From Planctomycetota bacterium (GTDB taxonomy: Bacteria > Planctomycetota > Phycisphaerae > WQYP01): 64,000 nucleotides of DNA. Below are positions 1-64,000 of the stretch, one piece after another. The notes beneath the pieces were generated by a model, which was not told the DNA's origin, ran no database searches, and saw only the letters and a list, made by a program, of their open reading frames with translations. Both the position numbers and the translations under genes were made by a program. The stretch is taken from assembly GCA_021819825.1 (NCBI GenBank), contig JAKAEZ010000002.1, positions 1-64,000 on the forward strand, written 5' to 3'. Within the stretch, counting starts at the first letter, position 1, and each line of letters opens with the position of its first letter.

Positions 1-2
1 TC

Positions 3-137
3 GTTCGCCCCCGTGGAACTCGCGTGCCCTTATCCCGACGAGCGTCGGTCTGCTGCGCTATGCGGGAGCCGACGGGGGATCCCGGCTACCGCGACGACTA
101 CCTTGGCGTATCATTCGTCACGGCTGGTGATTTGTGA
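3..137 (+). other. Possible 3' tail of an FGE-sulfatase-type gene (partial or remnant)
   Basis: Frame 3 is open from the window edge to a TGA at 135-137. Its last residues contain PGYRDDYLG, which resembles the C-terminal end of formylglycine-generating-enzyme (SUMF1/FGE-sulfatase) domains, usually written as ...YLGFRV. Here the expected FRV is replaced by VSFV. The upstream residues do not keep the usual GGSW...CRSA pattern in this frame. The piece may therefore be a decayed gene end rather than an intact one. The other two forward frames are also open over most of this stretch, so the call is weak. Confidence 0.25.
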
Positions 138-251
138 TGCCGCTTGCAATTAAATCGCTGTGCTTATACAAACTGCTGACACCATAATCGGCGGCGGCCC
201 TTGCCGGCTTGCCTTTTATGGTTCTTTGGAAGTTTTTTGGAGTACTCCCCG

Positions 252-1985
252 ATGTATTGGTCCCGCACCTTAATTCCCACGAGCCGCGAAGCCCCGACCG
301 ACGCGGATATTCTCTCACATAAACTTATGATCCGCGCGGGGTTAATCCGCCGCATCAGCGCCGGTGTTTATGACTGGCTGCCGCTGGGCTGGCGGGCCAT
401 GCAGAAGATTAACGCCGTCATCCGGGAGGAAATGAACGCCATTCATGCCGAGGAAATCCACATGCCCGCCCTGCTGCCGGCTGAATTATGGAAACAGACC
501 GGCCGTTATTTTGATTACGGCGCGCTGCTATTTAAGCTCAAAGATCGAAAAGGCACGGAGATGATCCTTGGCCCCACGCACGAAGAATGCGTTACCGAAC
601 TTGTTAAAGCCTATGTCAGCAGCCACAAACAACTGCCCATCACGCTCTACCAGATTCAAACCAAGTTCCGTGATGAAGCCCGTCCCCGCAATGGACTGTT
701 GCGCGTGCGTGAATTTTTTATGAAAGATGCCTACAGTTTTCACAGTTCACTGGAAAGTCTGGATCGCACCTATCATGATATGTACGACGCCTATGTAAAA
801 ATTTTCCAGCGCTGCGGCATTCCCGCCATTCCAGTGGAAGCCGAAAGCGGCCCCATTGGCGGCGATGCCAGCCATGAATTTATCTGCCCGTGCGAAGCCG
901 GGGAGGATATTGTTGTGCGGGCCGCCGATAATTCCTGGGCGGCCAATCTGGAACGCGCGGGCCGAAGCACCGTGGTGCCGGCGTTTTCCGCCGCCCCGCA
1001 GATGCCTGAAGCAAAACTAGACAGAATCCAAACGCCCGACGCGGCCGCGATTGATGCGGTCTGTAAGCTGCTGAATATCCAAAGCACGCAAATGATCAAG
1101 ACCATGGTATTTCGCTCCGGCGACGCCAAGACTGGAAAATGGATTGTCGCGTGCGTCCGGGGCGACCATGAAATTAACGAAGCTAAAATTCGTCGCATCG
1201 CCGGCCCCGTGGAACTCGCCGATGAAGCGGCCGCCCGAGCCGCGGGATTTGTCATCGGCTACGTCGGACCGCATGTTGCCAACACCATTGAGGCTGAATT
1301 GATTATCGATCCCGACGCCCTGTTGACCGCCAACGCTACGTCCGGTGCCAATGAATTGCATTGGCATGTGACAAATTTCAACTGGAAACAACATCTGTCA
1401 GCCGATGTGCAGGCCAAGGCCATTATCGCGGATATCCGAAATGTTACCGCGGAAGATAAAGCCCCCAATGGCACCGATTTAATTTTCAGCAAGGGCATTG
1501 AGCTGGGCCACGTATTTAAACTCGGCACCAAATACAGCGACGCACTTGGTGCCAGCTACAGCGACGATAAACAGCAGAGCCATAGCGTTATCATGGGGTG
1601 CTACGGCATCGGGCCGGGGCGTATCTTAGTTGGTGCATTGGAAACACTATCTGATGCGGACGGTATCCGTTGGCCCATGGCGATTGCCCCGTTCCATGTG
1701 ATTATTACACCCATCAAATACGACGGCCAAGCCCGGGAGGTCGCGGACCGCTTGCATAAGGAATTCTCGGCCCGGCAAATTGATGTGCTGGTGGATGACC
1801 GCGACCAGCGGCCCGGTGTAAAATTCAAAGACGCAGATCTGATCGGTATTCCACTGCGGATTGTATTAGGGGATAAGTCGTTGGCCACGGGGCAAGTGGA
1901 ACTCAAAGAACGATCCAAAAAAGATCCGGAAATGGTAAGTATCGACAAGATTGTCGAACATGTGACCAAGCTGGTGCGGACATAG
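252..1985 (+). CDS. proS: Prolyl-tRNA synthetase, bacterial type with editing insertion
   Basis: Charges tRNA-Pro with proline in the cytoplasm. The 577-aa product matches the usual bacterial ProRS length of about 570. The N-terminus has the family's SHKLMIRAGLIR region. Class II motif 2 is seen as TKFRDE followed by RPRNGL near residues 135-145, and motif 3 as GCYGIGPGR near 449-456. The long middle part, about 210-375, is the INS editing domain that removes mis-charged alanine. An anticodon-binding domain (VLVDDRDQRPGVKFKDADLIG) follows. The ATG at 252 has a GGAG ribosome site at 239-242; a longer ORF beginning at 201 would add 17 residues unlike the family. A tRNA-Pro gene lies 4 kb downstream, probably by chance. 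The gene converges with the sigma factor gene. Confidence 0.97.
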   Translation: MYWSRTLIPTSREAPTDADILSHKLMIRAGLIRRISAGVYDWLPLGWRAMQKINAVIREEMNAIHAEEIHMPALLPAELWKQTGRYFDYGALLFKLKDRKGTEMILGPTHEECVTELVKAYVSSHKQLPITLYQIQTKFRDEARPRNGLLRVREFFMKDAYSFHSSLESLDRTYHDMYDAYVKIFQRCGIPAIPVEAESGPIGGDASHEFICPCEAGEDIVVRAADNSWAANLERAGRSTVVPAFSAAPQMPEAKLDRIQTPDAAAIDAVCKLLNIQSTQMIKTMVFRSGDAKTGKWIVACVRGDHEINEAKIRRIAGPVELADEAAARAAGFVIGYVGPHVANTIEAELIIDPDALLTANATSGANELHWHVTNFNWKQHLSADVQAKAIIADIRNVTAEDKAPNGTDLIFSKGIELGHVFKLGTKYSDALGASYSDDKQQSHSVIMGCYGIGPGRILVGALETLSDADGIRWPMAIAPFHVIITPIKYDGQAREVADRLHKEFSARQIDVLVDDRDQRPGVKFKDADLIGIPLRIVLGDKSLATGQVELKERSKKDPEMVSIDKIVEHVTKLVRT

Positions 1986-2011
1986 AAATCCGTGCCCGGT
2001 GCCCCGGTCCG

Positions 2012-2893
2012 TTACACCATCACCACTTGCCGCACGCCGTTGCCAAGATGCCGGGCTGTGCGATCCAAGAGATACTCCTGGCCTTGGAGCAGATGGTTTA
2101 ATTTTTTCAACGCTGCCATTTCAATCTGCCGCACGCGCTCCCGCGTAACCCCCAGGCGTGCGGCGATCTGGTCCAGCGTAAATGTTCCACTTACGCCAAT
2201 GCCGTTGCGCAGGCGTAAAATAAACGCCTCGCGGGGTTCCAGATGCGTCAAGGTAAGTTCAATCACCCGGGCCAACTCACTATGCTCCACCGCGGCTTCC
2301 GGTGCCGGTGTGCGGAGATCTTCCAGCAACTCGTGCACCGCAATGGAATTATCATTACCGGCGTCGGAAGCCTCCCCCACCGCATACATGGTACACGACG
2401 CTTTGCGCGCTGCCGCCACCATCGCGGCGGTTAAATGCATCCGGGCGGCGAGTTCTACATCTGATACAGCTTCACCATTGCCATCGCGGCTGCTGGTGGT
2501 TTCGCCGTGCAAACGGGCGATGCGCTGACTCATATACGCCGGCAGACGGATGGGCCGTGAATTAAGCATTAATGCTTTGCGTATGGCCTGCCGCACCCAC
2601 CAGGTGGCATAGGTGCTGAATCGCACCTCTTTTTCCGGATCAAATAAATCTACGGCGCGCACCAAGCCGATATTGCCTTCCGCCACCAGATCAATCAACG
2701 CCACGCCTCGGCGAACATACCGCCGGGCGATACTGACTACCAGCCGCAAATTACAACGTATCATTTCCTGCCGGGAAGCTGGATCACCTCGTTCGCGGAT
2801 TTGCCGCGTTAAATCCCGCTCCTGCTCCGGCGTTAAAAGCGGAAACCGGCGTATCTCTTCCAAGTACCATTGCAAATCAAGTTCATGTGCCAT
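2012..2893 (-). CDS. RNA polymerase sigma factor, sigma-70 family (RpoD/RpoS-like, no region 1.1)
   Basis: A 293-aa sigma factor that would direct RNA polymerase to promoters. Region 1.2 is at the N-terminus (LDLQWYLEEIRRFPLLTPEQE). Region 2 follows with NLRLVVSIARRYVRRG, then DLVAEGNIGLVRAV and RFSTYATWWVRQAI, the core-binding and -10 recognition helices. Region 4 near the C-terminus has the helix-turn-helix LDQIAARLGVTRERVRQIE, which reads the -35 box. The acidic region 1.1 of a housekeeping RpoD is missing, so this is more likely an RpoS-like group 2 factor. The ATG at 2893 follows AAGGGAGAA at a normal distance; a TTG at 2911 would add six residues and leave no proper ribosome site. It is transcribed towards proS. 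Confidence 0.95.
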   Translation of the reverse strand: MAHELDLQWYLEEIRRFPLLTPEQERDLTRQIRERGDPASRQEMIRCNLRLVVSIARRYVRRGVALIDLVAEGNIGLVRAVDLFDPEKEVRFSTYATWWVRQAIRKALMLNSRPIRLPAYMSQRIARLHGETTSSRDGNGEAVSDVELAARMHLTAAMVAAARKASCTMYAVGEASDAGNDNSIAVHELLEDLRTPAPEAAVEHSELARVIELTLTHLEPREAFILRLRNGIGVSGTFTLDQIAARLGVTRERVRQIEMAALKKLNHLLQGQEYLLDRTARHLGNGVRQVVMV

Positions 2894-3055
2894 AAGACGT
2901 TCTCCCTTCAATACCCTTCCGGACCAAGTTTTTTCTCGACGAGCTGATTCAGATGCGTAAAACGTAGAATCAGCTAAGTGATAATGTACAAACTTCTATC
3001 GGTATTTGGCAAGTGATAAATGAAAAAATTTTATGCCCCGTGCAGTCCCATAAAT

Positions 3056-4660
3056 TTACATGGCGGCAATTGGCTCGGTGGGTACCGCATTTGCACTGCC
3101 CACATGTCTGCCAAAAATGGTCAATCCATGTACCACACAAAGCTTGACCGGCACAATTTTTCCTTCCAGATTCGCCGGACCGTCAAATACCACGATCTGG
3201 TCCGCTGTGGTGCGACCCGTTAATTGAATAGCCCCTCTCATGGCGCGGAATGTTGAATCCTCAAATCGGGCATCGGCATTCCGCATAGCACCGGCCAAAC
3301 GCACACCAAGCTCGATGCGCGGGCCTTGGGCTTTCGTATCGGGAACGCCCTTTAGAGCACCGGCGATGACTGATTCGGCCGGTTGTTCCCATCCGCTGGG
3401 GCCTTCACACAGTACCTCTGCGGTAGAATCGATAAGTTCGCGATTTAATTGTTCACAAATATCATTTTGCAAGTTCAGCAGATCCTGATGGCGGGACCGC
3501 TTCACCGCCTCCGGGACATCATCTTCATGCCGCCGGATAGCCACAGTGCCTGGCCGGGGCGAATACTTGAAGATGTATGCATTTTTATATCTCGCCCGGG
3601 CCGCCAATTCCCGCGTGGCCTGATAATCCGCATCGGTCTCCGTGGGGAACCCCACAATAAAATCACCCACGATGGCAATTCCCGGCATATAACTTCTGGC
3701 CCGCTGCAGCAATTCCAGATAGCTTTCCACACTGTAGCCGCGATTCATCAATTTCAGTACCCGGTTGGAGCCGCTTTGGGCCGGAATATGTAAATATCGA
3801 CATATTCTTGGACATTGAGCCATGGTTTGCAGAATGTCATCACCGAAATCCGCAGGGAAACTGGTGATGAATCGCAGGCGCTGCAGTTCCGGCAACTGAT
3901 CATGCACCTGTTGGAGCAATTGCGCAAACGTGGTGCGGCGCGCCAGCGGTCCCGATGGACCGGATGCGGAGGAATCCTCATACACATAATGATTGACGGT
4001 TTGACCAAGCAACGTAATTTCCCGCGCCCCGGCATCCACCAGCCGACGGGCCTCATCAATAATGGCCTGTGGTGATCGGCTGACTTCCGGCCCGCGGGTG
4101 TACGGCACCACGCAATACGTACAGAACTTGTTGCAGCCGCGCACGACCCGGATGTATGCCTGATATTTGTTTTTTTCCGGTGAAAAACTGCGCGATAAGT
4201 CCAGCAGTTCCAGATGATCCTCCCCGGCTGAGGCCAGTGTTCCGGACCGACGCGCGGTGTCACCCGCCAGGGCCGCCTGTTGCCGGTGCGTGGCCAAGAC
4301 GTTTTCCAGCAATCCGGGAAGTTTGTCCAGTTCACCTGGACCACACAACAAATCCACCTGCGGCAATCGTTTTAACATGCCTAAGCCGTCGCGTTCCGCC
4401 ATACAGCCAATCACGCCAATCACCAAGTCCGGATTATCTTGCTTGCGTACCTTCAGCCTGCCCAGACGTGAAAGTACTTTTTGTTCTGATTTTTCCCGCA
4501 CCGAGCAGGTATTGTACAATACCACATCGGCCTGTTGGCTATCTGTGACAAAATCATACCCCATCGCCCGAAGTTGCCCCTCCACAAGCTCACTATCCAG
4601 GACGTTCATCTGGCAACCGAAAGTTTCGAGATATATTTTTTTCACGGACTGCATTTCCAT
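3056..4660 (-). CDS. miaB: tRNA-2-methylthio-N6-dimethylallyladenosine synthase with an insertion in the TRAM domain
   Basis: Radical-SAM methylthiotransferase that adds the 2-methylthio group to i6A37 of tRNAs. The N-terminal UPF0004 domain has its three cluster cysteines in ETFGCQMN, YNTCSVRE and GVIGCMAE. The radical-SAM cluster motif CNKFCTYC follows near residue 180. The C-terminal TRAM domain begins at AEVLCEGPS and ends with LTGRTTADQIVVFDGP. Between these two halves lie about 60 extra residues, roughly 420-478. This makes the protein 534 aa against the usual 440-475. The insertion is in frame and all catalytic motifs are intact, so I read it as a lineage feature and not as damage. The gene stands alone, divergent from the acyltransferase gene. 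Confidence 0.96.
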   Translation of the reverse strand: MEMQSVKKIYLETFGCQMNVLDSELVEGQLRAMGYDFVTDSQQADVVLYNTCSVREKSEQKVLSRLGRLKVRKQDNPDLVIGVIGCMAERDGLGMLKRLPQVDLLCGPGELDKLPGLLENVLATHRQQAALAGDTARRSGTLASAGEDHLELLDLSRSFSPEKNKYQAYIRVVRGCNKFCTYCVVPYTRGPEVSRSPQAIIDEARRLVDAGAREITLLGQTVNHYVYEDSSASGPSGPLARRTTFAQLLQQVHDQLPELQRLRFITSFPADFGDDILQTMAQCPRICRYLHIPAQSGSNRVLKLMNRGYSVESYLELLQRARSYMPGIAIVGDFIVGFPTETDADYQATRELAARARYKNAYIFKYSPRPGTVAIRRHEDDVPEAVKRSRHQDLLNLQNDICEQLNRELIDSTAEVLCEGPSGWEQPAESVIAGALKGVPDTKAQGPRIELGVRLAGAMRNADARFEDSTFRAMRGAIQLTGRTTADQIVVFDGPANLEGKIVPVKLCVVHGLTIFGRHVGSANAVPTEPIAAM

Positions 4661-4910
4661 CTTACTACCGCATTCGCGGGCGTTAACCGCGCATCACGTC
4701 CCAAGGACGGACAAGTCATAAATCATATCAAAATCAGACCAAAACACATCATGCCCGGAAATGCCCGGAAATAAGGCCGCGCCCATGCGCATGGAAGTTG
4801 GAATCTCGCAAATTAGCAGCAAGGTAAAAAGCCCTCTAACTTTATCACTCCTCTCGTGCGTCGGCGTTTCCCTTAACGGATTATCGGCGGGCGGTTAATA
4901 TGGACCCCCA

Positions 4911-5834
4911 ATGAAGCAGTCGTCACCTATTTTGGATCAGGCAACCTATCTTGCGGCCCGCAGCGCGGCCATGATGTTGGGCTTTTTCCCAGTCAACGCG
5001 AATCTGAGAACCGCCCGCGGGTTTGGCTCGCTTTTATGGGCGTTTGATAAAAAGCATCGCCTTCGCGGGTTGGAGAATCTCCGCGCCAGCTTTCCGGATT
5101 TTCCACAAAAAGAATTGGAACGCATTGGACAGCGATCCATACAACACTTTTGTGAACTCGCGTTAGACGTGATATTTTCCACCCGCGTTATCCATGTTGA
5201 AACGTGGCATAAGCATGTCCACTTGCATAACTTTCAGGCGGCGATGCAGATTATCTTACGCGGACAAGGCGCTATTATGGTCACGGGCCATTATGGCAAT
5301 TGGGAGATTTTGGGCTATACCATGGCTACGCTGGGCTTTCCATCGTATAGCGTGGCGCGCCCCATTGACAACCCACATATTGACGCATGGGTTTTGGGCG
5401 TGCGGGAAAAACGCGGGCAGATTATTTTATCCAAGCGCGGAGTTACCGCCACCGCACAGGATATTTTGAAAAATAACGGTGTTTTGTGCTTTATTGCCGA
5501 TCAGGATGCCGGCCCCAAAGGCATGTTTGTGCCCTTTTTTGGCCGTCTTGCCAGCACCTATAAGAGTATCGGCCTGCTGGCCATGCAACATCAGGTGCCG
5601 GTAATTATCGGATATGCCCGCCGTCGGGGTGATTTATTTGATTTTGACATCGGCGTAACGGACATCATTTATCCCGCGGATTGGCGGACGCACGATGAGC
5701 CGCTGCGTTATATTACCGAACGCTACACGCGCGGCATAGAAACATTTGTTCGTGAAGACCCCACGCAGTACTTATGGATTCACCGCCGGTGGAAGAATCG
5801 CCCCAGACACGAGCAAATACCGATAAACATATAA
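4911..5834 (+). CDS. Lipid A biosynthesis acyltransferase, LpxL/HtrB family
   Basis: Transfers an acyl chain to a lipid A precursor or related glycolipid at the inner face of the cytoplasmic membrane. The 307-aa length is typical of LpxL/LpxM. The catalytic HX4E motif is H127 to E132 in GHYGNWE. Other family features are SVARPIDNPHIDAWV, KRGVTATAQDIL and the ADQDAGPKG block, which resembles the usual DQ..G..G..VPFFG region. A hydrophobic segment (AARSAAMMLGFFPV) near the N-terminus probably anchors it to the membrane. Its presence with kdsB at 15.4 kb supports an outer membrane that carries lipopolysaccharide. Which acyl position is modified cannot be told. Confidence 0.88.
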   Translation: MKQSSPILDQATYLAARSAAMMLGFFPVNANLRTARGFGSLLWAFDKKHRLRGLENLRASFPDFPQKELERIGQRSIQHFCELALDVIFSTRVIHVETWHKHVHLHNFQAAMQIILRGQGAIMVTGHYGNWEILGYTMATLGFPSYSVARPIDNPHIDAWVLGVREKRGQIILSKRGVTATAQDILKNNGVLCFIADQDAGPKGMFVPFFGRLASTYKSIGLLAMQHQVPVIIGYARRRGDLFDFDIGVTDIIYPADWRTHDEPLRYITERYTRGIETFVREDPTQYLWIHRRWKNRPRHEQIPINI

Positions 5835-6260
5835 CTATCTCAATGCGAAGCAACCGTGCAGAATAATAGGCTCAGATTAAGAGCAATCGATAGGGGGAGT
5901 TGAACCGAAGGAGAGATTTTTGATTCGGTAACCGTCACGTAGTTGCTTCAACCTTATTTGCTCTACCCGCCGAGAGTTTTCCGGTAAACGGTGAGTTTTT
6001 CAAGGGTGAACGCCATAATGAATGCTGGATGGAAAGCAGAGAGTTGAGAGCAGACCGCAGGAGGCATTTCAACGGTTGACGGCAGCCACCTTTTTTGCGA
6101 CAGCCTTATTTTGCTCTCCTATCTGCTCTGAAAAATCGCCAGACCTTCGCAACAGCGAAATAATATGGCCTTTTTTCATGCTGCGCGGGTGAGGCTTGGC
6201 ATCATGGGAGACTACTCTCTCCAAACTACTGCTCTATTGTTTCGCCCGCGGGCGAAAAAA
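5835..6260. other. Intergenic stretch without a recognisable gene
   Basis: About 425 bases between the acyltransferase gene and tRNA-Pro. No frame gives a protein-like reading of any length. A short perfect palindrome (TTCGCCCGCGGGCGAA) lies at 6241-6256 and is followed on the plus strand by A residues, so it is not an intrinsic terminator for either neighbour. Confidence 0.5.
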
Positions 6261-6335
6261 TCGGGGCGACAGGATTTGAACCTGCGACTTCCTGGTCCCA
6301 AACCAGGCGCTCTAGCCAGGCTGAGCTACGCCCCG
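6261..6335 (-). tRNA. tRNA-Pro, anticodon UGG
   Basis: The minus strand folds into a full cloverleaf of 75 bases. The acceptor stem pairs CGGGGCG with CGCCCCG and leaves A73. The D arm is GCTC...GAGC. The anticodon arm is CCTGG, loop TTTGGGA, CCAGG, giving anticodon TGG with G37, as expected for proline tRNAs. The T arm carries GTTCAAAT. The CCA end is not encoded. A matching promoter lies just upstream. Confidence 0.97.
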
Positions 6336-6345
6336 ATGAGGCTTT

Positions 6346-6374
6346 AATTTAACCGATCTTGGTGAAACGTACAA
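6346..6374 (-). promoter_or_regulatory. Sigma-70 type promoter for tRNA-Pro
   Basis: Reading the minus strand, TTGTAC (6369-6374) is followed after 17 bases by TAAATT (6346-6351). Each hexamer matches the consensus at four of six positions. The -10 box ends about ten bases before the mature tRNA start. Confidence 0.45.
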
Positions 6375-6418
6375 AGCGCGCGGCCGTGGCTGCGGACGTG
6401 GTACTTTTACCAGGGTGA

Positions 6419-6487
6419 GTGGCGCGGGGGAGTTTCACCCCCGCGCTCTCGCAGAACCGGACATGAGCCTCTCGGCTCATCCGGCTC
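6419..6487 (-). ncRNA. Group II intron domains V and VI (3' end of a truncated intron)
   Basis: On the minus strand the 34-base segment at 6454-6487 folds as domain V. It starts GAGCCGGATGAGCC, has a GAGA tetraloop and closes with GGCTCATGTCCGGTTC, including the catalytic AGC triad near its 5' end. It is followed at once by a GC-rich hairpin at about 6419-6450 (GCGCGGGGG, TGAAAC, TCCCCCGCGC) that fits domain VI. It lies directly behind the maturase remnant, as in intact introns. No 5' half of the intron ribozyme is recognised upstream. Confidence 0.85.
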
Positions 6488-6510
6488 CCATCATCGCCAT
6501 TGCCATAAGA

Positions 6511-6984
6511 TTATGGCATGATTCCGATCGCCCAGTGGGCGAATAGATTCGGCTTGCCCTGCGCCAGGCGGCGCAGATAGTGCCAAGCTCGTCGCTGGTG
6601 GGTTCGGAATCGTTTGTATTTCCGTTGCACCCAACGCACCAATCGGCGATTTGGGTGGCGAAAGACACGCCGGAGTGCCGTTGGGTAGTACCGCCCAAAA
6701 TAGGTGATCTAGCCACGGATTTTCAAATTAAATCTCCGCGACAGTTCCTCCAGTTCCATGGCGTTGCTCCGTTGAAGGCTCCAGCTGCGGACTTCCGTCA
6801 CAATGGCTTTCATGGCCTTCCGGCTGATCGCCGGCAGGAACGCGGTGAATAGCTTGCCCCAGCGGCTTTTGGCCGCGCGGGGTTGAAAGCCATAGCCCAG
6901 GAAGTCAAACTGGGTATGCTCGTGGTCATCCACAAGGGTACCTTCGACTACGAGTCGGAACATCGACTCGAGGAGAACTTTCAT
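6511..6984 (-). pseudogene. Group II intron reverse transcriptase/maturase, C-terminal remnant
   Basis: The minus strand encodes the end of the RT palm/thumb (QFDFLGYGFQPR, SRWGKLF), then the maturase X domain. At the codon where the family has the tryptophan of RGWITYFG there is a TAG stop (6709-6711). Reading past it in the same frame gives ITYFGRYYPTALRRV, LVRWVQRKYKRF and AWHYLRRLAQG, ending at a TAA at 6511-6513. The N-terminal RT domain, including the YADD active site, is not found in the 6985-7208 stretch, which holds only broken fragments. The element is therefore dead: 5'-truncated with at least one nonsense mutation. It sits between tRNA-Pro and purQ. Confidence 0.88.
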
Positions 6985-7208
6985 CTCCTTGGCTCAACAC
7001 ACTCTCCATCGCACAGGCCAGCCAGCCCGCTGGCCGCCGTTCCGGCCGGTTCCCGCACAATTCCTGAAAATGCAATGCCATCACTGAGGAGAACGCCGGC
7101 ATTGGCGGCAGTACTGTTTGGTGCCGCGAGGGCGCAATTTCCCCGGGGGCGCTTGAGTTCTCGACCACTTCGATGCGATAATGCGCCAAGTTGGAAAAGG
7201 ATCGCTTC

Positions 7209-8024
7209 ATGGAATCATCAACTGTCCGAGTGCTGCTGCTGCGAACGGCCGGCACGAATTGTGATAAAGAACTGGCTCTAGCCTTTCAGCGGGCGGGTGC
7301 CAATGTAGAGACGATACATATACACCGCCTGCTGGCCGAACCTGGGCAATTGACAGCCTATCAGATATTGGGCATTCCCGGCGGATTTTCCTACGGAGAT
7401 GATATTGCCAGCGGGAAAATCCTGGCCAATGAATTGCTGCACCACCTGCGCGAGCCGTTGGAGCAATGGGTGCGCGATGGCAAAATGATTCTGGGCGTAT
7501 GCAATGGATTTCAAGTTCTGGTCAAGGCCGGCTTGCTGCCGGGGCCGTTGCCGCAGTTGGACCCATCCGACGTATTTACTACCACACTGACGCATAATTC
7601 CCAGGCCCGCTTTGAAGACCGCTGGGTGCGGTTACAATCTCAATCATCTGTTTGCAAATGGATCGAACCGGGTAAATCTCTGCTGCTGCCGGTGGCCCAT
7701 GGAGAAGGACGATTCGCAGTGCGCGATCAGGCGATTATGGATGCGCTGGAAGCTAATGATCAAATTGTTTTGCGTTATGTTTCTGAAAATGGAAAACCCG
7801 CGAAAGATTTTCCCGACAATCCCAATGGGAGTGCCGGAGCCATCGCCGGAATATGCGATGTCACCGGACGAATTTTAGGACTTATGCCGCATCCAGAGCG
7901 GTTTATTAATATCCGGCAGCACCCATACTGGACTCGGCTGGACGGCGCGGCCGCACCGGATGGTCTGCAATTATTTGAAAATGCAATTAAGTACGTTCAC
8001 AGCACGATGGCTGTGAGCGTTTAA
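7209..8024 (+). CDS. purQ: Phosphoribosylformylglycinamidine synthase, glutaminase subunit
   Basis: Supplies ammonia from glutamine to PurL in the fourth step of purine synthesis. The class I amidotransferase signature is clear: GGFSYGDD near residue 60, the nucleophile cysteine in GVCNGFQVLVKAGLLPG near 97, and the His-Glu pair in LMPHPERF near the C-terminus. At 271 aa it is longer than the 225-230 aa subunit of the small PurQ class. It has an insertion between the nucleophile and the His-Glu pair, as in the longer PurQ forms. The ATG at 7209 follows GGAAAAGGA (7193-7201). An upstream in-frame TTG at 7191 overlaps that ribosome site and is less likely. purL is not in the window; purF is at 49 kb. 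Confidence 0.95.
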   Translation: MESSTVRVLLLRTAGTNCDKELALAFQRAGANVETIHIHRLLAEPGQLTAYQILGIPGGFSYGDDIASGKILANELLHHLREPLEQWVRDGKMILGVCNGFQVLVKAGLLPGPLPQLDPSDVFTTTLTHNSQARFEDRWVRLQSQSSVCKWIEPGKSLLLPVAHGEGRFAVRDQAIMDALEANDQIVLRYVSENGKPAKDFPDNPNGSAGAIAGICDVTGRILGLMPHPERFINIRQHPYWTRLDGAAAPDGLQLFENAIKYVHSTMAVSV

Positions 8025-8066
8025 TACCGGCGGTTTTACCGGTATACCGACACGGAGGTCAGCGTT

Positions 8067-9890
8067 TTGGGCACGCCCACGATAGCACCGCACAGCTTTC
8101 TCCAGCGGCGATGGAAGTTGCCGGAATCGGTTGCGGATAGCCGACAGCTTGATAGCTTATCGCGCAGTCTGGGCCGCCACCCATTGACCACGCGACTGCT
8201 GCTGGCGCGGAATTTGAACCATCCGGAATCAGCCCGCCAATTTTTGGAGCCGCAATTTAAGAACATTCTTCCTCCGCAGAGCATTCCCGGTCTTGAGGCC
8301 TGTGCAGACCTGGTGGCGCGAGCGATAACACGCAAGGAAAAAATCACCATCTACGGTGATTATGACGTGGACGGAATTACGGGAACCACGATGCTGCACC
8401 GGCTCTTGAAGGCGGCGGGTGCCGATTTCGATACGTATATCCCCCATCGAATTGATGAAGGCTATGGATTATCGATTGATGCGGTAAAAGATATTGCCCG
8501 GCGCGGAGCACGCCTGTTACTGACCGTCGATTGCGGCATTACCGCTGTGGAGGCGGTACAGGCCGGACGCGACGCCGGTATGACGATGGTCATCACCGAT
8601 CATCATGAATATCAGGCCCCGTTGCCGCCGGCGCATGCCATTGCCCATCCGCGTCTGCACGGATCAACGACCGGAAATACGGATTTATGCGGGGCCGCCG
8701 TGGCGTATAAACTCGTCTGGGCCGTCGCGGCAAGGCTGTGCGGTTCAGATAAGCTTACACCAACATATCGCGATATGTTGATCGATTTTACGGCCTTGAC
8801 CGCTCTGGCCACAATAGCGGATGTGGTGCCATTGCTGGACGAAAATCGTATCCTGGTGAGTTACGGCTTAAAGCAACTGTCGCGATCCAATATGGCGGGT
8901 ATCCAAGCGCTGATCCGCGTTGCAAAATTTGAAAATCGCAGCATTGACGGAACGGCGGCGGGTTTTTCGCTGGCACCTCGGCTTAATGCGGCCGGCAGAA
9001 TGGGTCATGCCAATATGGCCGTGGAATTGCTGACTACAGAAGACGCCGCCCGGGCCGATGAACTGGCGGAATATCTGGAGACAAAAAACAAGGAACGCCA
9101 GAACACTGAACGGAAAATAACCGCTGAAGCCATTGCGCTTGTGCGGCAGATGCCGCAGCTTCCCTCGGCGCTGGTGCTTTGCCAACAGCACTGGCACCCC
9201 GGCGTGGCGGGAATTGTCGCTGCACGCTTGGTGGATCACTTCAACCGCCCCGCCTTTGTGCTGATAGATAATGGGCATACCATCAGCGGCAGCGGTCGCA
9301 GTGTGCCGGGCTTTGCCCTGCATGAAGCCATTGCCCATTGCCGCGATCTGTTAATAACCGGCGGCGGCCACGCGGCGGCCGCCGGCGTAAAAATGCATAC
9401 CACGCAACTCGCGGCGTTTACTCGGAAATTATGCGACTATACCGCGCAGGCGCAACCCGCGGACGCCCTGGTACCCTGTTTAGAAATTGATGAAGAACTG
9501 GAGCCTTGCGATATTGATTGTCAGGCATTTAGTGAACTTGAAGCATTGGCTCCCTTTGGCTGCGGCAATACGAAACCGAAGTTACTGATTCGCAACGTCC
9601 AAGTTGCCGCCCCACCGCGCCGCATGGGCGCACGCGGCACGCATATGGCGCTGCAACTGAAAATTAACGACCGCCGTTGCCGAGCTGTGGGATTTGGATT
9701 AGGCGATGCCGAACCGCTGCTGACGGTCGGAATGATGCTTGACCTGGTGGTCCATGCCAGTGTGAGTCATTATTACCAGCAGCCGCAGGCGGAATTGCGC
9801 ATCATTGACTTTTCCCGCAGCGACGGGCGACCTGTGCATGGTGAAACTACCGCGGCGGAGGCGGCTGATTCAGTGTTAATGAAGTTGTAA
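8067..9890 (+). CDS. recJ: Single-stranded-DNA-specific 5'-3' exonuclease
   Basis: Degrades single-stranded DNA 5' to 3' in recombination and mismatch or base-excision repair. The 607-aa protein has the DHH phosphoesterase motifs in order: GDYDVDG near residue 99, LTVDCGIT near 153, and the signature TDHHE near 178. The DHHA1 half carries GGGHAAAAG near 431, and an OB-like C-terminal domain follows. The start is an unusual TTG at 8067, chosen because a strong GGAGG lies at 8054-8058 with correct spacing. A 7-bp inverted repeat (ATACCGG...CCGGTAT, 8024-8045) separates it from purQ and has no T-run. It is followed closely by rpiA and may be co-transcribed. Confidence 0.95.
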   Translation: MGTPTIAPHSFLQRRWKLPESVADSRQLDSLSRSLGRHPLTTRLLLARNLNHPESARQFLEPQFKNILPPQSIPGLEACADLVARAITRKEKITIYGDYDVDGITGTTMLHRLLKAAGADFDTYIPHRIDEGYGLSIDAVKDIARRGARLLLTVDCGITAVEAVQAGRDAGMTMVITDHHEYQAPLPPAHAIAHPRLHGSTTGNTDLCGAAVAYKLVWAVAARLCGSDKLTPTYRDMLIDFTALTALATIADVVPLLDENRILVSYGLKQLSRSNMAGIQALIRVAKFENRSIDGTAAGFSLAPRLNAAGRMGHANMAVELLTTEDAARADELAEYLETKNKERQNTERKITAEAIALVRQMPQLPSALVLCQQHWHPGVAGIVAARLVDHFNRPAFVLIDNGHTISGSGRSVPGFALHEAIAHCRDLLITGGGHAAAAGVKMHTTQLAAFTRKLCDYTAQAQPADALVPCLEIDEELEPCDIDCQAFSELEALAPFGCGNTKPKLLIRNVQVAAPPRRMGARGTHMALQLKINDRRCRAVGFGLGDAEPLLTVGMMLDLVVHASVSHYYQQPQAELRIIDFSRSDGRPVHGETTAAEAADSVLMKL

Positions 9891-9925
9891 ACGCTATGAC
9901 AGATATCGAATTGAAAGGATGCTCA

Positions 9926-10648
9926 ATGACACAAGCCGCTAGAAGCGCCACCCCGGAACAACTGCACGCCATTGGAGCCATCGCCGCGGGACTAATTACC
10001 AGCGGCCAGGCGGTAGGTCTGGGCAGTGGCAAGGCATCCCATGCGTTTGTAAAAATGCTGGCCCGGCGCGTGCGGGAACATGGCCTGAATATTGTCGGTA
10101 TTCCTACCTCCGAATCCACCGCCCGGCTGGCCAGAGATCTGGGCATACCGTTGGGCAGTCTGGACAATATCACGCGACTGGATATTGCCGTGGATGGTGC
10201 CGATGAAGTTGACCCCACGCTGAACCTTACCAAGGGTGGAGGCGGTGATTTGCTGCGGGAAAAAGTGATCGCCTCCATTGCACAGCGGTATGTAGTGGTG
10301 GTGGGTGAGGAAAAGCTGGTGGAACATCTGGGATCGCGATTTCCGGTTTTTGTCGAAGTGGTGGAATTCGCCTTGCCGACGGTGATTCGCGCGTTGGCCG
10401 CTATCGGGGCTACCACCACGCCGCGCATGACCGCCAGCGGTGAACTTTTCCGCACCGATAACGGCAATCCGCTGCTGCATGCCCGCTTTGATCCATCCGA
10501 TGCGCAACTCCTGCAACCGGCAATTCTCGATCAGACCATACGCAATATCCCCGGCACCATTGAAACCGGTCTATTTCTCAACAAGGCTGATGAAGTGCTG
10601 GTGGCAAACTTTGACGGTACGGTGCGGACGCTGCATCGGAATGCGTAG
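9926..10648 (+). CDS. rpiA: Ribose-5-phosphate isomerase A
   Basis: Interconverts ribose 5-phosphate and ribulose 5-phosphate in the pentose phosphate pathway. Family motifs are GLGSGKASHAF near the N-terminus, GIPTSEST, then DGADEVDPTLNLTKGGGGDLLREK, which holds the catalytic Asp and Lys residues. The ATG at 9926 follows GAAAGGA (9913-9919) and gives 240 aa, close to the usual 220-235. An upstream ATG at 9896, six bases after the recJ stop, would add ten residues but has no clear ribosome site. Confidence 0.95.
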   Translation: MTQAARSATPEQLHAIGAIAAGLITSGQAVGLGSGKASHAFVKMLARRVREHGLNIVGIPTSESTARLARDLGIPLGSLDNITRLDIAVDGADEVDPTLNLTKGGGGDLLREKVIASIAQRYVVVVGEEKLVEHLGSRFPVFVEVVEFALPTVIRALAAIGATTTPRMTASGELFRTDNGNPLLHARFDPSDAQLLQPAILDQTIRNIPGTIETGLFLNKADEVLVANFDGTVRTLHRNA

Positions 10649-10683
10649 GACGGGGAAGTTAGGAGTTGGGAGTTTGAAGGCAG

Positions 10684-10785
10684 AATCGCCAAGGGCGATT
10701 AGCGAACAAAATAATAGTGCGCGTCAAGAAAGATCCAATTTCCAGATTTCAAATCTCAAATCTGAAATTTCACATTTCAGATTCA
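10684..10785. repeat. Intergenic hairpin and AT-rich inverted repeats after rpiA
   Basis: AATCGCC-AAG-GGCGATT forms a 7-bp hairpin at 10684-10700, about 35 bases after the rpiA stop, without a following T-run. From 10740 to 10785 the sequence is a chain of near-repeats of the type CAGATTT/AAATCTG, including an exact 7-bp inverted pair at 10743-10749 and 10758-10764. It could act in transcript stability or be a slipped-strand repeat. No gene is seen in it. Confidence 0.4.
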
Positions 10786-10932
10786 TCGGGATACCGGCAC
10801 AACGGGGCTTGCCGGGGCGCACAAGTCCGGCGTTTGCAACGGCGCGGCAATTCGCCCCACTTCGGAAAAATGTTATTGTAATCCACCGTTTTGATACGAT
10901 ACAATAATATAAAGCGAGGTGGAAACGAGCGA

Positions 10933-11616
10933 GTGTATGGCACTGTACCGGAGATTCAGGCGTTGAATTTACTTGGTCTGATGCAATTGGTTGATTCCGC
11001 CCCCACCATCGGTGGCTACGCCCAATGTTTTCAAATTAATGATCTGGCCCGGCGCGGCCTGTTGCGGTCGGAGGAGCAGATCGGTCAACTTCTTGAGGCC
11101 GTATTAAAATCGTCAATTGGCCCCAGTGATGGTGTAGCGGTTGGCTGGGCGTTTAAGGCGGCGCGACAGGGTGATTTAGCGGAATTGCCGCAACTGGCGT
11201 CCTGCCTGTCGGGGCCGCAGGTGTCGGCGGATATCCGGGTAGCCTCACTGGAGTTGGGGGCGCATCTTTGGGAACTTTCACGACGCTGGGATTGGGCACA
11301 AGCCATGCACGGTCAGGTAGATTCTTTGGCACTGCCCACTGATCTGCATCACGCCATGGCCTTTGGTGCCCTGGTAAGCGAAACCACCGCCCAGGAGGTT
11401 CGAGCCATCGCCATGTGTCTGTTCAGTGCCGCTAAGGCGATTATCCGTGCCGCGGTCACCGCGATTCCCCTGGATGAAGCGGTGATATTAAAACTGCTCT
11501 CGCGACTGCAACCGGAAATTGCCGACATGGCATATCACTATGCCGCCTGCCGCCCGGAAACGATTCACGCGCTTTCGCCGGCCAAGGTTGTAGCTTCAGT
11601 GGTGGACCGATGGTAA
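10933..11616 (+). CDS. UreF-like urease accessory protein, without urease neighbours
   Basis: The 227-aa product reads along its length like UreF, the protein that helps UreD and UreG deliver nickel to urease. It opens with LLGLMQLVDSAPTIGGYAQCFQIND, matching the family's LLQLADSALPTGGFAHS start. It then has the helical middle with QGDLAELPQLASC and SADIRVASLELG, the AFGALVSE motif, and a PLDEAVILKLLSRLQPEI segment. The usual C-terminal R-H-E-T-Q-Y-S-R-L-F tail is absent. No ureABC, ureD, ureE or ureG lies within the window. The start is GTG at 10933 with GAGGTGG at 10916-10922. It may serve urease genes elsewhere or have another role. The gene converges on dnaE with a five-base gap. Confidence 0.75.
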   Translation: MYGTVPEIQALNLLGLMQLVDSAPTIGGYAQCFQINDLARRGLLRSEEQIGQLLEAVLKSSIGPSDGVAVGWAFKAARQGDLAELPQLASCLSGPQVSADIRVASLELGAHLWELSRRWDWAQAMHGQVDSLALPTDLHHAMAFGALVSETTAQEVRAIAMCLFSAAKAIIRAAVTAIPLDEAVILKLLSRLQPEIADMAYHYAACRPETIHALSPAKVVASVVDRW

Positions 11617-11621
11617 GGCAT

Positions 11622-14600
11622 TTACACGGTCTGCAACTGCGGCGCTTGCGCACGGGCGGCATTCAGATACGTTCCCGGACCAAGCACGCGCACGGCGGCT
11701 CCCTGCATTGATGATTCTATATGTTTTAATGCGTCCGGCGATCCGCTGACCGCTTTGCCTAAATTAAGGGTTACTTTCATCGGCATGTCCGCTTCGGCCA
11801 TAGCTAACTGGATTTTGGCCGGTAATTTTCCGGGATGTTCTTTAAGAACAGTTCCCAGGCGTTCAATCGAATCCGCATCCACGGCCTGGGCATCTACGCA
11901 AATCAGAACCTCACGGGCGAGTTTCTGCACGGCTTGCTCGGGGGTGAAGGCTTCATACACGCGAAATCCGGGTTCTTCGCGGGTGCGGTCCACTTTGCCG
12001 CGGAAAAAAATGACCGCATCGGCTTTGATTAAATCACCAAATTTTTGAAATTCACCGGCGAACATCGTAACTTTTACATTGCTGGATAAATCTTCGAGGA
12101 TAATCGTGGCCCATTTCTGCCCCGCGCTTGGACCGGAACGAACAATGCGCGATTCCACTTTGGAAATCAATCCGCCAAGGATTCCTTCTTTCCCATCATT
12201 GGCGGTTTTAATACTCTGAGTATTGATGGTCGTAAAATCATGCAGCATGGTTTCATAATCACGCAGGGGATGGCTGGTAACGTAGAATCCCAATACGGAT
12301 TTTTCATTCGCCATTTTCACCCCTTGCGGCCATTCCGGTATGGCTGGGAGTTTATACCCCGCCGCCGCAACCGCCATTGCGGATGAGCCACCGCCGCCGC
12401 CGAACAGACTTTCCTGCCCGGCCCTTTTGGCATTCTGCGCGGAACTGCCGGACTGCATGGCGGTTTCAATGGCCGCGGTCGCAGCCGCCCGATTTTCATG
12501 CAGCGCATCAAAGGCCCCGCATTTAATCAAAGACTCAATGACGGACTTATTAACCGTTCGCAGGTCCACACGCTCACAGAAATCAAAGAGACTGGTAAAG
12601 GGTTGGTGGCTACCGTCAGCTCGGCTACCGCGCGCCGCGATGATGGATTCCACCGCTTTTTGGCCAACACCTTTCACTCCGGCCAGGCCAAAACAGATGG
12701 TAGCGTCCACGACGCCAAAGTCAGCCACGCTCTGGTTAATATCCGGGGGCAAAATAGGAATGCCCACCCGGCCATCCGGACGAACCAGAAATCGGCAGTC
12801 TTCAATGTACTCTGTGGTTTTGGCCTGATCAATCATTTCATACGTGAGTAGCGCTGCCATATATTCCAGCGGGAAATAGGTCTTCAGATACGCGGTCTGA
12901 TACGCGACAATGGCATAGCGCGTGGAATGGCTTTTATTGAAGCCATATTTTCCGAACTCTTCAATGAGCGCGAAAATCTGGACGGCCTGCTCGGTTTTAA
13001 TTCCGTTCTTTTCCGCTCCTTCCACAAAATGCTGCTTTTCAGCGGCGATCACATCCATCTGCTTTTTGCTGATCGCTTTGATAATCTTGTAGGCCTTGGC
13101 CAGCGGGATACCACCCAACTGGTTGAATATCCGCATTACCTGTTCCTGATACACCATGATGCCGTACGTTTCGGCCAGGATGTTATCCATAATGGGATGC
13201 ACGGATGGCACGGGCTGCCGCCGGTGTTTACGGGCACAGTAATCAGGGATCAGATCCATGGGACCTGGCCGGAACAAGGCGTTAGCGGCAATGAGATCCT
13301 CAATGCGATCCGGCTTCATTTTAATCAGCAGTTCTCTCATACCCGGAGATTCAAACTGAAACACACCTTTGGTTTGTCCCTTTTGGAACACCTGCTTGTA
13401 AACGCGCTGATCGGTGAGATCAAGTTTTTCAATATCCAGTCTGCCGGGACGCGGGCCGGCCGGATGATCCGTCAGGGTGGTCTTACCATCTACCCCCATG
13501 GCATGGCGCGGCGGCAGTCCGTTGGGATAATCCGCTTCGATCAGCGCCAGCGCCCGCTCCACAATGGTCAAGGTGCGCAGACCTAGAAAGTCCATTTTCA
13601 GCAGACCGGCCTTTTCACAAGTCGGACCGTCCCATTGGGTCATGATGTCATCACCGCTTTTATACAGCGGCACAACTTCATCCAGCGGCTTATCACAGAC
13701 AATCACGCCAGCCGCGTGCATTCCGGCATTGCGGCACAAGCCCTCCAAGCGTCGCGCAATGTCAAAAAGGCGCATGACATTGGGGTCTTCTTTATATAGC
13801 TTTTTGAGATCAGCTACTTGCAAAGCGCTATCGAGCGTGACACCTACGCCGCCGGGAATCAGCTTGGTAATTTTGTCCACTTCCGACAGCGGCATGGCCA
13901 GAACCCGCCCGACATCTTTAATGGCCGCTTTAGCGCCGAGCGTCGAAAATGTGATGATCTGCGAAACATTGCCGTACTTTTTCCGCACATACTCAATAAC
14001 TTTACCGCGGCCTTCCTGGCAAATATCAATATCAATATCGGGCATTTCCGAACGGCTGGGATCCATGAACCTTTCAAAAAGCAGGTCGTAGCGAATCGGA
14101 TCAACGTTGCATAATCCCAGAGAGTATCCCACCAACGTACCGACACCGGACCCTCTGGCTCCGACGGGAATGCCATTCTGCCGGGCAAAATTACAGAAAT
14201 CCCAGACAATTAAAAAGTAGCTGGAAAAGCCTTTGCTTTGAATAACTTTCAGTTCCTGTTCCAGCCGCTGGCGCAGAACATCATTAAATTCGCCATACCG
14301 TTCGATAACCCCGGCTTCGCATAGCGTCCGCAGATAATCATCCGCGGAGACCGCTTCCCCGGTAGTTGGATTATTCGGCGGGGTGTAAACCGGAGCGTGG
14401 CGTTTGGAAAAATCCAACTGCACATCACACATTTCGGCAATTTTGAGCGTGTTGTCACACGCTTGCGGGATGTCACGGAAAATCGCCCGCATTTCGGCAG
14501 AACTTTTCAAGTACAGTTGCCGGGAATAATGCAGGCGGTTTTCATCGGCAAGCGTCTTACCCATGCTGATGCAGCACAGCACATCATGGGCGTCATAGTC

Positions 14601-15251
14601 ATCTTTCAGCAGGTAATGATGGTCATTGGTAGCGACCACCGGGCACCCGGATTTTTTGGCTACTTCCAGCAGTTGTGGAATGGCGGAAATTTGTGCCGGA
14701 TCATCATGATTCTGCAATTCTACAAAAAAGTTATCGCCAAATATGTTTTTATACTGCCCCGCCACATCCACGGCCGCGGCCACATCACCACGCTGCAGAC
14801 ATGCCGCAATTTCGGTTCCGAAGTGGCCGTTAATGACCACCAGACCCTCGGAATAGCGCGCCAGTGTTTCCTTATCCACGCGCGGGCGGTAATAAAATCC
14901 TTCGGTGTAGGCCAAACTGGCGAGTTTGAGGATATTTTTATAGCCCGCCTGATTTTTCGCCAGAACCACAAGGTGGTACGCCGCCTCACTGATGCCATGG
15001 GCATCTTTATCAAAGCGCGAACCGGGAGCCACATAAAATTCGCACCCCAGCAACGGTTTAATGCCGGCCTTTTTTGCTTCCTGATAAAATTCCACCATAC
15101 CAAATAAATTGCCATGGTCCGTCAATCCCAGGGCCGGCATACCCATTTCCGCAGCCTTGGCGCAAAGCCCCGGCAGCGTGGCACCGCCATCCAGAAGCGA
15201 ATAATGCGAATGTCCGTGCAAATGAACAAAAGAATCCTGATGACCTGACAT
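11622..15251 (-). CDS. dnaE: DNA polymerase III alpha subunit
   Basis: The replicative polymerase, class C. The 1209-aa protein begins with a PHP domain (HLHGHSHYSLLDG at about 9-21, GLTDHGNLFG). The palm has GARGSGVGTLVGYSLG and the catalytic aspartates in PDIDIDICQEGRG. The fingers and tail contain GLRTLTIVERAL, NALFRPGPMDLIP, EQVMRIFNQLGG and FGKYGFNKSHSTRYAIVAYQ. An OB-fold domain near residue 1010-1090 (EGILGGLISKVESR, WATIILEDL) follows. Length and order agree with bacterial DnaE1. The ATG at 15251 has GGAG upstream. No proofreading exonuclease domain is present; that would be a separate DnaQ. Confidence 0.97.
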   Translation of the reverse strand: MSGHQDSFVHLHGHSHYSLLDGGATLPGLCAKAAEMGMPALGLTDHGNLFGMVEFYQEAKKAGIKPLLGCEFYVAPGSRFDKDAHGISEAAYHLVVLAKNQAGYKNILKLASLAYTEGFYYRPRVDKETLARYSEGLVVINGHFGTEIAACLQRGDVAAAVDVAGQYKNIFGDNFFVELQNHDDPAQISAIPQLLEVAKKSGCPVVATNDHHYLLKDDYDAHDVLCCISMGKTLADENRLHYSRQLYLKSSAEMRAIFRDIPQACDNTLKIAEMCDVQLDFSKRHAPVYTPPNNPTTGEAVSADDYLRTLCEAGVIERYGEFNDVLRQRLEQELKVIQSKGFSSYFLIVWDFCNFARQNGIPVGARGSGVGTLVGYSLGLCNVDPIRYDLLFERFMDPSRSEMPDIDIDICQEGRGKVIEYVRKKYGNVSQIITFSTLGAKAAIKDVGRVLAMPLSEVDKITKLIPGGVGVTLDSALQVADLKKLYKEDPNVMRLFDIARRLEGLCRNAGMHAAGVIVCDKPLDEVVPLYKSGDDIMTQWDGPTCEKAGLLKMDFLGLRTLTIVERALALIEADYPNGLPPRHAMGVDGKTTLTDHPAGPRPGRLDIEKLDLTDQRVYKQVFQKGQTKGVFQFESPGMRELLIKMKPDRIEDLIAANALFRPGPMDLIPDYCARKHRRQPVPSVHPIMDNILAETYGIMVYQEQVMRIFNQLGGIPLAKAYKIIKAISKKQMDVIAAEKQHFVEGAEKNGIKTEQAVQIFALIEEFGKYGFNKSHSTRYAIVAYQTAYLKTYFPLEYMAALLTYEMIDQAKTTEYIEDCRFLVRPDGRVGIPILPPDINQSVADFGVVDATICFGLAGVKGVGQKAVESIIAARGSRADGSHQPFTSLFDFCERVDLRTVNKSVIESLIKCGAFDALHENRAAATAAIETAMQSGSSAQNAKRAGQESLFGGGGGSSAMAVAAAGYKLPAIPEWPQGVKMANEKSVLGFYVTSHPLRDYETMLHDFTTINTQSIKTANDGKEGILGGLISKVESRIVRSGPSAGQKWATIILEDLSSNVKVTMFAGEFQKFGDLIKADAVIFFRGKVDRTREEPGFRVYEAFTPEQAVQKLAREVLICVDAQAVDADSIERLGTVLKEHPGKLPAKIQLAMAEADMPMKVTLNLGKAVSGSPDALKHIESSMQGAAVRVLGPGTYLNAARAQAPQLQTV

Positions 15252-15428
15252 GCGGTGCGTCTCCGTGGAGCATATAACGGGGGCTGATTATAACGCATCC
15301 ATTGAGCTTCTAAAAATCGCAACAGAAATATTGCCCGTGCCGTTTTGGCGGTCATGGCAAATTGCCGCGCGGGGCAGTTTCGGATATACCGTTGCTCTGG
15401 AAATTGAAGCTTTAGGAAAGGCTGTGCT

Positions 15429-16193
15429 TTGTCCAGTTTAATTGTCATCCCCGCGCGCTATGATTCCACGAGACTGCCCGGCAAGCCCTTACTGCGGCAA
15501 ACCGGAAAATATCTTATAGAGCATGTCTACGAGCAGGCCTTGAAAACCAAACGCGCCTCGGCGGTGGTAGTGGCCACCGATGACCGGAGGATTGCGGACG
15601 CGGTGCGCGAATTTGAAGGGCAGGTTGTATTAACGTCCGCGGAACATCAATCCGGAACCGATCGCATCGCTGAAGTTGCCGCCATGAAGGATTTCGCCCA
15701 TTTTGACACCATCGTCAACGTCCAGGGGGATGAGCCGGAAATTGATCCAAATTTGATTGATGCTCTGATTCGCCTGCTGGAAAAGACGGATGTGCAGATG
15801 GCCACCGCGGCGGCACCCTTTGACAATGCTGCGGAAATTGTAAATCCCGGCATCGTCAAAGTCGTCATTGATCAGCGCCGCTTCGCCATGTATTTTTCCC
15901 GCAGTGTAATTCCCCATGATCGTGACGGGCAAACGGCGGGTGCCGGCGCATTAATGCTTGCGGGATTGTATCGGAAACATCTGGGTATTTACGCATATCA
16001 GAAGAACTTTCTGCTGCAACTTGCCGGTGCCGAGAGGTGCGAACTGGAAAAGCTTGAAAAACTCGAACAATTGCGCGCGCTATATCTGGGAGCCAAAATT
16101 ATTGTCCATGACACTCCGCAGGCCCATCATGGCATTGATACACCGGAAGATTATGAAGCTTTTGTCCGGCGGTACGCCGGCGAAGGGCCTTGA
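15429..16193 (+). CDS. kdsB: 3-deoxy-manno-octulosonate cytidylyltransferase
   Basis: Activates Kdo as CMP-Kdo for the lipopolysaccharide inner core. The 254-aa enzyme starts with the nucleotide-binding motif VIPARYDSTRLPGKPL. It also has TDDRRIADAV, SGTDRIAEV and NVQGDEPEIDP, all diagnostic of KdsB. The C-terminal part has LGIYAYQKNFLLQL and DTPQAHHGIDTPEDYE. The start is a TTG at 15429 behind AGGAAAGG (15413-15420), a spacing that decides it. With the LpxL-type gene it points to a Kdo-containing outer membrane. pyrG follows after 77 bases, and its product CTP is the substrate here, so the two may form an operon. Confidence 0.95.
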   Translation: MSSLIVIPARYDSTRLPGKPLLRQTGKYLIEHVYEQALKTKRASAVVVATDDRRIADAVREFEGQVVLTSAEHQSGTDRIAEVAAMKDFAHFDTIVNVQGDEPEIDPNLIDALIRLLEKTDVQMATAAAPFDNAAEIVNPGIVKVVIDQRRFAMYFSRSVIPHDRDGQTAGAGALMLAGLYRKHLGIYAYQKNFLLQLAGAERCELEKLEKLEQLRALYLGAKIIVHDTPQAHHGIDTPEDYEAFVRRYAGEGP

Positions 16194-16270
16194 GTTTTCC
16201 GGAATTTTTAGCCGCCGCATTTTCCCTAAAGAGCATTATCGATTATCCTACTATTTTCGTGAGGTCTGCG

Positions 16271-18055
16271 ATGAATAAAGAAACCCAACCTGACCTGCTG
16301 GCCTCGGTGGGCCACGCCACGCAGGATACTGAATTTTACACGCCCTTCCCCGAAGGCTATGAGAAAGGCCGCACCAAATATGTGGTGGTCCTTGGCACCG
16401 TGATGAGCGGACTGGGTAAAGGCATTTTCAGTTCCAGCCTGGCCAAGATTCTTAAAGACAAAGGCCTGCGCGTCGCCCCCATCAAAATGGAGGGCTATCT
16501 GAACATCGACTCCGGAACGCTTAATCCGTTTCGTCATGGCGAAGTTTTCGTCCTGGATGACGGCATGGAAACAGACATGGATTTAGGCACCTATGAACGC
16601 ATGCTCGATGAAAATCTGTCACGCGCCAATTTCACCACCAGCGGACAGATTTTTACGCGCATTCTCGAGCGCGAACGACATGGAAAATATCTGGGCCGTG
16701 ATGTGCAGATGATTCCCCATGTCACCGGTGAAGTTAAAACCACGCTGCGCGAACTGGCGATAAAATCAAAGGCCGATCTGGTATTTGTGGAAGTCGGCGG
16801 GACTGTGGGCGATTATGAAAACGGTTATTTTATTGAAGCGGTGCGTGAACTGGCGTACGAAGAAGGTGAAGATTCCGTATGTGTCGTGGCGTTAACGTAC
16901 ATCATTGAACCGCAATCGCTGGGCGAACAGAAATCCAAAGCGGCACAGTTGGGCCTGCGACAGGTCATGCAAACCGGCCTGCAGCCGGATATTATTGCGT
17001 GCCGCTGCCCGTCACCCGCAACGGAAAAGGTGCGGCAAAAAATCTCCATGTTCAGTAATGTGCCCATGCGTCGCGTATTTTCCATGCATGATCTACCGAG
17101 CATTTATCTGGTGCCGGAGATGTTGCGGGAAGCCGGAATGGACCGCGAGGTGCTCACGCTGTTAAATCTCCATGAGCGCGTCAACCAGCGCATGGAAGAT
17201 CAGGCTCGTCGCCGGTGGCAACACTACGTCGATAAACTCCTTGAACCGACGGAAAAGTCCGTCACCATCGCGCTGGCTGGAAAATACGCCGCCGTGCGCG
17301 ATGCCTATGCCAGTATCGACAAAGCCCTGGAACATTGCGGAGTAAATCTCGGTTGCAAAATTCAGATTCAATGGCTGGACACCACAGAAATTAATTCCCG
17401 AAATGCCGCGGATATTCTCCGGGGATGCCACGGGATCATTGTTCCGGGCGGATTTGGATCACGCGGGACGGAAGGCAAAATTGAATGTGTCCGCTTCGCG
17501 CGGGAACGCCACGTTCCCTATCTGGGAATTTGCCTGGGATTCCAGATGGCTGTGGTGGAATTCGCACGCAATGTCTGCAAACTTGAAGATGCCAACAGCA
17601 CCGAATTTGACCCCAATTGCCGCCATCCGGTCATTGATATTCTGCCGGAGCAGAAGAAAATTGAGGGCCTTGGCGGCAATATGCGACTGGGCGGAAAAGA
17701 TGTAATCCTGCAACCGGGCAGCGGCGTTTCCGCTCTTTACGGCCATGTGGACCAAGTCCGCCTGAGGTTCCGCCACCGCTATGAAGTCGAACCGCGGTAC
17801 ATTGAAACGCTTACCAAACATGGCCTGATTTTCAGCGGACACGCCCCCCATCAACCCATCATGCAGATGCTGGAATTACCGCCGGAGATACATCCATATT
17901 TTTACGCTACGCAAGCCCACCCTTGCCTGACCAGCCGCCCATTAACACCCGATGCCATGTTTTTGGGACTCGTTAGCGCCGCCTTGCAGCGTGCCTACCC
18001 GCAGCAGGTATTGCCCAGCGTCCAAAACCAGACCGCTGTCGCCACCGCAAGGTAA
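16271..18055 (+). CDS. pyrG: CTP synthase, divergent form lacking the catalytic Glu of the glutaminase triad
   Basis: Would convert UTP to CTP. The N-terminal synthetase domain has VMSGLGKGI in place of the usual VVSSLGKGI, then KMEGYLNIDSGTL where most enzymes have KLDPYxNVDPGTM. HGEVFVLDDGMETDMDLGTYER and VGGTVGDYE are conserved. The C-terminal glutaminase domain keeps the oxyanion motif VPGGFGSRG and nucleophile C421 in LGICLGFQ. The expected FHPE is AHPC: H550 is kept, but position 552 is Cys instead of the triad Glu. At 594 aa it is longer than E. coli PyrG (545), with extra N-terminal residues. The ATG at 16271 follows GAGG. It may use ammonia poorly coupled to glutamine, or rely on another acidic residue. 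Confidence 0.92.
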   Translation: MNKETQPDLLASVGHATQDTEFYTPFPEGYEKGRTKYVVVLGTVMSGLGKGIFSSSLAKILKDKGLRVAPIKMEGYLNIDSGTLNPFRHGEVFVLDDGMETDMDLGTYERMLDENLSRANFTTSGQIFTRILERERHGKYLGRDVQMIPHVTGEVKTTLRELAIKSKADLVFVEVGGTVGDYENGYFIEAVRELAYEEGEDSVCVVALTYIIEPQSLGEQKSKAAQLGLRQVMQTGLQPDIIACRCPSPATEKVRQKISMFSNVPMRRVFSMHDLPSIYLVPEMLREAGMDREVLTLLNLHERVNQRMEDQARRRWQHYVDKLLEPTEKSVTIALAGKYAAVRDAYASIDKALEHCGVNLGCKIQIQWLDTTEINSRNAADILRGCHGIIVPGGFGSRGTEGKIECVRFARERHVPYLGICLGFQMAVVEFARNVCKLEDANSTEFDPNCRHPVIDILPEQKKIEGLGGNMRLGGKDVILQPGSGVSALYGHVDQVRLRFRHRYEVEPRYIETLTKHGLIFSGHAPHQPIMQMLELPPEIHPYFYATQAHPCLTSRPLTPDAMFLGLVSAALQRAYPQQVLPSVQNQTAVATAR

Positions 18056-18369
18056 CTATACTCCGGGCGGCCATTGGTGATACCTTGGTCACAAAGGCAG
18101 GAAAAGTATCTGTACCGTCGCGGCGAGCCGGGATCCCGCCTGCTTTTGTCGTGTTTCCGATGCAGGCAAGATGCCGGCGGTACAATGCAATGCATTGCAT
18201 CGCCCAATTTGTCCCACTGAGAACCGAGCCGCCCCGGAAGTTGCCGCTGCGCGGCCGCTGGAGTGCTGGGCTGCTGGATTGTGGGTGGGCCGGCAAAACT
18301 GCGCAGCCGTCCGATGTTTTCCCCCGCCAACCGGCGAAGGGGATATGTCGATGTAAACCGGTACGCCCA
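18056..18369. other. Intergenic region between convergent pyrG and pspA
   Basis: About 314 bases with no convincing coding frame. It contains an exact 16-bp palindrome, ATGCAATG/CATTGCAT, at 18185-18200. No hairpin with a T-run is seen for either gene. Confidence 0.5.
18185..18200. repeat. Perfect 16-bp palindrome
   Basis: ATGCAATGCATTGCAT equals its own reverse complement. It lies between two convergent genes, so an operator role is less likely than a structural or chance origin. Confidence 0.5.
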
Positions 18370-19092
18370 TTATCCTGAAGGCAATTGTTTGGTTTGACCC
18401 ATTTCGCCCTTCAGGCGGGCCAAGTCGGCGTCCACGCCGGAACTGGCTCGCAGAGCATCCAGATCGCGTTCCGTTTTTGTGCGGCCGTCAACACCGTCAT
18501 TGAGCACGCCGGCGTCGGTCAGCGACTCCATGGCATCAGCGCGCGACTGCATCTGATTGGTTTTGTCCTTGGCACGTTGCAGTGCATCGCCCACATTGCC
18601 CAGTTGACTGCCTATGCCGGCGAGACTTTCATTCACGGTTACTTGCGCCTTCGCGGCATCATACTGGCTCTTCATCACTTCCTTTTGCGTGCGGAATTGA
18701 TCAATGCGGTCTTCAAGCTGCTTTTCATACGTGATGAGTTTCTGGCTTTGCGCCGCCACATGCTCACTGGCATCTTTCAGTGATGCCGCCTTCTGATCCG
18801 CGGCCTGCTTTTCCGTCAGCGCGGCTTTGGCCAGATCCTCTCGCCCGGCCTGCAAAGCCATGCGAGCGTCATTTTCCGCCCGGTGGGAGTCGCTTTGTGC
18901 GGCCAGCATTTGGCGTTCCAGCGTCTTTTGTTCGGTGACTACATCAGCCAGATGCCGCTTGGTTTCCTGCAGAGCGCTCAACATTTTTTCATACGATAAA
19001 TCCAGAGCCTCATCAGGATTTTCCGCATTGTTCAAAAATTTGTTGACTTTAGCCTCAATAATTTCAGCGGCCCGGCGAAACATGTTACTCAT
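18370..19092 (-). CDS. pspA: PspA/IM30 family membrane-stress protein
   Basis: A 240-aa coiled-coil protein of the phage-shock/Vipp1 family, which binds and remodels the inner face of the cytoplasmic membrane under stress. The N-terminus MFRRAAEIIEAKVNKFLNNAENP matches the amphipathic helix and NALLDKAEDP-like region of the family. The next 150 residues are long charged helices (LALQETKRHLADVV, QMLAAQSDSHRAENDARMAL, LEDRIDQFRTQKEVMKSQYDAAKAQ). The C-terminal tail ends in ADLARLKGEMGQ. The start ATG has AGGAG seven bases upstream. It is the last gene of a minus-strand operon behind two YbjQ-domain genes, and no pspBC or pspF is present, so its control differs from the enterobacterial system. 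Confidence 0.9.
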   Translation of the reverse strand: MSNMFRRAAEIIEAKVNKFLNNAENPDEALDLSYEKMLSALQETKRHLADVVTEQKTLERQMLAAQSDSHRAENDARMALQAGREDLAKAALTEKQAADQKAASLKDASEHVAAQSQKLITYEKQLEDRIDQFRTQKEVMKSQYDAAKAQVTVNESLAGIGSQLGNVGDALQRAKDKTNQMQSRADAMESLTDAGVLNDGVDGRTKTERDLDALRASSGVDADLARLKGEMGQTKQLPSG

Positions 19093-19133
19093 CGCAAAAC
19101 TCCTGTATCGGTTGTTATTCTATCTCAATACTT

Positions 19134-19982
19134 TCAATCGTTCACTGGTATGACAATCTGCGGCGAAGCCGGTTCTGGAATCAGGGCCTTATCCTCAATA
19201 GGTTTAACGGCCGTGCCTACAGCAAAAAATTCAATCACGTGCGGCTGCCAGTTATGCGATCCTTCGTGCAATTGCACGCCCACCACGCCGTCGGCCCCGG
19301 CTTCTTTCGCCTCATTTTGCATGCGTTCCATGGCCAGTTCACGGGCGTCATACATCGCCTGCGTAAATTGAGTGATTTCCACATTCCGCCCGACATTCCC
19401 CATGGATTTAAATACGCCCTGATGCGCGACATGGTACACACACGATCCCATCACCATCGCCAACGGACGGTGGCCGGCACGCAGCAGCATCCAGAAATCC
19501 TGCCCGGAAAGATCCGAAGTAAACGGCATGCCTTTAGGCCCTTTAAAGCCGGGGTGGCCGGCGCTATGTGATATGGCGGTACCGATGGCCATGAACTCTA
19601 AAATATCGCTGTCCCATCCTAACCGTTTAACCTCCAACCGCACACCCACCACGCCATCGGCCATGAGTGCTAACGCCTCCTGCTCCATGCGTGTCATGGC
19701 CAGTTCCCGGGCCTGATACATGGCCTGGGAAATCACATTTAATTCCTGATTTTGTCCCCATGATCCGTATTGAATTCCCACATGATAAATACACGAGCCA
19801 ACCACCAGCCCGAGAGGTTCAAAGCCGGCTTCGCGCACCATGAGAAATTCATTAACGGATAAATCCGAGGTAAATATGCCACCACTCTGGCCCGCTTCAC
19901 GCAGCCCCTGCAAGCGCTCCAAGGCGTGCCTGGGAAGACCGGCCAATGCCGGATTTGCCTGTGTGCCTGTATCGTCCGCCAT
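19134..19982 (-). CDS. Tandem YbjQ-type (heavy-metal-binding domain) protein, second of a pair
   Basis: The 282-aa protein contains two copies of the YbjQ/DUF74 fold. Copy 1 (about 35-140) has FTSDLSVNEFLMVREAGFEPLGLVVGSC, ARELAMTRMEQEA and ADGVVGVRLE. Copy 2 (about 150-260) repeats the pattern with FTSDLSGQDFWMLLRAGHRPLAMVMGSC, ARELAMERMQNEA and ADGVVGVQL. The family is often annotated as heavy-metal binding, but its function is not established. No signal peptide is seen, so it is probably cytoplasmic. It starts at the base immediately after the stop of the upstream homologue, a sign of translational coupling, and pspA begins 41 bases downstream. A role with PspA at the membrane is inference from context. 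Confidence 0.8.
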   Translation of the reverse strand: MADDTGTQANPALAGLPRHALERLQGLREAGQSGGIFTSDLSVNEFLMVREAGFEPLGLVVGSCIYHVGIQYGSWGQNQELNVISQAMYQARELAMTRMEQEALALMADGVVGVRLEVKRLGWDSDILEFMAIGTAISHSAGHPGFKGPKGMPFTSDLSGQDFWMLLRAGHRPLAMVMGSCVYHVAHQGVFKSMGNVGRNVEITQFTQAMYDARELAMERMQNEAKEAGADGVVGVQLHEGSHNWQPHVIEFFAVGTAVKPIEDKALIPEPASPQIVIPVND

Positions 19983-20894
19983 TTAAATAATCTCCTTTTC
20001 TGTAGGCATAACCGGGGTCATTTTTCCATCGCTGACACTGAAAACGGGTTTTAATTTTAGTGATATGTGCCGCCTTGGTTCATGCAACACCGCAGTGCCA
20101 AACGCGATATGCCGCCCAAGAAATCGCTGCCGCGGATCATTTTCCATCGGCTCGCCACGCAACAATTCGGAAAACTGCACGCGCGCCAGAACACCGGTGC
20201 CGATTCGCGCCGCGTCACTGGCCAGTTGGCCTATGGCAGCGCGGCGAATATCCGTCATAAAATCGGATAACTCACGTAATTCCTGGTTCCACCAGGTACC
20301 CTGACCTGACGCATTTCTATAAGAATAATGCCAATTATAATGCGCTCCTATCGCCAAACCCACCGGCAATATTCCGGATTCCATCAAGCGCGCAAACTCC
20401 AAGGCCGAGACGGTCGCGATCACGGGCGTGCGCGGGGTGGCCAGTCCGGCAATACGCACCGCTGTACCCATCACGGCATAATCCATTTGATCTTCGCCGG
20501 TGCCTTCCATGCGCGTCGCAGTCATTTTGACATCCACGACTGCGTTGGCCCCCATGAGCGTCGCTTCTTGCCGCATGCGGTCAATGGCCGTGTGCCAGCC
20601 GTCATAATGTCCGCGCGTCCAAGAATAGCCGTAATGATACCAGCAATTCCCTGAAACCATTCCCAGAGGATAAATGCCGTGCGATCTTTGCGCCAGCAAG
20701 GCCCCAACCGAACCGGTGGATATCCAAGGCAACTTCCCGGACTTGGTATCAGCGAGGCGTTGTTTGACAAAATCCGGCAAGGTCTGATTGGTTAATGCCG
20801 TGTCCCACGCCTGATTGCGCGCCAACTGCTGGGCCTGATGCTGTTGCCGATCGGGATCGGAATTCTGTCCAAATACTCGGCCTAACAGCGACAT
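19983..20894 (-). CDS. Tandem YbjQ-like protein, first of a pair
   Basis: The 303-aa protein is a more diverged relative of its downstream neighbour. Two similar halves can be seen. The first has GIYPLGMVSGNCWYHYGYSW, AIDRMRQEATLMGANAVVDVKM and DYAVMGTAV. The second has GILPVGLAIGAHYNWHYSY, an IRRAAIGQLASDAARIGTGVLARVQF helix-strand unit and IAFGTAV. An N-terminal helical part (QQHQAQQLARNQAWDTAL) precedes them. ATG at 20894 has AAGGG upstream. No membrane segment or signal peptide is visible. The two-protein, four-domain arrangement suggests a hetero-oligomer, since single-domain YbjQ proteins are known to form rings; that is inference. Confidence 0.7.
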   Translation of the reverse strand: MSLLGRVFGQNSDPDRQQHQAQQLARNQAWDTALTNQTLPDFVKQRLADTKSGKLPWISTGSVGALLAQRSHGIYPLGMVSGNCWYHYGYSWTRGHYDGWHTAIDRMRQEATLMGANAVVDVKMTATRMEGTGEDQMDYAVMGTAVRIAGLATPRTPVIATVSALEFARLMESGILPVGLAIGAHYNWHYSYRNASGQGTWWNQELRELSDFMTDIRRAAIGQLASDAARIGTGVLARVQFSELLRGEPMENDPRQRFLGRHIAFGTAVLHEPRRHISLKLKPVFSVSDGKMTPVMPTEKEII

Positions 20895-21007
20895 GGCAAA
20901 TCCCTTTTAACAGGAGCCGTGGTGGTTTTTGGTCTTTTCAAGCAAGTCCAAGAAACTCTCTAAATCGATTTATAGCGACAAGCGCCAGGGCTTGCAAGAC
21001 ATTTTGT

Positions 21008-21394
21008 TTAATTCATCAGAAATTCATGCAAAATGCTTTGCGAGCCGGCCATCTTAGTGGACATGGCTCCAAGTTCCTTATTCAAGCTTGAAAGCCACTC
21101 CGGCAGTTGTAATTCTTCGTTTTTTAACACAATGCCGCGCACTTCATTACACCGGCTTAATTGCAGGCCATGGCCCGAATTATCCAGGACAAAGCGATTG
21201 GCCCCAAGATGAATCGTAATCCCCACTACGTGCTGCGTTTTTGCAAACAAGGAATCCTTCTTCCGATGCACCTGCACCTGCCCCGGAAGAGATTGCTCCA
21301 GCCGCGTGGCAAACGCTTCAAGAAATGCTTTAATATCACGTTCAGCGCGCCGCAGAAAAGCCGCATGAAGATCAAATGCTCCAACTTCTTCCAT
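21008..21394 (-). CDS. Unknown protein, first gene of the PspA/YbjQ operon
   Basis: A 128-residue-class acidic-to-neutral protein with no signal peptide and no family I recognise. An N-terminal helix (LRRAERDIKAFLEAFATRLEQ) leads into a strand-rich middle (VQVHRKKDSLFAKTQHVVGITIHLGANRFVLDN) and a C-terminal helix (PEWLSSLNKELGAM). This alpha-beta-alpha order is similar to YbjN/CesT-type chaperone-like folds that occur beside PspA in other bacteria, but the resemblance is only in layout. Start ATG at 21394 follows GAGG; a GTG at 21406 overlaps that site. It is the promoter-proximal gene, about 110 bases before the first YbjQ gene. Confidence 0.6.
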   Translation of the reverse strand: MEEVGAFDLHAAFLRRAERDIKAFLEAFATRLEQSLPGQVQVHRKKDSLFAKTQHVVGITIHLGANRFVLDNSGHGLQLSRCNEVRGIVLKNEELQLPEWLSSLNKELGAMSTKMAGSQSILHEFLMN

Positions 21395-21441
21395 AATGAT
21401 TCGCACCTCGCTGTGAGTTTATACTATTACTCAACTGATGA

Positions 21442-21471
21442 ATTATAAGCACGTCGACGCAAACGCGGCAA
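21442..21471 (-). promoter_or_regulatory. Sigma-70 promoter of the PspA/YbjQ operon
   Basis: On the minus strand a perfect TATAAT (21442-21447) is preceded after 18 bases by TTGCCG (21466-21471). The expected transcript start is about 40 bases upstream of the ATG at 21394. No PspF/sigma-54 type GG-N10-GC element is seen here. From 21472 to 21739 no gene is evident. Confidence 0.55.
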
Positions 21472-21739
21472 CGGCGGGAGCAGCAGGTGTGTTGTCCCCC
21501 CCATTCTACTTACTTGCGACCTTCACGCCGACGCGTCGCTTCATGACCGACTACACGTGCGATGCGCCCGAGAATTTCACGTGCCGGCGCAAGCGCATCC
21601 AAGCAGTCATGCACGTAGTGCGCTTCCAGCCATAATTACGGGGTAATTGGCCTTAAACCGGTCAATTGCTCAAAGGGGAGGACATCGCGGAACCTCGCCG
21701 AAACTAACATATGTTTATTGGCTACCGAGTCTTGTCTAT

Positions 21740-23251
21740 TTACTTTTGTGCCAATTTATTTTCGTGCCGATGGTGCCAGTAAGCTTCAATTTGTTCCAGA
21801 GTCTTGCCTTTGGTTTCCGGAAGTACCAGCAGCACAAACAGGAAACTTATCAGAGAGCAGCCGGAATAGATGAAGTACGTGACAGTGAGGCCCACACTGT
21901 GTTTCAACATGGGAAACGTCTGGGCTACCACATATATGGCGACCCACAAGGTTAATATCCCCACCGACGCGGCACGTCCCCGAATGCGGGCGGGGAATAT
22001 TTCAGATATGATGATCCATGGCATCGGTCCCATCGCCATCGCAAAGGCCGCGATAAATGTCAGAATGCTGGTGATGAGAATCAGCACCTGCCCGTGGCTG
22101 AAATGCACGACCATTGACTGCACCGCGTGACCATGGACCATCGCGGTTGCCGGTACGCGATTGGCAAAAGCAAAAATCAATCCTACTGAGGCCAGCGCTA
22201 CAACCTGTATTGCTGTCCCAATCGCCAGCAGCAATTTGCGTCCGGCTTTATCCACAAACCCCACAGCGATGAACGTGAAAGCCAGATTGACCATTCCAAC
22301 CAGAGCGGTTGAGCCGAAGGCATTGGTCGTTTTCATTCCCGCGGCTTCAAAAACCCGCGGGGCATAATAGATAATTGAATTTATACCGCTGAATTGGGAA
22401 AATACCGCCAGAAATAGCGCGATCGTCAACGGCAGGCTGTAACGCGGCGTGAATAATTCGGAAAATCGGCCCTCTTCCTGGGCGGCCATTTCTTTTACCG
22501 CCTTAATTTCTCGATCGGCACCGGCGGAGCCTATAAAGCGAGTGAGAATATTTCGCCCCCGCGGCTCCTGATTGTTAATCACCAGCCAGCGTGGACTTTC
22601 CGGTACCGCCAGAATCATTACTAGAAACACCAACGCCGGCAACGTTTCCGATCCCAGCATCCAGCGCCAGCCCATGGTTTGATTCCAGTTCATACCCGCG
22701 ACGTGATGCACCGCATTAATATGATTACCGGCGTTGAGGATAAAGTAATTCACCCAATAGACCACGGCAATACCGATGACAATGCCCAACTGGAATAACG
22801 ATCCCAGCCTCCCACGATGGCGCTCCGGGGAAATTTCCGCGATATACACCGGCGCAACCATGGACGAAGCGCCAATCGCCACGCCGCCGATGATGCGGGC
22901 CAATACCAACTGCAGCAATGATTGCGGGATAGCGGAAAGCACTCCGGATACCGCGAACAGCACGGCACAGACAATCAATAACTTCTTGCGTCCGAACCGA
23001 TCCGCCAACGTCCCGGCGAACATGGCACCGGGCACCGCCCCCAATTCCAGACACGCGATCGCAAAACCCAATTGCGTGTTGCTTAAATGAAAATAGGTTT
23101 GCAAATACCCCTGAATACCCGACGCCACGCCGGTATCGTATCCAAACAATAACCCGGCCAAAGCGGCGGCGGCTACCGCAAAAACAATCGGCCCCATGCC
23201 GGGAATTTGGCCGGTTTCCGAAGCATCTTCAAAACTGGATATTCCGCTCAC
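21740..23251 (-). CDS. Sugar-porter family MFS transporter
   Basis: A 503-aa membrane protein of the sugar porter branch of the major facilitator superfamily (XylE/GalP/GLUT type), likely a sugar:proton symporter in the cytoplasmic membrane. Diagnostic motifs are GYDTGVASGIQGYL in helix 1, ADRFGRKK between helices 2 and 3, RIIGGVAIGASSMVAPVYIAEISP, the PESPRWLV motif in the central loop, the QFSGINSIIYYAP motif of helix 7, and DKAGRKLLL. The C-terminus has PETKGKTLEQIE. GTG start at 23251 with GGAG at seven bases. It is the last gene of the mannose-glycan locus, so the substrate is probably mannose or a short manno-oligosaccharide; this comes from context only. Confidence 0.93.
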   Translation of the reverse strand: MSGISSFEDASETGQIPGMGPIVFAVAAAALAGLLFGYDTGVASGIQGYLQTYFHLSNTQLGFAIACLELGAVPGAMFAGTLADRFGRKKLLIVCAVLFAVSGVLSAIPQSLLQLVLARIIGGVAIGASSMVAPVYIAEISPERHRGRLGSLFQLGIVIGIAVVYWVNYFILNAGNHINAVHHVAGMNWNQTMGWRWMLGSETLPALVFLVMILAVPESPRWLVINNQEPRGRNILTRFIGSAGADREIKAVKEMAAQEEGRFSELFTPRYSLPLTIALFLAVFSQFSGINSIIYYAPRVFEAAGMKTTNAFGSTALVGMVNLAFTFIAVGFVDKAGRKLLLAIGTAIQVVALASVGLIFAFANRVPATAMVHGHAVQSMVVHFSHGQVLILITSILTFIAAFAMAMGPMPWIIISEIFPARIRGRAASVGILTLWVAIYVVAQTFPMLKHSVGLTVTYFIYSGCSLISFLFVLLVLPETKGKTLEQIEAYWHHRHENKLAQK

Positions 23252-23314
23252 AATTATTCTCCGCCAAAACAGCGCCTGATATATTAAATCGCGCCAAGTC
23301 CACAGAATGAAGCT

Positions 23315-24442
23315 CTACTTGGCGACCGCCATACCCACTACAGTATCCGCTCCGCCGTAAAAAAGAAACCATTGATCCTTAAACCAAGCCAACCCTTCAG
23401 TAAAGGTTGTGCCCGCCTTGTATTGCCCGGTTTTTTCCCATGGCTCCTGCGGCCAGAAGTAAGGTTGTGTGGGCCGATACAGAAGTTGCGCAGGATTGTC
23501 GCCCGAAAAAAGCGCCTGCCCAGCGGAATATTGCCGCGCCGGAATGCGTGGCCCCCGGCTGATTTTGCCATCGCTCATGCCGTTGAAGAAAAACACAATG
23601 CCGGCTGGTGTCAGCAGGGCTGGTGGGCCGGATTCCGTCAACCAGGAATCAAAATGGCCCGGCTTATTTTTGGGGAGCACACACAAGGGCTTGCCCCCTG
23701 CGTCTAAAACCGGTGTCCATTGAATTAAATCTTTGGAGTATGCCAGATAGGTTTGCCCCAGCGTATGCCAATACATCCAAAAGCGGCCCCGTATTTTGGC
23801 GGCAAGAATCTGAGATCCGACCTTCCGCGTAACAATCGCGCCGGATTTGGACCACGTATTGGCAAAGCGGCCCTTATACGCTTCTTGAAACACCGGCCCG
23901 TGATGCGTCCAATGCGTCAAATTCTTTGATGTTGCCACGCCCAGCCGCGCCACTTTGCGATTCCACATGGTAAAGGTGATCACAAAAGTTCCATCCGCCG
24001 CCTGAACGATCCGCGGGTCCTCACAGCCGCCCGGCCATTCATCTTTCTGCCACCTCCCCGGCTGCGGATACAGTACCGGATGCGGCAACTCTGTGAACTC
24101 AACACCATCGGAACTTTCGGCAAGACCCACGCGACTGGTATATCCGCCAATATCATCGCCGTGTTCCCCTTCCGCACGAAAAAGCACATACAACTTGTCT
24201 TTCCACGCTATCGCCGCCGGGTTAAACGTATGGGCAAATTCCCAGCGCGACAGGCGACGTGTGTTAGGATCGGTAAACACCGCACTGGGATTGGGCCTGA
24301 TAATCGGCCGGCCATCGGCGGGCCGCACAAAAGGCCCGATTCGCCAACGCTCCTGTGCCGCAGCCGCATAACCTCTGGTTTTTTCCGCAACAACCCCCGC
24401 GGCGGCGGCACCCATCAGCGCCACAAATTTTCTTCGATTCAT
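23315..24442 (-). CDS. GH130-type beta-mannoside phosphorylase or mannosidase, Tat-exported
   Basis: A 375-aa five-bladed-propeller enzyme. GH130 enzymes phosphorolyse or hydrolyse beta-mannosides, such as Man-beta-1,4-GlcNAc or beta-1,2-mannan. Family features are HTFNPAAIAWKDKLYVLFRAEG, GGCEDPRIV with the candidate catalytic Asp, WTESGPP-like LTESGPPALLT, and the end block FTEGLAWFKDQWFLFYGGADT. The N-terminus MNRRKFVALMGAAAAGVV looks like a Tat signal with the twin arginine. Phosphorylases of this family are usually cytoplasmic, so an exported member fits the hydrolytic subgroups better. ATG at 24442 follows GAGG at nine bases; a GTG at 24448 would be too close to it. Next gene upstream is GH92. 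Confidence 0.82.
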   Translation of the reverse strand: MNRRKFVALMGAAAAGVVAEKTRGYAAAAQERWRIGPFVRPADGRPIIRPNPSAVFTDPNTRRLSRWEFAHTFNPAAIAWKDKLYVLFRAEGEHGDDIGGYTSRVGLAESSDGVEFTELPHPVLYPQPGRWQKDEWPGGCEDPRIVQAADGTFVITFTMWNRKVARLGVATSKNLTHWTHHGPVFQEAYKGRFANTWSKSGAIVTRKVGSQILAAKIRGRFWMYWHTLGQTYLAYSKDLIQWTPVLDAGGKPLCVLPKNKPGHFDSWLTESGPPALLTPAGIVFFFNGMSDGKISRGPRIPARQYSAGQALFSGDNPAQLLYRPTQPYFWPQEPWEKTGQYKAGTTFTEGLAWFKDQWFLFYGGADTVVGMAVAK

Positions 24443-24500
24443 AACCACTTACCTCAAAAACAAACGAAAAGTACATAGAGTTTTATGCGGAAACTAAATT

Positions 24501-26975
24501 TCAACGCACCAGTTCGGATGGCGGGCGATCAGCCTTGGCCGACGCCCAATCTTTGTTCGGCTTTTTTCCCATACGAAAATGAAGTCCGCCGCCCGCCAAA
24601 ATATCGGCGTGAGTCAACCACGATCGCGTCAATTGTTTTCCGTTCAGCTTGGCATCCTGGATATAAACATTCTCCGCGCTATTGTTATCAGCGATAATGG
24701 TAAAAGTGGTTCTGGCCACGGCGTTGAATATCTTCGCGCGGTTTATCAGTGGACTGCCAATGACATAAACGCCCGTGGCAGGATTAACCGAATAAAAGCC
24801 CAATGCGCCCAAACCAAAACAACTGGAGGTTTGTCCGCAATCATCGTTGCCGGGAATACCCTTGGGGGTATTGTTGTAAAGGCCCAGTACTTTACGAATC
24901 CAATATTGTGTTTTCCAGGCTGCACCGGCAAACGTATAGAGATATGGTATGTGGTTGCTGGGTTCATCACCCTGGTCATCCTGCCCCACCATTGCACTTA
25001 TATCCGGCGGTGAATTGTATGTTTTTGATGGGGCGGTAAAAAGATCGTCAAGCTTTGCTATAAATGCGGCGTCACCACCATACAAGTCGATTAACCCCTG
25101 AACATCATGCTTGACGTTAAATGTTTCCTGCCACGCGTCGGACTCGGTGTAGTCGCTCCAGTATTCCCGGTCAGGCTCGAAAGGCTCGCGCCATTTGCCA
25201 TCGGCGGTCCGCCCTCGCATGAATCCGGTGGTGGGGTTGAAGAGATTTTTATAGTTTTGTGCCAGTTTGTAAAATATTTTGGCGTCTTGGTGTTTGCCCA
25301 GCAGTTCCGCCATAGCACCGACGCACCAATAGTCATAGGCGAGGCCAAGCGTGGCCGAAACCGCCGACCTTCGGTTGGAGCTGAATATATAACCGCGATG
25401 TCTGAACTCTTCTTGTGATGCTTTGTTCCCATTAAAAGCGCAGCCGACCATCGCGGTATCCCGCATAGCTGCATACACCGCCTCTACATCATAATCCCGG
25501 AAGCCCCGCACATAGGCCCCCAGAATCATAGCCACAACGTGAAACCCGGACATGCACCAGGTTTCATTGCCCCACAACGGCCACACCGGCAGGGAATGCT
25601 GGTTTAACTGTTTATAATCGGCTAAAAGCGTTTTAATGACATCGTTGGTGCGATGTGGCTGCATCAGCATCATCAACGGGAATTCACCGCGATATATATC
25701 CCATATCGACATCGTGGTGTAATTGGTAAAGCCCGGATTGGCATGGTTTTTACGATCTTCCCCACGATAAGTGCCGTCCACATCATTAAACGTTGCCGGG
25801 GCCACCATGCCGTGATAGGCTGCGGTATAGAATGTTTCGCTAAGTTCCTTATTGGGAAACTGTGCCTGAATGGCGGAAAGTGCTTTATTCCATACTTTCT
25901 CCGTCTGCTGATGCACCGCATCAAAATCAAATACCGGCATTTCCGCTGCCAGATTCTTACGTGCGCCTTCTATACCGGTACAAGATAGCCCCACGCGCAC
26001 CAACAGTGGCTTGGAGCTATGGGCATGACTGAAGATCGCTTTAATATGCGTTCCTGAGAAACTGTCGGGGGTGCTTGCGGTGCGGATGTGGCCATCCACC
26101 TGCACTTGGGCTTCGGCAATGGGATGGGAGAATTCCATGACAAAATAAACTTGCTTATCGGCCGCCCAGCCATGGGTGTAGCGTTTACCGCTGATGGTTG
26201 TGGTATTTTCAATATTCAATTGGGCATGGTAAACCGTGCAACCCAGGCCATGCACCAAATCCAATATCACGCCCCGGCGTGTTGCTTGCGGCAAGGATGG
26301 ATAGGTATAGCGGTGCATGCCGCAACGTGTGGTGGCGGTTAATTCCGCCTTCACACGCGGTGTTTGCAGATACACGCTGTAATACCCGGCACGAGCGGTT
26401 TCCTGCTGATGGGAAAAGCTGGAACTGTAGCCCGTGCCGCCGCCTCGGGAAACCCAGCCGGAATCAGGACCTAAGGCGGCGATCTGATCGGCATGTTGCT
26501 TACCCGGAGCCAGTGCTTCCCAACTCCAGTTGCGGCCTTCCACTACCGGCATAAGTAGAACATCGCCCAGGTCCTTGGCTCCCGTACCGGAAAGATGCGT
26601 GTGCGAAAATCCTTTGACCACATCATCCGGGTAATGATAACCCGAACAATGATCCCATCCGTATTGGTCATACCATCCAATCCACTTCGGTTCGGGCGGC
26701 CCGGCGGTATCCGGGCTTAATTGCACTAGGCCAAATGGGGCCGTGGCTCCGGGAAACGTGTGCCCGTGCCAACCTGTTCCAATTCTCGGCTCTATTGCAC
26801 CGATAGGTCGCTCCGGAGAGATATTATTTTTCAATCTCCCTGCTGGTAAAGCAGAAAGTTCCGGCAGTTCTTTGGAACGCACATCTAATAAATCTATCGA
26901 CGTCACAAATGCAACCGAAGAACACATATACAATATTGCATGTCTTCGAGAATTGATCCCGGCGTTATCGTTCAT
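24501..26975 (-). CDS. GH92 family alpha-mannosidase
   Basis: Calcium-dependent exo-alpha-mannosidase of 824 aa, a family acting on alpha-1,2-, 1,3-, 1,4- or 1,6-linked mannose in N-glycans and yeast-type mannans. Conserved blocks are TGWHGHTFPGATAPFGLVQLSPDT near residue 67, GFSHTHLSGTG near 123-132, EPSNHIPYLYTFAG, and PGNDDCGQTSSCFGLGALGFYSV, which holds the catalytic base aspartates. The N-terminal SRRHAILYMCSSVAFVTS looks like an export signal and has a twin arginine, although it lacks a clean AxA site. The start ATG has GGAG five bases upstream. It lies between an unknown exported protein and GH130, all on the same strand with short gaps. Confidence 0.92.
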   Translation of the reverse strand: MNDNAGINSRRHAILYMCSSVAFVTSIDLLDVRSKELPELSALPAGRLKNNISPERPIGAIEPRIGTGWHGHTFPGATAPFGLVQLSPDTAGPPEPKWIGWYDQYGWDHCSGYHYPDDVVKGFSHTHLSGTGAKDLGDVLLMPVVEGRNWSWEALAPGKQHADQIAALGPDSGWVSRGGGTGYSSSFSHQQETARAGYYSVYLQTPRVKAELTATTRCGMHRYTYPSLPQATRRGVILDLVHGLGCTVYHAQLNIENTTTISGKRYTHGWAADKQVYFVMEFSHPIAEAQVQVDGHIRTASTPDSFSGTHIKAIFSHAHSSKPLLVRVGLSCTGIEGARKNLAAEMPVFDFDAVHQQTEKVWNKALSAIQAQFPNKELSETFYTAAYHGMVAPATFNDVDGTYRGEDRKNHANPGFTNYTTMSIWDIYRGEFPLMMLMQPHRTNDVIKTLLADYKQLNQHSLPVWPLWGNETWCMSGFHVVAMILGAYVRGFRDYDVEAVYAAMRDTAMVGCAFNGNKASQEEFRHRGYIFSSNRRSAVSATLGLAYDYWCVGAMAELLGKHQDAKIFYKLAQNYKNLFNPTTGFMRGRTADGKWREPFEPDREYWSDYTESDAWQETFNVKHDVQGLIDLYGGDAAFIAKLDDLFTAPSKTYNSPPDISAMVGQDDQGDEPSNHIPYLYTFAGAAWKTQYWIRKVLGLYNNTPKGIPGNDDCGQTSSCFGLGALGFYSVNPATGVYVIGSPLINRAKIFNAVARTTFTIIADNNSAENVYIQDAKLNGKQLTRSWLTHADILAGGGLHFRMGKKPNKDWASAKADRPPSELVR

Positions 26976-26997
26976 AAATTCTCCATTTGCATTAGTT

Positions 26998-28584
26998 TTA
27001 TAAAGACCGTAGCTGATGGTCGGATAAATCCAGGCGGTACATTAATTGGTTGTAGTTGTAACGTGGAATTCGGTGTGGGTTGCCGGAAAAAGTATTGGCA
27101 TACGTGCCCTGGAAATAGATAACTTGCCCGCCCTGCTGGTCAAAAAATGGATTTTGTGACGGGTTATAAAATGAATAGTCGGGATGCGTGGCAATCTTGA
27201 TGGCGCGTTTCCATGGCCCGGTGGGCTTAGCGGCGGCGGCGAACCATATTTCGCCCAGCAACGATGTTCCCCCCTCCTGGCCGCCGATCATAATCCATTT
27301 CTGTAAGTAGTCATTCCAGAAAAATGATCCGCTATGCATGGTCAGCGGCTGATTTGTACCGGCATCGACCAATTGGAAACGTGCTTCATCCGGATGAATA
27401 AGACCGCTTGAAAGCAATACCGCCTCCTGTTGCGAATTTAGCGGAGCCGTGTCCCGCTTCCAGCCCCACACCAGCGTGCCGTCAGACCGCCGCTGCACCT
27501 TTGATTTTTCGCCCGTAAAGTGCGTTCCCGAGGCGAGGCAGGTAAAGGCCTCATACCGCGATGAGTCTGCTATCGCTTGCAGAGTTGCCATGGCACGAAC
27601 AACGGGAAACTGCCGGGTGAAAAGGCGATAGGTTTTTCCGTGATCCAAATACTCTGCGGGGTAGCCGGTTGGAAACCGCCAATGCTCATCCAGTGGATAC
27701 ACCACATACTTTTGAAAGGTTTCGGTAATGTCATTCCACAGAGCCAGTCCATGCTCAAATAAATTCTTCATACCATTGCGCCGCGAATAACGGGCGATCA
27801 AGCACTGTTTACCCGTTCGGTCCGGCACGACGGTTAAGCCGTCCAGCCATACGACGCCGCCCGGCTCATCCGCAAGCGGACACATGGCGCGGCAAAAGCC
27901 TGATTTATCAGTGAAATATTGCAAATTGATGCCAACATCAGGATTTAAGCCGCCCCGTTCAGGCAGCATGGAAGTTGCGCCGGAAGACCTGAAGTTACCC
28001 AACGGATATTCAATGCGTTGCGTATCGCCCCATATCCAGTGGATTTTCCCTTTATAAATGGTCGCAAGGGAGGAATCCTGCCCCAGGACCTTGGCGTTCA
28101 AAACCGGATTTTCGATTGGAGTGTGCAGCCCAAGGCGCACCGAATCAGCGTAGATACCTTCACCGGTTATACGATATAGTCGCTGCGCAATATTCACGCG
28201 ATGCATCTTCAGCACCGCCAGACTCCCCGCCTTCACCTCCAATGCGGTGCCGCGATAGCCAAAGGCGTCCTTTTGCGGCCAGAGGTATCCTGGGCTTGAT
28301 ATATGGAAATAGACATGTCTGTTCATCATGCCGGGGTCAGCAATGGCTGCGTATCCCGCGCTATCGGTGTAATACCGCACATCATTGACGGTCCGCAATT
28401 CAACCAGCGGAATGCCCCGGCCGGTTTGTTCGTCCACGACATGAACGCCGAAAACATCGCGAAACGAACCCGTGGATTCTCCAACAATTGGTTCCGCTTC
28501 ACCGCGCGCCTGCGCCAGCGCGAATCCCCCAAGTCCCACCGCCAGTCCGTGCCGGATCAAATTTCGTCGGTTGATCACATCCAT
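26998..28584 (-). CDS. Exported protein of unknown function with propeller-like repeats
   Basis: A 528-aa protein inside the mannose-glycan operon. It begins with NRRNLIRHGLAVGLGGFALAQARG, a Tat-type signal. Residues about 40-130 look like a small beta-sandwich (VHVVDEQTGRGIPLVELRTV, a carboxypeptidase-regulatory-like pattern). The rest has repeated blocks of the kind IYKGKIHWIWGDT, GTLVWGWKRDT and QKWIMIGGQEGG, and LGEIWFAAAAKPTGPWKRAI, which resembles DUF4185 or GH43/GH130-like five-bladed propellers. I see no certain catalytic triad. It may bind or cut the glycan handled by its neighbours. Gaps are 22 bases to GH92 and 212 to the GH2 gene. I would not assign a reaction. Confidence 0.65.
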   Translation of the reverse strand: MDVINRRNLIRHGLAVGLGGFALAQARGEAEPIVGESTGSFRDVFGVHVVDEQTGRGIPLVELRTVNDVRYYTDSAGYAAIADPGMMNRHVYFHISSPGYLWPQKDAFGYRGTALEVKAGSLAVLKMHRVNIAQRLYRITGEGIYADSVRLGLHTPIENPVLNAKVLGQDSSLATIYKGKIHWIWGDTQRIEYPLGNFRSSGATSMLPERGGLNPDVGINLQYFTDKSGFCRAMCPLADEPGGVVWLDGLTVVPDRTGKQCLIARYSRRNGMKNLFEHGLALWNDITETFQKYVVYPLDEHWRFPTGYPAEYLDHGKTYRLFTRQFPVVRAMATLQAIADSSRYEAFTCLASGTHFTGEKSKVQRRSDGTLVWGWKRDTAPLNSQQEAVLLSSGLIHPDEARFQLVDAGTNQPLTMHSGSFFWNDYLQKWIMIGGQEGGTSLLGEIWFAAAAKPTGPWKRAIKIATHPDYSFYNPSQNPFFDQQGGQVIYFQGTYANTFSGNPHRIPRYNYNQLMYRLDLSDHQLRSL

Positions 28585-28796
28585 AAAAATCCATCCCGCA
28601 TACCGTCCGCGCCAGGGCGAAGCAACTCGCCGTTATCGTCCACATTTTCCCGACCGGCTCCGATCAGCTCAATGAAAGACGAACTTGTGGATGGAATAGT
28701 AACATTCAATATCACTTGCATACCATGCCAGCGCCAAGCGCATTTAATAAGTCCAAAGGGGCTATTATGTTCTGCCACATAGTACCACACACAGCC

Positions 28797-31361
28797 TTAC
28801 GCCCCCCTGTGTAAAACATCACGCAAACTGCGAACCTTAAGTCGCTGCTCACATTCGCTTAATGATATTCGCTTAGCAGGGCGCACTTCAATATCCAATT
28901 TTCTCCATGGTGCGAGGTGGACAAAATTATCCGAGTATCTCGCATCAATATCCTTTAGATGGACCCACACCCATAACGCTGGTTTGCGAGTTTCAACCAC
29001 AACTCGGAAAGTATCCTCACCTGATCGTGACACGCTATGCTTTAAGCCCGGCTTTGGCAAGTGAAGATCCTTGGGTGCTGAAACCAAATGGCATCCCTCA
29101 GACGCTATCTTCCCTTCCACACGCAACGTACTCCAAATAAGCAGATTCTCTTTATCGGGGAAGCCCTCCTTGACCGGGTAACGCCAGTGACCAAAGACAT
29201 GGCTGGACTGCGCAGGGATTGTAATGGTTTTTGCAACCTGATGCAGCAACTTACCGTCCACATCCGTAATACGCCAATGCAGTTCTCCACTCACTGATTC
29301 CATGCGGTCACTGACAACCCATATCTGCACCTCATCGGAATGAATACCCGCCGTGACGCTGACCAAAAGTGGAGCAAAGAACCGCTTGGACTCATACATG
29401 ATGGCCTTCCAGCGACGGTACCAGTCAATCATCGACCAGGTCGGACCGGGCCAACTGTCGTTGAACTGCCAGATTAGTGTAGCCATCGTCTCCGGCCTGC
29501 TGCGTCTCCAGTGTTCCACGCCGTAACCAATAACATAGGCCTGGGCAATCTGAGTCAGCCACAGCGCATCGTCAAAATCCGTCGGAGGCGGACCAAAATA
29601 ATTGGTCACAGCGTGCATCATGTTATCAATTCCGAATCGGCCGAACGAGCGCTCATGATAGACCATGACCTTGCTATCTATGCTCCCTCTGTCTTCCGGT
29701 AGGGTATATGCATCGACCGTCGTCGGCTCCGGGAAGGACTGCATTCCAAATTCAGTGATAAAGCCATTTGCTTTTTGAAAACTCTTAGGAGGATTTGTGA
29801 CATCCCAGGCTCCCCAGTAGTGGATATCGTTACTGCTGCCGGGATCGCCACTGCCAAACTCGTAGTTCGCACCTGGCAGTTCCTTATGCACGATTCCTCC
29901 AACGGTGTCGCGGAAGAGCTTGTTAAATCCATGGAACCAATAGATTTCATTATTTCCGCTCCAGAGCGCAATACATGGATGGTGCCGATTCAATCGAAGC
30001 TGCTCCTGTACTTCCATGCGAACATTTTCTAACCAATGCGCGTCAAAGACCGGATAAAAATGATTGGCAAATTTAAACTCAAATATTACCAGTAAACCCA
30101 ACTCATCGCAGACATCAAATTGTGATTGGGGTTCGTAATACCCCCCACCCCAGAAGCGCAGCAGGTTGAAGTGGCAATCTCTGGCATCCTCCATATAACC
30201 GCGAAGAATTTCCGGAGTAACACGTGTGGGAATGTTATCAGCTGGGACCCAGTCGGCTCCTTTGGCAAAAAACGGTATGCCGTTGACTTCCAGATGCACC
30301 GCCATTGCCTCGTTTTTCGAGACGTATCTAATCGTTCTAAGACCTATCCGACGATGGGTTTTATCAATGACTGTTCCGTGGGAAGCCATCAGTTCGACCA
30401 CGATCATATAGAGGTGTTGCGGCCCCATACCATTGGGCCACCACAATTGGGGATTGGGAATTCTTAGTTCTGCTGAGCCGTGGCCGCTCGGCAGGGTCAT
30501 TACAGTATCAGCGACCAGTTGATCGTTGAACAATACAGTGGTCTTGGCACTTAGACCGGTGGAAATTCCCTCCGTAGCCAAAATGAGATTCAGCGTGGCC
30601 GAACCTGATTGATCAAGGTTCTGTTCCACCCGCACATCAGTGATTCGGCAATCAAAGCCGATAACTTCGATTGGTTTCCAGATTCCACAGGTCAGCAACG
30701 GTCTGCACCAATCCCAGCCCCACATATACGGAGCTTTCCGCACCCATGTCTGAGGAGCCTTAAGTCTATTGATCAGACCGCGCTGGTTTCTATATTCCGC
30801 AACCTTTGATGCCGCATAAGGCGAAGTCGGTTGGAACTCAACTTCTATTATATTTTCGCCCGGTTTAAGGTGGTTTTTAATGTCGTATTCCCAAGTGCGG
30901 TACATGTTGTCAGCGTTGCCCAGCTTTATACCATTAAGCCATAGGGTAGCTAATGTATCAAGCCCGTGGCAGCGTAACTTGATGAACGTTTTACGTAAAA
31001 TCGCCGCGTCCGGTATAAAATTTCGCGTATACCGCCAAGTTCTCCTTCCGACCCATTGGACTTTGCTGTTGTTATCGCGGAAATAGGGATCCGGAATGCG
31101 GTCCGCGGCCAGAAGATCTGTGAAAATATCACCCGGAACATTCGCCGGAAACGACTCGTCACCCCGATTCCCCTCCTGCGCGCGCCATAAGGAGCCACCG
31201 AGACTTTGCACGATCACACCCGGTGGCAACTTACCATTACCGGTGCTCGCCGTCGCGGTCTCCAGCTTGTCGGCCAATACCACCGATGCCGCCGCACCTG
31301 CTGCGCCGTACAGAAATTCCCGTCGTGAAATTTGGTATTCATCGATTGGTATCTCGGCCAC
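28797..31361 (-). CDS. GH2 family beta-mannosidase, Tat-exported
   Basis: An 854-aa exo-beta-mannosidase of the type that removes terminal beta-mannose, including the core mannose of N-glycans. It has the GH2 order: jelly-roll sugar-binding domain (WLNGIKLGNADNMYRTWEYD), Ig-like domain, and a TIM barrel. The acid/base Glu is about residue 472 in ALWSGNNEIYW, the nucleophile about 537 in GFITEFGMQSFPEP. WGWDWCRPLLTCGIWKP is typical of beta-mannosidases. The N-terminus has a full Tat motif, SRREFLYGAAGAAASVV. The start is a GTG at 31361 behind AGGAGG at nine bases; an ATG seven bases upstream is out of frame. A small IS630-type element lies in its upstream region. Confidence 0.92.
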   Translation of the reverse strand: MAEIPIDEYQISRREFLYGAAGAAASVVLADKLETATASTGNGKLPPGVIVQSLGGSLWRAQEGNRGDESFPANVPGDIFTDLLAADRIPDPYFRDNNSKVQWVGRRTWRYTRNFIPDAAILRKTFIKLRCHGLDTLATLWLNGIKLGNADNMYRTWEYDIKNHLKPGENIIEVEFQPTSPYAASKVAEYRNQRGLINRLKAPQTWVRKAPYMWGWDWCRPLLTCGIWKPIEVIGFDCRITDVRVEQNLDQSGSATLNLILATEGISTGLSAKTTVLFNDQLVADTVMTLPSGHGSAELRIPNPQLWWPNGMGPQHLYMIVVELMASHGTVIDKTHRRIGLRTIRYVSKNEAMAVHLEVNGIPFFAKGADWVPADNIPTRVTPEILRGYMEDARDCHFNLLRFWGGGYYEPQSQFDVCDELGLLVIFEFKFANHFYPVFDAHWLENVRMEVQEQLRLNRHHPCIALWSGNNEIYWFHGFNKLFRDTVGGIVHKELPGANYEFGSGDPGSSNDIHYWGAWDVTNPPKSFQKANGFITEFGMQSFPEPTTVDAYTLPEDRGSIDSKVMVYHERSFGRFGIDNMMHAVTNYFGPPPTDFDDALWLTQIAQAYVIGYGVEHWRRSRPETMATLIWQFNDSWPGPTWSMIDWYRRWKAIMYESKRFFAPLLVSVTAGIHSDEVQIWVVSDRMESVSGELHWRITDVDGKLLHQVAKTITIPAQSSHVFGHWRYPVKEGFPDKENLLIWSTLRVEGKIASEGCHLVSAPKDLHLPKPGLKHSVSRSGEDTFRVVVETRKPALWVWVHLKDIDARYSDNFVHLAPWRKLDIEVRPAKRISLSECEQRLKVRSLRDVLHRGA

Positions 31362-31450
31362 CGTTCATATCCTCCTGAAAGATAAAACACGACTCACCTA
31401 ACAGCGTGGGGGTTTCCTCGGAAAAACACCAAAACTCTATCAACCATCTA

Positions 31451-31545
31451 GTGCTTAATTGCAATGACAGCCGATGCACAGATTTACCTCGATATTACTG
31501 ATCGGAAACACCTTAATACTATCACTAATTTACGCAATCAAGCAC
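31451..31545. mobile_element. MITE-like element A (IS630-type ends, CTAG target)
   Basis: A 95-bp segment with terminal inverted repeats. The left end GTGCTTAATTGC and the right end GCAATCAAGCAC match at 11 of 12 positions. Both ends are flanked by TA inside C-TA...TA-G, as expected when an element enters CTAG and duplicates TA, the known habit of IS630. It encodes nothing. It sits about 90 bases upstream of the GH2 gene start, where it could affect expression. Confidence 0.65.
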
Positions 31546-31548
31546 TAG

Positions 31549-31899
31549 CTAGGCTAAGAACGCTCGTGCGCTTCTGACAGCGCCAATGAATTTGCGAAGA
31601 TAACCCAATCACATTCATACGGTCAGAGTATACTCCGCCATTTGACGGCTTTACAAAAAGACACGCACCACCGCACGATTATATTACCGCTAAGACTCGG
31701 GCCGATGATATGGCGATGAGATTAATTAGCCACAATAGCATTCTTAATACCAGCGTCCATCATTGATATTATTACCACATCTTTTGGACCAGCCTGATAC
31801 GGTCCGTAACAAAGTAGAGTCAGACCCGCTCCAACCGCTGTCGACAAATCGTTTGCCTTACGGCCCATCAGCAATAACGGGGCGGGTGATCCGACGCGA
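31549..31899. other. Intergenic region downstream of the pseudopilin gene
   Basis: About 350 bases between element A and the stop of the pseudopilin gene. Short open frames exist on the minus strand but read as noise. No terminator hairpin with a T-run is evident. Confidence 0.4.
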
Positions 31900-32811
31900 T
31901 TAGAAACCCGTGGCCACATTGAGAACATGCAGATCGCCGGCTTTGATCGGCGCGACATGTCCGTCCATGAACTCGGCGTTGGCGACCCCTGACGACGGGG
32001 AATTCAAGGGCGTATTTGGGGCCGGGTTAAAGTGGCGATAGCGCAGTCCAGTACCGCCAACATACGTGCCAGTATCGTCATAGTTTCCGGCAATAGCTCC
32101 CACGTTTGGCTCAAAGAAATTCGGTGGAATTACGGAGGACATGTTGATGCCGGCAGACGGCTGGTTGAAGCCCGTCCAATCAAAAGCGTAGAAAGATTCC
32201 GGAGACGACGGGCCTAAAGGTTGGTTGCAATCCCCGATTCCGATCACGTCAGCAGGATTGGGAATATCGACATCTCTCTTGGGCGAAGAGTAGTACGGCG
32301 GCTGTATCCAGTTAAAGTGATAGGGGTTGACCCACACAAAAACATTAGGGTTGACGGAATAAGTCGTTGGAGAAACATACGGTTCGGTAACCCACGGGTT
32401 AGAATAAGGGACCATCTGGCTGGGACACGAAAATAATGGCATATATTTCGCGCGAAGCCCTTCATAGGAATAGCTGTCCTGCATGGTGTTTCTTAAGCTC
32501 ATCTTATATGTCAGATACGCCACACTTCCGGAACTGGCCGGAATTCCCATTTCCCATTCAAATAGCTGGTCGTTCCATGCGTACGCAAATTCGTTTGGGG
32601 AGGTCGGCTGCTGGTTAGAGAGTAAAAAACCCTTGTTGCTTGCGACATATTCAGATGCCAACTGCCCCAACGACCGTAGATTAGACTCACATTGAACGCT
32701 TAATGCCGCCTGCCGGGCCATGGCCAGTGCCGGAAGCAAAAGCGATATTAGAAGCGCGATAATGGAAATCACCACCAATAATTCAACAAGTGTAAATGCA
32801 CGCAATTTCAT
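31900..32811 (-). CDS. DUF1559-family type II secretion pseudopilin-like protein
   Basis: A 303-aa protein with a type IV prepilin N-terminus: [32 protein letters not shown]. This is cut by a prepilin peptidase before FTLVE and forms a hydrophobic assembly helix. The C-terminus has RYRHFNP and FMDGHVAPI, the H...DGHV signature of the large DUF1559 family that is expanded in Planctomycetota. Its exact job is unknown, but these proteins often occur beside sulfatases and glycosidases. The ATG at 32811 follows AAAGGG. A longer ORF to 32904 would put 31 residues before the prepilin leader and is not credible. Encoded between a PEP-CTERM gene and the GH2 gene. Confidence 0.9.
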
Positions 32812-32907
32812 GATTTGTACCCTTTCGATACACGGTTTGGTAACAAGGAGGGAGGTTGGATCACTGAATCGCCCAACCTCCCTCGCACTTGACCGCAAAG
32901 TCACCCC

Positions 32908-33678
32908 TTAGGCAACGCGCCGACGCTTTAGCGATAACAGAGCCATGCCAGATCCGATGGCCAGCAACCCAATCGCTGTCGGTTCGGGAACGGGCGTCAC
33001 GCCGACGATTTGCACTCCATTAAACACCCCTTCACCGGCACCGCCGGTAAAGGAAACCTGTAATGCGCCGGTTGCACTCGCCGTAGCATCGAAAATTGTA
33101 TAGTTGTTGTTTGTAGAGTTGTTATAAAAAATTCCCGATGAACTGCCTCCGTCCACGGTGTTGTCGAATTGGCCCGCGGCGGGAGCGCCGGTTCCGGTCG
33201 TGATGGAAAATGTTGTTATATCGCTGTTATAACCGGCGTTTTGCCCATAAATATACAGAGTATAATTCCCGCTATTCGCTAAGCCCGTGAGGGTAACGGT
33301 TCCGGTGTTGTTGCTGGATGCGATCAGGGTTCCGCCTAATAACGCGTTGGCCGGGCTGGTAGGATCGCCGTATGTACTCGTAGCGGTGAAACTCACTGCG
33401 ACACTGCTTGGCAGGTTGTCCGCTGTGACCAAGTTGCTTAGCGACCCGCTGGTCGCGTTCGCCGGCTCCGACAATACGTTCCATACTGGAGCAGCGATGC
33501 CGTCCCCCGTGTACGCACCCTGGTTGCCCGAAAAAGACCCCTGCTGCCCGGTAAAGACCCCTGTTCCCTCAAACTGGACATTGACAGTATCGGCCCAGGC
33601 CCCTGCGGCCCAATTCGACGCCGATGCCGCAATCACTAAGGTCGCCAGAGTTACCAAACATGATTTTGAAATAAACAT
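32908..33678 (-). CDS. Secreted PEP-CTERM sorting-domain protein
   Basis: A 256-aa exported protein. An N-terminal signal peptide (LVTLATLVIAASASNWAAGAWA) is followed by a beta-rich, Gly/Ser/Thr/Asn-rich body, with YTLYIYGQNAGYNSD and SFTGGAGEGVFNGVQIVGV. It ends with PVPEPTAIGLLAIGSGMALLSLKRRRVA-type sorting signal: PEP motif, hydrophobic helix and arginine cluster, which are processed by an exosortase. No exosortase gene is in the window. The body is similar in style to CBM-like or DUF-type jelly-rolls, but I cannot name a family. ATG at 33678 has GGAG at seven bases. Its position in the glycan locus suggests a surface-bound binding or structural role. Confidence 0.82.
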   Translation of the reverse strand: MFISKSCLVTLATLVIAASASNWAAGAWADTVNVQFEGTGVFTGQQGSFSGNQGAYTGDGIAAPVWNVLSEPANATSGSLSNLVTADNLPSSVAVSFTATSTYGDPTSPANALLGGTLIASSNNTGTVTLTGLANSGNYTLYIYGQNAGYNSDITTFSITTGTGAPAAGQFDNTVDGGSSSGIFYNNSTNNNYTIFDATASATGALQVSFTGGAGEGVFNGVQIVGVTPVPEPTAIGLLAIGSGMALLSLKRRRVA

Positions 33679-34335
33679 AGCCATTCTCCTCTTGCTCCAC
33701 CCTCGCGGGCGGATGACGTAGATGCAGCTGTCACGAAAGTGCCAGCCAATTGCTTCCCATCGCCTCACAGACAAAGGAAGCTTTCGCAATCCCTGGATTC
33801 ACAATAAATCCAAAAAATGAACTGCGAACATAAACGGCTGGGCCATTGCCACCCTTCAGGTACGCCTGTTCGGCCCGGGATATCACTCCGTCTTACTTGA
33901 CCTTATAACGTTTCACAGAACTCGGATCGATATGTTTTCCGACCCGAATTACCTTGGACAGTATCAAGCATACGCACGAATCAATTGATTTCCAGAAGAA
34001 TGGTGTTCCCGGACTTTATTACATTACCATATCGATCCGATAATAGAATTTCATTGATGCATTTATCAGCAATAATTAAGGCCAAATGACGAATTAAATG
34101 ATTTCTTATATTGTTACCGTATTTTTTGACATGGTTGCGGGCATCGGCAACACCAGCAATCGGCAGTGCCGCTTCATAGCGGTGGATATGGAGGCCCGAA
34201 CGTCTCCGCATTGGCAAGCTGTTCTTGTATCGGTGCTGCAATTGGCTAAGAAATTGCCCCCCCCACGAAGAGCCGCCCTTCACCTCCGCCACGATTCATA
34301 AGCTTGCGGCCAGTCGCCGCAGCACGATCAATAAT
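33679..34335. promoter_or_regulatory. Intergenic region upstream of the PEP-CTERM gene with a CATTACCATA site
   Basis: About 657 bases, AT-rich in its upstream half, without a credible gene. The decamer CATTACCATA lies at 34022-34031, and a related GTTACCGTAT lies near 34115. The same decamer occurs twice more next to the regulator gene. It may be an operator, but this is inference from recurrence only. Confidence 0.35.
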
Positions 34336-35724
34336 TTAATGTATCGGAGACAGTTCATAATGAATTGGTTCCGGTGCCGCGGCCAAATATTCCTCGGTCG
34401 ATACCAAGTGCTGTAACTGCGAAAAATTCTCCATGATATTGCCCACTATAGTTTTGGCTTTGGCTACACCAGGCCCGGAGTTTACGTTGACAGGAAGTTG
34501 CGGCGTAAACCATCCGATATTGGACATTGGCAATTGTACTTCTCGCCATGCGGCGAATCGAATTTGTGTATGTTCCCACGCCAGCGATAAAACACGGTAC
34601 GCTTGGGCCAGCATCGGGGTAGGCAACTGGGATATATTAATGCCATGTGCCAATTCAGTGCTGGTAAATCTCGCAACCTTTTTTCCATTAATGCGCAGTT
34701 CATAATCTGCCGCCGCGAGATGAGTTACCTTCAACATTTGCCGATCCAGATCGTGCACGAAGCCGGATTCCCGAATGATCAAGGCGGTGGCGGCATTGGT
34801 ATGCTTCATGTCTGGCGATGGAGCACCCCAAATCGAAGTTGGTGGAAACTGTGGCCAAGTTTCATGCAGCGCCATAATGGGCATCGGCAACGACTTATCA
34901 ACTTGCGTCCATGAGACAACCCCCTGGGCTACCAAGACATGCCGCACATCAGCATTCTTCATTTCAGTGATGTGTCTATTGGCCGCGTCAATCGCCACGC
35001 TGTCAACCCTGGCCGGCGCACCCCACGCCTTGAGTAACGCCTGCGCCATGACCAATTCGCCGGCCGCCGAAGGATGCACCCTTCCTGGAATAACATCTTT
35101 GGCCAATTTAGGACTGATTTTTTCCACCTTTTTAAGTACCGTTACCAGCGGTGTGTTGAAGTCCACAAAGAATACGTGATCTTGTCTGGCCAATCGCCGC
35201 ACAAATTGCATGTAGCGTACCAGTACGCCATTGTAGCCCCCCGGAAATCCTGGCTTGGCCGTAACGTCGTCGTACGGGCTTGGCCCGATAAGCACAATAC
35301 GCACGCCAGGCAAGTGTGATTTCAGCGAGGCTATCAGGTGTTTATACCCCTGTCGGTATTTATTAAAAATAGCCTGATTGAACGGACGATATTGAGCGTC
35401 ATTCATCCCCAACATAATGGTGACCACATTGGGGTTGAAGGGAAATATATCGCGTCGCAACCGCAGATTAATTGAGCCCGCCCATCCTCCACCGACAGAA
35501 TCACCTCCAACTCCGGAATTGAAAAACTTTACGTGAAGTTGCGGATATCGGGTTCGGACGTAAGTTTCCACGTCTACGGTGTAAAATCGCTGTTCAGTGA
35601 TGCTGTCACCGTAAAAGCAGACTCGGTCGCCATTTTTAAGGAAAAACGATGTCGTGGCACGTACACTGGCATTCAAGCAAAGGGACAGGCTCCCCAGAAG
35701 CAGAACAGTTCTCAATAATTTCAC
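34336..35724 (-). CDS. SGNH/GDSL-type hydrolase, secreted (probable carbohydrate esterase)
   Basis: A 462-aa protein with a signal peptide (LLRTVLLLGSLSLCLNASVRA). The SGNH blocks are in order: FYGDSITEQ with the nucleophile Ser near 41, NSGVGGDSVGGG, MLGMNDAQY with the Asn, and DVIPGRVHPSAAGELVMA with the Asp/His pair. The C-terminal 200 residues form a second, beta-rich domain. Enzymes of this type deacylate sugars or polysaccharides; in this locus removing acetyl groups from a mannose-containing glycan is plausible. The start is a GTG at 35724 with only a weak GGGG upstream. It is transcribed in the same direction as the regulator gene above it, after a gap of 327 bases. Confidence 0.88.
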   Translation of the reverse strand: MKLLRTVLLLGSLSLCLNASVRATTSFFLKNGDRVCFYGDSITEQRFYTVDVETYVRTRYPQLHVKFFNSGVGGDSVGGGWAGSINLRLRRDIFPFNPNVVTIMLGMNDAQYRPFNQAIFNKYRQGYKHLIASLKSHLPGVRIVLIGPSPYDDVTAKPGFPGGYNGVLVRYMQFVRRLARQDHVFFVDFNTPLVTVLKKVEKISPKLAKDVIPGRVHPSAAGELVMAQALLKAWGAPARVDSVAIDAANRHITEMKNADVRHVLVAQGVVSWTQVDKSLPMPIMALHETWPQFPPTSIWGAPSPDMKHTNAATALIIRESGFVHDLDRQMLKVTHLAAADYELRINGKKVARFTSTELAHGINISQLPTPMLAQAYRVLSLAWEHTQIRFAAWREVQLPMSNIGWFTPQLPVNVNSGPGVAKAKTIVGNIMENFSQLQHLVSTEEYLAAAPEPIHYELSPIH

Positions 35725-36051
35725 GAAAGTTTACCCCGTTCTAGAAACTCAAAAATCGTCTTTTCTATCAACGATACACCAACGTGCTGAAGTCAAAGCA
35801 ATATAACGCTTCAATTCAATCCTTATTATGGGCCTTAACCTCAAACATTACCATATATTTTTGCCCACTAATAAACCCGCAGCGGCACTGCAGCACGATC
35901 ACCGTTTACAAGAGCAGGCTTCGAGAACAATTTTACCCATGGATTTGCGTCAAGAATCGTATCAATTCCGCTGGGGCGTTTCGAGCAACGGACGATAAAA
36001 TAAATTTTTTATATCATTACCATAAAAATTCGAACATCAAAAATTTCCTGT
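35725..36051. promoter_or_regulatory. Intergenic region between regulator and SGNH gene with two CATTACCATA sites
   Basis: About 327 AT-rich bases without a gene. CATTACCATA is found at 35846-35855 and 36015-36024. These lie 120-300 bases upstream of the SGNH gene start on the minus strand, a suitable place for control of the glycan genes by the adjacent regulator. Confidence 0.35.
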
Positions 36052-37191
36052 CTACTTCCGGCGTTGTTGCGGCGTTAACGGCGTCCCCGAAGACGCGCGG
36101 ACGATCAATTCGCCGGTCAATGCACAATGGACAGGAGGAAGACTCGGTTCTTCGATGCGCTGCATCATGGTACGAAACGCGAGATAGCCCAAGCCGGCGG
36201 CAGGTTGCCGAATCGTGGTAAGCGGCACGGGCAAACGTGCGGCACTGGGAAGATCATCGAAACTGCCGATACGCAAATCCTGCGGTATCTTGATTCCCGA
36301 TTCCATGGCAAATCGCATCACGCAGGCCGCGCGCGAATCACTGACCACGAGAATGGCCTGGGGGCGGTGTCGTTTGAGCGTTTCAATGACAAAGGTGCGG
36401 TCAAAGAGATCACCATGATGCACGCTTGTTGCTTCGGGACGAATACCATGGAACTCCAGCGCCTTAAGATAACCGGCTATCCGCGTTTCCTGCGTCGGCA
36501 CACGTGTCGAGTAGGCAAAAAAATCGATCCTGCGGCAGCCCAACTTTATAAAATGTTCAGCGAGGGCAAAACCTGCGCCAAAATTATCAATACCCACCAG
36601 ATCCACGCGACTTCGCGCGGGGTAGCGCACGATATCTCGGTCTATTAACACCACCGGCGTTCCGACCGAAAGAAAATCATCGACAATCGCGGCGGTGGAA
36701 GATATGTACTGATCCGCCAGAATTTCCTGGGGCATTAAAAACACACCCGAAACGTCCCGTTGAACAAACTCTCTAGCGATCATGTTGTATCGGCCTGCCA
36801 ATCCCGATTCTGTGGGGTTATCAGTCCAGGTGGGATCCTGAACTATTATCGTCCCGTTTTCAAGGCTGGCGCGATAGATCAATTCGCTGCCCGCAACTCC
36901 GAATGGTGATTCCTCCATGTGTTGTCGGGCCAATCCCCATAAGACGGCACCAAAAGTAAGCTTCCGCCTTGGCGGAGCGGCAATGACAACGGAACCCGCT
37001 TTGCCGTTTCGTCGGATCAATTTCTCTTGCACAAGTCGATGGATCGCACGACTCACAGTTGGCCGTGAGACATTAAACTGATCCGCCAGGATGCGCTCAG
37101 TGGGAATGCGATCATGAATCCGAAATCGCCCCGCTTCGATACCGCGTAGCAAAAATCGATATACATTTTCAGATTCTTTGGGCGTTCGCAC
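36052..37191 (-). CDS. GntR/LacI-type transcriptional regulator (AraR-like architecture)
   Basis: A 379-aa DNA-binding protein. Residues about 8-75 are a GntR winged helix (YRFLLRGIEAGRFRIHDRIPTERILADQFNVSRPTVSRAIHRLVQEKLI). The remainder, from about 80, is a LacI/PurR-type periplasmic-binding-like sensor domain: VFLMPQEI, PVVLIDRDIVRYP, LVGIDNFGAGFALAEHFIKLGCRRIDFF, and DLRIGSFDDLPSAARLPVPLTTIRQPAAGLG. This combination is that of AraR, a sugar-responsive repressor. The start is a GTG at 37191. As the only regulator by the mannose-glycan genes, it likely senses a sugar released by them. A candidate site, CATTACCATA, is described in the findings. Confidence 0.9.
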   Translation of the reverse strand: MRTPKESENVYRFLLRGIEAGRFRIHDRIPTERILADQFNVSRPTVSRAIHRLVQEKLIRRNGKAGSVVIAAPPRRKLTFGAVLWGLARQHMEESPFGVAGSELIYRASLENGTIIVQDPTWTDNPTESGLAGRYNMIAREFVQRDVSGVFLMPQEILADQYISSTAAIVDDFLSVGTPVVLIDRDIVRYPARSRVDLVGIDNFGAGFALAEHFIKLGCRRIDFFAYSTRVPTQETRIAGYLKALEFHGIRPEATSVHHGDLFDRTFVIETLKRHRPQAILVVSDSRAACVMRFAMESGIKIPQDLRIGSFDDLPSAARLPVPLTTIRQPAAGLGYLAFRTMMQRIEEPSLPPVHCALTGELIVRASSGTPLTPQQRRK

Positions 37192-37556
37192 TACTTCTCA
37201 CCAATCCGCCGGCCCACGAATCCGGCCTTGGAATTCAGAATGTCACCAGAAAGGCGACCAGAGTATTCCTTGTTTCGACAGCATAGCGTAGTCGGCACAA
37301 TCTTTTCCTGCAACACCATCTTTCCACAACACCCTCTTTCCGCACCTCCGTGCCACGTCTTCCCGGACACGTGCGTTCCACGAATGCAATAATCTCCTCG
37401 CCCAGGGAATTGCGAGGCGAATTGGGAATTTTGCGCCACATAGGAGACTCTCCGCGTATTCCACTGCGTGAACTTTGGGGGTATATTATGGGTTTTGCCG
37501 CAGCGGCGTGATGCCGCGCGGTTGGATGTTTTTCCAGATAGGTTGAAACGAGCCAG
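37192..37556. other. Divergent intergenic region between regulator and ileS
   Basis: About 365 bases that must hold both promoters. Long antisense frames to this stretch exist but have no family resemblance. No tRNA-like T-box or other leader structure was recognised upstream of ileS. Confidence 0.4.
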
Positions 37557-40460
37557 ATGACAACAGAACAATCACCGGATGTACCGCCCAAGCCTGTCGC
37601 AGATTATCGCGCTTCGCTGAATTTGCCCAAAACCGGCTTTGATATGAAAGCCAATTTGACCCAGCGGGAGCCGGCGATTCAGGCCCGCTGGAAAACCGAA
37701 AATCTGTACCAGCAGATCCGCGCGCGGCAACACACACGGGGCAAATGGGTTCTACATGATGGGCCGCCCTACGCCAATGGTGATATTCACATGGGCCACC
37801 TGATTAATAAAGTACTCAAGGACATGGTGGTCAAATACCGCACCATGCAGGGGCATGATGCGCCTTACGTTCCTGGCTGGGATTGCCACGGCCTGCCGAT
37901 TGAAAGTGCCATTCAGAAGGAACTTGGGCCGAAAATGCGGGAATTATCCGCCGGGGAAATTCGTCTGCGCTGCCGCGATTACGCCATGAAATATGTCAAA
38001 TTGCAGTCCGAATCCTTTGAACGGCTGGGCATTCTGGGACAGTTTGACAAGCCTTACCTCACGCTTGATCCGGCGTATGAAGGCGGTGTTCTGGATGTGC
38101 TCGGCAGCCTGCTGCAACGCGAGTTGGTATTTCGTCAACGCAAGCCGGTGCACTGGTGTACCTTTGATCAGACGGCTTTGGCGGAAGCGGAACTGGAATA
38201 TTCCAACAAAAAAGACACCTCGATATTTGTTAAATTCGCCATGGATTTAACCGCCGGATCGTGGCCGGCGGCTTGGGGCACCAAACCGCAGCACGCGCAT
38301 GTGTTGATCTGGACCACCACACCATGGACCATTCCGGCCAACCGCGCGGTGGCGGTGCATCCGGAACATCAGTATGCGGTGGCCACCTATGAGCACAACG
38401 GCCCTCAAGTTCTGATTCTGGCCGCCAAGCGCATTGCCACCGTGATGCTGCAAGCGGGCATTGCGCATTACCGCATTTCCGATTCCATCACCGGTGCGGA
38501 CTTAATTGCCGCAGGCATCAGTTATACGCATCCACTGGAAAGTTCCCGCAGGCAACCCATTATCCCGGCGGAATACGTCACACTCGATGATGGCACGGGA
38601 TTGGTGCATATTGCCCCCGGTCACGGCACGGAAGATTATCAAACGGGTCGAAAAGCCGGGCTGGATGTTTACTGCCCTGTTCTGGCGGATGGTCGATATG
38701 ACCAAAGCGTGCCGGAGTTTCTGCGCGGACAAAGCATTTGGCAATCCAATGAGCCGATTGTCCAGCATTTGGCGGATGCGGGTTTGTTATTTCACCGCCA
38801 GGAAATACAACACAGCTACCCCCATTGCTGGCGGTGCCGCAAGGCGACGATTCTACGCGCTACTGAACAATGGTTTGTCCGCGCGGGCGGAAATAGCCCG
38901 CTGCTTCAACAAGCCAAAACCTTTATTGAACAGGTGCAATGGATACCCGCCTGGGGTAAAAACCGCATCGCCGGGATGCTGGAAACCCGGCCGGACTGGT
39001 GCATTTCCCGGCAGCGCTCCTGGGGCGTGCCGATCCCGGCATTTTTTGCCCCGAATGGCGAAATTCTGCTGACCGCAAAATCGGTCCGGCGCGTGGCGGA
39101 CTATGTGCGCCAACATGGTGCGGACAGTTGGTATACGCATTCTCCACAACAGATTCTCGGCACCGATCAATGGGTTGACACCGCACTGACCGCAGAAGGA
39201 ACAACTGTGGCGGAGCACCCCTTTCATACCCACGAATTGCGTAAGGGCAACGATATTCTGGATGTCTGGTTTGAATCCGGCGCTTCGCACCATGCCGTTT
39301 TGGAAGCTACGCACCCGGAACTGGGTTATCCGGCCAATTTGTATCTGGAAGGCTCGGATCAGCACCGGGGCTGGTTTCAGGCCTCCTTGCTGGAAGCCGC
39401 CGGATATCGTGATACGCCACCCTTCAAGCAGATTCTCACGCACGGCTTTATTGTCGACAGCCACGGCCACAAGATGTCCAAAAGCCAGGGCAATGATATT
39501 AAAGTTTCCGATGCGTTAAAACAAAACGGAGCCGACGTGCTGCGGCTATGGGTAGCCAGTGTGGATTATCAGGATGATATGCCCTGCTCCAGGGAATTGC
39601 TGGAGCGCACCAGTGATGCATACCGCAAAATCCGCAACACCATCCGCTATCTGCTGGGGAATTTATATGATTTCAACCTCCAGGAAAATCAGACCGTCCC
39701 GCAGGAGCACAGCATTGACACCTGGATGCTTGGCCGACTGGCAGCCATGACGGCAGAGGTACACAAAGCTTATAACCAGTATGAATTCCATAAAGTGTTC
39801 CGCGCTTTGTATGATTTTTGCAATGTAGATATCTCCACAATTTATGCCAAAGCGATTAAAGATCGGCTTTATTGCGAATTACCCAATGATCCGCGCCGGC
39901 GGGCGTCGCAAAGCATTTGCGCAACGCTGCTGCTGTATCTTGTAGAGCTATGTGCTCCGATACTGGTCTTCACCGCAGATGAAGTTTGCCACATCACGCA
40001 CGATGTGCCGGGACTCAAGGCTATGTTCGGCGATTGCATACACACCCATACCTTTAGCCCCCCACCACAGCCGGTAGCTCCGGAATTACTGCCTCACTGG
40101 GAAACGCTTATGCCGCTGGTGCAGGATGGATTGAAACAGCTTGATGCTTTGAAAAAAGCTAACGGTATGGGCAACCCATTGGACAGTGAAGCGGTTATTA
40201 CGGTTCCGCCTGATCATCCGCTGGCAGATTTGATGACAAGTTATGGCCGAGAATTGGAAGATGTGCTGGGCGCAGGCTTTCATCGGATTATCCCGGGCGA
40301 TAAATTGGCGGTTGAAATCATCGATACCCGTGAAAAATATCCTAGCTGCGCCCGCTCCTGGAAGCGCCGTCCGGATGTCGGCAGCGTTGCCGAATATCCG
40401 GACTTATCCGCCCGCGATGCCGCGGTGGTGAAAGCATTATCGCAAAACCTGGCGAATTGA
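37557..40460 (+). CDS. ileS: Isoleucyl-tRNA synthetase with degenerate C-terminal zinc site
   Basis: Class I synthetase of 967 aa that charges tRNA-Ile. The HIGH motif is GPPYANGDIHMGH at 69-81; the KMSKS motif lies near 639 (HKMSKSQGN). The CP1 editing domain is present, with the WTTTPWTIPANRA block near 250 and the GTGLVHIAPGHGTEDY block near 345. The C-terminal end corresponds to the bacterial zinc-binding domain, but only one of its four cysteines remains: CARSW for CxRCW, and LSARDAAV for the usual CxRC. The protein is otherwise full length. Zinc-less bacterial IleRS forms are known, so function is likely kept. Start ATG at 37557 with a weak ribosome site. Confidence 0.96.
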   Translation: MTTEQSPDVPPKPVADYRASLNLPKTGFDMKANLTQREPAIQARWKTENLYQQIRARQHTRGKWVLHDGPPYANGDIHMGHLINKVLKDMVVKYRTMQGHDAPYVPGWDCHGLPIESAIQKELGPKMRELSAGEIRLRCRDYAMKYVKLQSESFERLGILGQFDKPYLTLDPAYEGGVLDVLGSLLQRELVFRQRKPVHWCTFDQTALAEAELEYSNKKDTSIFVKFAMDLTAGSWPAAWGTKPQHAHVLIWTTTPWTIPANRAVAVHPEHQYAVATYEHNGPQVLILAAKRIATVMLQAGIAHYRISDSITGADLIAAGISYTHPLESSRRQPIIPAEYVTLDDGTGLVHIAPGHGTEDYQTGRKAGLDVYCPVLADGRYDQSVPEFLRGQSIWQSNEPIVQHLADAGLLFHRQEIQHSYPHCWRCRKATILRATEQWFVRAGGNSPLLQQAKTFIEQVQWIPAWGKNRIAGMLETRPDWCISRQRSWGVPIPAFFAPNGEILLTAKSVRRVADYVRQHGADSWYTHSPQQILGTDQWVDTALTAEGTTVAEHPFHTHELRKGNDILDVWFESGASHHAVLEATHPELGYPANLYLEGSDQHRGWFQASLLEAAGYRDTPPFKQILTHGFIVDSHGHKMSKSQGNDIKVSDALKQNGADVLRLWVASVDYQDDMPCSRELLERTSDAYRKIRNTIRYLLGNLYDFNLQENQTVPQEHSIDTWMLGRLAAMTAEVHKAYNQYEFHKVFRALYDFCNVDISTIYAKAIKDRLYCELPNDPRRRASQSICATLLLYLVELCAPILVFTADEVCHITHDVPGLKAMFGDCIHTHTFSPPPQPVAPELLPHWETLMPLVQDGLKQLDALKKANGMGNPLDSEAVITVPPDHPLADLMTSYGRELEDVLGAGFHRIIPGDKLAVEIIDTREKYPSCARSWKRRPDVGSVAEYPDLSARDAAVVKALSQNLAN

Positions 40461-40529
40461 AATTACTTGGTATGGCATTACTTGGACCGGCACTGTGCCC
40501 CAAAGTGTCGCGATCTCCAATTCCGGAGT

Positions 40530-41102
40530 TCAGGTAATGCTTTCAGAGATCGCGCGGAGCTGATCCCGCAGGCGGGCGGCTTCTTCATAGCGTTCCGCCT
40601 GCACGGCAGCACTGAGGCGAGATTCGAGCTGGATTTTCCGGGCGCGAACCACCGTATCTGCGGCGCTACTTTGCGGCGGAAGTTTTCCGGTATGTTGGGT
40701 ATGCCGCTCATGCATGGAACGAATCAGATCGGTCAAAGGCTCTTCAAATAACGTGTAATCGTTGGCGCAGCCCAGAAGTCCGCCTTTCTGAAACAACTCC
40801 CATGTTGTACCGCAGGTGGGGCAGGTCGTTGGTGCCTGGGCATGATTTTCATCAGCAGCCACACCGGCTGCGGCATCAAGCTGTTTTAACTTGGCCAGTT
40901 CCGGGTGCATGGGAATTTGTTTGATCAGCTTGCCGGAGGAAGTTTTTCCAACCAGAATCGGTGCACCCATCAGTCCCGCTTCAATGGCGTGCTCCAGGCA
41001 CAAGTGCACCTCCACAACTTTTAAAGGCGGCCCTTTTGTGACCACATCAGTAATGTGAATTAATGCCGGGCGCGAGCACTTCATACACTCTCTAGCAGCC
41101 AT
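40530..41102 (-). CDS. UvrB/UvrC-motif, McsA-like zinc protein
   Basis: A 190-aa protein related to McsA, the zinc-binding partner of the arginine kinase McsB. Cysteine pairs are seen in CMKCSRP and CPTCGTTWELF, plus single Cys in HLCLEH and LLGCANDY, together enough for two zinc sites. The C-terminal UVR motif is YEEAARLRDQLRAISE. The ATG at 41102 has GGAG at eight bases and removes an unlikely 17-residue extension. No mcsB or clpC neighbour is in the window, so its partner is unknown. ileS converges on it. Confidence 0.85.
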   Translation of the reverse strand: MAARECMKCSRPALIHITDVVTKGPPLKVVEVHLCLEHAIEAGLMGAPILVGKTSSGKLIKQIPMHPELAKLKQLDAAAGVAADENHAQAPTTCPTCGTTWELFQKGGLLGCANDYTLFEEPLTDLIRSMHERHTQHTGKLPPQSSAADTVVRARKIQLESRLSAAVQAERYEEAARLRDQLRAISESIT

Positions 41103-41211
41103 TAAAAATTCTCCGGGCACAACAGCCTGGGAGCATGTCCGAGTCGTTGCCATCCGGGTTATTACTCGGCCAAGCTCCCGATACTTTCATTGTACCGTTT
41201 GAAGTGGAAAA

Positions 41212-42390
41212 TCAAACCGCCGCGATCGCTTTTTCCAGAATTGCCAGAGATTTTTCAATCTGCTGTTGCGTTATAATTAGCGACGGGCATATCCGCAGGA
41301 TATTTTTTTGTGTGGCGTTGATGATCAAGCCATTATCTAAAGCGTGGCGCACCACGGGCAGCCCATCGGGCATGGTCAATTCCACGCCGAGAAATAAACC
41401 GCTGCCGCGAATTGCTTTAATTTTATGACGCACCGTTGAACTGCCAAGGTGGTCACGGATACTCGCTCCCGCTTTGCGTGCATACTCCAACAGATTTTCC
41501 TGCTCAATAACGTCAAATACCGCTGCACTGACATTGGCGCAAATTGGATTCCCGCCCAGCGTGCAACCATGTGTGCCGGGCTTAAAAAACGCCGCCAGCC
41601 GCGGTTTCGCCAGTATCCCCCCCACCGGCACGCCGCCGCCTAAGGCTTTGCCCAGCGTCATAATATCGGGTATCACGCCCGATATCTGATGTCCAAACCA
41701 ATGGCCCGTGCGCCCCACACCCGTCCAGACTTCATCAAAAATCAGAACCGCCCCACAACGATCACACAATTCCCGCACCGCCCGCAGGTAGCCCTTCGTC
41801 GGTTCATTAATACCGCCTTCACCCTGAATCGGTTCCAGCATGACTGCCGCGGTCGTGCCGTCCACCACTTCTTCCAGGGCTTCAAGATCATCAAACGGCA
41901 CATGCACAAAGCCGGGGACCAAAGGTGCAAAGCCATTTTGCGCCGGACCCGCGGTGGCCGATAAGGCCCCCATTGTCCGGCCGTGAAACCCTTTTTTCAT
42001 GGTGACAATTTTGGGTCGATCCGGGCCGGCGGAAATGCGAGCCAGTTTAATGGCCGCTTCCGCCGCTTCCGCCCCGCTGTGGCAGAAAAAGGCTCGTCCA
42101 TCAAAAGCTTTGATTTTCAGGTGTTCCGCAAGGCGAATTTGCGGTTCACTGTAGAACTGATTACCCACCTGCCAGAGGCTTTGTGCCTGCTGGGTAATGG
42201 CCGCGACAAGCCGGGGGTGGCAATGGCCCAAAACAGTTCCGCCAAAACCGGCGAAAAAGTCAATATATTCCTTGCCGTCAGCATCCCAAAGCGTGGATCC
42301 CTGTCCGCGTGTCAGGACCACGGGAAGTTTGCCATAATTGCCAATTAGTGCCGCATCATGCCGGGCCATTAATTCTGTCGAGATACTCAT
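41212..42390 (-). CDS. argD: Acetylornithine-type class III aminotransferase
   Basis: PLP-dependent aminotransferase of 392 aa, typical of ArgD, which makes N-acetylornithine from N-acetylglutamate semialdehyde in arginine synthesis. Motifs include DADGKEYIDFFAGFGGTVLGHCHP, FFCHSGAEAAEAAIKLAR, GFHGRTMGALSATA, EPIQGEGG, FDEVWTGVGRTG with the PLP Asp, and the Schiff-base Lys in MTLGKALGGGVPVGG. ATG at 42390 follows GGAG at seven bases. Other class III enzymes such as ornithine or succinylornithine aminotransferase cannot be excluded, as no other arginine genes are close. Confidence 0.88.
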   Translation of the reverse strand: MSISTELMARHDAALIGNYGKLPVVLTRGQGSTLWDADGKEYIDFFAGFGGTVLGHCHPRLVAAITQQAQSLWQVGNQFYSEPQIRLAEHLKIKAFDGRAFFCHSGAEAAEAAIKLARISAGPDRPKIVTMKKGFHGRTMGALSATAGPAQNGFAPLVPGFVHVPFDDLEALEEVVDGTTAAVMLEPIQGEGGINEPTKGYLRAVRELCDRCGAVLIFDEVWTGVGRTGHWFGHQISGVIPDIMTLGKALGGGVPVGGILAKPRLAAFFKPGTHGCTLGGNPICANVSAAVFDVIEQENLLEYARKAGASIRDHLGSSTVRHKIKAIRGSGLFLGVELTMPDGLPVVRHALDNGLIINATQKNILRICPSLIITQQQIEKSLAILEKAIAAV

Positions 42391-42516
42391 CGTGCTGCTC
42401 CAGGGCGCAAAACCACCAAAGGGCAAAAAGATACTCTTTATGGCGGGGTACAGCAAATGATTGCTGATAACTTTCCCGCACCGCGTTTCTTGCCTTACAT
42501 TCTTACCTTGCGTTCC

Positions 42517-42546
42517 TTGACAGGCTGGCGAACTTGTCCGTAACAT
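42517..42546 (+). promoter_or_regulatory. Sigma-70 promoter for tRNA-Asp
   Basis: A consensus TTGACA (42517-42522) is followed after 18 bases by TAACAT (42541-42546). The tRNA begins 20 bases downstream of the -10 box. Confidence 0.65.
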
Positions 42547-42566
42547 ACTGGACTCTGGAAGTTCCA

Positions 42567-42640
<74 letters not shown>

Positions 42641-42823
42641 TTCGCTCCCGTGATCACTACTGATATTTTCGGGTAGTTTTTGGCCCATTCAGGCCCAGTA
42701 AATTTGCACGGCCAGATGCGTTAAAATTTCCGCTTAGCCCTGTTTGGCTGCAGCCTTGAGCTTAGGTGGAACCCTTATACTCAAGGCCTGTTCACCAGTG
42801 TAATTGCGAAAGTTTCGTTGGCT

Positions 42824-44866
42824 ATGTATGGCAAAATACGGAATTCAGAAAATACGGCCAAGGCGTCTGGTTTTATCGCACTAACTGATGAAGTATGCGC
42901 CATCAAGCGTCAGGCATCCCGACCAGCGCAACGAATCAATGTACCGGCAGCCGCTCTGGCCGCAATCGGTGGCCTATTTCTTCTTTCCGGCTGTTCCGCG
43001 GGACCGTTTGGTATGTTTCGCCAGATTCCGCAACGCGCTTCGGGCATTGATGTTTCGGAATATCAGCATACGATTAACTGGAATGCGGTGGCGGGCCAGG
43101 GGGTGCAATTCACCTGGACCAAAGCCACCGAGGGTAGCGCAGAGTGCATAAATTACGGAGATGAATATCTTGCCGCCAACATGGCCGGTGCCGGCCGTGC
43201 GGGAATTCTGATCGGGGCCTATCATTTTGCGCATCCGCAACTGGATTCCGGACCAGCCGGTGCAGAGGAAGAGGCTCTGTTGTTTATAACTGCGGCCTGC
43301 AATTATATGACCGCCGGCCACCTGCGGCCCGTATTGGATTTGGAGACGGAAGGAAGCTCGGCCACATCCGCATGGGTCAATGATTTTCTTGATGATGTGT
43401 ATAAGGCGACGGGCGTTACGCCCATTGTTTATACTTACATCAATTATGCCGAGGATTACCTCAATTCCACCGTCGCCAACCGCAATCTCTGGATAGCCAA
43501 TCCCAGCGGAGCCAATCCACAGACCGGCACGCCCACCGTGCCGGCTCCGTTTACGAATTGGAATTTCTGGCAGTATGGGCAACGCAGGATCAAGGGAATC
43601 AGCGGTGTGGTGGATGGGGATGTTGCCAACGGTAATCTGGCCTATGTGAAAAGTTTTCTGATCCCCGCGCAGGCCCAACTTCCCGGCACCACGGAAAATG
43701 CCACGGCTGTCACCTGGACTGGTGCGGGTACCAACGGCAGTTGGAGCAACGCCGCCAACTGGAGTAGCGCCTGGACCGCCGGTAGTGTCGCGGAATTTAC
43801 AAGTTCTTCGGTAAGTACCAGTAACATCACCTTTGATCAGGCCGCCGGCGGCAACAAAGTTGTTAATGTTGCGCAAATTCATGTTGCCGACACCAATGCT
43901 CCAGCGGTAACCATCAACGGGTCTGATCCCATAGAATTTCAAACCTATGTCGATCCCATATACAACAACAGCGACAATACGCTGACCATTAACGCTCCGA
44001 TGAAATTCTTCGGAACCATGGGCACGGCAGCCAATGCCGGCACCAACAGTATTTATGCCGGTCCGGGCAACATTGTTTTGGGTGGCAACATCACGTTTAA
44101 TGACAGTCAAACGCAGGTGTCGCGTTTTGGCTTTAATGACGTTATCGCAGTATGGGACAGCCACGCCAATAAAGTGCCGGGCAATGTGATTATTGCTGGA
44201 GCGATCTCGGATGCGCCAGGCACTCCCACGGGCTATGTCAATGGATTCTATTTCAGCAATGCCGGGGGTTACGATGATGTCACCAGCAATAATGCCAACT
44301 GGCATGGGGGTATTTACGTTGCCGGCGGCGCTACGTTGCTGGTATCAGCCGGTGGCAGTACGGGCACGGCTGCGGTGACGTTGAACGGCACAGGAAGCGG
44401 CAACAATGGTGTGCAACCGGTGGGTATTCATGGTGGCATTGCCGGTGAGGGAACGGTCAGCGGGCCGGTAACGGTTGCCGGAAGCGGCGGTTTTTTTACC
44501 GGCGGCGGCAAGCTGATCAATAATTTCAGCACCTTTTCCCCCACGACCGGGAAACTGATGCTGGCGGCGGGGCTGAATATGAATGGCCAGACCGCGGTAT
44601 TTAATTTTTATTTTTCCGGCACATCTAACAGTTGCATTTCCATCGGAGATACGTTTACCCTAAGCAGCGGCGACACCGTGGTGCTTAGCGGTACGCCGGC
44701 GGTGGGAATTTATCATCTATTTGATTACCGTCACTTGATTCGTGCCGCTGATTTAAAAACTTGGACCATCAGCGGCCCCAGCGGATTTCATTATTCACTG
44801 ATTGACAATCGCGCCAACAGTTGTATCAACTTGGATATCACCGCGCAGAGAAAACACGGGGCATAA
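42824..44866 (+). CDS. Lipoprotein with GH25 muramidase domain and beta-rich repeat C-terminus
   Basis: A 680-aa exported protein. A hydrophobic segment ending in LLSGCSAG (about 49-58) looks like a lipobox, so the cysteine would be lipidated; it is preceded by an unusually long, charged stretch of about 40 residues. The GH25 domain, about 72-290, has GIDVSEYQ at its start, WTKATEGS, GAYHFAHP, PVLDLETEG with the acidic pair, and WQYG. GH25 enzymes cut peptidoglycan between MurNAc and GlcNAc. The last 380 residues are Asn/Gly/Thr-rich with TWTGAGTNGSWSNAANWS-type units, as found in autotransporter-associated or passenger-like beta-helix regions. Its ribosome site is weak, so the start is uncertain. 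A terminator lies about 190 bases downstream. Confidence 0.82.
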   Translation: MYGKIRNSENTAKASGFIALTDEVCAIKRQASRPAQRINVPAAALAAIGGLFLLSGCSAGPFGMFRQIPQRASGIDVSEYQHTINWNAVAGQGVQFTWTKATEGSAECINYGDEYLAANMAGAGRAGILIGAYHFAHPQLDSGPAGAEEEALLFITAACNYMTAGHLRPVLDLETEGSSATSAWVNDFLDDVYKATGVTPIVYTYINYAEDYLNSTVANRNLWIANPSGANPQTGTPTVPAPFTNWNFWQYGQRRIKGISGVVDGDVANGNLAYVKSFLIPAQAQLPGTTENATAVTWTGAGTNGSWSNAANWSSAWTAGSVAEFTSSSVSTSNITFDQAAGGNKVVNVAQIHVADTNAPAVTINGSDPIEFQTYVDPIYNNSDNTLTINAPMKFFGTMGTAANAGTNSIYAGPGNIVLGGNITFNDSQTQVSRFGFNDVIAVWDSHANKVPGNVIIAGAISDAPGTPTGYVNGFYFSNAGGYDDVTSNNANWHGGIYVAGGATLLVSAGGSTGTAAVTLNGTGSGNNGVQPVGIHGGIAGEGTVSGPVTVAGSGGFFTGGGKLINNFSTFSPTTGKLMLAAGLNMNGQTAVFNFYFSGTSNSCISIGDTFTLSSGDTVVLSGTPAVGIYHLFDYRHLIRAADLKTWTISGPSGFHYSLIDNRANSCINLDITAQRKHGA

Positions 44867-44999
44867 TCCGCCGAATCTACGAACCACCATACAACGATAT
44901 ACCAGCGCGGCGGTGCCGCATCACTGATCACCGTGAATGTTGCTTCCTGGGAGCCTGTCATATCCTCAGCGGTTGTAACGGCTCAGCCCTTGCGCATAG

Positions 45000-45415
45000 C
45001 CCAACCTTCGCACTTTGGATGGCTTTGGGGGCTGAAAAAATATTTTAGTGGCCTTGGCGGTAGCGCCAAGCGGTTTTTTTTGAAAACCCGTCCGGTACAG
45101 ACCTACTTGAGCGGCCGGCTCTATCATTTTTTTCTCCCTTTTACCATATTAGTACACATGTTTATCAGTGCCGGTAATCGCCAGAAGAACGGTAAGAAAC
45201 ACACCCACCGGAGCAGCAGTTACTACTAACCAAGCTGGGCTTGGAGCTTCCGCAACAGCCGCCACCGAAGATTTACCCCGATGCCAAAGCGGCCCAGGCA
45301 CCGCATCAGGAGGGACCAAGCCACTAAGTGGACCATGCGTTTATGGTATCCCGACCCGTCGGGACCCTTGGTTGAGCGCCAGAGCCTTTTTTTGTGCCGA
45401 AGTGCGAAGGTTGGG
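45000..45415. repeat. 16-bp inverted repeat flanking a 384-bp segment
   Basis: CCCAACCTTCGCACTT at 45000-45015 is repeated exactly in inverted orientation as AAGTGCGAAGGTTGGG at 45400-45415. The segment between carries an intrinsic terminator and no gene. A small relic of a mobile element is possible, but no transposase remnant or target duplication was identified. Confidence 0.5.
45053..45081 (+). terminator. Intrinsic terminator
   Basis: CTTGGCG-GTAG-CGCCAAG forms a perfect 7-bp stem with a four-base loop. It is followed by CGG and eight T residues. It is placed to end the transcript of the GH25 lipoprotein gene. Confidence 0.8.
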
Positions 45416-45752
45416 TTAATGATCCCGGTTGAAAATCTGAAAATCATCCTTAAAATTATTAACTATAACCCGGCGGGGGCTCTTGGATATCCCGCTGCGG
45501 GTTCAAAAGTTGAAGCACTCGGGATAAGCTGAAGCGCTCATGACGCCATAGTTTCAATAGACACGGCCCAAGATCCCGATGTACCAACGAATGGAACATA
45601 CAGCGCGAGGGCAAGTATCCGCATTTAAGAGACTCTACATTTGAACAATTTTGCTGACGGCATTTTTTTGCACGGGCAGTGTAAGAAATCAGACTCAAAC
45701 CTGACTAAGGGAGCAGTTACTTTTTACGGAAGTACTTTTTTGGAGATTATCT

Positions 45753-47864
45753 ATGAAAATCAACGTTATCACCGCGATTGCCGCAGCTGCGACATTCGCC
45801 ACCGGCGTTCACTTTGCCACTGCAACCAATTATAATTTTAACACAACCACCGGAAGTTTGACCGTTACTGGCGGTACGGCAACAGGCGGCACGCTGATTT
45901 CCCAAACTACTTCGCAGGGAGAAGTTTTTTCCTTTGGTGGAAATGTCATATTCAACACGGGTGATACCATCAGCGTCGTCGGTTCACGACCACTGATCAT
46001 CGATTCTTACAATGATCTGACCCTTGGCACGAACGTCACGATTGATGTTTCTGCCAATGGCCGACAGGCGGGGCCTGGCGGCGGCGATGGCGGTTATGGC
46101 AGTTCCGGTGGTTACGGGGGAGCAGGTGGCCTGCCGCCTACGGGGGCCAATGCCAATAACGGCGGTGCCGGCGGTGGTGGTGGCGGTTCTATTCAAGGTG
46201 GAGGCAACGGCGCGCCCGGCGGTGCTGGGGCGGCGTATGCCGGGTCTCCCGGTGCGGCGGGAGCACCTGGGAGTGCCGGTGGAACGGGTGGCATCAGTTT
46301 TGGATCGCCAATTAATGGAACTGCGGGCGGTACCGGCGGTTCAAACTTGGGCCAAGGTGGTGCAGTCGGACTTAGCGGGAACCCCGGATCAGGCGGATCA
46401 GGTGGGGCTTCAAATCTCTACATCTATAGCGGCAGTTATGGCGGCGGCGGCGGCGGCGGCAAGCCTGGCTACGCAGGCATCTTTGGCGCTAATGGTGCGG
46501 CTGGCGTTAATGGCAGCAATATCGCTACACCCAGCGGACTTACCGGCGGTGCCGGCGGTGGCGGAGGTGGCGGTGGTCAAGGCGGCGGCGGCGGCGGAAA
46601 CGGTGGAGTAGGGGGCGGTGCTGGCGGTGGCGGAGGTGGCGGTGGTTCTCTATTTGGCGGCGGCGGCAGCGGCGGAAACGGTGGTGCCGGCGGCCTTGGA
46701 GGTGCCGGCGGCAATGGCGGCAATGGTGGGAGCGGTGGTGACGGTGGAGGCGGAGGCGGTGCTGTTGAGCTCTTTGCCCTCGGTCAGCTTACTGTTAACG
46801 GAATTATCCAAGCAGATGGAGCCGCCGGGCAGAGCGGCACTGCAGGTACCATCGGTGGGACTGGCTCCTCAGGGGGCAAAGGGGTAACCGGTCAGCCGGG
46901 CGGAAATCCCGCTTCGGCCAGCCAATCGGGATATGGCGGTAACGGCGGAACTGGTGGAGACGGTGGCACAGGCGGCAATGGCGGCATTGGCGGAGCTGGC
47001 GGAAAAGGCGGTGCGGGAGCCGGCGGCACCATTGAATTGATAGGGTCAGCGGTTAACGCACAATACGGTTCCTATCTTACAATCGGCGGCACTTTCTTCA
47101 ACGGCAGCGGTAATACCAACGACCTTTCCGAAACCAATGGACGATTTATCGTAGAAACCAACAGCCAGATCACCCCGATTCCCTCGGTCGTTGGCGCGCA
47201 GCCGCTTTACTTTGGTAATGGTCCCGAGGGAGTCAATCCATACATACAGGGGCCTTCCTCCACGCTTACACCCAATATTCCGGATTTGGTCGGGGGCGCA
47301 GCAGCACCTTACGGCGTTCTGGCTAATCTTCAGGCCACCTCGCCGACATTGGCCAACCTTGCGAAAAACGGCCCAGCCAACGCTTTGGCGGCCGTCTTGC
47401 TGGGCAGCAGCGGATTACCCGGCTATTCCGAAGTATACCCAGGGTACCAGTGGGTCTTCGTTGTAAACTTAAAAGCGACGCCCATAGGCGGGCTGCGCGT
47501 TGGCCTGAGTTCAAATTCTTCCACCTTCGCCGCATCGCTGATGCAGCAATCGCTTTCGATAAACAACGGCAGCTTTGCGCTGACAACGAGTACTGATGTC
47601 AATCTGCCCGGAAATGATGTCTACGCTTTTCTGGCACCGACTGCCTTGATTGACACCGGCACGTTTTATGCCACTGCAACTGGGGCGTTCCCTCTGACCC
47701 TGACTTCCGATTACGGACTGGTTACCCCTGGATTCCTGCCGGTTGGTTATCTCCAATCCACTGTTGCTACGCCGGAGCCTGCCCAGTGGACAATTGCGTT
47801 GACCGCGCTGGTCGGCATATCGCTGGTGATTCGCCCGCGACGAAAAAACTTTGCGACCAGATAA
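45753..47864 (+). CDS. Glycine-rich PEP-CTERM surface protein
   Basis: A 703-aa exported protein. A signal peptide (VITAIAAAATFATGVHFATA) is followed by about 80 residues of beta-rich sequence (VIFNTGDTISVVGSRPLIIDSYNDL). Residues about 105-430 are a very glycine-rich low-complexity region, made of GGAGG, GGNGG and GGGGGG tracts. Then comes a beta-rich domain, and the C-terminus ATPEPAQWTIALTALVGISLVIRPRR is a PEP-CTERM signal for exosortase processing. The glycine-rich part could form polyglycine or elastic helices on the surface or in the matrix. ATG at 45753 has GGAG at seven bases. The repeats are also GC-rich DNA and give long false frames on the other strand. Confidence 0.85.
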   Translation: MKINVITAIAAAATFATGVHFATATNYNFNTTTGSLTVTGGTATGGTLISQTTSQGEVFSFGGNVIFNTGDTISVVGSRPLIIDSYNDLTLGTNVTIDVSANGRQAGPGGGDGGYGSSGGYGGAGGLPPTGANANNGGAGGGGGGSIQGGGNGAPGGAGAAYAGSPGAAGAPGSAGGTGGISFGSPINGTAGGTGGSNLGQGGAVGLSGNPGSGGSGGASNLYIYSGSYGGGGGGGKPGYAGIFGANGAAGVNGSNIATPSGLTGGAGGGGGGGGQGGGGGGNGGVGGGAGGGGGGGGSLFGGGGSGGNGGAGGLGGAGGNGGNGGSGGDGGGGGGAVELFALGQLTVNGIIQADGAAGQSGTAGTIGGTGSSGGKGVTGQPGGNPASASQSGYGGNGGTGGDGGTGGNGGIGGAGGKGGAGAGGTIELIGSAVNAQYGSYLTIGGTFFNGSGNTNDLSETNGRFIVETNSQITPIPSVVGAQPLYFGNGPEGVNPYIQGPSSTLTPNIPDLVGGAAAPYGVLANLQATSPTLANLAKNGPANALAAVLLGSSGLPGYSEVYPGYQWVFVVNLKATPIGGLRVGLSSNSSTFAASLMQQSLSINNGSFALTTSTDVNLPGNDVYAFLAPTALIDTGTFYATATGAFPLTLTSDYGLVTPGFLPVGYLQSTVATPEPAQWTIALTALVGISLVIRPRRKNFATR

Positions 47865-48097
47865 GTTAGTTGCGCGTTGAGCCTTGCGATCAGGGGCTGT
47901 CAAGAAATAGCAAGTACAAATATGGCGCAGATGTTTTGGCATCCGGCGTGGCGAGCGACGTGCTCGATCCTCCGCCGCACATACGGGACATTTCAGACCC
48001 ATCGCAATCCCAGCCATTACTCGGACAGGCCCCTAGTCCGGATGGCGAGCCATGAAATCGAGGGTAAGGCGAACAATTTCTTCGTTCTTCTCCTCTA

Positions 48098-48200
48098 GTG
48101 CTCTGTCACGTCAACATTTTAGGATGGCTGGCTCTCAAAGGACGCACCCACCATCGCAAAGGTTCGTCGTCAACCCTAACATTTTGCTGTGACAGAGCAC
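48098..48200. mobile_element. MITE-like element B (IS630-type ends, CTAG target)
   Basis: A 103-bp segment bounded by GTGCTCTGTCAC and its exact inverse GTGACAGAGCAC, with a further imperfect inner repeat (ACATTTTAGG against CCTAACATTTTG). It is flanked by C-TA and TA-G, consistent with insertion in CTAG and TA duplication, like element A at 31.4 kb. It has no coding capacity. It interrupts the hydrolase remnant on its right. Confidence 0.75.
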
Positions 48201-48202
48201 TA

Positions 48203-48449
48203 GGGCGAAGTGGCCGGCGTTCAGCAGGTGAATTTCCGCGTCGGGCAGTGCGGCGCGATGATCAAAGGTGTCGCTGTACACCTCCGGCGATGGCATATCG
48301 CTTTGTCCAAAACTCGGGAAGTCCGGTGCGACAACGTGATAGCGCGCCGCCAGCAGGGAGATCAGCGTATTGTATCCCCGCGACGACGAGAGGAACCAAT
48401 GCAGCAACACGATGGTAGGCGCGGTTTGGGGGCCGGCTTCACGATACAA
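48203..48449 (-). pseudogene. Alpha/beta hydrolase, internally deleted and cut by a mobile element
   Basis: The minus strand begins YREAGPQTAPTIVLLHWFLSSSRGYNTLI and runs through YHVVAPDFPSFGQSDMP, the N-terminal part of a haloalkane dehalogenase-like alpha/beta hydrolase. After YSDTFDHRA it jumps to LPDAEIHLLNAGHFAL, a stretch that is normally about 170 residues further on and carries the catalytic His. The nucleophile-elbow Ser and the acid residue are thus gone. The oxyanion motif reads LLHWF in place of HGFP. Right after GHFAL the frame runs into element B and ends at a stop inside it. The gene is dead. Confidence 0.82.
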
Positions 48450-48511
48450 GCCCCTATTATTTTCATTTCAAAGAACCGTGCAGGCCCGGAGCCGGTTGAC
48501 GGTTGAGTGCT

Positions 48512-48718
48512 TTACGGGTGGCGGTTCAGTTCTTCGATTTTTTCTAATAGTTCCTTGTTTTGATTTTTGAACCGGCGGTATTGGCGGATTTTTATTTTCC
48601 GCCAGCGCGTATGCAGGGCTTCTACATCCGGCTTTGGCTCGGGGGCTTCACGGTTGCGTTGCTCTTCATCCAGCAGGGCAAAGATCATCCACCATGGCGT
48701 ACCGTTCCATCCGAGCAT
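48512..48718 (-). CDS. Small unknown protein with C-terminal coiled coil
   Basis: A 68-aa product. The start, an ATG at 48718, has a strong GGAGGAGGT six bases upstream, which is the main reason to accept it. The N-terminus LGWNGTPWWMIFALLDEEQRNR is hydrophobic then acidic, and the rest is a charged helix (WRKIKIRQYRRFKNQNKELLEKIEEL) likely to coil. No family is recognised. It lies 85 bases downstream of purF on the same strand and may be read from its transcript. A longer frame to 48796 would overlap no better ribosome site. Confidence 0.65.
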   Translation of the reverse strand: MLGWNGTPWWMIFALLDEEQRNREAPEPKPDVEALHTRWRKIKIRQYRRFKNQNKELLEKIEELNRHP

Positions 48719-48802
48719 GGTGACCTCCTCCGTTGGGCGAACTTTGATGAATTCCGATAACGCCGGTTGATTGCCATGCATAGGGCACGGCAACAATCCG
48801 GC

Positions 48803-50344
48803 CTATTCAAACATTTTCATCTGGTGGCGTTCGAGGCCGAATTTGCTGACGGTGTTATCCACCGGAATGGGATAGCGGCCGGACCAGCAGGCGGTGCAGT
48901 AATTCGGTACCGGTTGCCCCAGGCAAGATAACATGCCGTCAAGCGATAAATAATGCAATGAATCCACTTCAATAAAATCGCGGATTTGATCGACGGTTCG
49001 GCCATTGGCGATTAATTCCGTCGGCGTGGGAAAATCAATGCCGTAGAAACAGGGGTGGCGGATCGGCGGGCAGCTTACGCGCATGTGGATTTCTTTGGCA
49101 CCGGCGCGGCGCAGGGCCAGAATCTTGCCGCGCGTGGTGGTGCCGCGGACAATCGAATCCTCCACCACCACAATGCGCTTGCCGCGCACCACTTCAGGGA
49201 TCACGATTAACTTCATCTGCACCGCCAAGTCGCGCATCTGCTGCGAGGGTTGAATGAAGGAGCGACCGACATATCTGTTGGGCACGATGCCCTCTTCAAA
49301 AGGAATGCCGCTTTGTTTGCTGTAACCCAGGGCGGCGGAGCGGCCACTGTCGGGAATTGGGATGACGATATCGGCCTCTACCGGTGCTTCAATGGCCAAT
49401 TGGCGACCCATTTTCTGGCGCACGGTCAGCACCGTATCACCGAAAAGCGTGCTGGACGGGCTGGCAAAATAAACGTGTTCAAAGGCGCAGTGTGCGGGGG
49501 TTTCCGGCTTTTCAACAAAATACCGGCTGGTCAAATGCATACCGCTTGTATCAATGGTGACTATTTCACCAGGGTGTACTTCGCGAATATAAGTGGCTTG
49601 AATGCTTGCCAGAGCGCAGGTTTCCGAGGCCACGCAATAAAAGCCGTCACGGGTTTTACCGATCACCAGCGGGCGAAATCCCCAGGGATCGCGGCAGGCC
49701 TCAATGCGATCTTTAAATAAAAACAGGAAGCTGAACGCCCCCTGTAAATGCCGCAGAACATGGGCCAGGGGATCGCTTTTTTCCTGATGGGTGGGCTTGG
49801 CCAGCATGTGAATGACAATTTCAGTGTCGCTGGTGGAATAAAAAATATGACCATATTTCTGGTATTCCGCGCGCAGGCGTGTGGCGTTGATTAAATTACC
49901 ATTATGGGCCACGGCCACCTGACCGTCACTGTATTCCTCCAGCAGGGGCTGGGCGTTGCATTTGCGATTGGAACCGGCGGTGGAATAACGGACGTGGCCA
50001 ATGGCGGCGATTCCGTTAAGTTCCCGCAGGACGCCCTTGTTAAAGACATCGGCGACGAGTCCCAGGCCGGTGTGGGCGGTGATATATTGGCCGTCCGTGG
50101 CAGCGATACCGGCGGACTCCTGCCCGCGATGCTGCAGGGCATACAGCCCGTAGTAGCAGCGTTCTACGGCATCGGGAGGCCCAGCGACGCCAAAGACGCC
50201 GCATTTTTCTTTCTTTTCATAATCGCCCAGCACCTGCTGCAGGCCATCCAGCGATGAGGTCTGTGGTTGCAGGCACGGTAGGGACACAGATGCTACGGTT
50301 TTCTTTTCAAGGCATTCTGGGGAATCCGACTCAATACCGCCCAT
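48803..50344 (-). CDS. purF: Amidophosphoribosyltransferase
   Basis: First step of purine synthesis: PRPP and glutamine to phosphoribosylamine. The 513-aa enzyme has the N-terminal-nucleophile Cys in KKEKCGVFGVAG at about residue 48, so a propeptide of 47 residues would be removed, long for the family. ALQHRGQESAGIA follows, and the PRPP-binding loop is VVVEDSIVRGTTTRG near 370. Cysteines in the C-terminal region (CPPIRHPCFYG and YCTACWSGRYP) fit the iron-sulfur-cluster type of PurF. ATG at 50344 has GGAG at nine bases. It is unlinked to purQ in this window. The T6SS-like cluster is directly upstream on the same strand. Confidence 0.96.
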   Translation of the reverse strand: MGGIESDSPECLEKKTVASVSLPCLQPQTSSLDGLQQVLGDYEKKEKCGVFGVAGPPDAVERCYYGLYALQHRGQESAGIAATDGQYITAHTGLGLVADVFNKGVLRELNGIAAIGHVRYSTAGSNRKCNAQPLLEEYSDGQVAVAHNGNLINATRLRAEYQKYGHIFYSTSDTEIVIHMLAKPTHQEKSDPLAHVLRHLQGAFSFLFLFKDRIEACRDPWGFRPLVIGKTRDGFYCVASETCALASIQATYIREVHPGEIVTIDTSGMHLTSRYFVEKPETPAHCAFEHVYFASPSSTLFGDTVLTVRQKMGRQLAIEAPVEADIVIPIPDSGRSAALGYSKQSGIPFEEGIVPNRYVGRSFIQPSQQMRDLAVQMKLIVIPEVVRGKRIVVVEDSIVRGTTTRGKILALRRAGAKEIHMRVSCPPIRHPCFYGIDFPTPTELIANGRTVDQIRDFIEVDSLHYLSLDGMLSCLGQPVPNYCTACWSGRYPIPVDNTVSKFGLERHQMKMFE

Positions 50345-50493
50345 GAGGGGAATCTCCAACTTCGGAGTACAACCATCGCAACCTGCGATGTAGATTTAAT
50401 TATACACGTTCAGCCCGCCCTGCAAACAGCAGATTGTCAAATCTGGTGGATTTGCTTGAAATTCACCGAAGGGCGGGGCTGACGCCCCATCAT

Positions 50494-53400
50494 TCAGTGT
50501 TGGGCCTTTGGTGCCAGGTACCAGTTACGTCGAACCAGTACCGCCAGACGCTCCTGCGGCGTTAATACTCGCGGATCATACGCCAGTCGCAGTCCAACAT
50601 CGGCAAAACCTCGGCTGGTTCGGCGCAGATGCCAGTTGATAGCGGCGGGTACGGCGGGAGAAATTTTGCCCAAGGGAGCCAAGGCGGAGGCACCGATAAC
50701 CAGCATATTTTTTAAATCTGCGGTTGGCAGGAGCTTGTTGATCGCAGCGCTGTTAAAAGTGGTTGGAGTTTTGAACCAGATTTTCAGAGCTTGGCGGTAG
50801 CTTGAGGTATCATTAAAAACGTACACGGCGACATTCCCAGCCAGATCAGTAAAGGTGTCTTGCGCTGCGCCGGAAGTGACCGGTTCAAACCAGAGTACAG
50901 GATTCGTACTGGGACCGTATTGATGCAGAAAGGGAGCCATCGCCGGCACAGCGTAGTTGTATATATCCCAGTATCGGGGAGTCGGCAGGCGAGCATCGCG
51001 CGCGGAGTTGACGTTCTTGAGATACGCCACATACGCCGCCAGTGTTTTGCCGGGCACATGGGCGGTTGGGAAATCTTTCATACCGTACAGCGTAAAGGCC
51101 TCTTGCCATTCACCGGCGGTGGGCAGGCGGCAGCCCAGCAAAGCGGCCACATAAATGGCGGCTTTCGGGGGTAAATATTGGACCGGATCGTTCAAATTCG
51201 GCGGGCCGCCGAAAGCTTTACTCAGGTGCCCCCCCGCCTTTGCCAGCATATTTGCGGGATAACGCGGCGCGTTGTAAATCTGATTGGTATTGGTAAACCA
51301 ATGCTTGGCCAGTTCAGCTTCACCGACGGTCTGATTATAAACCCAGGTATGCGGACCAAAATAATTACTGTTGGGTTTGATGAGATTGTAGAAGGAGTTG
51401 GACGGCTTATGGATAAGGTTATGACTGGAATTCACCGCATCCAGGAATTCTCCCACACTTAAATCCGTGGTGCATAAATAAAATCGTTTAACGCCGTTGG
51501 GATTCATGAGGCGAAATGCCAGTGTATAGTTACCCGATGGACTGGTAAAAACCCTGCCATGGTCAGGCGTTTTGGCCTGCTTCCATCCCGCAAGCGCCGG
51601 CCCGGAGGGTTGTTGTGCCTGATTGGCTTTGGCTTTAATAATGGCCTGAAGTCCCTGGTCAAAGGCTGTAACTTCAGCGGCACTACGCAGAGATTCCATA
51701 GCCGGTTCCGACAACGCCAAAGCCAGTAACTGGTGCATGCCGGTCGCCAGATTCTTGGCCATTTCCGGCGTTTTTACGCCAACGGATTGCCGGGAAAATT
51801 GATACAGCAAAATATTAAAGCGGGCTTGAGCCGTCAGTGTTTGCAGCGCCGCCAGATCATGCAACTGCGGCGTATGCGCCAACGTCAGATGATAATCGGC
51901 GGCGGCGGTAATGGTTTGCGAAACCATCGTCGGCGTAAGAGCCTGATTCATCCGCAGTTGCCATCGGAGGCGGTATTGGCGCTGTAATTGCTCCAGCAGC
52001 GCCCGTTTGCGATCGGGAGTCAGAGCGGGGGCTTCCGGCACAAGCTGATCCAGCCGGGTCGGAATTCGCCGTTCTAAGACCAGCGGTGAATTCCCGGGTG
52101 ACGCCGGAATCGCACCGAGCCGCTGCCAGATAGCCCGAACCAACAATGCCTTATTGGCGGTAGCGGATAACGCCAGGCGGTAATCCGCCGGAAGGGCGAC
52201 AGCCGATGCGGCATGAATTGCGGCAAGCTGCTGCAGTAAGGCGATTTTGAGTTTTAAAGCGGCTTGAATGTTGGCATTGTGCCACCAAGGATTTTTCTGA
52301 ACGGTTGCATAAAGCGTAGAAATTGAAATACCGGGTGACAGAGTATCTTGTGGAAGTCGGCATTGGGTTAATGCGGTATCGATTTTGTTGAAATCAGTAA
52401 GAAGTTGGCGGAACGTCAGACGCTGTTGCACCCAGTTAGCGGCAGGCTTACGGGAAATAATCGGCGACAGTCCCGACCATGTCAGCTTGGCGAACGCGTT
52501 ATTAATGACGGCGGCACGAGCCGGTTCAAGCGCGGTTGAAATTGCCAGCTTATTCCATGGCCGGCTGAATTCCGCTTGAGACTTCGCCAGATCGGTTGAA
52601 AAATCAGCCGCCAATAATGATCGGATATTGGCGCGTATGGTTCCAATACGCTTACTGATATCGGGCACCTGCCACCGCCGCGTACGAAGATTCGTAGTTA
52701 AGAGATTGTAGCTTTGCTGATTGGCCGCAATGGTCGATATCGGTGCCGGGGCCGGCGCAAAAATCACAGCGGTGATTTTCTTCAGATAGGCGGCGTTCAC
52801 CGATGGATAACGGGAAATCCGCAGCACGCGCGGATTGATGCGGTAATGCCGCCCGGGGGGCTGAAAGCCCAGAAATTCGGCGACCCATTTTTTAATATTA
52901 ATTTGAGAATCAATAAATGCGGTAACGGTCTGATTTAACTTTGTCAAATTATTCTGGGCGGTCAGGACGGTATGTTCAATGTCCAGACGGTTTTTCCATA
53001 TCCAAAGATCATGATTACTTACAGCGCGCAATTGCCCACGCAGGGCCTTTAATTCCGCCAGATAATCCACCGTCGGCGGTTTGGGAAGTCGCAAAGCATG
53101 ACCTATGCGCTGCTGAACTTTCCGGGCTTCAACATCAAATTGCACATGGGAGACCAGATAGGCATTTTCCGGACCGGGAAGTTTTCTATATCCGGCCAGA
53201 TCGGGGAAATATTTTTGCGGCGAAAGAGTCTTGCTCCGCGGCGGCAATCGCGCCACTAAATCCCAGCGGATTTGTTTTCCATAAGCGGCCAAGGCCTTCG
53301 ACTGTTGTTGGGCTACACGCAGCAGTGATTCCGCGCGATTTTCCAAATTGGCTGAATTGGAGGATGCCGCCAAATATTGCCGCGCATACGCGGGAAAGGT

Positions 53401-54828
53401 ACTGACCACCGGCTCTTTAACTTTTGCAAACCGTTCTAATAGAGTATCCAACCGCGGCCGGATCACGCTAAGCCGCCGGGCAGCGGATAATTGCGTCATC
53501 CATTGCTCGGCAGATAAGCCGTTAGAGAGCCGGGCAAAACGCCTTAACTTCGGATTTCTGGCCCAGGACGTTTTATAAAGTTTCAGGAACGGCACCAGCG
53601 ATTGATCATTGGGCATGGCGGCGAGAACTTGGCGATCTAAACTCAGGGCCGCCGTGTGCCAACCGCGTTTTTGCCATCGCCCCTGCTGCTGCCGCAATAG
53701 GGGATACAGATTTCCTAAAATACGCTCGGTCCGCATTAGCAGCACAATGGCGTGGCCGAGTTTTTGCGCTTCGTGCGGATGCGCGGAGAGGTCTTTTTGA
53801 ATTTGCTGATTTGATAAAAGCCCCGTGAATTCATGAAGAATATCATCCGGATTAAGAATAATTCCGTGCGATAACGCGGCACTAATGGGGGCAAATTCCG
53901 GCACTTTGGACAGAGCCTTGCGATGGGCGGCAAAGGCTTTAAACCATTGGGTGTAAGCGGCAGAATAGGGTGCGTACGCACCATTAAAACGCGACATCTC
54001 AGCGAGTGTACGGGCATGTCGTAAATAACCCAATGCTGCGATAACCAGCAGAATGATCACAGCGGCAACACTTAAATAAATAGGCTTGCGACTTTTCCGA
54101 GGTTTTAATTTAATGGCTCGGTCCAGAGCAGTGGCAATATTACGCTCCGCCAGATCCTTATTGAGCAGAAACCCGCAAAAATCGCTCCAGGCTTTTCCTT
54201 CTGATCCTAAAGATTTAAATTCGGCCATGGCCGGATCCAGGGGAGTCGTGGGCGTCCAGCGCCTTGCGGCAACAAGTTCACAGATCATGCGCCCGAGTTG
54301 CACGAGATCGTCCGATGCAACCGCATCGGCGTTGAAGACACTGCTTGCCGGATTGGATAACGCGATGCGCGACTGGGCGATCGAACCGCTGGAGGCGTAA
54401 ATATGTTCCGCCCGTAAATTGCCATGTGTGCGGGACGTAAGCTTCTGCGCGTCAAGCAGTGCGGTTAATACCGTGGTTGCCAGGTGATGCAGATCGGCGG
54501 CCGTGGGCTTTACGTGCAGGCGGATCAATCGGCTAATGGGCCAATCGAAGCGTTCCAGCACACAATACGCGCCAGAGTTGTCAATGGCCTGAACATCAAA
54601 GACTTTAGCCCAAAGCGGTGATTGCTGGGCAACTAATTTCTGAAAATCATAACCGGCTATAAATCTCGACTGTGCGGCGCGTTGGCGCGTGGGGTTCCAC
54701 AGATCCTCAGGCGGATGCAAATCCAGGACAACTTTGGCCGGAGATTGGGAATCTTCCAGCGCATAGCATATCCCCAGGGCCTGCCGGCTCAGGATATGAT
54801 CGGTTTGATATTGACCGAAATTAGGCAC
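50494..54828 (-). CDS. Large membrane protein: kinase-like N-terminus, TM segment, FGE-sulfatase domain at C-terminus
   Basis: A 1444-aa protein. Residues 1-245 look like a degenerate Ser/Thr kinase: RTHGNLRAEHIY stands where HRDLKPxN is expected, and DDLVQLGRMICELV where DVYSLGVLLYEL is. The catalytic Asp is absent, so it is probably a pseudokinase. A single membrane helix follows near 253-270 (YLSVAAVIILLVIAALGY). About 850 residues of helical, low-similarity sequence come next. The C-terminal 250 residues form a formylglycine-generating-enzyme/SUMF1 fold: FYLCTTDLSVGEFLDAV, GCRLPTAGEWQEAF, FTDLAGNVAVYVF, RGFADVGLRLAYD. The GTG start at 54828 has a modest ribosome site. It ends the T6SS-like cluster and may signal or bind outside the cell. 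Confidence 0.82.
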   Translation of the reverse strand: MPNFGQYQTDHILSRQALGICYALEDSQSPAKVVLDLHPPEDLWNPTRQRAAQSRFIAGYDFQKLVAQQSPLWAKVFDVQAIDNSGAYCVLERFDWPISRLIRLHVKPTAADLHHLATTVLTALLDAQKLTSRTHGNLRAEHIYASSGSIAQSRIALSNPASSVFNADAVASDDLVQLGRMICELVAARRWTPTTPLDPAMAEFKSLGSEGKAWSDFCGFLLNKDLAERNIATALDRAIKLKPRKSRKPIYLSVAAVIILLVIAALGYLRHARTLAEMSRFNGAYAPYSAAYTQWFKAFAAHRKALSKVPEFAPISAALSHGIILNPDDILHEFTGLLSNQQIQKDLSAHPHEAQKLGHAIVLLMRTERILGNLYPLLRQQQGRWQKRGWHTAALSLDRQVLAAMPNDQSLVPFLKLYKTSWARNPKLRRFARLSNGLSAEQWMTQLSAARRLSVIRPRLDTLLERFAKVKEPVVSTFPAYARQYLAASSNSANLENRAESLLRVAQQQSKALAAYGKQIRWDLVARLPPRSKTLSPQKYFPDLAGYRKLPGPENAYLVSHVQFDVEARKVQQRIGHALRLPKPPTVDYLAELKALRGQLRAVSNHDLWIWKNRLDIEHTVLTAQNNLTKLNQTVTAFIDSQINIKKWVAEFLGFQPPGRHYRINPRVLRISRYPSVNAAYLKKITAVIFAPAPAPISTIAANQQSYNLLTTNLRTRRWQVPDISKRIGTIRANIRSLLAADFSTDLAKSQAEFSRPWNKLAISTALEPARAAVINNAFAKLTWSGLSPIISRKPAANWVQQRLTFRQLLTDFNKIDTALTQCRLPQDTLSPGISISTLYATVQKNPWWHNANIQAALKLKIALLQQLAAIHAASAVALPADYRLALSATANKALLVRAIWQRLGAIPASPGNSPLVLERRIPTRLDQLVPEAPALTPDRKRALLEQLQRQYRLRWQLRMNQALTPTMVSQTITAAADYHLTLAHTPQLHDLAALQTLTAQARFNILLYQFSRQSVGVKTPEMAKNLATGMHQLLALALSEPAMESLRSAAEVTAFDQGLQAIIKAKANQAQQPSGPALAGWKQAKTPDHGRVFTSPSGNYTLAFRLMNPNGVKRFYLCTTDLSVGEFLDAVNSSHNLIHKPSNSFYNLIKPNSNYFGPHTWVYNQTVGEAELAKHWFTNTNQIYNAPRYPANMLAKAGGHLSKAFGGPPNLNDPVQYLPPKAAIYVAALLGCRLPTAGEWQEAFTLYGMKDFPTAHVPGKTLAAYVAYLKNVNSARDARLPTPRYWDIYNYAVPAMAPFLHQYGPSTNPVLWFEPVTSGAAQDTFTDLAGNVAVYVFNDTSSYRQALKIWFKTPTTFNSAAINKLLPTADLKNMLVIGASALAPLGKISPAVPAAINWHLRRTSRGFADVGLRLAYDPRVLTPQERLAVLVRRNWYLAPKAQH

Positions 54829-55003
54829 CCGGCAATTCCATCACGTGTTCGCTGGCGGTTACGACTATACCACGCTTAACAAGCGTACCAAAAACAATCT
54901 CCAGACTTACGATTCAGGCCTGGCTAATACCACCGGCATAGCCGGCGGCTATGTGATGGACTTCAGGTCGAGCTTGGGACGCCGCGAAATATAAGCCGCA
55001 TAC

Positions 55004-55543
55004 TTAGCTCTTTTTCGGCTTAGGAGGCGTCAGGCACACCACGCCGCTGTTTTTAATCAAAATCCTGATCGGATTGGCGGAATCCGGCCAGCGTGATTTT
55101 TGCAACGGCAATATCAGGCGGCGCGGATCTTCCGGGCCTGGCATATCCTGGCGGATTCCCGGCAACTGCGCCAGCACAAATAGATATGTGTCCCCATTTT
55201 TTTTCCACTGCTTCCATATTGGATTGTGTTTGGAGAATACAACTTTGGCGGAAGAACCGGGAGTAAAATTAATCGTCGCTTTGACCGCGCCGGATCGGAG
55301 CAAATCACCAGCAGAAAAATACCGCGTCATGGAATAGTTGTACCATCGCTTATAATCTGTGGCATTAACGCCCACCAGATCAACGGCAATGGTGCTGGTG
55401 GATTGATTATTAACCTGCAAGCTCTGCCCCAGCGTGAACTGCGTGTTGCGGTCAATCGGCCCGCTTGAACACGCGGTTAACCCCAGCAGCAAAAGCAGCA
55501 TGATCATGCCCGCAAGGATTCTGTTGTGCGATTCACATTTCAT
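55004..55543 (-). CDS. Lipoprotein in T6SS-like cluster, possible TssJ analogue
   Basis: A 179-aa lipoprotein: a signal with MIMLLLLLGLTAC is cut before the cysteine in the lipobox LTAC. The mature part is beta-rich (LQVNNQSTSTIAVDLVGVN, AVKATINFTPGSSAKVVF), the layout of transthyretin-like domains. TssJ, the outer-membrane lipoprotein of type VI systems, has this size and general order, but I see no specific TssJ motif. The assignment is thus by cluster context and fold type only. ATG at 55543 follows AAGGA. It lies between the 650-aa unknown and the large pseudokinase/FGE gene. Confidence 0.6.
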   Translation of the reverse strand: MKCESHNRILAGMIMLLLLLGLTACSSGPIDRNTQFTLGQSLQVNNQSTSTIAVDLVGVNATDYKRWYNYSMTRYFSAGDLLRSGAVKATINFTPGSSAKVVFSKHNPIWKQWKKNGDTYLFVLAQLPGIRQDMPGPEDPRRLILPLQKSRWPDSANPIRILIKNSGVVCLTPPKPKKS

Positions 55544-55585
55544 AGTGCGTCCTTTTTTTAACTACCAATTCTGGTAAAAAATCTG

Positions 55586-57535
55586 TTACATTCCCATCTG
55601 AAACCGGCGGATCACCGCGTGAACCTCTCGGTTTACCTGCCAGTCAATTACAATCAAGCTTCGTGTCTGAATCAAGAGCCGGTCCAATTTTTCGGCCACT
55701 GGTTCAAACACATTGGCCATCGCGGCGGACGGTATTGTACCGTATGTGCGGTAAAAGCTATCAGGGCCGACGGCGGGAATCATCTGAACAATTAGCGCCA
55801 GTATGTCCGCCCATAGCCGCAGCGGAATTAATTCGCTGTCCTGCTCTTGAACTCCCGCGGCTTGAAAGACGTTCTGGGGGCCTAAAGATTTATTCCAGCG
55901 ATTATCACGCGAAAGAATATCAATAATACGGCCATCAAGAGGTTTATCCGGCGCATAATCGGCGGCAATCTGCCGCGCCAGGCTGTAAAGTTCATCCACC
56001 GCCACCGGCAGCGGATTGGCCGCATGAACAACCAGCGTTCTTACGGCCAGCACGGCCAGAGAATACAGATCATATGCGGTGTCCATGCGGGCGACGCACT
56101 GCACGCCAACCGGTTGCAACGTAGAGCCCTCCGCGGCTTTGAGGACCGATGCCAATCGCGGATGCATCGGCTGTTGCAGGGATCTGAAGCGATACTCCCC
56201 CACCGCCAACGCGGAATCCTGTTCAACCGAACCCGCCACCAGCACACGTTGATCGTTGACTCCAAAACGCAGGCATACCAGATCTTCCGCGCGTGGCGTA
56301 ATGGCGTCGAGGTTGGTTAATGTCCCTTCCAGATAAATTGAGCTGTCGCTTTCGGTCATAACATTACGGAGACGCAAGGCCGCCTTTTCCGTGATCATCG
56401 GCCGGCTTTCAACGGTCGGCTGATATACGCCCGGTGATAGTTTTGAACCATGGGTGAAAACCTGAACCTGCGCATCGGACACGTCGAGGCGGGCGGCATC
56501 GCCGCAATCACGCAGCCGCACCTGACCGGTCCATAAAAATGGCAGCGCGACAGCCGGATTGGCCAAACTGATTTGAAAACTTGAACACTGCAAATTCAGG
56601 ATAGGACGTTGTAAAGACTTGACCGCGGCCTGCGTCTGACGCACAGCATCAGCCAGGAATTTGAGCTTCAAATGAAGGCTTTCGATGATGCGGCCTCGTT
56701 GGCCATGCCGACCGAGAAATACCGTTCCCGAGGTGGCGATTTCACTGGCATCACGCAGTACTTGAGCGACTTTATCAAAATCGGCGGGAAGCTTCCCGAC
56801 AGGCAGGCCGTCGTATTTTGCCCCGCCCAGCACATCAAGAAAAGCGTCTGCGGACAAGGAATCGAATTTGGAGACCTGCATTAAATAACCGCCGGCGTTC
56901 CAGGCAATTAAGGCGCGTTCGGTAAGAACATCGCGTAAAATTTGTGTATTTTCATTAGCGGGCGCATCTTCCCGCACGGACAGAAATAGTGCCTGCCCAT
57001 CCGCCGATTGGATATGCAAATAGCGGAATAAACTCTTGGAGTATGCGGGCAATTTATGGGCCGCCAGAAGCTGGTCATCACAACACAGCTTCCAGGTTTG
57101 CTGGGAAACGGGGTCAACCAATGCCTGCATGCGGCGGGCGGTGAAATCGAAAAATAATGGTACGGAAGGTTGGCTTTCCCATTGGCCGGTAATGATGGAA
57201 TCTTCGGCCCCACGCCGCGCAGCCTGACAATTACTTTTCCAGCGTTCATCAAGTACCTGATTATTCCAGTGCGTGCGGACGGCTTCGGGGCCATCGCTGG
57301 CAAAATCCTGAGTTTGGATGGCAATTTCAACCCATTGAAGCACTGTGCCGACTTGATCGGTCAGACAACCGAGAAAGCAGCGCGCGTCAAATGTTTCCCG
57401 CACCGGCACAAACCAGCCGGCAACCGGATCAGCCTTAAGGCGAATCACGGCGCAAAGCCGAACCGCCGCCTCCGCCGGGGCAATCAAGGGACAGGCCTGG
57501 AAGCCTGTCGGCATGGATGGTGCGAGTTGGGCCAT
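55586..57535 (-). CDS. Unknown protein of the T6SS-like cluster
   Basis: A 649-aa protein with no signal peptide or membrane segment and no family I recognise. A region near the C-terminus (MDTAYDLYSLAVLAVRTLV, then VAVDELYSLARQIAADY) resembles the alpha-F part of kinase folds, similar to the degenerate kinase in the neighbouring 1444-aa protein, but no other kinase motif is clear. The middle is beta-rich, with SSFQISLANPAVALPFLW and SIYLEGTLTNLDAIT. The ATG at 57535 follows GAGGAG; the TTG at 57565 is unlikely. It may be a cluster-specific structural or adaptor protein; this is inference. Confidence 0.6.
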   Translation of the reverse strand: MAQLAPSMPTGFQACPLIAPAEAAVRLCAVIRLKADPVAGWFVPVRETFDARCFLGCLTDQVGTVLQWVEIAIQTQDFASDGPEAVRTHWNNQVLDERWKSNCQAARRGAEDSIITGQWESQPSVPLFFDFTARRMQALVDPVSQQTWKLCCDDQLLAAHKLPAYSKSLFRYLHIQSADGQALFLSVREDAPANENTQILRDVLTERALIAWNAGGYLMQVSKFDSLSADAFLDVLGGAKYDGLPVGKLPADFDKVAQVLRDASEIATSGTVFLGRHGQRGRIIESLHLKLKFLADAVRQTQAAVKSLQRPILNLQCSSFQISLANPAVALPFLWTGQVRLRDCGDAARLDVSDAQVQVFTHGSKLSPGVYQPTVESRPMITEKAALRLRNVMTESDSSIYLEGTLTNLDAITPRAEDLVCLRFGVNDQRVLVAGSVEQDSALAVGEYRFRSLQQPMHPRLASVLKAAEGSTLQPVGVQCVARMDTAYDLYSLAVLAVRTLVVHAANPLPVAVDELYSLARQIAADYAPDKPLDGRIIDILSRDNRWNKSLGPQNVFQAAGVQEQDSELIPLRLWADILALIVQMIPAVGPDSFYRTYGTIPSAAMANVFEPVAEKLDRLLIQTRSLIVIDWQVNREVHAVIRRFQMGM

Positions 57536-57651
57536 GGTGCCGTAACTCCTCTTACTGGCCGGCAAAATGGCAACACCCCACGGGTGAAGCCGGAATTTAC
57601 ACTCGGGTATTGTCGCCGGGCGCGAAATCCAATCAAGCGCCGGGTCAGAAT

Positions 57652-58056
57652 CTACGACGCAACCAGAACCTTGGCCTGACTGGGAGCAATTTGCGCACCC
57701 GAGGGCATATTGGCGTTGGAACCGTTATGTCCGGTTGTGCTTGTGAGGTAGACTGCGGGTTGGCCCTCAATTTTGACCTTCATGCTTCCTTTTTTGAATG
57801 CGACGGTCTGCATATTGGTTCCGGAGACAACACCGCCGGCGGTTCCCGCTTCGTCGCCCTGCGACTGGGACATCTGCGTATTGAGATTAGCGGCCTCCTT
57901 GCCGTCAAACTTGACCTTGGTGGAGGTTTTTTGCGCTTGGGCTAAATTGCCGATGTTCGGATAGGGAATCGGAACCGGCCCGGCGGGCGACGGCGTTTTA
58001 CAGACGTCGGGCATGCCCATGCACACGCCGCCGCCTTTGCTTGATGCTGGAAACAT
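57652..58056 (-). CDS. DUF4150 PAAR-like tip protein
   Basis: A 134-aa protein of the DUF4150 (PAAR-like) family, which caps VgrG spikes or carries effector domains in type VI secretion. Typical parts are CKTPSPAGPVPIPYPNIGNL, GVVSGTNMQTVAFKKGS, VKIEGQPAVYL and TGHNGSNANMPSGAQ. It consists of the tip domain only, with no C-terminal toxin extension. ATG at 58056 has GGAG at seven bases. It starts 17 bases after DUF3540, its usual partner, so the two are co-transcribed. Confidence 0.9.
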   Translation of the reverse strand: MFPASSKGGGVCMGMPDVCKTPSPAGPVPIPYPNIGNLAQAQKTSTKVKFDGKEAANLNTQMSQSQGDEAGTAGGVVSGTNMQTVAFKKGSMKVKIEGQPAVYLTSTTGHNGSNANMPSGAQIAPSQAKVLVAS

Positions 58057-58073
58057 AGTAACACTCCTGCTAA

Positions 58074-58964
58074 TTAACCCAGATGAATCTGATCGGCTTT
58101 AACCTTGAAATCTTCCTGCGTGTTGATGTACGTGTTCTGACTGCGGCTGTGCCAGGTGGATTTAACGATCGTTCGAAGCCGCCCGGCACAAAGTTGGCAA
58201 AGTTCCTCCACGCCCTGATAGACATTCTTACAGCGGCTGATTAGTGTTTCGGTAATCAGTTCGGCGCGGTGTGAGGTGACTTTGATATTTTCGAGTTCAC
58301 CGGTTAAGGACGACGTTTTTACGGCGGCGCGATCGGCGGCAAGATTAAAATTTTCTGCGGTTACATTGACTTCAGGCGACTTAAGCTTTGCGGAATCAGA
58401 TCGCAGGCGCAGTTGCGACAATACACCCTTAAGCGCATGGATAATGCCGACATCCACGGCCCGACCGGCATGAATGGCAACGGAATCAGCCTCCATGCGG
58501 ATTTGTTTTCCAGCGCGAAACACCATATCACCATCCGGTGCCACCAATTCCAATCCGCCGGCATCGGCGTGGATGCGGGTTTGGTGCGTGCGGGAATTGT
58601 ATTCCAGAATCAAGTTGTTTTCGGGGGAAAATATTCGTACATACGATTGAGCGTTGGCTGTGGATATTTCCGCATAGCCACCGCCGGGAAGATATCTCTT
58701 TTCCACCAGTGCGGAATTCCGTGGGCCGGAAATTATACCAATGGCGTAAAGACTCTGAGAGTCCTGACCGGCGATCAGTACCTGTTGACCGCTTTGCGCA
58801 ACTTGGCCATAGCCCATCGCGGCGGTGGCCCAGAATTCGCGCTCCGCGGGGTCATCGGGAAAGCGGATTTTCAATTTCCCGTCATCGGAGACCATGAGCA
58901 CTTGAGCGGGTGAAAATTGCGCCTTGGCGGTCATCGGATCACGTTCTAATAATTCAGGGTGCAT
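58074..58964 (-). CDS. DUF3540 protein, type VI secretion accessory
   Basis: A 296-aa protein of the DUF3540 family, usually found beside DUF4150 and DUF2169 in type VI clusters. The N-terminal half has an OB-like pattern (AQVLMVSDDGKLKIRFP, QQVLIAGQDSQSLYAIGII), reminiscent of the VgrG base. The middle is a beta-helix-like stretch (IHADAGGLELVAPDGDMVFRAGKQIRM). The end YQGVEELCQLCAGRLRTIVKSTW and FKVKADQIHLG is diagnostic. Start ATG has a strong AAGGAGAA. It may be a small spike-like or adaptor component. Its molecular role is not established. Confidence 0.85.
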   Translation of the reverse strand: MHPELLERDPMTAKAQFSPAQVLMVSDDGKLKIRFPDDPAEREFWATAAMGYGQVAQSGQQVLIAGQDSQSLYAIGIISGPRNSALVEKRYLPGGGYAEISTANAQSYVRIFSPENNLILEYNSRTHQTRIHADAGGLELVAPDGDMVFRAGKQIRMEADSVAIHAGRAVDVGIIHALKGVLSQLRLRSDSAKLKSPEVNVTAENFNLAADRAAVKTSSLTGELENIKVTSHRAELITETLISRCKNVYQGVEELCQLCAGRLRTIVKSTWHSRSQNTYINTQEDFKVKADQIHLG

Positions 58965-58978
58965 AATAATTCTCCTTG

Positions 58979-60976
58979 TTATGTATTTTTTTCGGGTTTG
59001 GGAGGCTGAAAATCTTCAGCGGATGCAAGATCGGCATCGGTGCGTTTTACATTGTCGAGATTTGCGCCAGTCCAAATCGCGCCAATGTCAATGATACGGT
59101 GCAGGTCCGCCTGTTTAAGATCGGCGGCTGAAAAATCAGCATTGTTAAATGTGCCATAATTCAGGACGCAGTAAGTCATGCGGGCTTGCCGCAGAATGGC
59201 GCGCACCGCTTTGGCTCTGGTAAAGTCGGCACGCTCCAATTGCGCAGCGGTTAAATCAGCGGCGTCCAAGGTTGCATCCTCAAAGCGAGCGCATCGCAAA
59301 TTCGCTTTCTGAATCTTGGCCCCGGTGAGATTCGCCCCGGTAAAGTCCGCCAGCTCCGCCGCGGCCTGCGACACATGCGCGCCCTGAAAATTGCTGGATT
59401 TCAAATTAGCGCGGCTGATGTTTACCGATGACAAGCGCGCGTTTTGAAAATTCGCCTTTTCCAGATCAGAATCGGAAAAATCGCAGTCGGTAATGTCCAT
59501 ATTGGCACATTGTATCTGCTTCATGTTGCACTTAAAAAAGCTGGTCCGGCCCAATCGGCTGCCGGTGAAATCCACCGCTTTGAAATCAGTCATTTCAAGG
59601 CGCGTGTTGCGCAAGTCCAGTTTGGCGACTTTGGCACCGGCCATTTCACAGTGCTCAAGCGTGCTATGCGATAAATCAGCACCGGAAAGATCAGCTTGGG
59701 AAAACAGGGTTTCATGCAGTGTGGCGCGGCTGATATTGGCTCCCTTCAGCGATGCCCTGGAAAAATCCGCACCGGTTAACGTGCATCCGGAAAAATTCGC
59801 CCCATCCAACTGACCGCCGGCAAAATCGCAGCCGGTCAGATCCATTCCCGCAAAATCGACCTGTTCAAGGCCGCAGGCGGAAACTCGGCCGTTATCAAGC
59901 TTGGCACCCGAGAAGCGGGCACCACCGAGGCGGCAGTTATCAAATGCGGTGGTGGTAAGATCACAACCCGCAAATGCCGCGCCTGATAAATTGGATTCCT
60001 GAAAGGCGGCACCTTTAAGTTGGGCACCGCTGAAATTGGCCGCGGCAAGATTTGTTTTACTGAATCCACTGGATTCCATCCTGGCACCGGAGAAGTCTGC
60101 GCCGGCAAGTTCCATGGCCGAAAATTGCGTTTTTTGTAAATCATAGCCGACAAAATTTCGTTGCTGAAGTTTGCAGGCTTGAAGCGTGCAACCCGCGATA
60201 TTTTTAGGCAGATGAGATTCCGCAAAATCCACATCAGTCAGCGTGGCACCGGCGAGCGTGGCATGAGCTAATCCTTTTACCGCCTTCATACCACAATTCT
60301 GAAATGTCGATTCACCTAATTGGGCACCGGAAAAGTTGCCGCCGTCCAGGGCGACATGTTCAAATTTGGCTTTGGTCATGACGGCATGAGTAAAATCCGC
60401 CTCTTTCATGCTGCAGATGCCCATGCCAAAGTCCGCGTAAGATAAGCCAATATCATGTAATCCGACGCCCGCCTTCTCCAGATCGGTCATGGATGGATTG
60501 GTTTTCGCCAACTCCAAAATACGCGCCGAGGGCTTAACGGTTCGGGGATCCTTCAGGAGCATAACTTCCGCAGCAGCACTGAATCCGGATAGATTTGCGC
60601 CGCAGAACCTGGCCTGGTCGCTGATGCTATTGGTGAATTTGGCGTCGGTAAAATTGGCACCGGTTAAATTCGCGCCCGTGAGATCACAATTATCAAATTG
60701 CGCATCGGCGAATGTGGCATTTTCCAGATTGGCGGCGGCAAATTTGACATAGCGGAACGTGGCCTGGCGAAAATTAACGCCCTTAAAATCCACCCCGGAT
60801 AAATCCACCCACCAGAGTTGCACACCCGCCAGCGATTCACCGGATTGAAACTTGGCAATCACATCTTCGCGCTTCATCAGCAGCTTGCTGTGATTTTTGA
60901 ACTCTTCAGCAAGGCGTTTAATGTCCAGTTTGGACATATCCAGGTTTTGAAAGTCGATTGTATCAAAGTAACTCAT
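58979..60976 (-). CDS. Pentapeptide-repeat protein
   Basis: A 665-aa protein composed mostly of A(D/N)LxX pentapeptide repeats, such as ANLTGANFTDA and ADLSHSTLEHC. These form a right-handed quadrilateral beta-helix. A short helical N-terminal segment (FDTIDFQNLDMSKLDIKRLAEEFKNHSKLLMK) precedes the repeats. The helix may bind or present a cargo to the DUF4150 tip. The start is taken at ATG 60976; a GTG at 60994 overlaps the upstream stop codon (GTGA) and would add six residues, a sign of translational coupling. Its partner is the DUF2169-pentapeptide gene immediately upstream. Confidence 0.88.
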   Translation of the reverse strand: MSYFDTIDFQNLDMSKLDIKRLAEEFKNHSKLLMKREDVIAKFQSGESLAGVQLWWVDLSGVDFKGVNFRQATFRYVKFAAANLENATFADAQFDNCDLTGANLTGANFTDAKFTNSISDQARFCGANLSGFSAAAEVMLLKDPRTVKPSARILELAKTNPSMTDLEKAGVGLHDIGLSYADFGMGICSMKEADFTHAVMTKAKFEHVALDGGNFSGAQLGESTFQNCGMKAVKGLAHATLAGATLTDVDFAESHLPKNIAGCTLQACKLQQRNFVGYDLQKTQFSAMELAGADFSGARMESSGFSKTNLAAANFSGAQLKGAAFQESNLSGAAFAGCDLTTTAFDNCRLGGARFSGAKLDNGRVSACGLEQVDFAGMDLTGCDFAGGQLDGANFSGCTLTGADFSRASLKGANISRATLHETLFSQADLSGADLSHSTLEHCEMAGAKVAKLDLRNTRLEMTDFKAVDFTGSRLGRTSFFKCNMKQIQCANMDITDCDFSDSDLEKANFQNARLSSVNISRANLKSSNFQGAHVSQAAAELADFTGANLTGAKIQKANLRCARFEDATLDAADLTAAQLERADFTRAKAVRAILRQARMTYCVLNYGTFNNADFSAADLKQADLHRIIDIGAIWTGANLDNVKRTDADLASAEDFQPPKPEKNT

Positions 60977-60990
60977 GGTTCTGCCTATTA

Positions 60991-63588
60991 TCACGCTTCC
61001 GACGTGGAGAGCTTGGTCATTTTAACATTGGTGGCACCATCGGTAATCAGACCCTGAAGTACGGCATTAAGAAATTCAGCGCCATAGGCGTTGGCTCCGC
61101 TTAAATTAGCCATGGTCAGATTGGCCTTTTCAAACGAGGCTTTAAATAAATTTGCCTGCTGCATTATCGCGCCCGTAAGATTGGCCTTATTAAGTCGGGC
61201 GGTTTTTAAGTTGGCGGCCGAGCCATTAGCCCCCTGCAAGCCCGCGGCAGTGAACGTGGCACCGGATAACTGCGCGTAGCGCATATTGGCACCAGCTAAA
61301 TTTGCCGCCGCCCAGATTGACTCGGTTCCGCCGGCTTCATACAAATTCGCCTCCGGGAAATCAGCCTTATCGGCACGCAACTTTGTCACATCAGCCTTGG
61401 CAAAATTGACCTGCTTTCCCGTCGCTTTTTCAAAGGTTGCTTCGGGAAGTGCGGCATTGGAAAAATCAGTTTGATTGACGGTCGCAGCGGCAAAATCAGC
61501 CTGCGGGCATTTGCTTTGCTGAAATTTGGCGCGTGACAGATCAGCCTCGACAAATAATGTCTCCTTTGCCGATACGCCAATAAGCACCGCATCGGTCAGG
61601 GTGGCTTTTTCAAACAGGGCTCCATCCAGCATGGCACCGGTCAGATTCGCTCCAGCCAGGTTGGCTTGAGTAAAGTCCGCTTGTTTCAGGTTCGCATTTT
61701 CCAGTGTTGCACCGGCTAAGGCGGCTTGGCTAAAGTTAGCCTGAGGTCCTTGAACCTCGGACATATTGGTTGATGCCAGATTGGCTCCGGTGAAATTGCA
61801 TCGAGTCAGGATTGACGCCTTGAAGTTACAGTTGGACAAGTTGGCACCGGAGAAGTCCGCAGCGGTAAGATTTAGCCGCGACAGGTCTAACTGTGAGAGA
61901 TTCTCCTTAGCCAGTGATTCGCCCAGCGCCACTTTTTGTTCCACCATCTGGCGGGTCCAGACGGGTGGGGCTTCCGGGGGCTTTTCCGCTTCAGGTTCGG
62001 GAATGCCGGCCTTGGCGCGGGCCTGTTTCATCTGGGCGATCAGCGGGGATAAATCTTCCGGGTTGTGGCCCATTTTTGGGAGCAAGGCCCCCATGAGCGA
62101 GGCCATTTTTGCCAGATTCGGATTGCCGGCCATTTCCTTCGGCGAAAGTCCCTGCGATTCCCAGAATCGAATTTGTTCGGCGTGGGCTTTGGCGCTCATG
62201 GCGGGCAGGTTATCCGGATCCAGTCCCAGCTTGGACATTGCGATTTTGAGCTGATTCTGCAAATCCGCCTCGTGCATGGCCGAGGCTTTGGCCGGGTCGT
62301 CTTCAAGCATTTGATCCAGCATGGCCGCCTGTTTGGCTTGTATTTCCGGCGACACCTTAGCGGGGTCCATGCCGAGATTTTTATACGTCGCCGCAATCTG
62401 AGCTTCCATCTGCTTACGCATTTCCGTTTTCTGCTTTTCTTTGGCGGCCAGTTCTTCGGCGGTTGGTTGAGGTGGTTTGGCTTCCGGTGGCGGCGGTTCT
62501 TCCGCGGATTCTTCCGGTTCTTTCAGTGATTGCAAAAATTTCTGACGACATGCTTCCAGGGAGGCGGGCGTTTCCGCCAGGTTTTCATCCATGATAAATA
62601 CGTCGGCGACATCTTCAAATTCTTCAGATTTTACCGCCGCCACGCCACGCCACAGCAGCACCATCTTCTCCGCTTCCATATCCACCCAGAGGGTGTCGAG
62701 ATTCATCGGCACTTCTTCAAAATTTCCCGCCTGTTTTTCTGTGGCACCGGCGCGGTTGATAAAGCAGCGCACACGAACACCCGGCAGACGCGATTCATAT
62801 TTTGCGTGTTCCGGATGTAGATTTTCAAACAGCAACTTTTCGTCACCGCGCAAAAAGCCGTCCACTTGCATAGAAGGCACCGCGGCATTGAAGTAAGCAT
62901 AATCAAAATCCACGGGGAACCAGGGCCAACGGGTTTTGCGATAATTGCCGCCATAGGATCCGAGCTTACCAGCGCGCGTATGCCATTTGGCGCTTAGCGG
63001 AGCAAAGCCGGCGGGAAAGGGCCGGTCTTTCGGGCTTTGAATTAATTGCGCAGGATTTTCGATATTGGGCAACTGCCAGATTTCCTGCCCCTGTCCGCCA
63101 CGCTGAGCCTCATGGCCTTTCCCGATTGGATTGGCAACAAACGCCGGGCCGCCGTAACTATTTTCATAACGCAACGCCATGGTACGAAAAGGCTGCGGAG
63201 CCGTAGCACTTCGGCTAAGCAACTTTTTTTCCCAGCGGCGATCCCCGGCGACCGTTAATTTACCGGCTCTATCGCCGACTTGAAATACCGCCTGGCATAC
63301 GGGAATGGGTTTACCGCCCGGCGGATGGCAGGTACCAACCAACAGTAAATCGGCTTTCGGTTTGAAATAGGCAAAATCGGATTCATAGCGCGGCGGTCCG
63401 CTTTTTTCCTCGTCATCGGGATAAAATTCATCGCCGGTTGGGAATGGTTGCTTTGGGATAGCCACCGGCGGCTGACCGGGCTTTAAGCTGTATGTGGCTT
63501 TTACAATAAGCGTCATAGAATGGCCGGGAAAGTTGGTTCTTCCCGCCAGCGGAGCGAAGGTCAAGGACGTGCAGTTGGCAACTTTCAT
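60991..63588 (-). CDS. DUF2169 domain fused to a pentapeptide-repeat domain
   Basis: An 865-aa protein. The first 310 residues are DUF2169 (MKVANCTSLTFAPLAGR, HSMTLIVKATYSL, EDFYPDDEE-like segment, LVGTCHPPGG, ENSYGGPAFVANPIGKG), a family that serves as adaptor for type VI effectors, such as Atu3641 for Tde2 in Agrobacterium. Next is an acidic/proline-rich and helical linker (about 345-570). The C-terminal 300 residues are pentapeptide repeats (SQLDLSRLNLTAADFSGANL onwards). ATG at 63588 with GAAGG. It overlaps the next gene by a GTGA. The fusion of adaptor and beta-helix suggests that the pentapeptide part docks onto the PAAR-like tip. Confidence 0.9.
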   Translation of the reverse strand: MKVANCTSLTFAPLAGRTNFPGHSMTLIVKATYSLKPGQPPVAIPKQPFPTGDEFYPDDEEKSGPPRYESDFAYFKPKADLLLVGTCHPPGGKPIPVCQAVFQVGDRAGKLTVAGDRRWEKKLLSRSATAPQPFRTMALRYENSYGGPAFVANPIGKGHEAQRGGQGQEIWQLPNIENPAQLIQSPKDRPFPAGFAPLSAKWHTRAGKLGSYGGNYRKTRWPWFPVDFDYAYFNAAVPSMQVDGFLRGDEKLLFENLHPEHAKYESRLPGVRVRCFINRAGATEKQAGNFEEVPMNLDTLWVDMEAEKMVLLWRGVAAVKSEEFEDVADVFIMDENLAETPASLEACRQKFLQSLKEPEESAEEPPPPEAKPPQPTAEELAAKEKQKTEMRKQMEAQIAATYKNLGMDPAKVSPEIQAKQAAMLDQMLEDDPAKASAMHEADLQNQLKIAMSKLGLDPDNLPAMSAKAHAEQIRFWESQGLSPKEMAGNPNLAKMASLMGALLPKMGHNPEDLSPLIAQMKQARAKAGIPEPEAEKPPEAPPVWTRQMVEQKVALGESLAKENLSQLDLSRLNLTAADFSGANLSNCNFKASILTRCNFTGANLASTNMSEVQGPQANFSQAALAGATLENANLKQADFTQANLAGANLTGAMLDGALFEKATLTDAVLIGVSAKETLFVEADLSRAKFQQSKCPQADFAAATVNQTDFSNAALPEATFEKATGKQVNFAKADVTKLRADKADFPEANLYEAGGTESIWAAANLAGANMRYAQLSGATFTAAGLQGANGSAANLKTARLNKANLTGAIMQQANLFKASFEKANLTMANLSGANAYGAEFLNAVLQGLITDGATNVKMTKLSTSEA

Positions 63589-63666
63589 GCGGGCCTTCAA
63601 ACAAATCAATTTTTAAAAACATCCACGAAGATTACTGTTACAAACCGCGATCCTGAAATTTGGTTG

Positions 63667-64000
63667 CTATGGTTCAACCTGAATGGCGCTTCCATTTATC
63701 GTAACTTTGGCTTTGCCGTTTAGCTTTATAGATTGTGCCTTCAACTCAATGTTCTCTTGGGGTGCCTTGATTGAAACCTTGCCAGTGTCCGCGAGTCCGA
63801 TTAGGTTTTTACCCGTTTTCTGCCGCAGAATGATCGGGCCGCCGTTACTCTCAACTTTGACGGTCCCGGATGTACCTATTTTGACGGAACCCAATGCACT
63901 ATCTCCATGCGCGGAGAGCTCAATCGCCTTCTCAGTCGCCTTCACATACGCACTGTAGACCATGGTGGCCACCAGACCGACCGCCATGGTTGCCAGGCCT
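63667..64000 (-). CDS. VgrG-like C-terminal region (partial, runs off the window)
   Basis: The minus-strand frame is open from the window end to its stop at 63667. It reads GLATMAVGLVATMVYSAYVKATEKAIELSAHGD, then strand-rich repeats: VKIGTSGTVKVESNGGPIIL, VSIKAPQENIELKAQSIKLNGKAKVTINGSAIQV. The last part is the typical VgrG tail that precedes or forms the spike's end. The N-terminal portion is outside. It lies upstream of the DUF2169 gene on the same strand, as a spike gene should. A plain hypothetical protein with a beta-helix tail is the alternative. Confidence 0.55.
   Translation of the reverse strand, partial: GLATMAVGLVATMVYSAYVKATEKAIELSAHGDSALGSVKIGTSGTVKVESNGGPIILRQKTGKNLIGLADTGKVSIKAPQENIELKAQSIKLNGKAKVTINGSAIQVEP

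What the first reader, a model, noticed from the sequence alone, without database searches (positions are those of the whole stretch)
50494..64000. T6SS-type accessory cluster with pseudokinase/FGE protein but no core genes
Eight co-directional genes (VgrG-like tail, DUF2169-pentapeptide, pentapeptide, DUF3540, DUF4150, unknown 649-aa, lipoprotein, 1444-aa kinase-like/FGE) form one unit. DUF2169, DUF3540 and DUF4150 are known type VI secretion partners. The large membrane protein with a degenerate kinase and a sulfatase-modifying-like domain is not a standard type VI part. The cluster could be a variant apparatus or an effector-delivery module of its lineage.
Basis: partly seen in the sequence, partly recalled or inferred. 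Interest (0 to 1): 0.75.

Follow-up and report, generated by a model that had tools for sequence, protein, structure and literature searches.

The report
Type VI secretion with dead kinases
These genes are one end of a bacterial protein-injecting machine, and two of its unexplained genes look like kinase-shaped proteins without working enzyme sites, which suggests that the machine is switched by protein contact rather than by phosphorylation.

Summary
The gene run is real, but "no core genes" is an effect of the window's end: the contig continues with vgrG, tssH, G, F, E, impE, hcp, tssC, B and A. DUF2169-pentapeptide, pentapeptide, DUF3540 and DUF4150 are a Class III Tvp spike-loading set (PMC13373197). 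The lipoprotein is a divergent TssJ by predicted fold. The 1444-aa protein is PpkA-like: kinase fold (profile E 3.7e-22), one membrane helix, TagR-like FGE fold. Here all three catalytic residues are replaced; the HRD aspartate is missing in 31 of 34 homologues. The 649-aa protein is probably a second pseudokinase (fold evidence fair, sequence evidence weak). Among 53 fetched stretches, 649>TssJ adjacency occurs in 36 and TssJ>1444-type in 37, often beside TssK-L-M and a Fha-like protein in which no FHA domain was found. TssK and TssM were not found in this 67.6%-complete assembly, but congeners have them. Best reading: a T6SS whose threonine-phosphorylation switch has become a largely non-catalytic scaffold. 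The anatomy is likely; the mechanism is a hypothesis. New variant of a known kind.

The parts
50494..54828 (-). 1444-aa PpkA-like pseudokinase, membrane helix at about residues 250-269, long periplasmic region, FGE (TagR-like) C-terminus
   Evidence: kinase fold; lost catalytic residues; FGE fold; membrane helix read from the sequence
55004..55543 (-). 179-aa lipoprotein, divergent TssJ
   Evidence: model pLDDT 86.1; Foldseek and VIA-align against the PDB; lipobox read from the alignment
55586..57535 (-). 649-aa protein, probable second pseudokinase with a beta-rich insert
   Evidence: conservation
57652..58056 (-). 134-aa PAAR-like DUF4150 protein with a PIPY motif (spike tip)
   Evidence: Pfam PF13665 3.5e-38; motif read from the translation
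58074..58964 (-). 296-aa DUF3540 protein (TvpC type)
   Evidence: Pfam PF12059 1.8e-22
58979..60994 (-). 671-aa pentapeptide-repeat protein (TvpB type)
   Evidence: Pfam PF00805 5.3e-88
60991..63609 (-). 872-aa DUF2169 plus pentapeptide protein (TvpAB type)
   Evidence: Pfam PF09937 8e-88
63667..64000 (-). C-terminal end of vgrG (tssI); the gene runs to contig position 66234

Best explanation
The region is the downstream end of a T6SS operon of a Phycisphaerae planctomycete. Four genes are a Class III Tvp set that loads a VgrG-PAAR spike. The three odd genes are a TssJ flanked by two kinase-shaped proteins. Supported by computation: the 1444-aa protein is a PpkA-type pseudokinase joined through one membrane helix to a periplasmic TagR-like FGE fold, and the triad is conserved in the class, often beside TssK-L-M and a Fha-like protein in which no FHA domain was found. 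Probable: the 649-aa protein is a second pseudokinase. Inferred: the FGE end senses an envelope signal, as TagR does for PpkA; the dead kinase domain, the second pseudokinase and the Fha-like protein then act as a contact-based scaffold that licenses assembly of TssJLM and the baseplate, in place of the PpkA-Fha threonine-phosphorylation switch. I put the anatomy at about 0.8 and the non-catalytic switch at about 0.4.
For: Core genes on the contig. TssJ fold. Divergent TssJ in 36 of 67 T6SS-bearing genomes, Pfam TssJ in 1 of 67 and not in the same ones. 649 family in 38 of 67, two of them marginal; 34 genomes have both. Adjacency 649>TssJ in 36 and TssJ>1444-type in 37 of 53 stretches. Kinase fold of the 1444 family Prob 99.5, E 3.7e-22; HRD-Asp missing in 31 of 34. 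FGE fold in 26 of 31. Fha-like neighbour: PF20232 in 9 of 27, FHA PF00498 in 0 of 27, hhalign to G188 Fha E 1.3e-5. Purifying selection. Precedents: TagR acts on the periplasmic part of PpkA (PMC6082577, passages), tagR1 is listed as an FGE-sulfatase-domain protein (PMC7253367, passage), PpkA interacts with TssJ, TssM and TssL (PMC12607579, passages).
Against: TssK and TssM were not found in this assembly. VAIK-Lys is kept in 20 and DFG-Asp in 21 of 34 members, and 3 members have Asp at the HRD position, so some may bind nucleotide or be active. A canonical kinase gene lies in the G307 cluster. G383 lacks the 1444-type gene, G095 and G544 lack the 649-type gene. In Acidovorax catalytic mutation weakens PpkA-Fha binding (PMC12607579). 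The 649 kinase call has no Foldseek match at E<=0.001, no Pfam kinase match in 34 members, and hhalign probabilities of only 5.5 and 3.6 percent. The gene at the TagF position is only weakly TagF-like (E 0.088; no family in G299). FHA proteins, other kinases and phosphatases elsewhere in these genomes were not searched for.
Confidence: 0.6

Rival explanations
1. A T6SS with a still catalytic, lineage-specific phosphorylation pathway. The 1444-type proteins are odd but working PpkAs, or a separate kinase acts in trans, and the 649-aa protein is a substrate or adaptor.
For: Lys and DFG-Asp kept in 20 and 21 of 34 members; Asp at the HRD position in 3 of 34. Canonical kinase in the G307 cluster.
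Against: The window's protein and its three congeners in the alignment have L, N and N at the three catalytic positions. The Fha-like neighbour shows no FHA domain in 27 members; PF20232 is found in only 3 of 67 genomes, 2 over cut-off.
Confidence: 0.25
2. A decaying T6SS: the catalytic losses and missing tssK-L-M in this genome mark a machine on its way out.
For: tssK and tssM not found in the held assembly; catalytic residues lost.
Against: All genes are open and under purifying selection: dN/dS 0.13-0.18 for the 1444-aa gene, 0.11-0.15 for the 649-aa gene. Congeners G297, G298 and G299 have TssK-L-M. The losses are shared across the class, not private.
Confidence: 0.08
3. One reading: a stand-alone accessory or effector-delivery module without an apparatus of its own.
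For: Within the 64-kb window no core gene is visible besides the VgrG tail.
Against: Core genes follow at the window's edge on the same strand, and the lipoprotein is TssJ by fold.
Confidence: 0.02

Closest known systems
PpkA-TagR-Fha-PppA-TagF threonine-phosphorylation pathway of T6SS (Pseudomonas H1-T6SS, Serratia)
   Same: Membrane protein with N-terminal kinase fold and a periplasmic part; FGE-fold partner as in TagR; Fha-like gene; place beside tssJ and tssK-L-M
   Different: Kinase and FGE folds in one chain; catalytic residues lost; no FHA domain found in the Fha-like neighbour; a second kinase-shaped protein; TagF position only weakly TagF-like; PppA not searched for
TssW-PpkA-Fha axis of Acidovorax citrulli (PMC12607579, passages)
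   Same: PpkA as a scaffold that interacts with TssJ, TssM and TssL beside its kinase role; ppkA and fha encoded near tssJ
   Different: There PpkA is an active kinase and phosphorylates Fha; TssW has no counterpart identified here
Class III Tvp system of Serratia marcescens (PMC13373197)
   Same: vgrG, DUF2169-pentapeptide, pentapeptide, DUF3540 and small DUF4150/PAAR genes in one run
   Different: No difference seen at the level of gene content; complexes were not modelled here
TssJ/SciN/Lip outer-membrane lipoprotein of T6SS
   Same: Predicted fold (VIA Z 9.6-11.3), lipobox, place in the cluster
   Different: 10-13 percent identity to solved TssJ; not recognised by PF12790

Membership tests
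Type VI secretion system | tssA, B, C, hcp, E, F, G, H and vgrG present | tested here: met
   Pfam and NCBIfam matches on the same contig
Type VI secretion system | PAAR or PAAR-like spike tip | tested here: met
   PF13665 3.5e-38
Type VI secretion system | tssK, tssL and tssM in the same genome | tested here: inconclusive
   TssK and TssM not found in the 67.63 percent complete assembly, TssL not searched there; present in G297, G298 and G299 of the same genus (TssL and TssM of G299 by Pfam)
Type VI secretion system | contact-dependent secretion of Hcp and effectors | not testable with these tools
   needs cultures
TssJ | TssJ fold | tested here: met
   the 9 PDB chains at E<=0.001 come from 5 T6SS entries; titles name TssJ, SciN or Lip in 3 of them, and the chains of 4y7o and 6ixh are TssJ by recall and length
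TssJ | lipoprotein signal | tested here: met
   lipobox cysteine invariant in 10 of 10 aligned members (C25), read by eye
TssJ | recognised by the family model PF12790 (a detection model, not a trait of the protein) | tested here: not met
   no Pfam family at E<=1 for the window protein; 1 of 67 genomes, G188 only
Class III Tvp system | DUF2169 with pentapeptide extension, separate pentapeptide protein, DUF3540, small DUF4150, beside vgrG | tested here: met
Class III Tvp system | two-step pre-complex in which VgrG replaces TvpC | not testable with these tools
   biochemistry of PMC13373197
PpkA kinase | N-terminal kinase fold, membrane helix, periplasmic part | tested here: met
   helix read from the sequence
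PpkA kinase | VAIK-Lys, HRD-Asp and DFG-Asp | tested here: not met
   L, N, N in the window protein
FGE (formylglycine-generating enzyme) | FGE fold | tested here: met
FGE (formylglycine-generating enzyme) | active-site cysteine pair | tested here: not met
   no Cys in the corresponding stretch in the window protein and 24 others of 31 (position of the pair recalled)
Protein kinase fold (649-aa protein) | kinase C-lobe and motifs | tested here: inconclusive
   all 50 VIA rows shown are kinases, Z 11.0-13.1; no Foldseek match at E<=0.001; profile scores only slightly above decoys
Fha (X328 neighbour, seen in relatives, not in the window) | FHA domain | tested here: not met
   PF00498 in 0 of 27, PF20232 in 9 of 27 at E<=0.1; similarity to the C-terminal part of G188 Fha

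The most novel reading that the evidence does not exclude
A T6SS lineage spread through a bacterial class in which the whole threonine-phosphorylation switch has been kept as shapes and largely lost as chemistry: a PpkA-TagR fusion with a dead kinase, a second dead kinase, and a Fha without its phosphothreonine reader, together acting as a contact-driven assembly switch around TssJLM.
Probability: 0.35. Interest if true: 0.75.

Novelty: new variant of a known kind. Interest (0 to 1): 0.55.

Why it matters
T6SS control by PpkA and Fha is mainly studied as phosphorylation. A lineage with that gene set in non-catalytic form would separate the scaffold role from the kinase role in nature and make it directly testable. 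The T6SSs of many Phycisphaerae also carry a TssJ that the standard Pfam model misses, so surveys that rely on it would call them incomplete. The 649-aa family gets a first context and a candidate fold.

Tried and rejected
Rejected: the 649-aa protein as a TssK substitute; relatives carry a normal TssK near it. Rejected: the 1444-aa protein as a TssM substitute; relatives have TssM. The IcmF_C search was a poor test, because the TssM of G145 and G299 match only the N-terminal model PF14331. The search with the TssM of G299 was also empty, with the tool's own caution that an empty answer without a positive genome shows little.

Led nowhere: plasmid searches with the DUF3540 protein and with two 649-type proteins; PDB sequence search with the 649 family and with X328 (nothing below E 0.1); Pfam and NCBIfam on the window's 649-aa and lipoprotein genes (one weak NCBIfam lipoprotein match far below its cut-off); Foldseek on the 649-aa model (best rows E 0.017-0.14, largely Upf1 and flavin-reductase-type entries over 100-140 columns; not claimed). 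The kinase rows come only from the second-look aligner, whose notes warn that Z under about 13 can be a common arrangement in helical models. TssJ searches in the T6SS genomes of families f95, f102, f103 and f105 found nothing with Pfam and only one marginal match with the divergent TssJ (G576, E 1.5e-4); their TssJ is unresolved. The dN/dS row for TssH against G299 was dropped because that stretch was cut at a locus end; dS against G296 and G298 is near saturation.

Not in print, as far as searched: (open-licence library; listings read, and passages only of the papers named) showed no paper on T6SS pseudokinases or on this planctomycete cluster. PMC13373197 names Planctomycetota among phyla with DUF2169, and PMC6461901 mentions T6SS in other Planctomycetes (passage). 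The original TagR paper is not held; what I say of TagR comes from PMC6082577, PMC10482370 and PMC7253367, and its FGE fold otherwise from recall.

Full report
What is there. The window is G000:C60:1-64000 of a 2.49-Mb genome in 72 contigs, 67.63% complete; the contig is 216,935 bases long. Along the contig the last one is a full 855-aa VgrG, followed on the same strand by tssH, tssG, tssF, tssE, impE, hcp, tssC, tssB and tssA, then a 3307-aa protein and a ShlB/FhaC-type transporter. The cluster is a T6SS that the window cut.

The spike genes. DUF2169 with a pentapeptide extension, a separate pentapeptide protein, DUF3540 and a small DUF4150 protein are the set called Class III Tvp in PMC13373197 (abstract, section 12 and passages read). 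There TvpAB, TvpB, TvpC and PAAR form a pre-complex and VgrG later replaces TvpC. DUF2169 as a chaperone of the PIPY/DUF4150 tip is PMC11883445 (abstract and start of the introduction read). This part is already known.

The lipoprotein is a TssJ. Ten homologues were aligned (A6) and the window's protein modelled with mean pLDDT 86.1. The nine PDB chains at E<=0.001 come from five T6SS entries: 3rx9 (SciN), 4a1r (Lip), 3zhn (TssJ1), 6ixh (membrane core complex) and 4y7o (titled TssM C-terminal domain); that the 6ixh and 4y7o chains are TssJ is recalled and fits their length of 123-135 residues. VIA-align gives Z 11.3 (6ixh_F, rmsd 3.2, 126 aligned) to 9.6 for these five entries, against 6.8 for the next, IglE, and about 6 for transthyretins. 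Identity is only 10-13%, and PF12790 does not see it.

The 1444-aa protein. Its N-terminus is a kinase fold: PF00069 in 10 of 34 homologues at E<=0.1 (not in the window's own member), PDB kinases at 1.1e-12 by family profile, and hhalign to ten kinases, nine from plasmids of bacteria and one archaeon-containing set plus the G307 kinase, Prob 99.5, E 3.7e-22. Eight of the ten yardsticks show an HxDxKxxN motif by my pattern; four of the nine fetched ones lie next to annotated T6SS genes: tssA, tssM, tssH and tssH. At the VAIK-Lys, HRD-Asp and DFG-Asp positions the window's protein has L, N and N, as do its three congeners in the alignment. Over 34 members these residues are kept in 20, 3 and 21; the alpha-F Asp is kept in 34 of 34. 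A hydrophobic helix at about 250-269 follows (read from the sequence). The C-terminus is an FGE fold (PF03781 in 26 of 31, best 4.4e-26; PDB SUMF2 6.3e-13 and FGE 2.5e-12). In the window's protein and 24 others of 31 there is no cysteine in the stretch where FGE has its active cysteines (position recalled). tagR1 of P. aeruginosa is listed as an FGE-sulfatase-domain protein (PMC7253367, passage); TagR activates PpkA, probably through its periplasmic part (PMC6082577, passages). The 1444-aa protein thus resembles PpkA and TagR in one chain, with a dead kinase.

The 649-aa protein. Sequence searches give nothing useful. The model is moderate (pLDDT 74.2, pTM 0.59). Foldseek gave no match at E<=0.001. 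The second-look aligner shows protein kinases in all 50 rows, Z 11.0-13.1; the best, ScRIPK and the IRAK3 pseudokinase, align 175 and 174 residues at 3.1 A, model range 225-622 and 225-625. Rows that also span the N-terminal part (16-625) have rmsd near 9-11. The tool warns that such Z can be a common arrangement in helical models. By profile comparison a 19-column stretch (CDLYSLAVLAVRTL in the window) aligns with the alpha-F motif of kinases: score 29.9, Prob 5.5, against at most 27.7 in 100 column-shuffled decoys and 24.7 in 12 unrelated T6SS family profiles. Against the 1444-family kinase profile the catalytic-loop region aligns: score 28.2, Prob 3.6, against at most 22.3 in 60 decoys, but the unrelated FGE profile scored 25.5. 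I take it as a probable second pseudokinase with a beta-rich insert that the G188 homologue lacks.

Conservation. A single-sequence search found the 649 family in 3 of 294 genomes of the phylum, the own one included; a scan of GTDB contigs gave 10 loci, nine from Planctomycetota and one from an Akkermansiaceae. In 347 genomes drawn from the class, 65 have TssC. In these plus G145 and G188 (67): divergent TssJ 36 (G576 marginal), Pfam TssJ 1, 649 family 38 (G540 and G576 marginal), PF20232 3, of which 2 over cut-off. Both 649 and divergent TssJ: 34; 649 only: 4 (G188, G540, G558, G583); TssJ only: 2 (G095, G544); neither: 27. G145 and G188 were added because they had the 649 gene, and genomes of one family are not independent. 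In 53 fetched stretches, chosen because a T6SS or 649 match lay there (L017 and L018 dropped as duplicates), 649>TssJ adjacency occurs in 36, TssJ>1444-type in 37, 1444-type>X328 in 16 and X328>TssK in 26; several stretches are cut by contig ends. Exceptions: G383 has no 1444-type gene between TssJ and X328; G583 ends at the contig end; in L025 no TssJ was recognised; G188 has 649, Fha, Pfam TssJ, TssK, L, M, TagF, TssA, B, C and so on; G558 has 649, a 415-aa protein, a 210-aa lipoprotein-like protein, then TssK-L-M. X328, between the 1444-type gene and TssK, resembles the C-terminal part of Fha (PF20232 in 9 of 27, best 2e-6; hhalign to G188 Fha Prob 80, E 1.3e-5) and shows no FHA domain (PF00498 0 of 27). 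In the window's genus, G299 and G297 have X328-TssK-L-M on another contig and G298 has them divergently beside the triad. This could explain why TssK and TssM are missing from a 67.63%-complete assembly but does not prove it.

Selection. Against three congeners dN/dS is 0.13-0.18 for the 1444-aa gene and 0.14-0.29 for codons 1-250; against four congeners it is 0.11-0.15 for the 649-aa gene and 0-0.08 for tssJ. The genes are maintained.

How it may work. Supported by computation: gene content, folds, order and lost catalytic residues. Inferred: the FGE end senses an envelope cue; the signal passes as a conformational change; the dead kinases and the Fha-like protein gather TssJ, L, M and TssK. 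In known systems Fha phosphorylation overcomes TagF inhibition (PMC6082577, passages), while PpkA also interacts with TssJ, TssM and TssL and forms condensates that recruit T6SS proteins (PMC12607579, passages). Against it: in Acidovorax a catalytic mutation weakens PpkA-Fha binding, a canonical kinase gene lies in the G307 cluster, distant members keep Lys and DFG-Asp, the gene at the TagF position is only weakly TagF-like, and FHA, phosphatase and kinase genes elsewhere were not searched for.

Verdict. A T6SS with a known spike-loading set that carries a version of the PpkA-TagR-Fha control genes with lost catalytic residues, conserved across much of a class and not found in print by my searches. 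New variant of a known kind; interest 0.55.

Noticed in passing
C60:77590-89776 (L003:7590-19776), outside the window: A ShlB/FhaC-type transporter (PF03865 9.8e-11) and a 3307-aa protein without Pfam match at E<=0.01 sit inside the T6SS cluster. Relatives of one or both were recognised beside T6SS genes also in G095, G145, G296, G298, G300, G307, G441, G515 and G580: a two-partner secretion pair that travels with this T6SS?
   Followed up: partly
L041/L042 (G307:C59:19035-31326): Two 1444-type genes in tandem, then a 760-aa protein with a canonical kinase domain (PF00069 4.7e-53) inside the T6SS cluster.
   Followed up: partly
G354, G362, G366, G386 and other genomes of families f95, f103 and f105: Another T6SS kind in the class, often with a second, longer TssC-like frame of about 600 aa; neither Pfam TssJ nor the divergent TssJ was found in them, save one marginal match in G576.
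   Followed up: no
L100:226-4668, L106:1-2805, L107:3-3461: Genes at the TagF position are 935-1481 aa long frames in G550, G460 and G547; the one in L107 has an FGE domain (PF03781 1.4e-6), the other two gave no Pfam family.
   Followed up: partly
window 45753-47864 +: A 703-aa very glycine-rich protein with a PEP-CTERM-like end, read from the translation.
   Followed up: no
L025:329-4731 (Akkermansiaceae contig): A 649-family gene outside Planctomycetota, with an opposite-strand frame that weakly matches the 1444-type profile.
   Followed up: no
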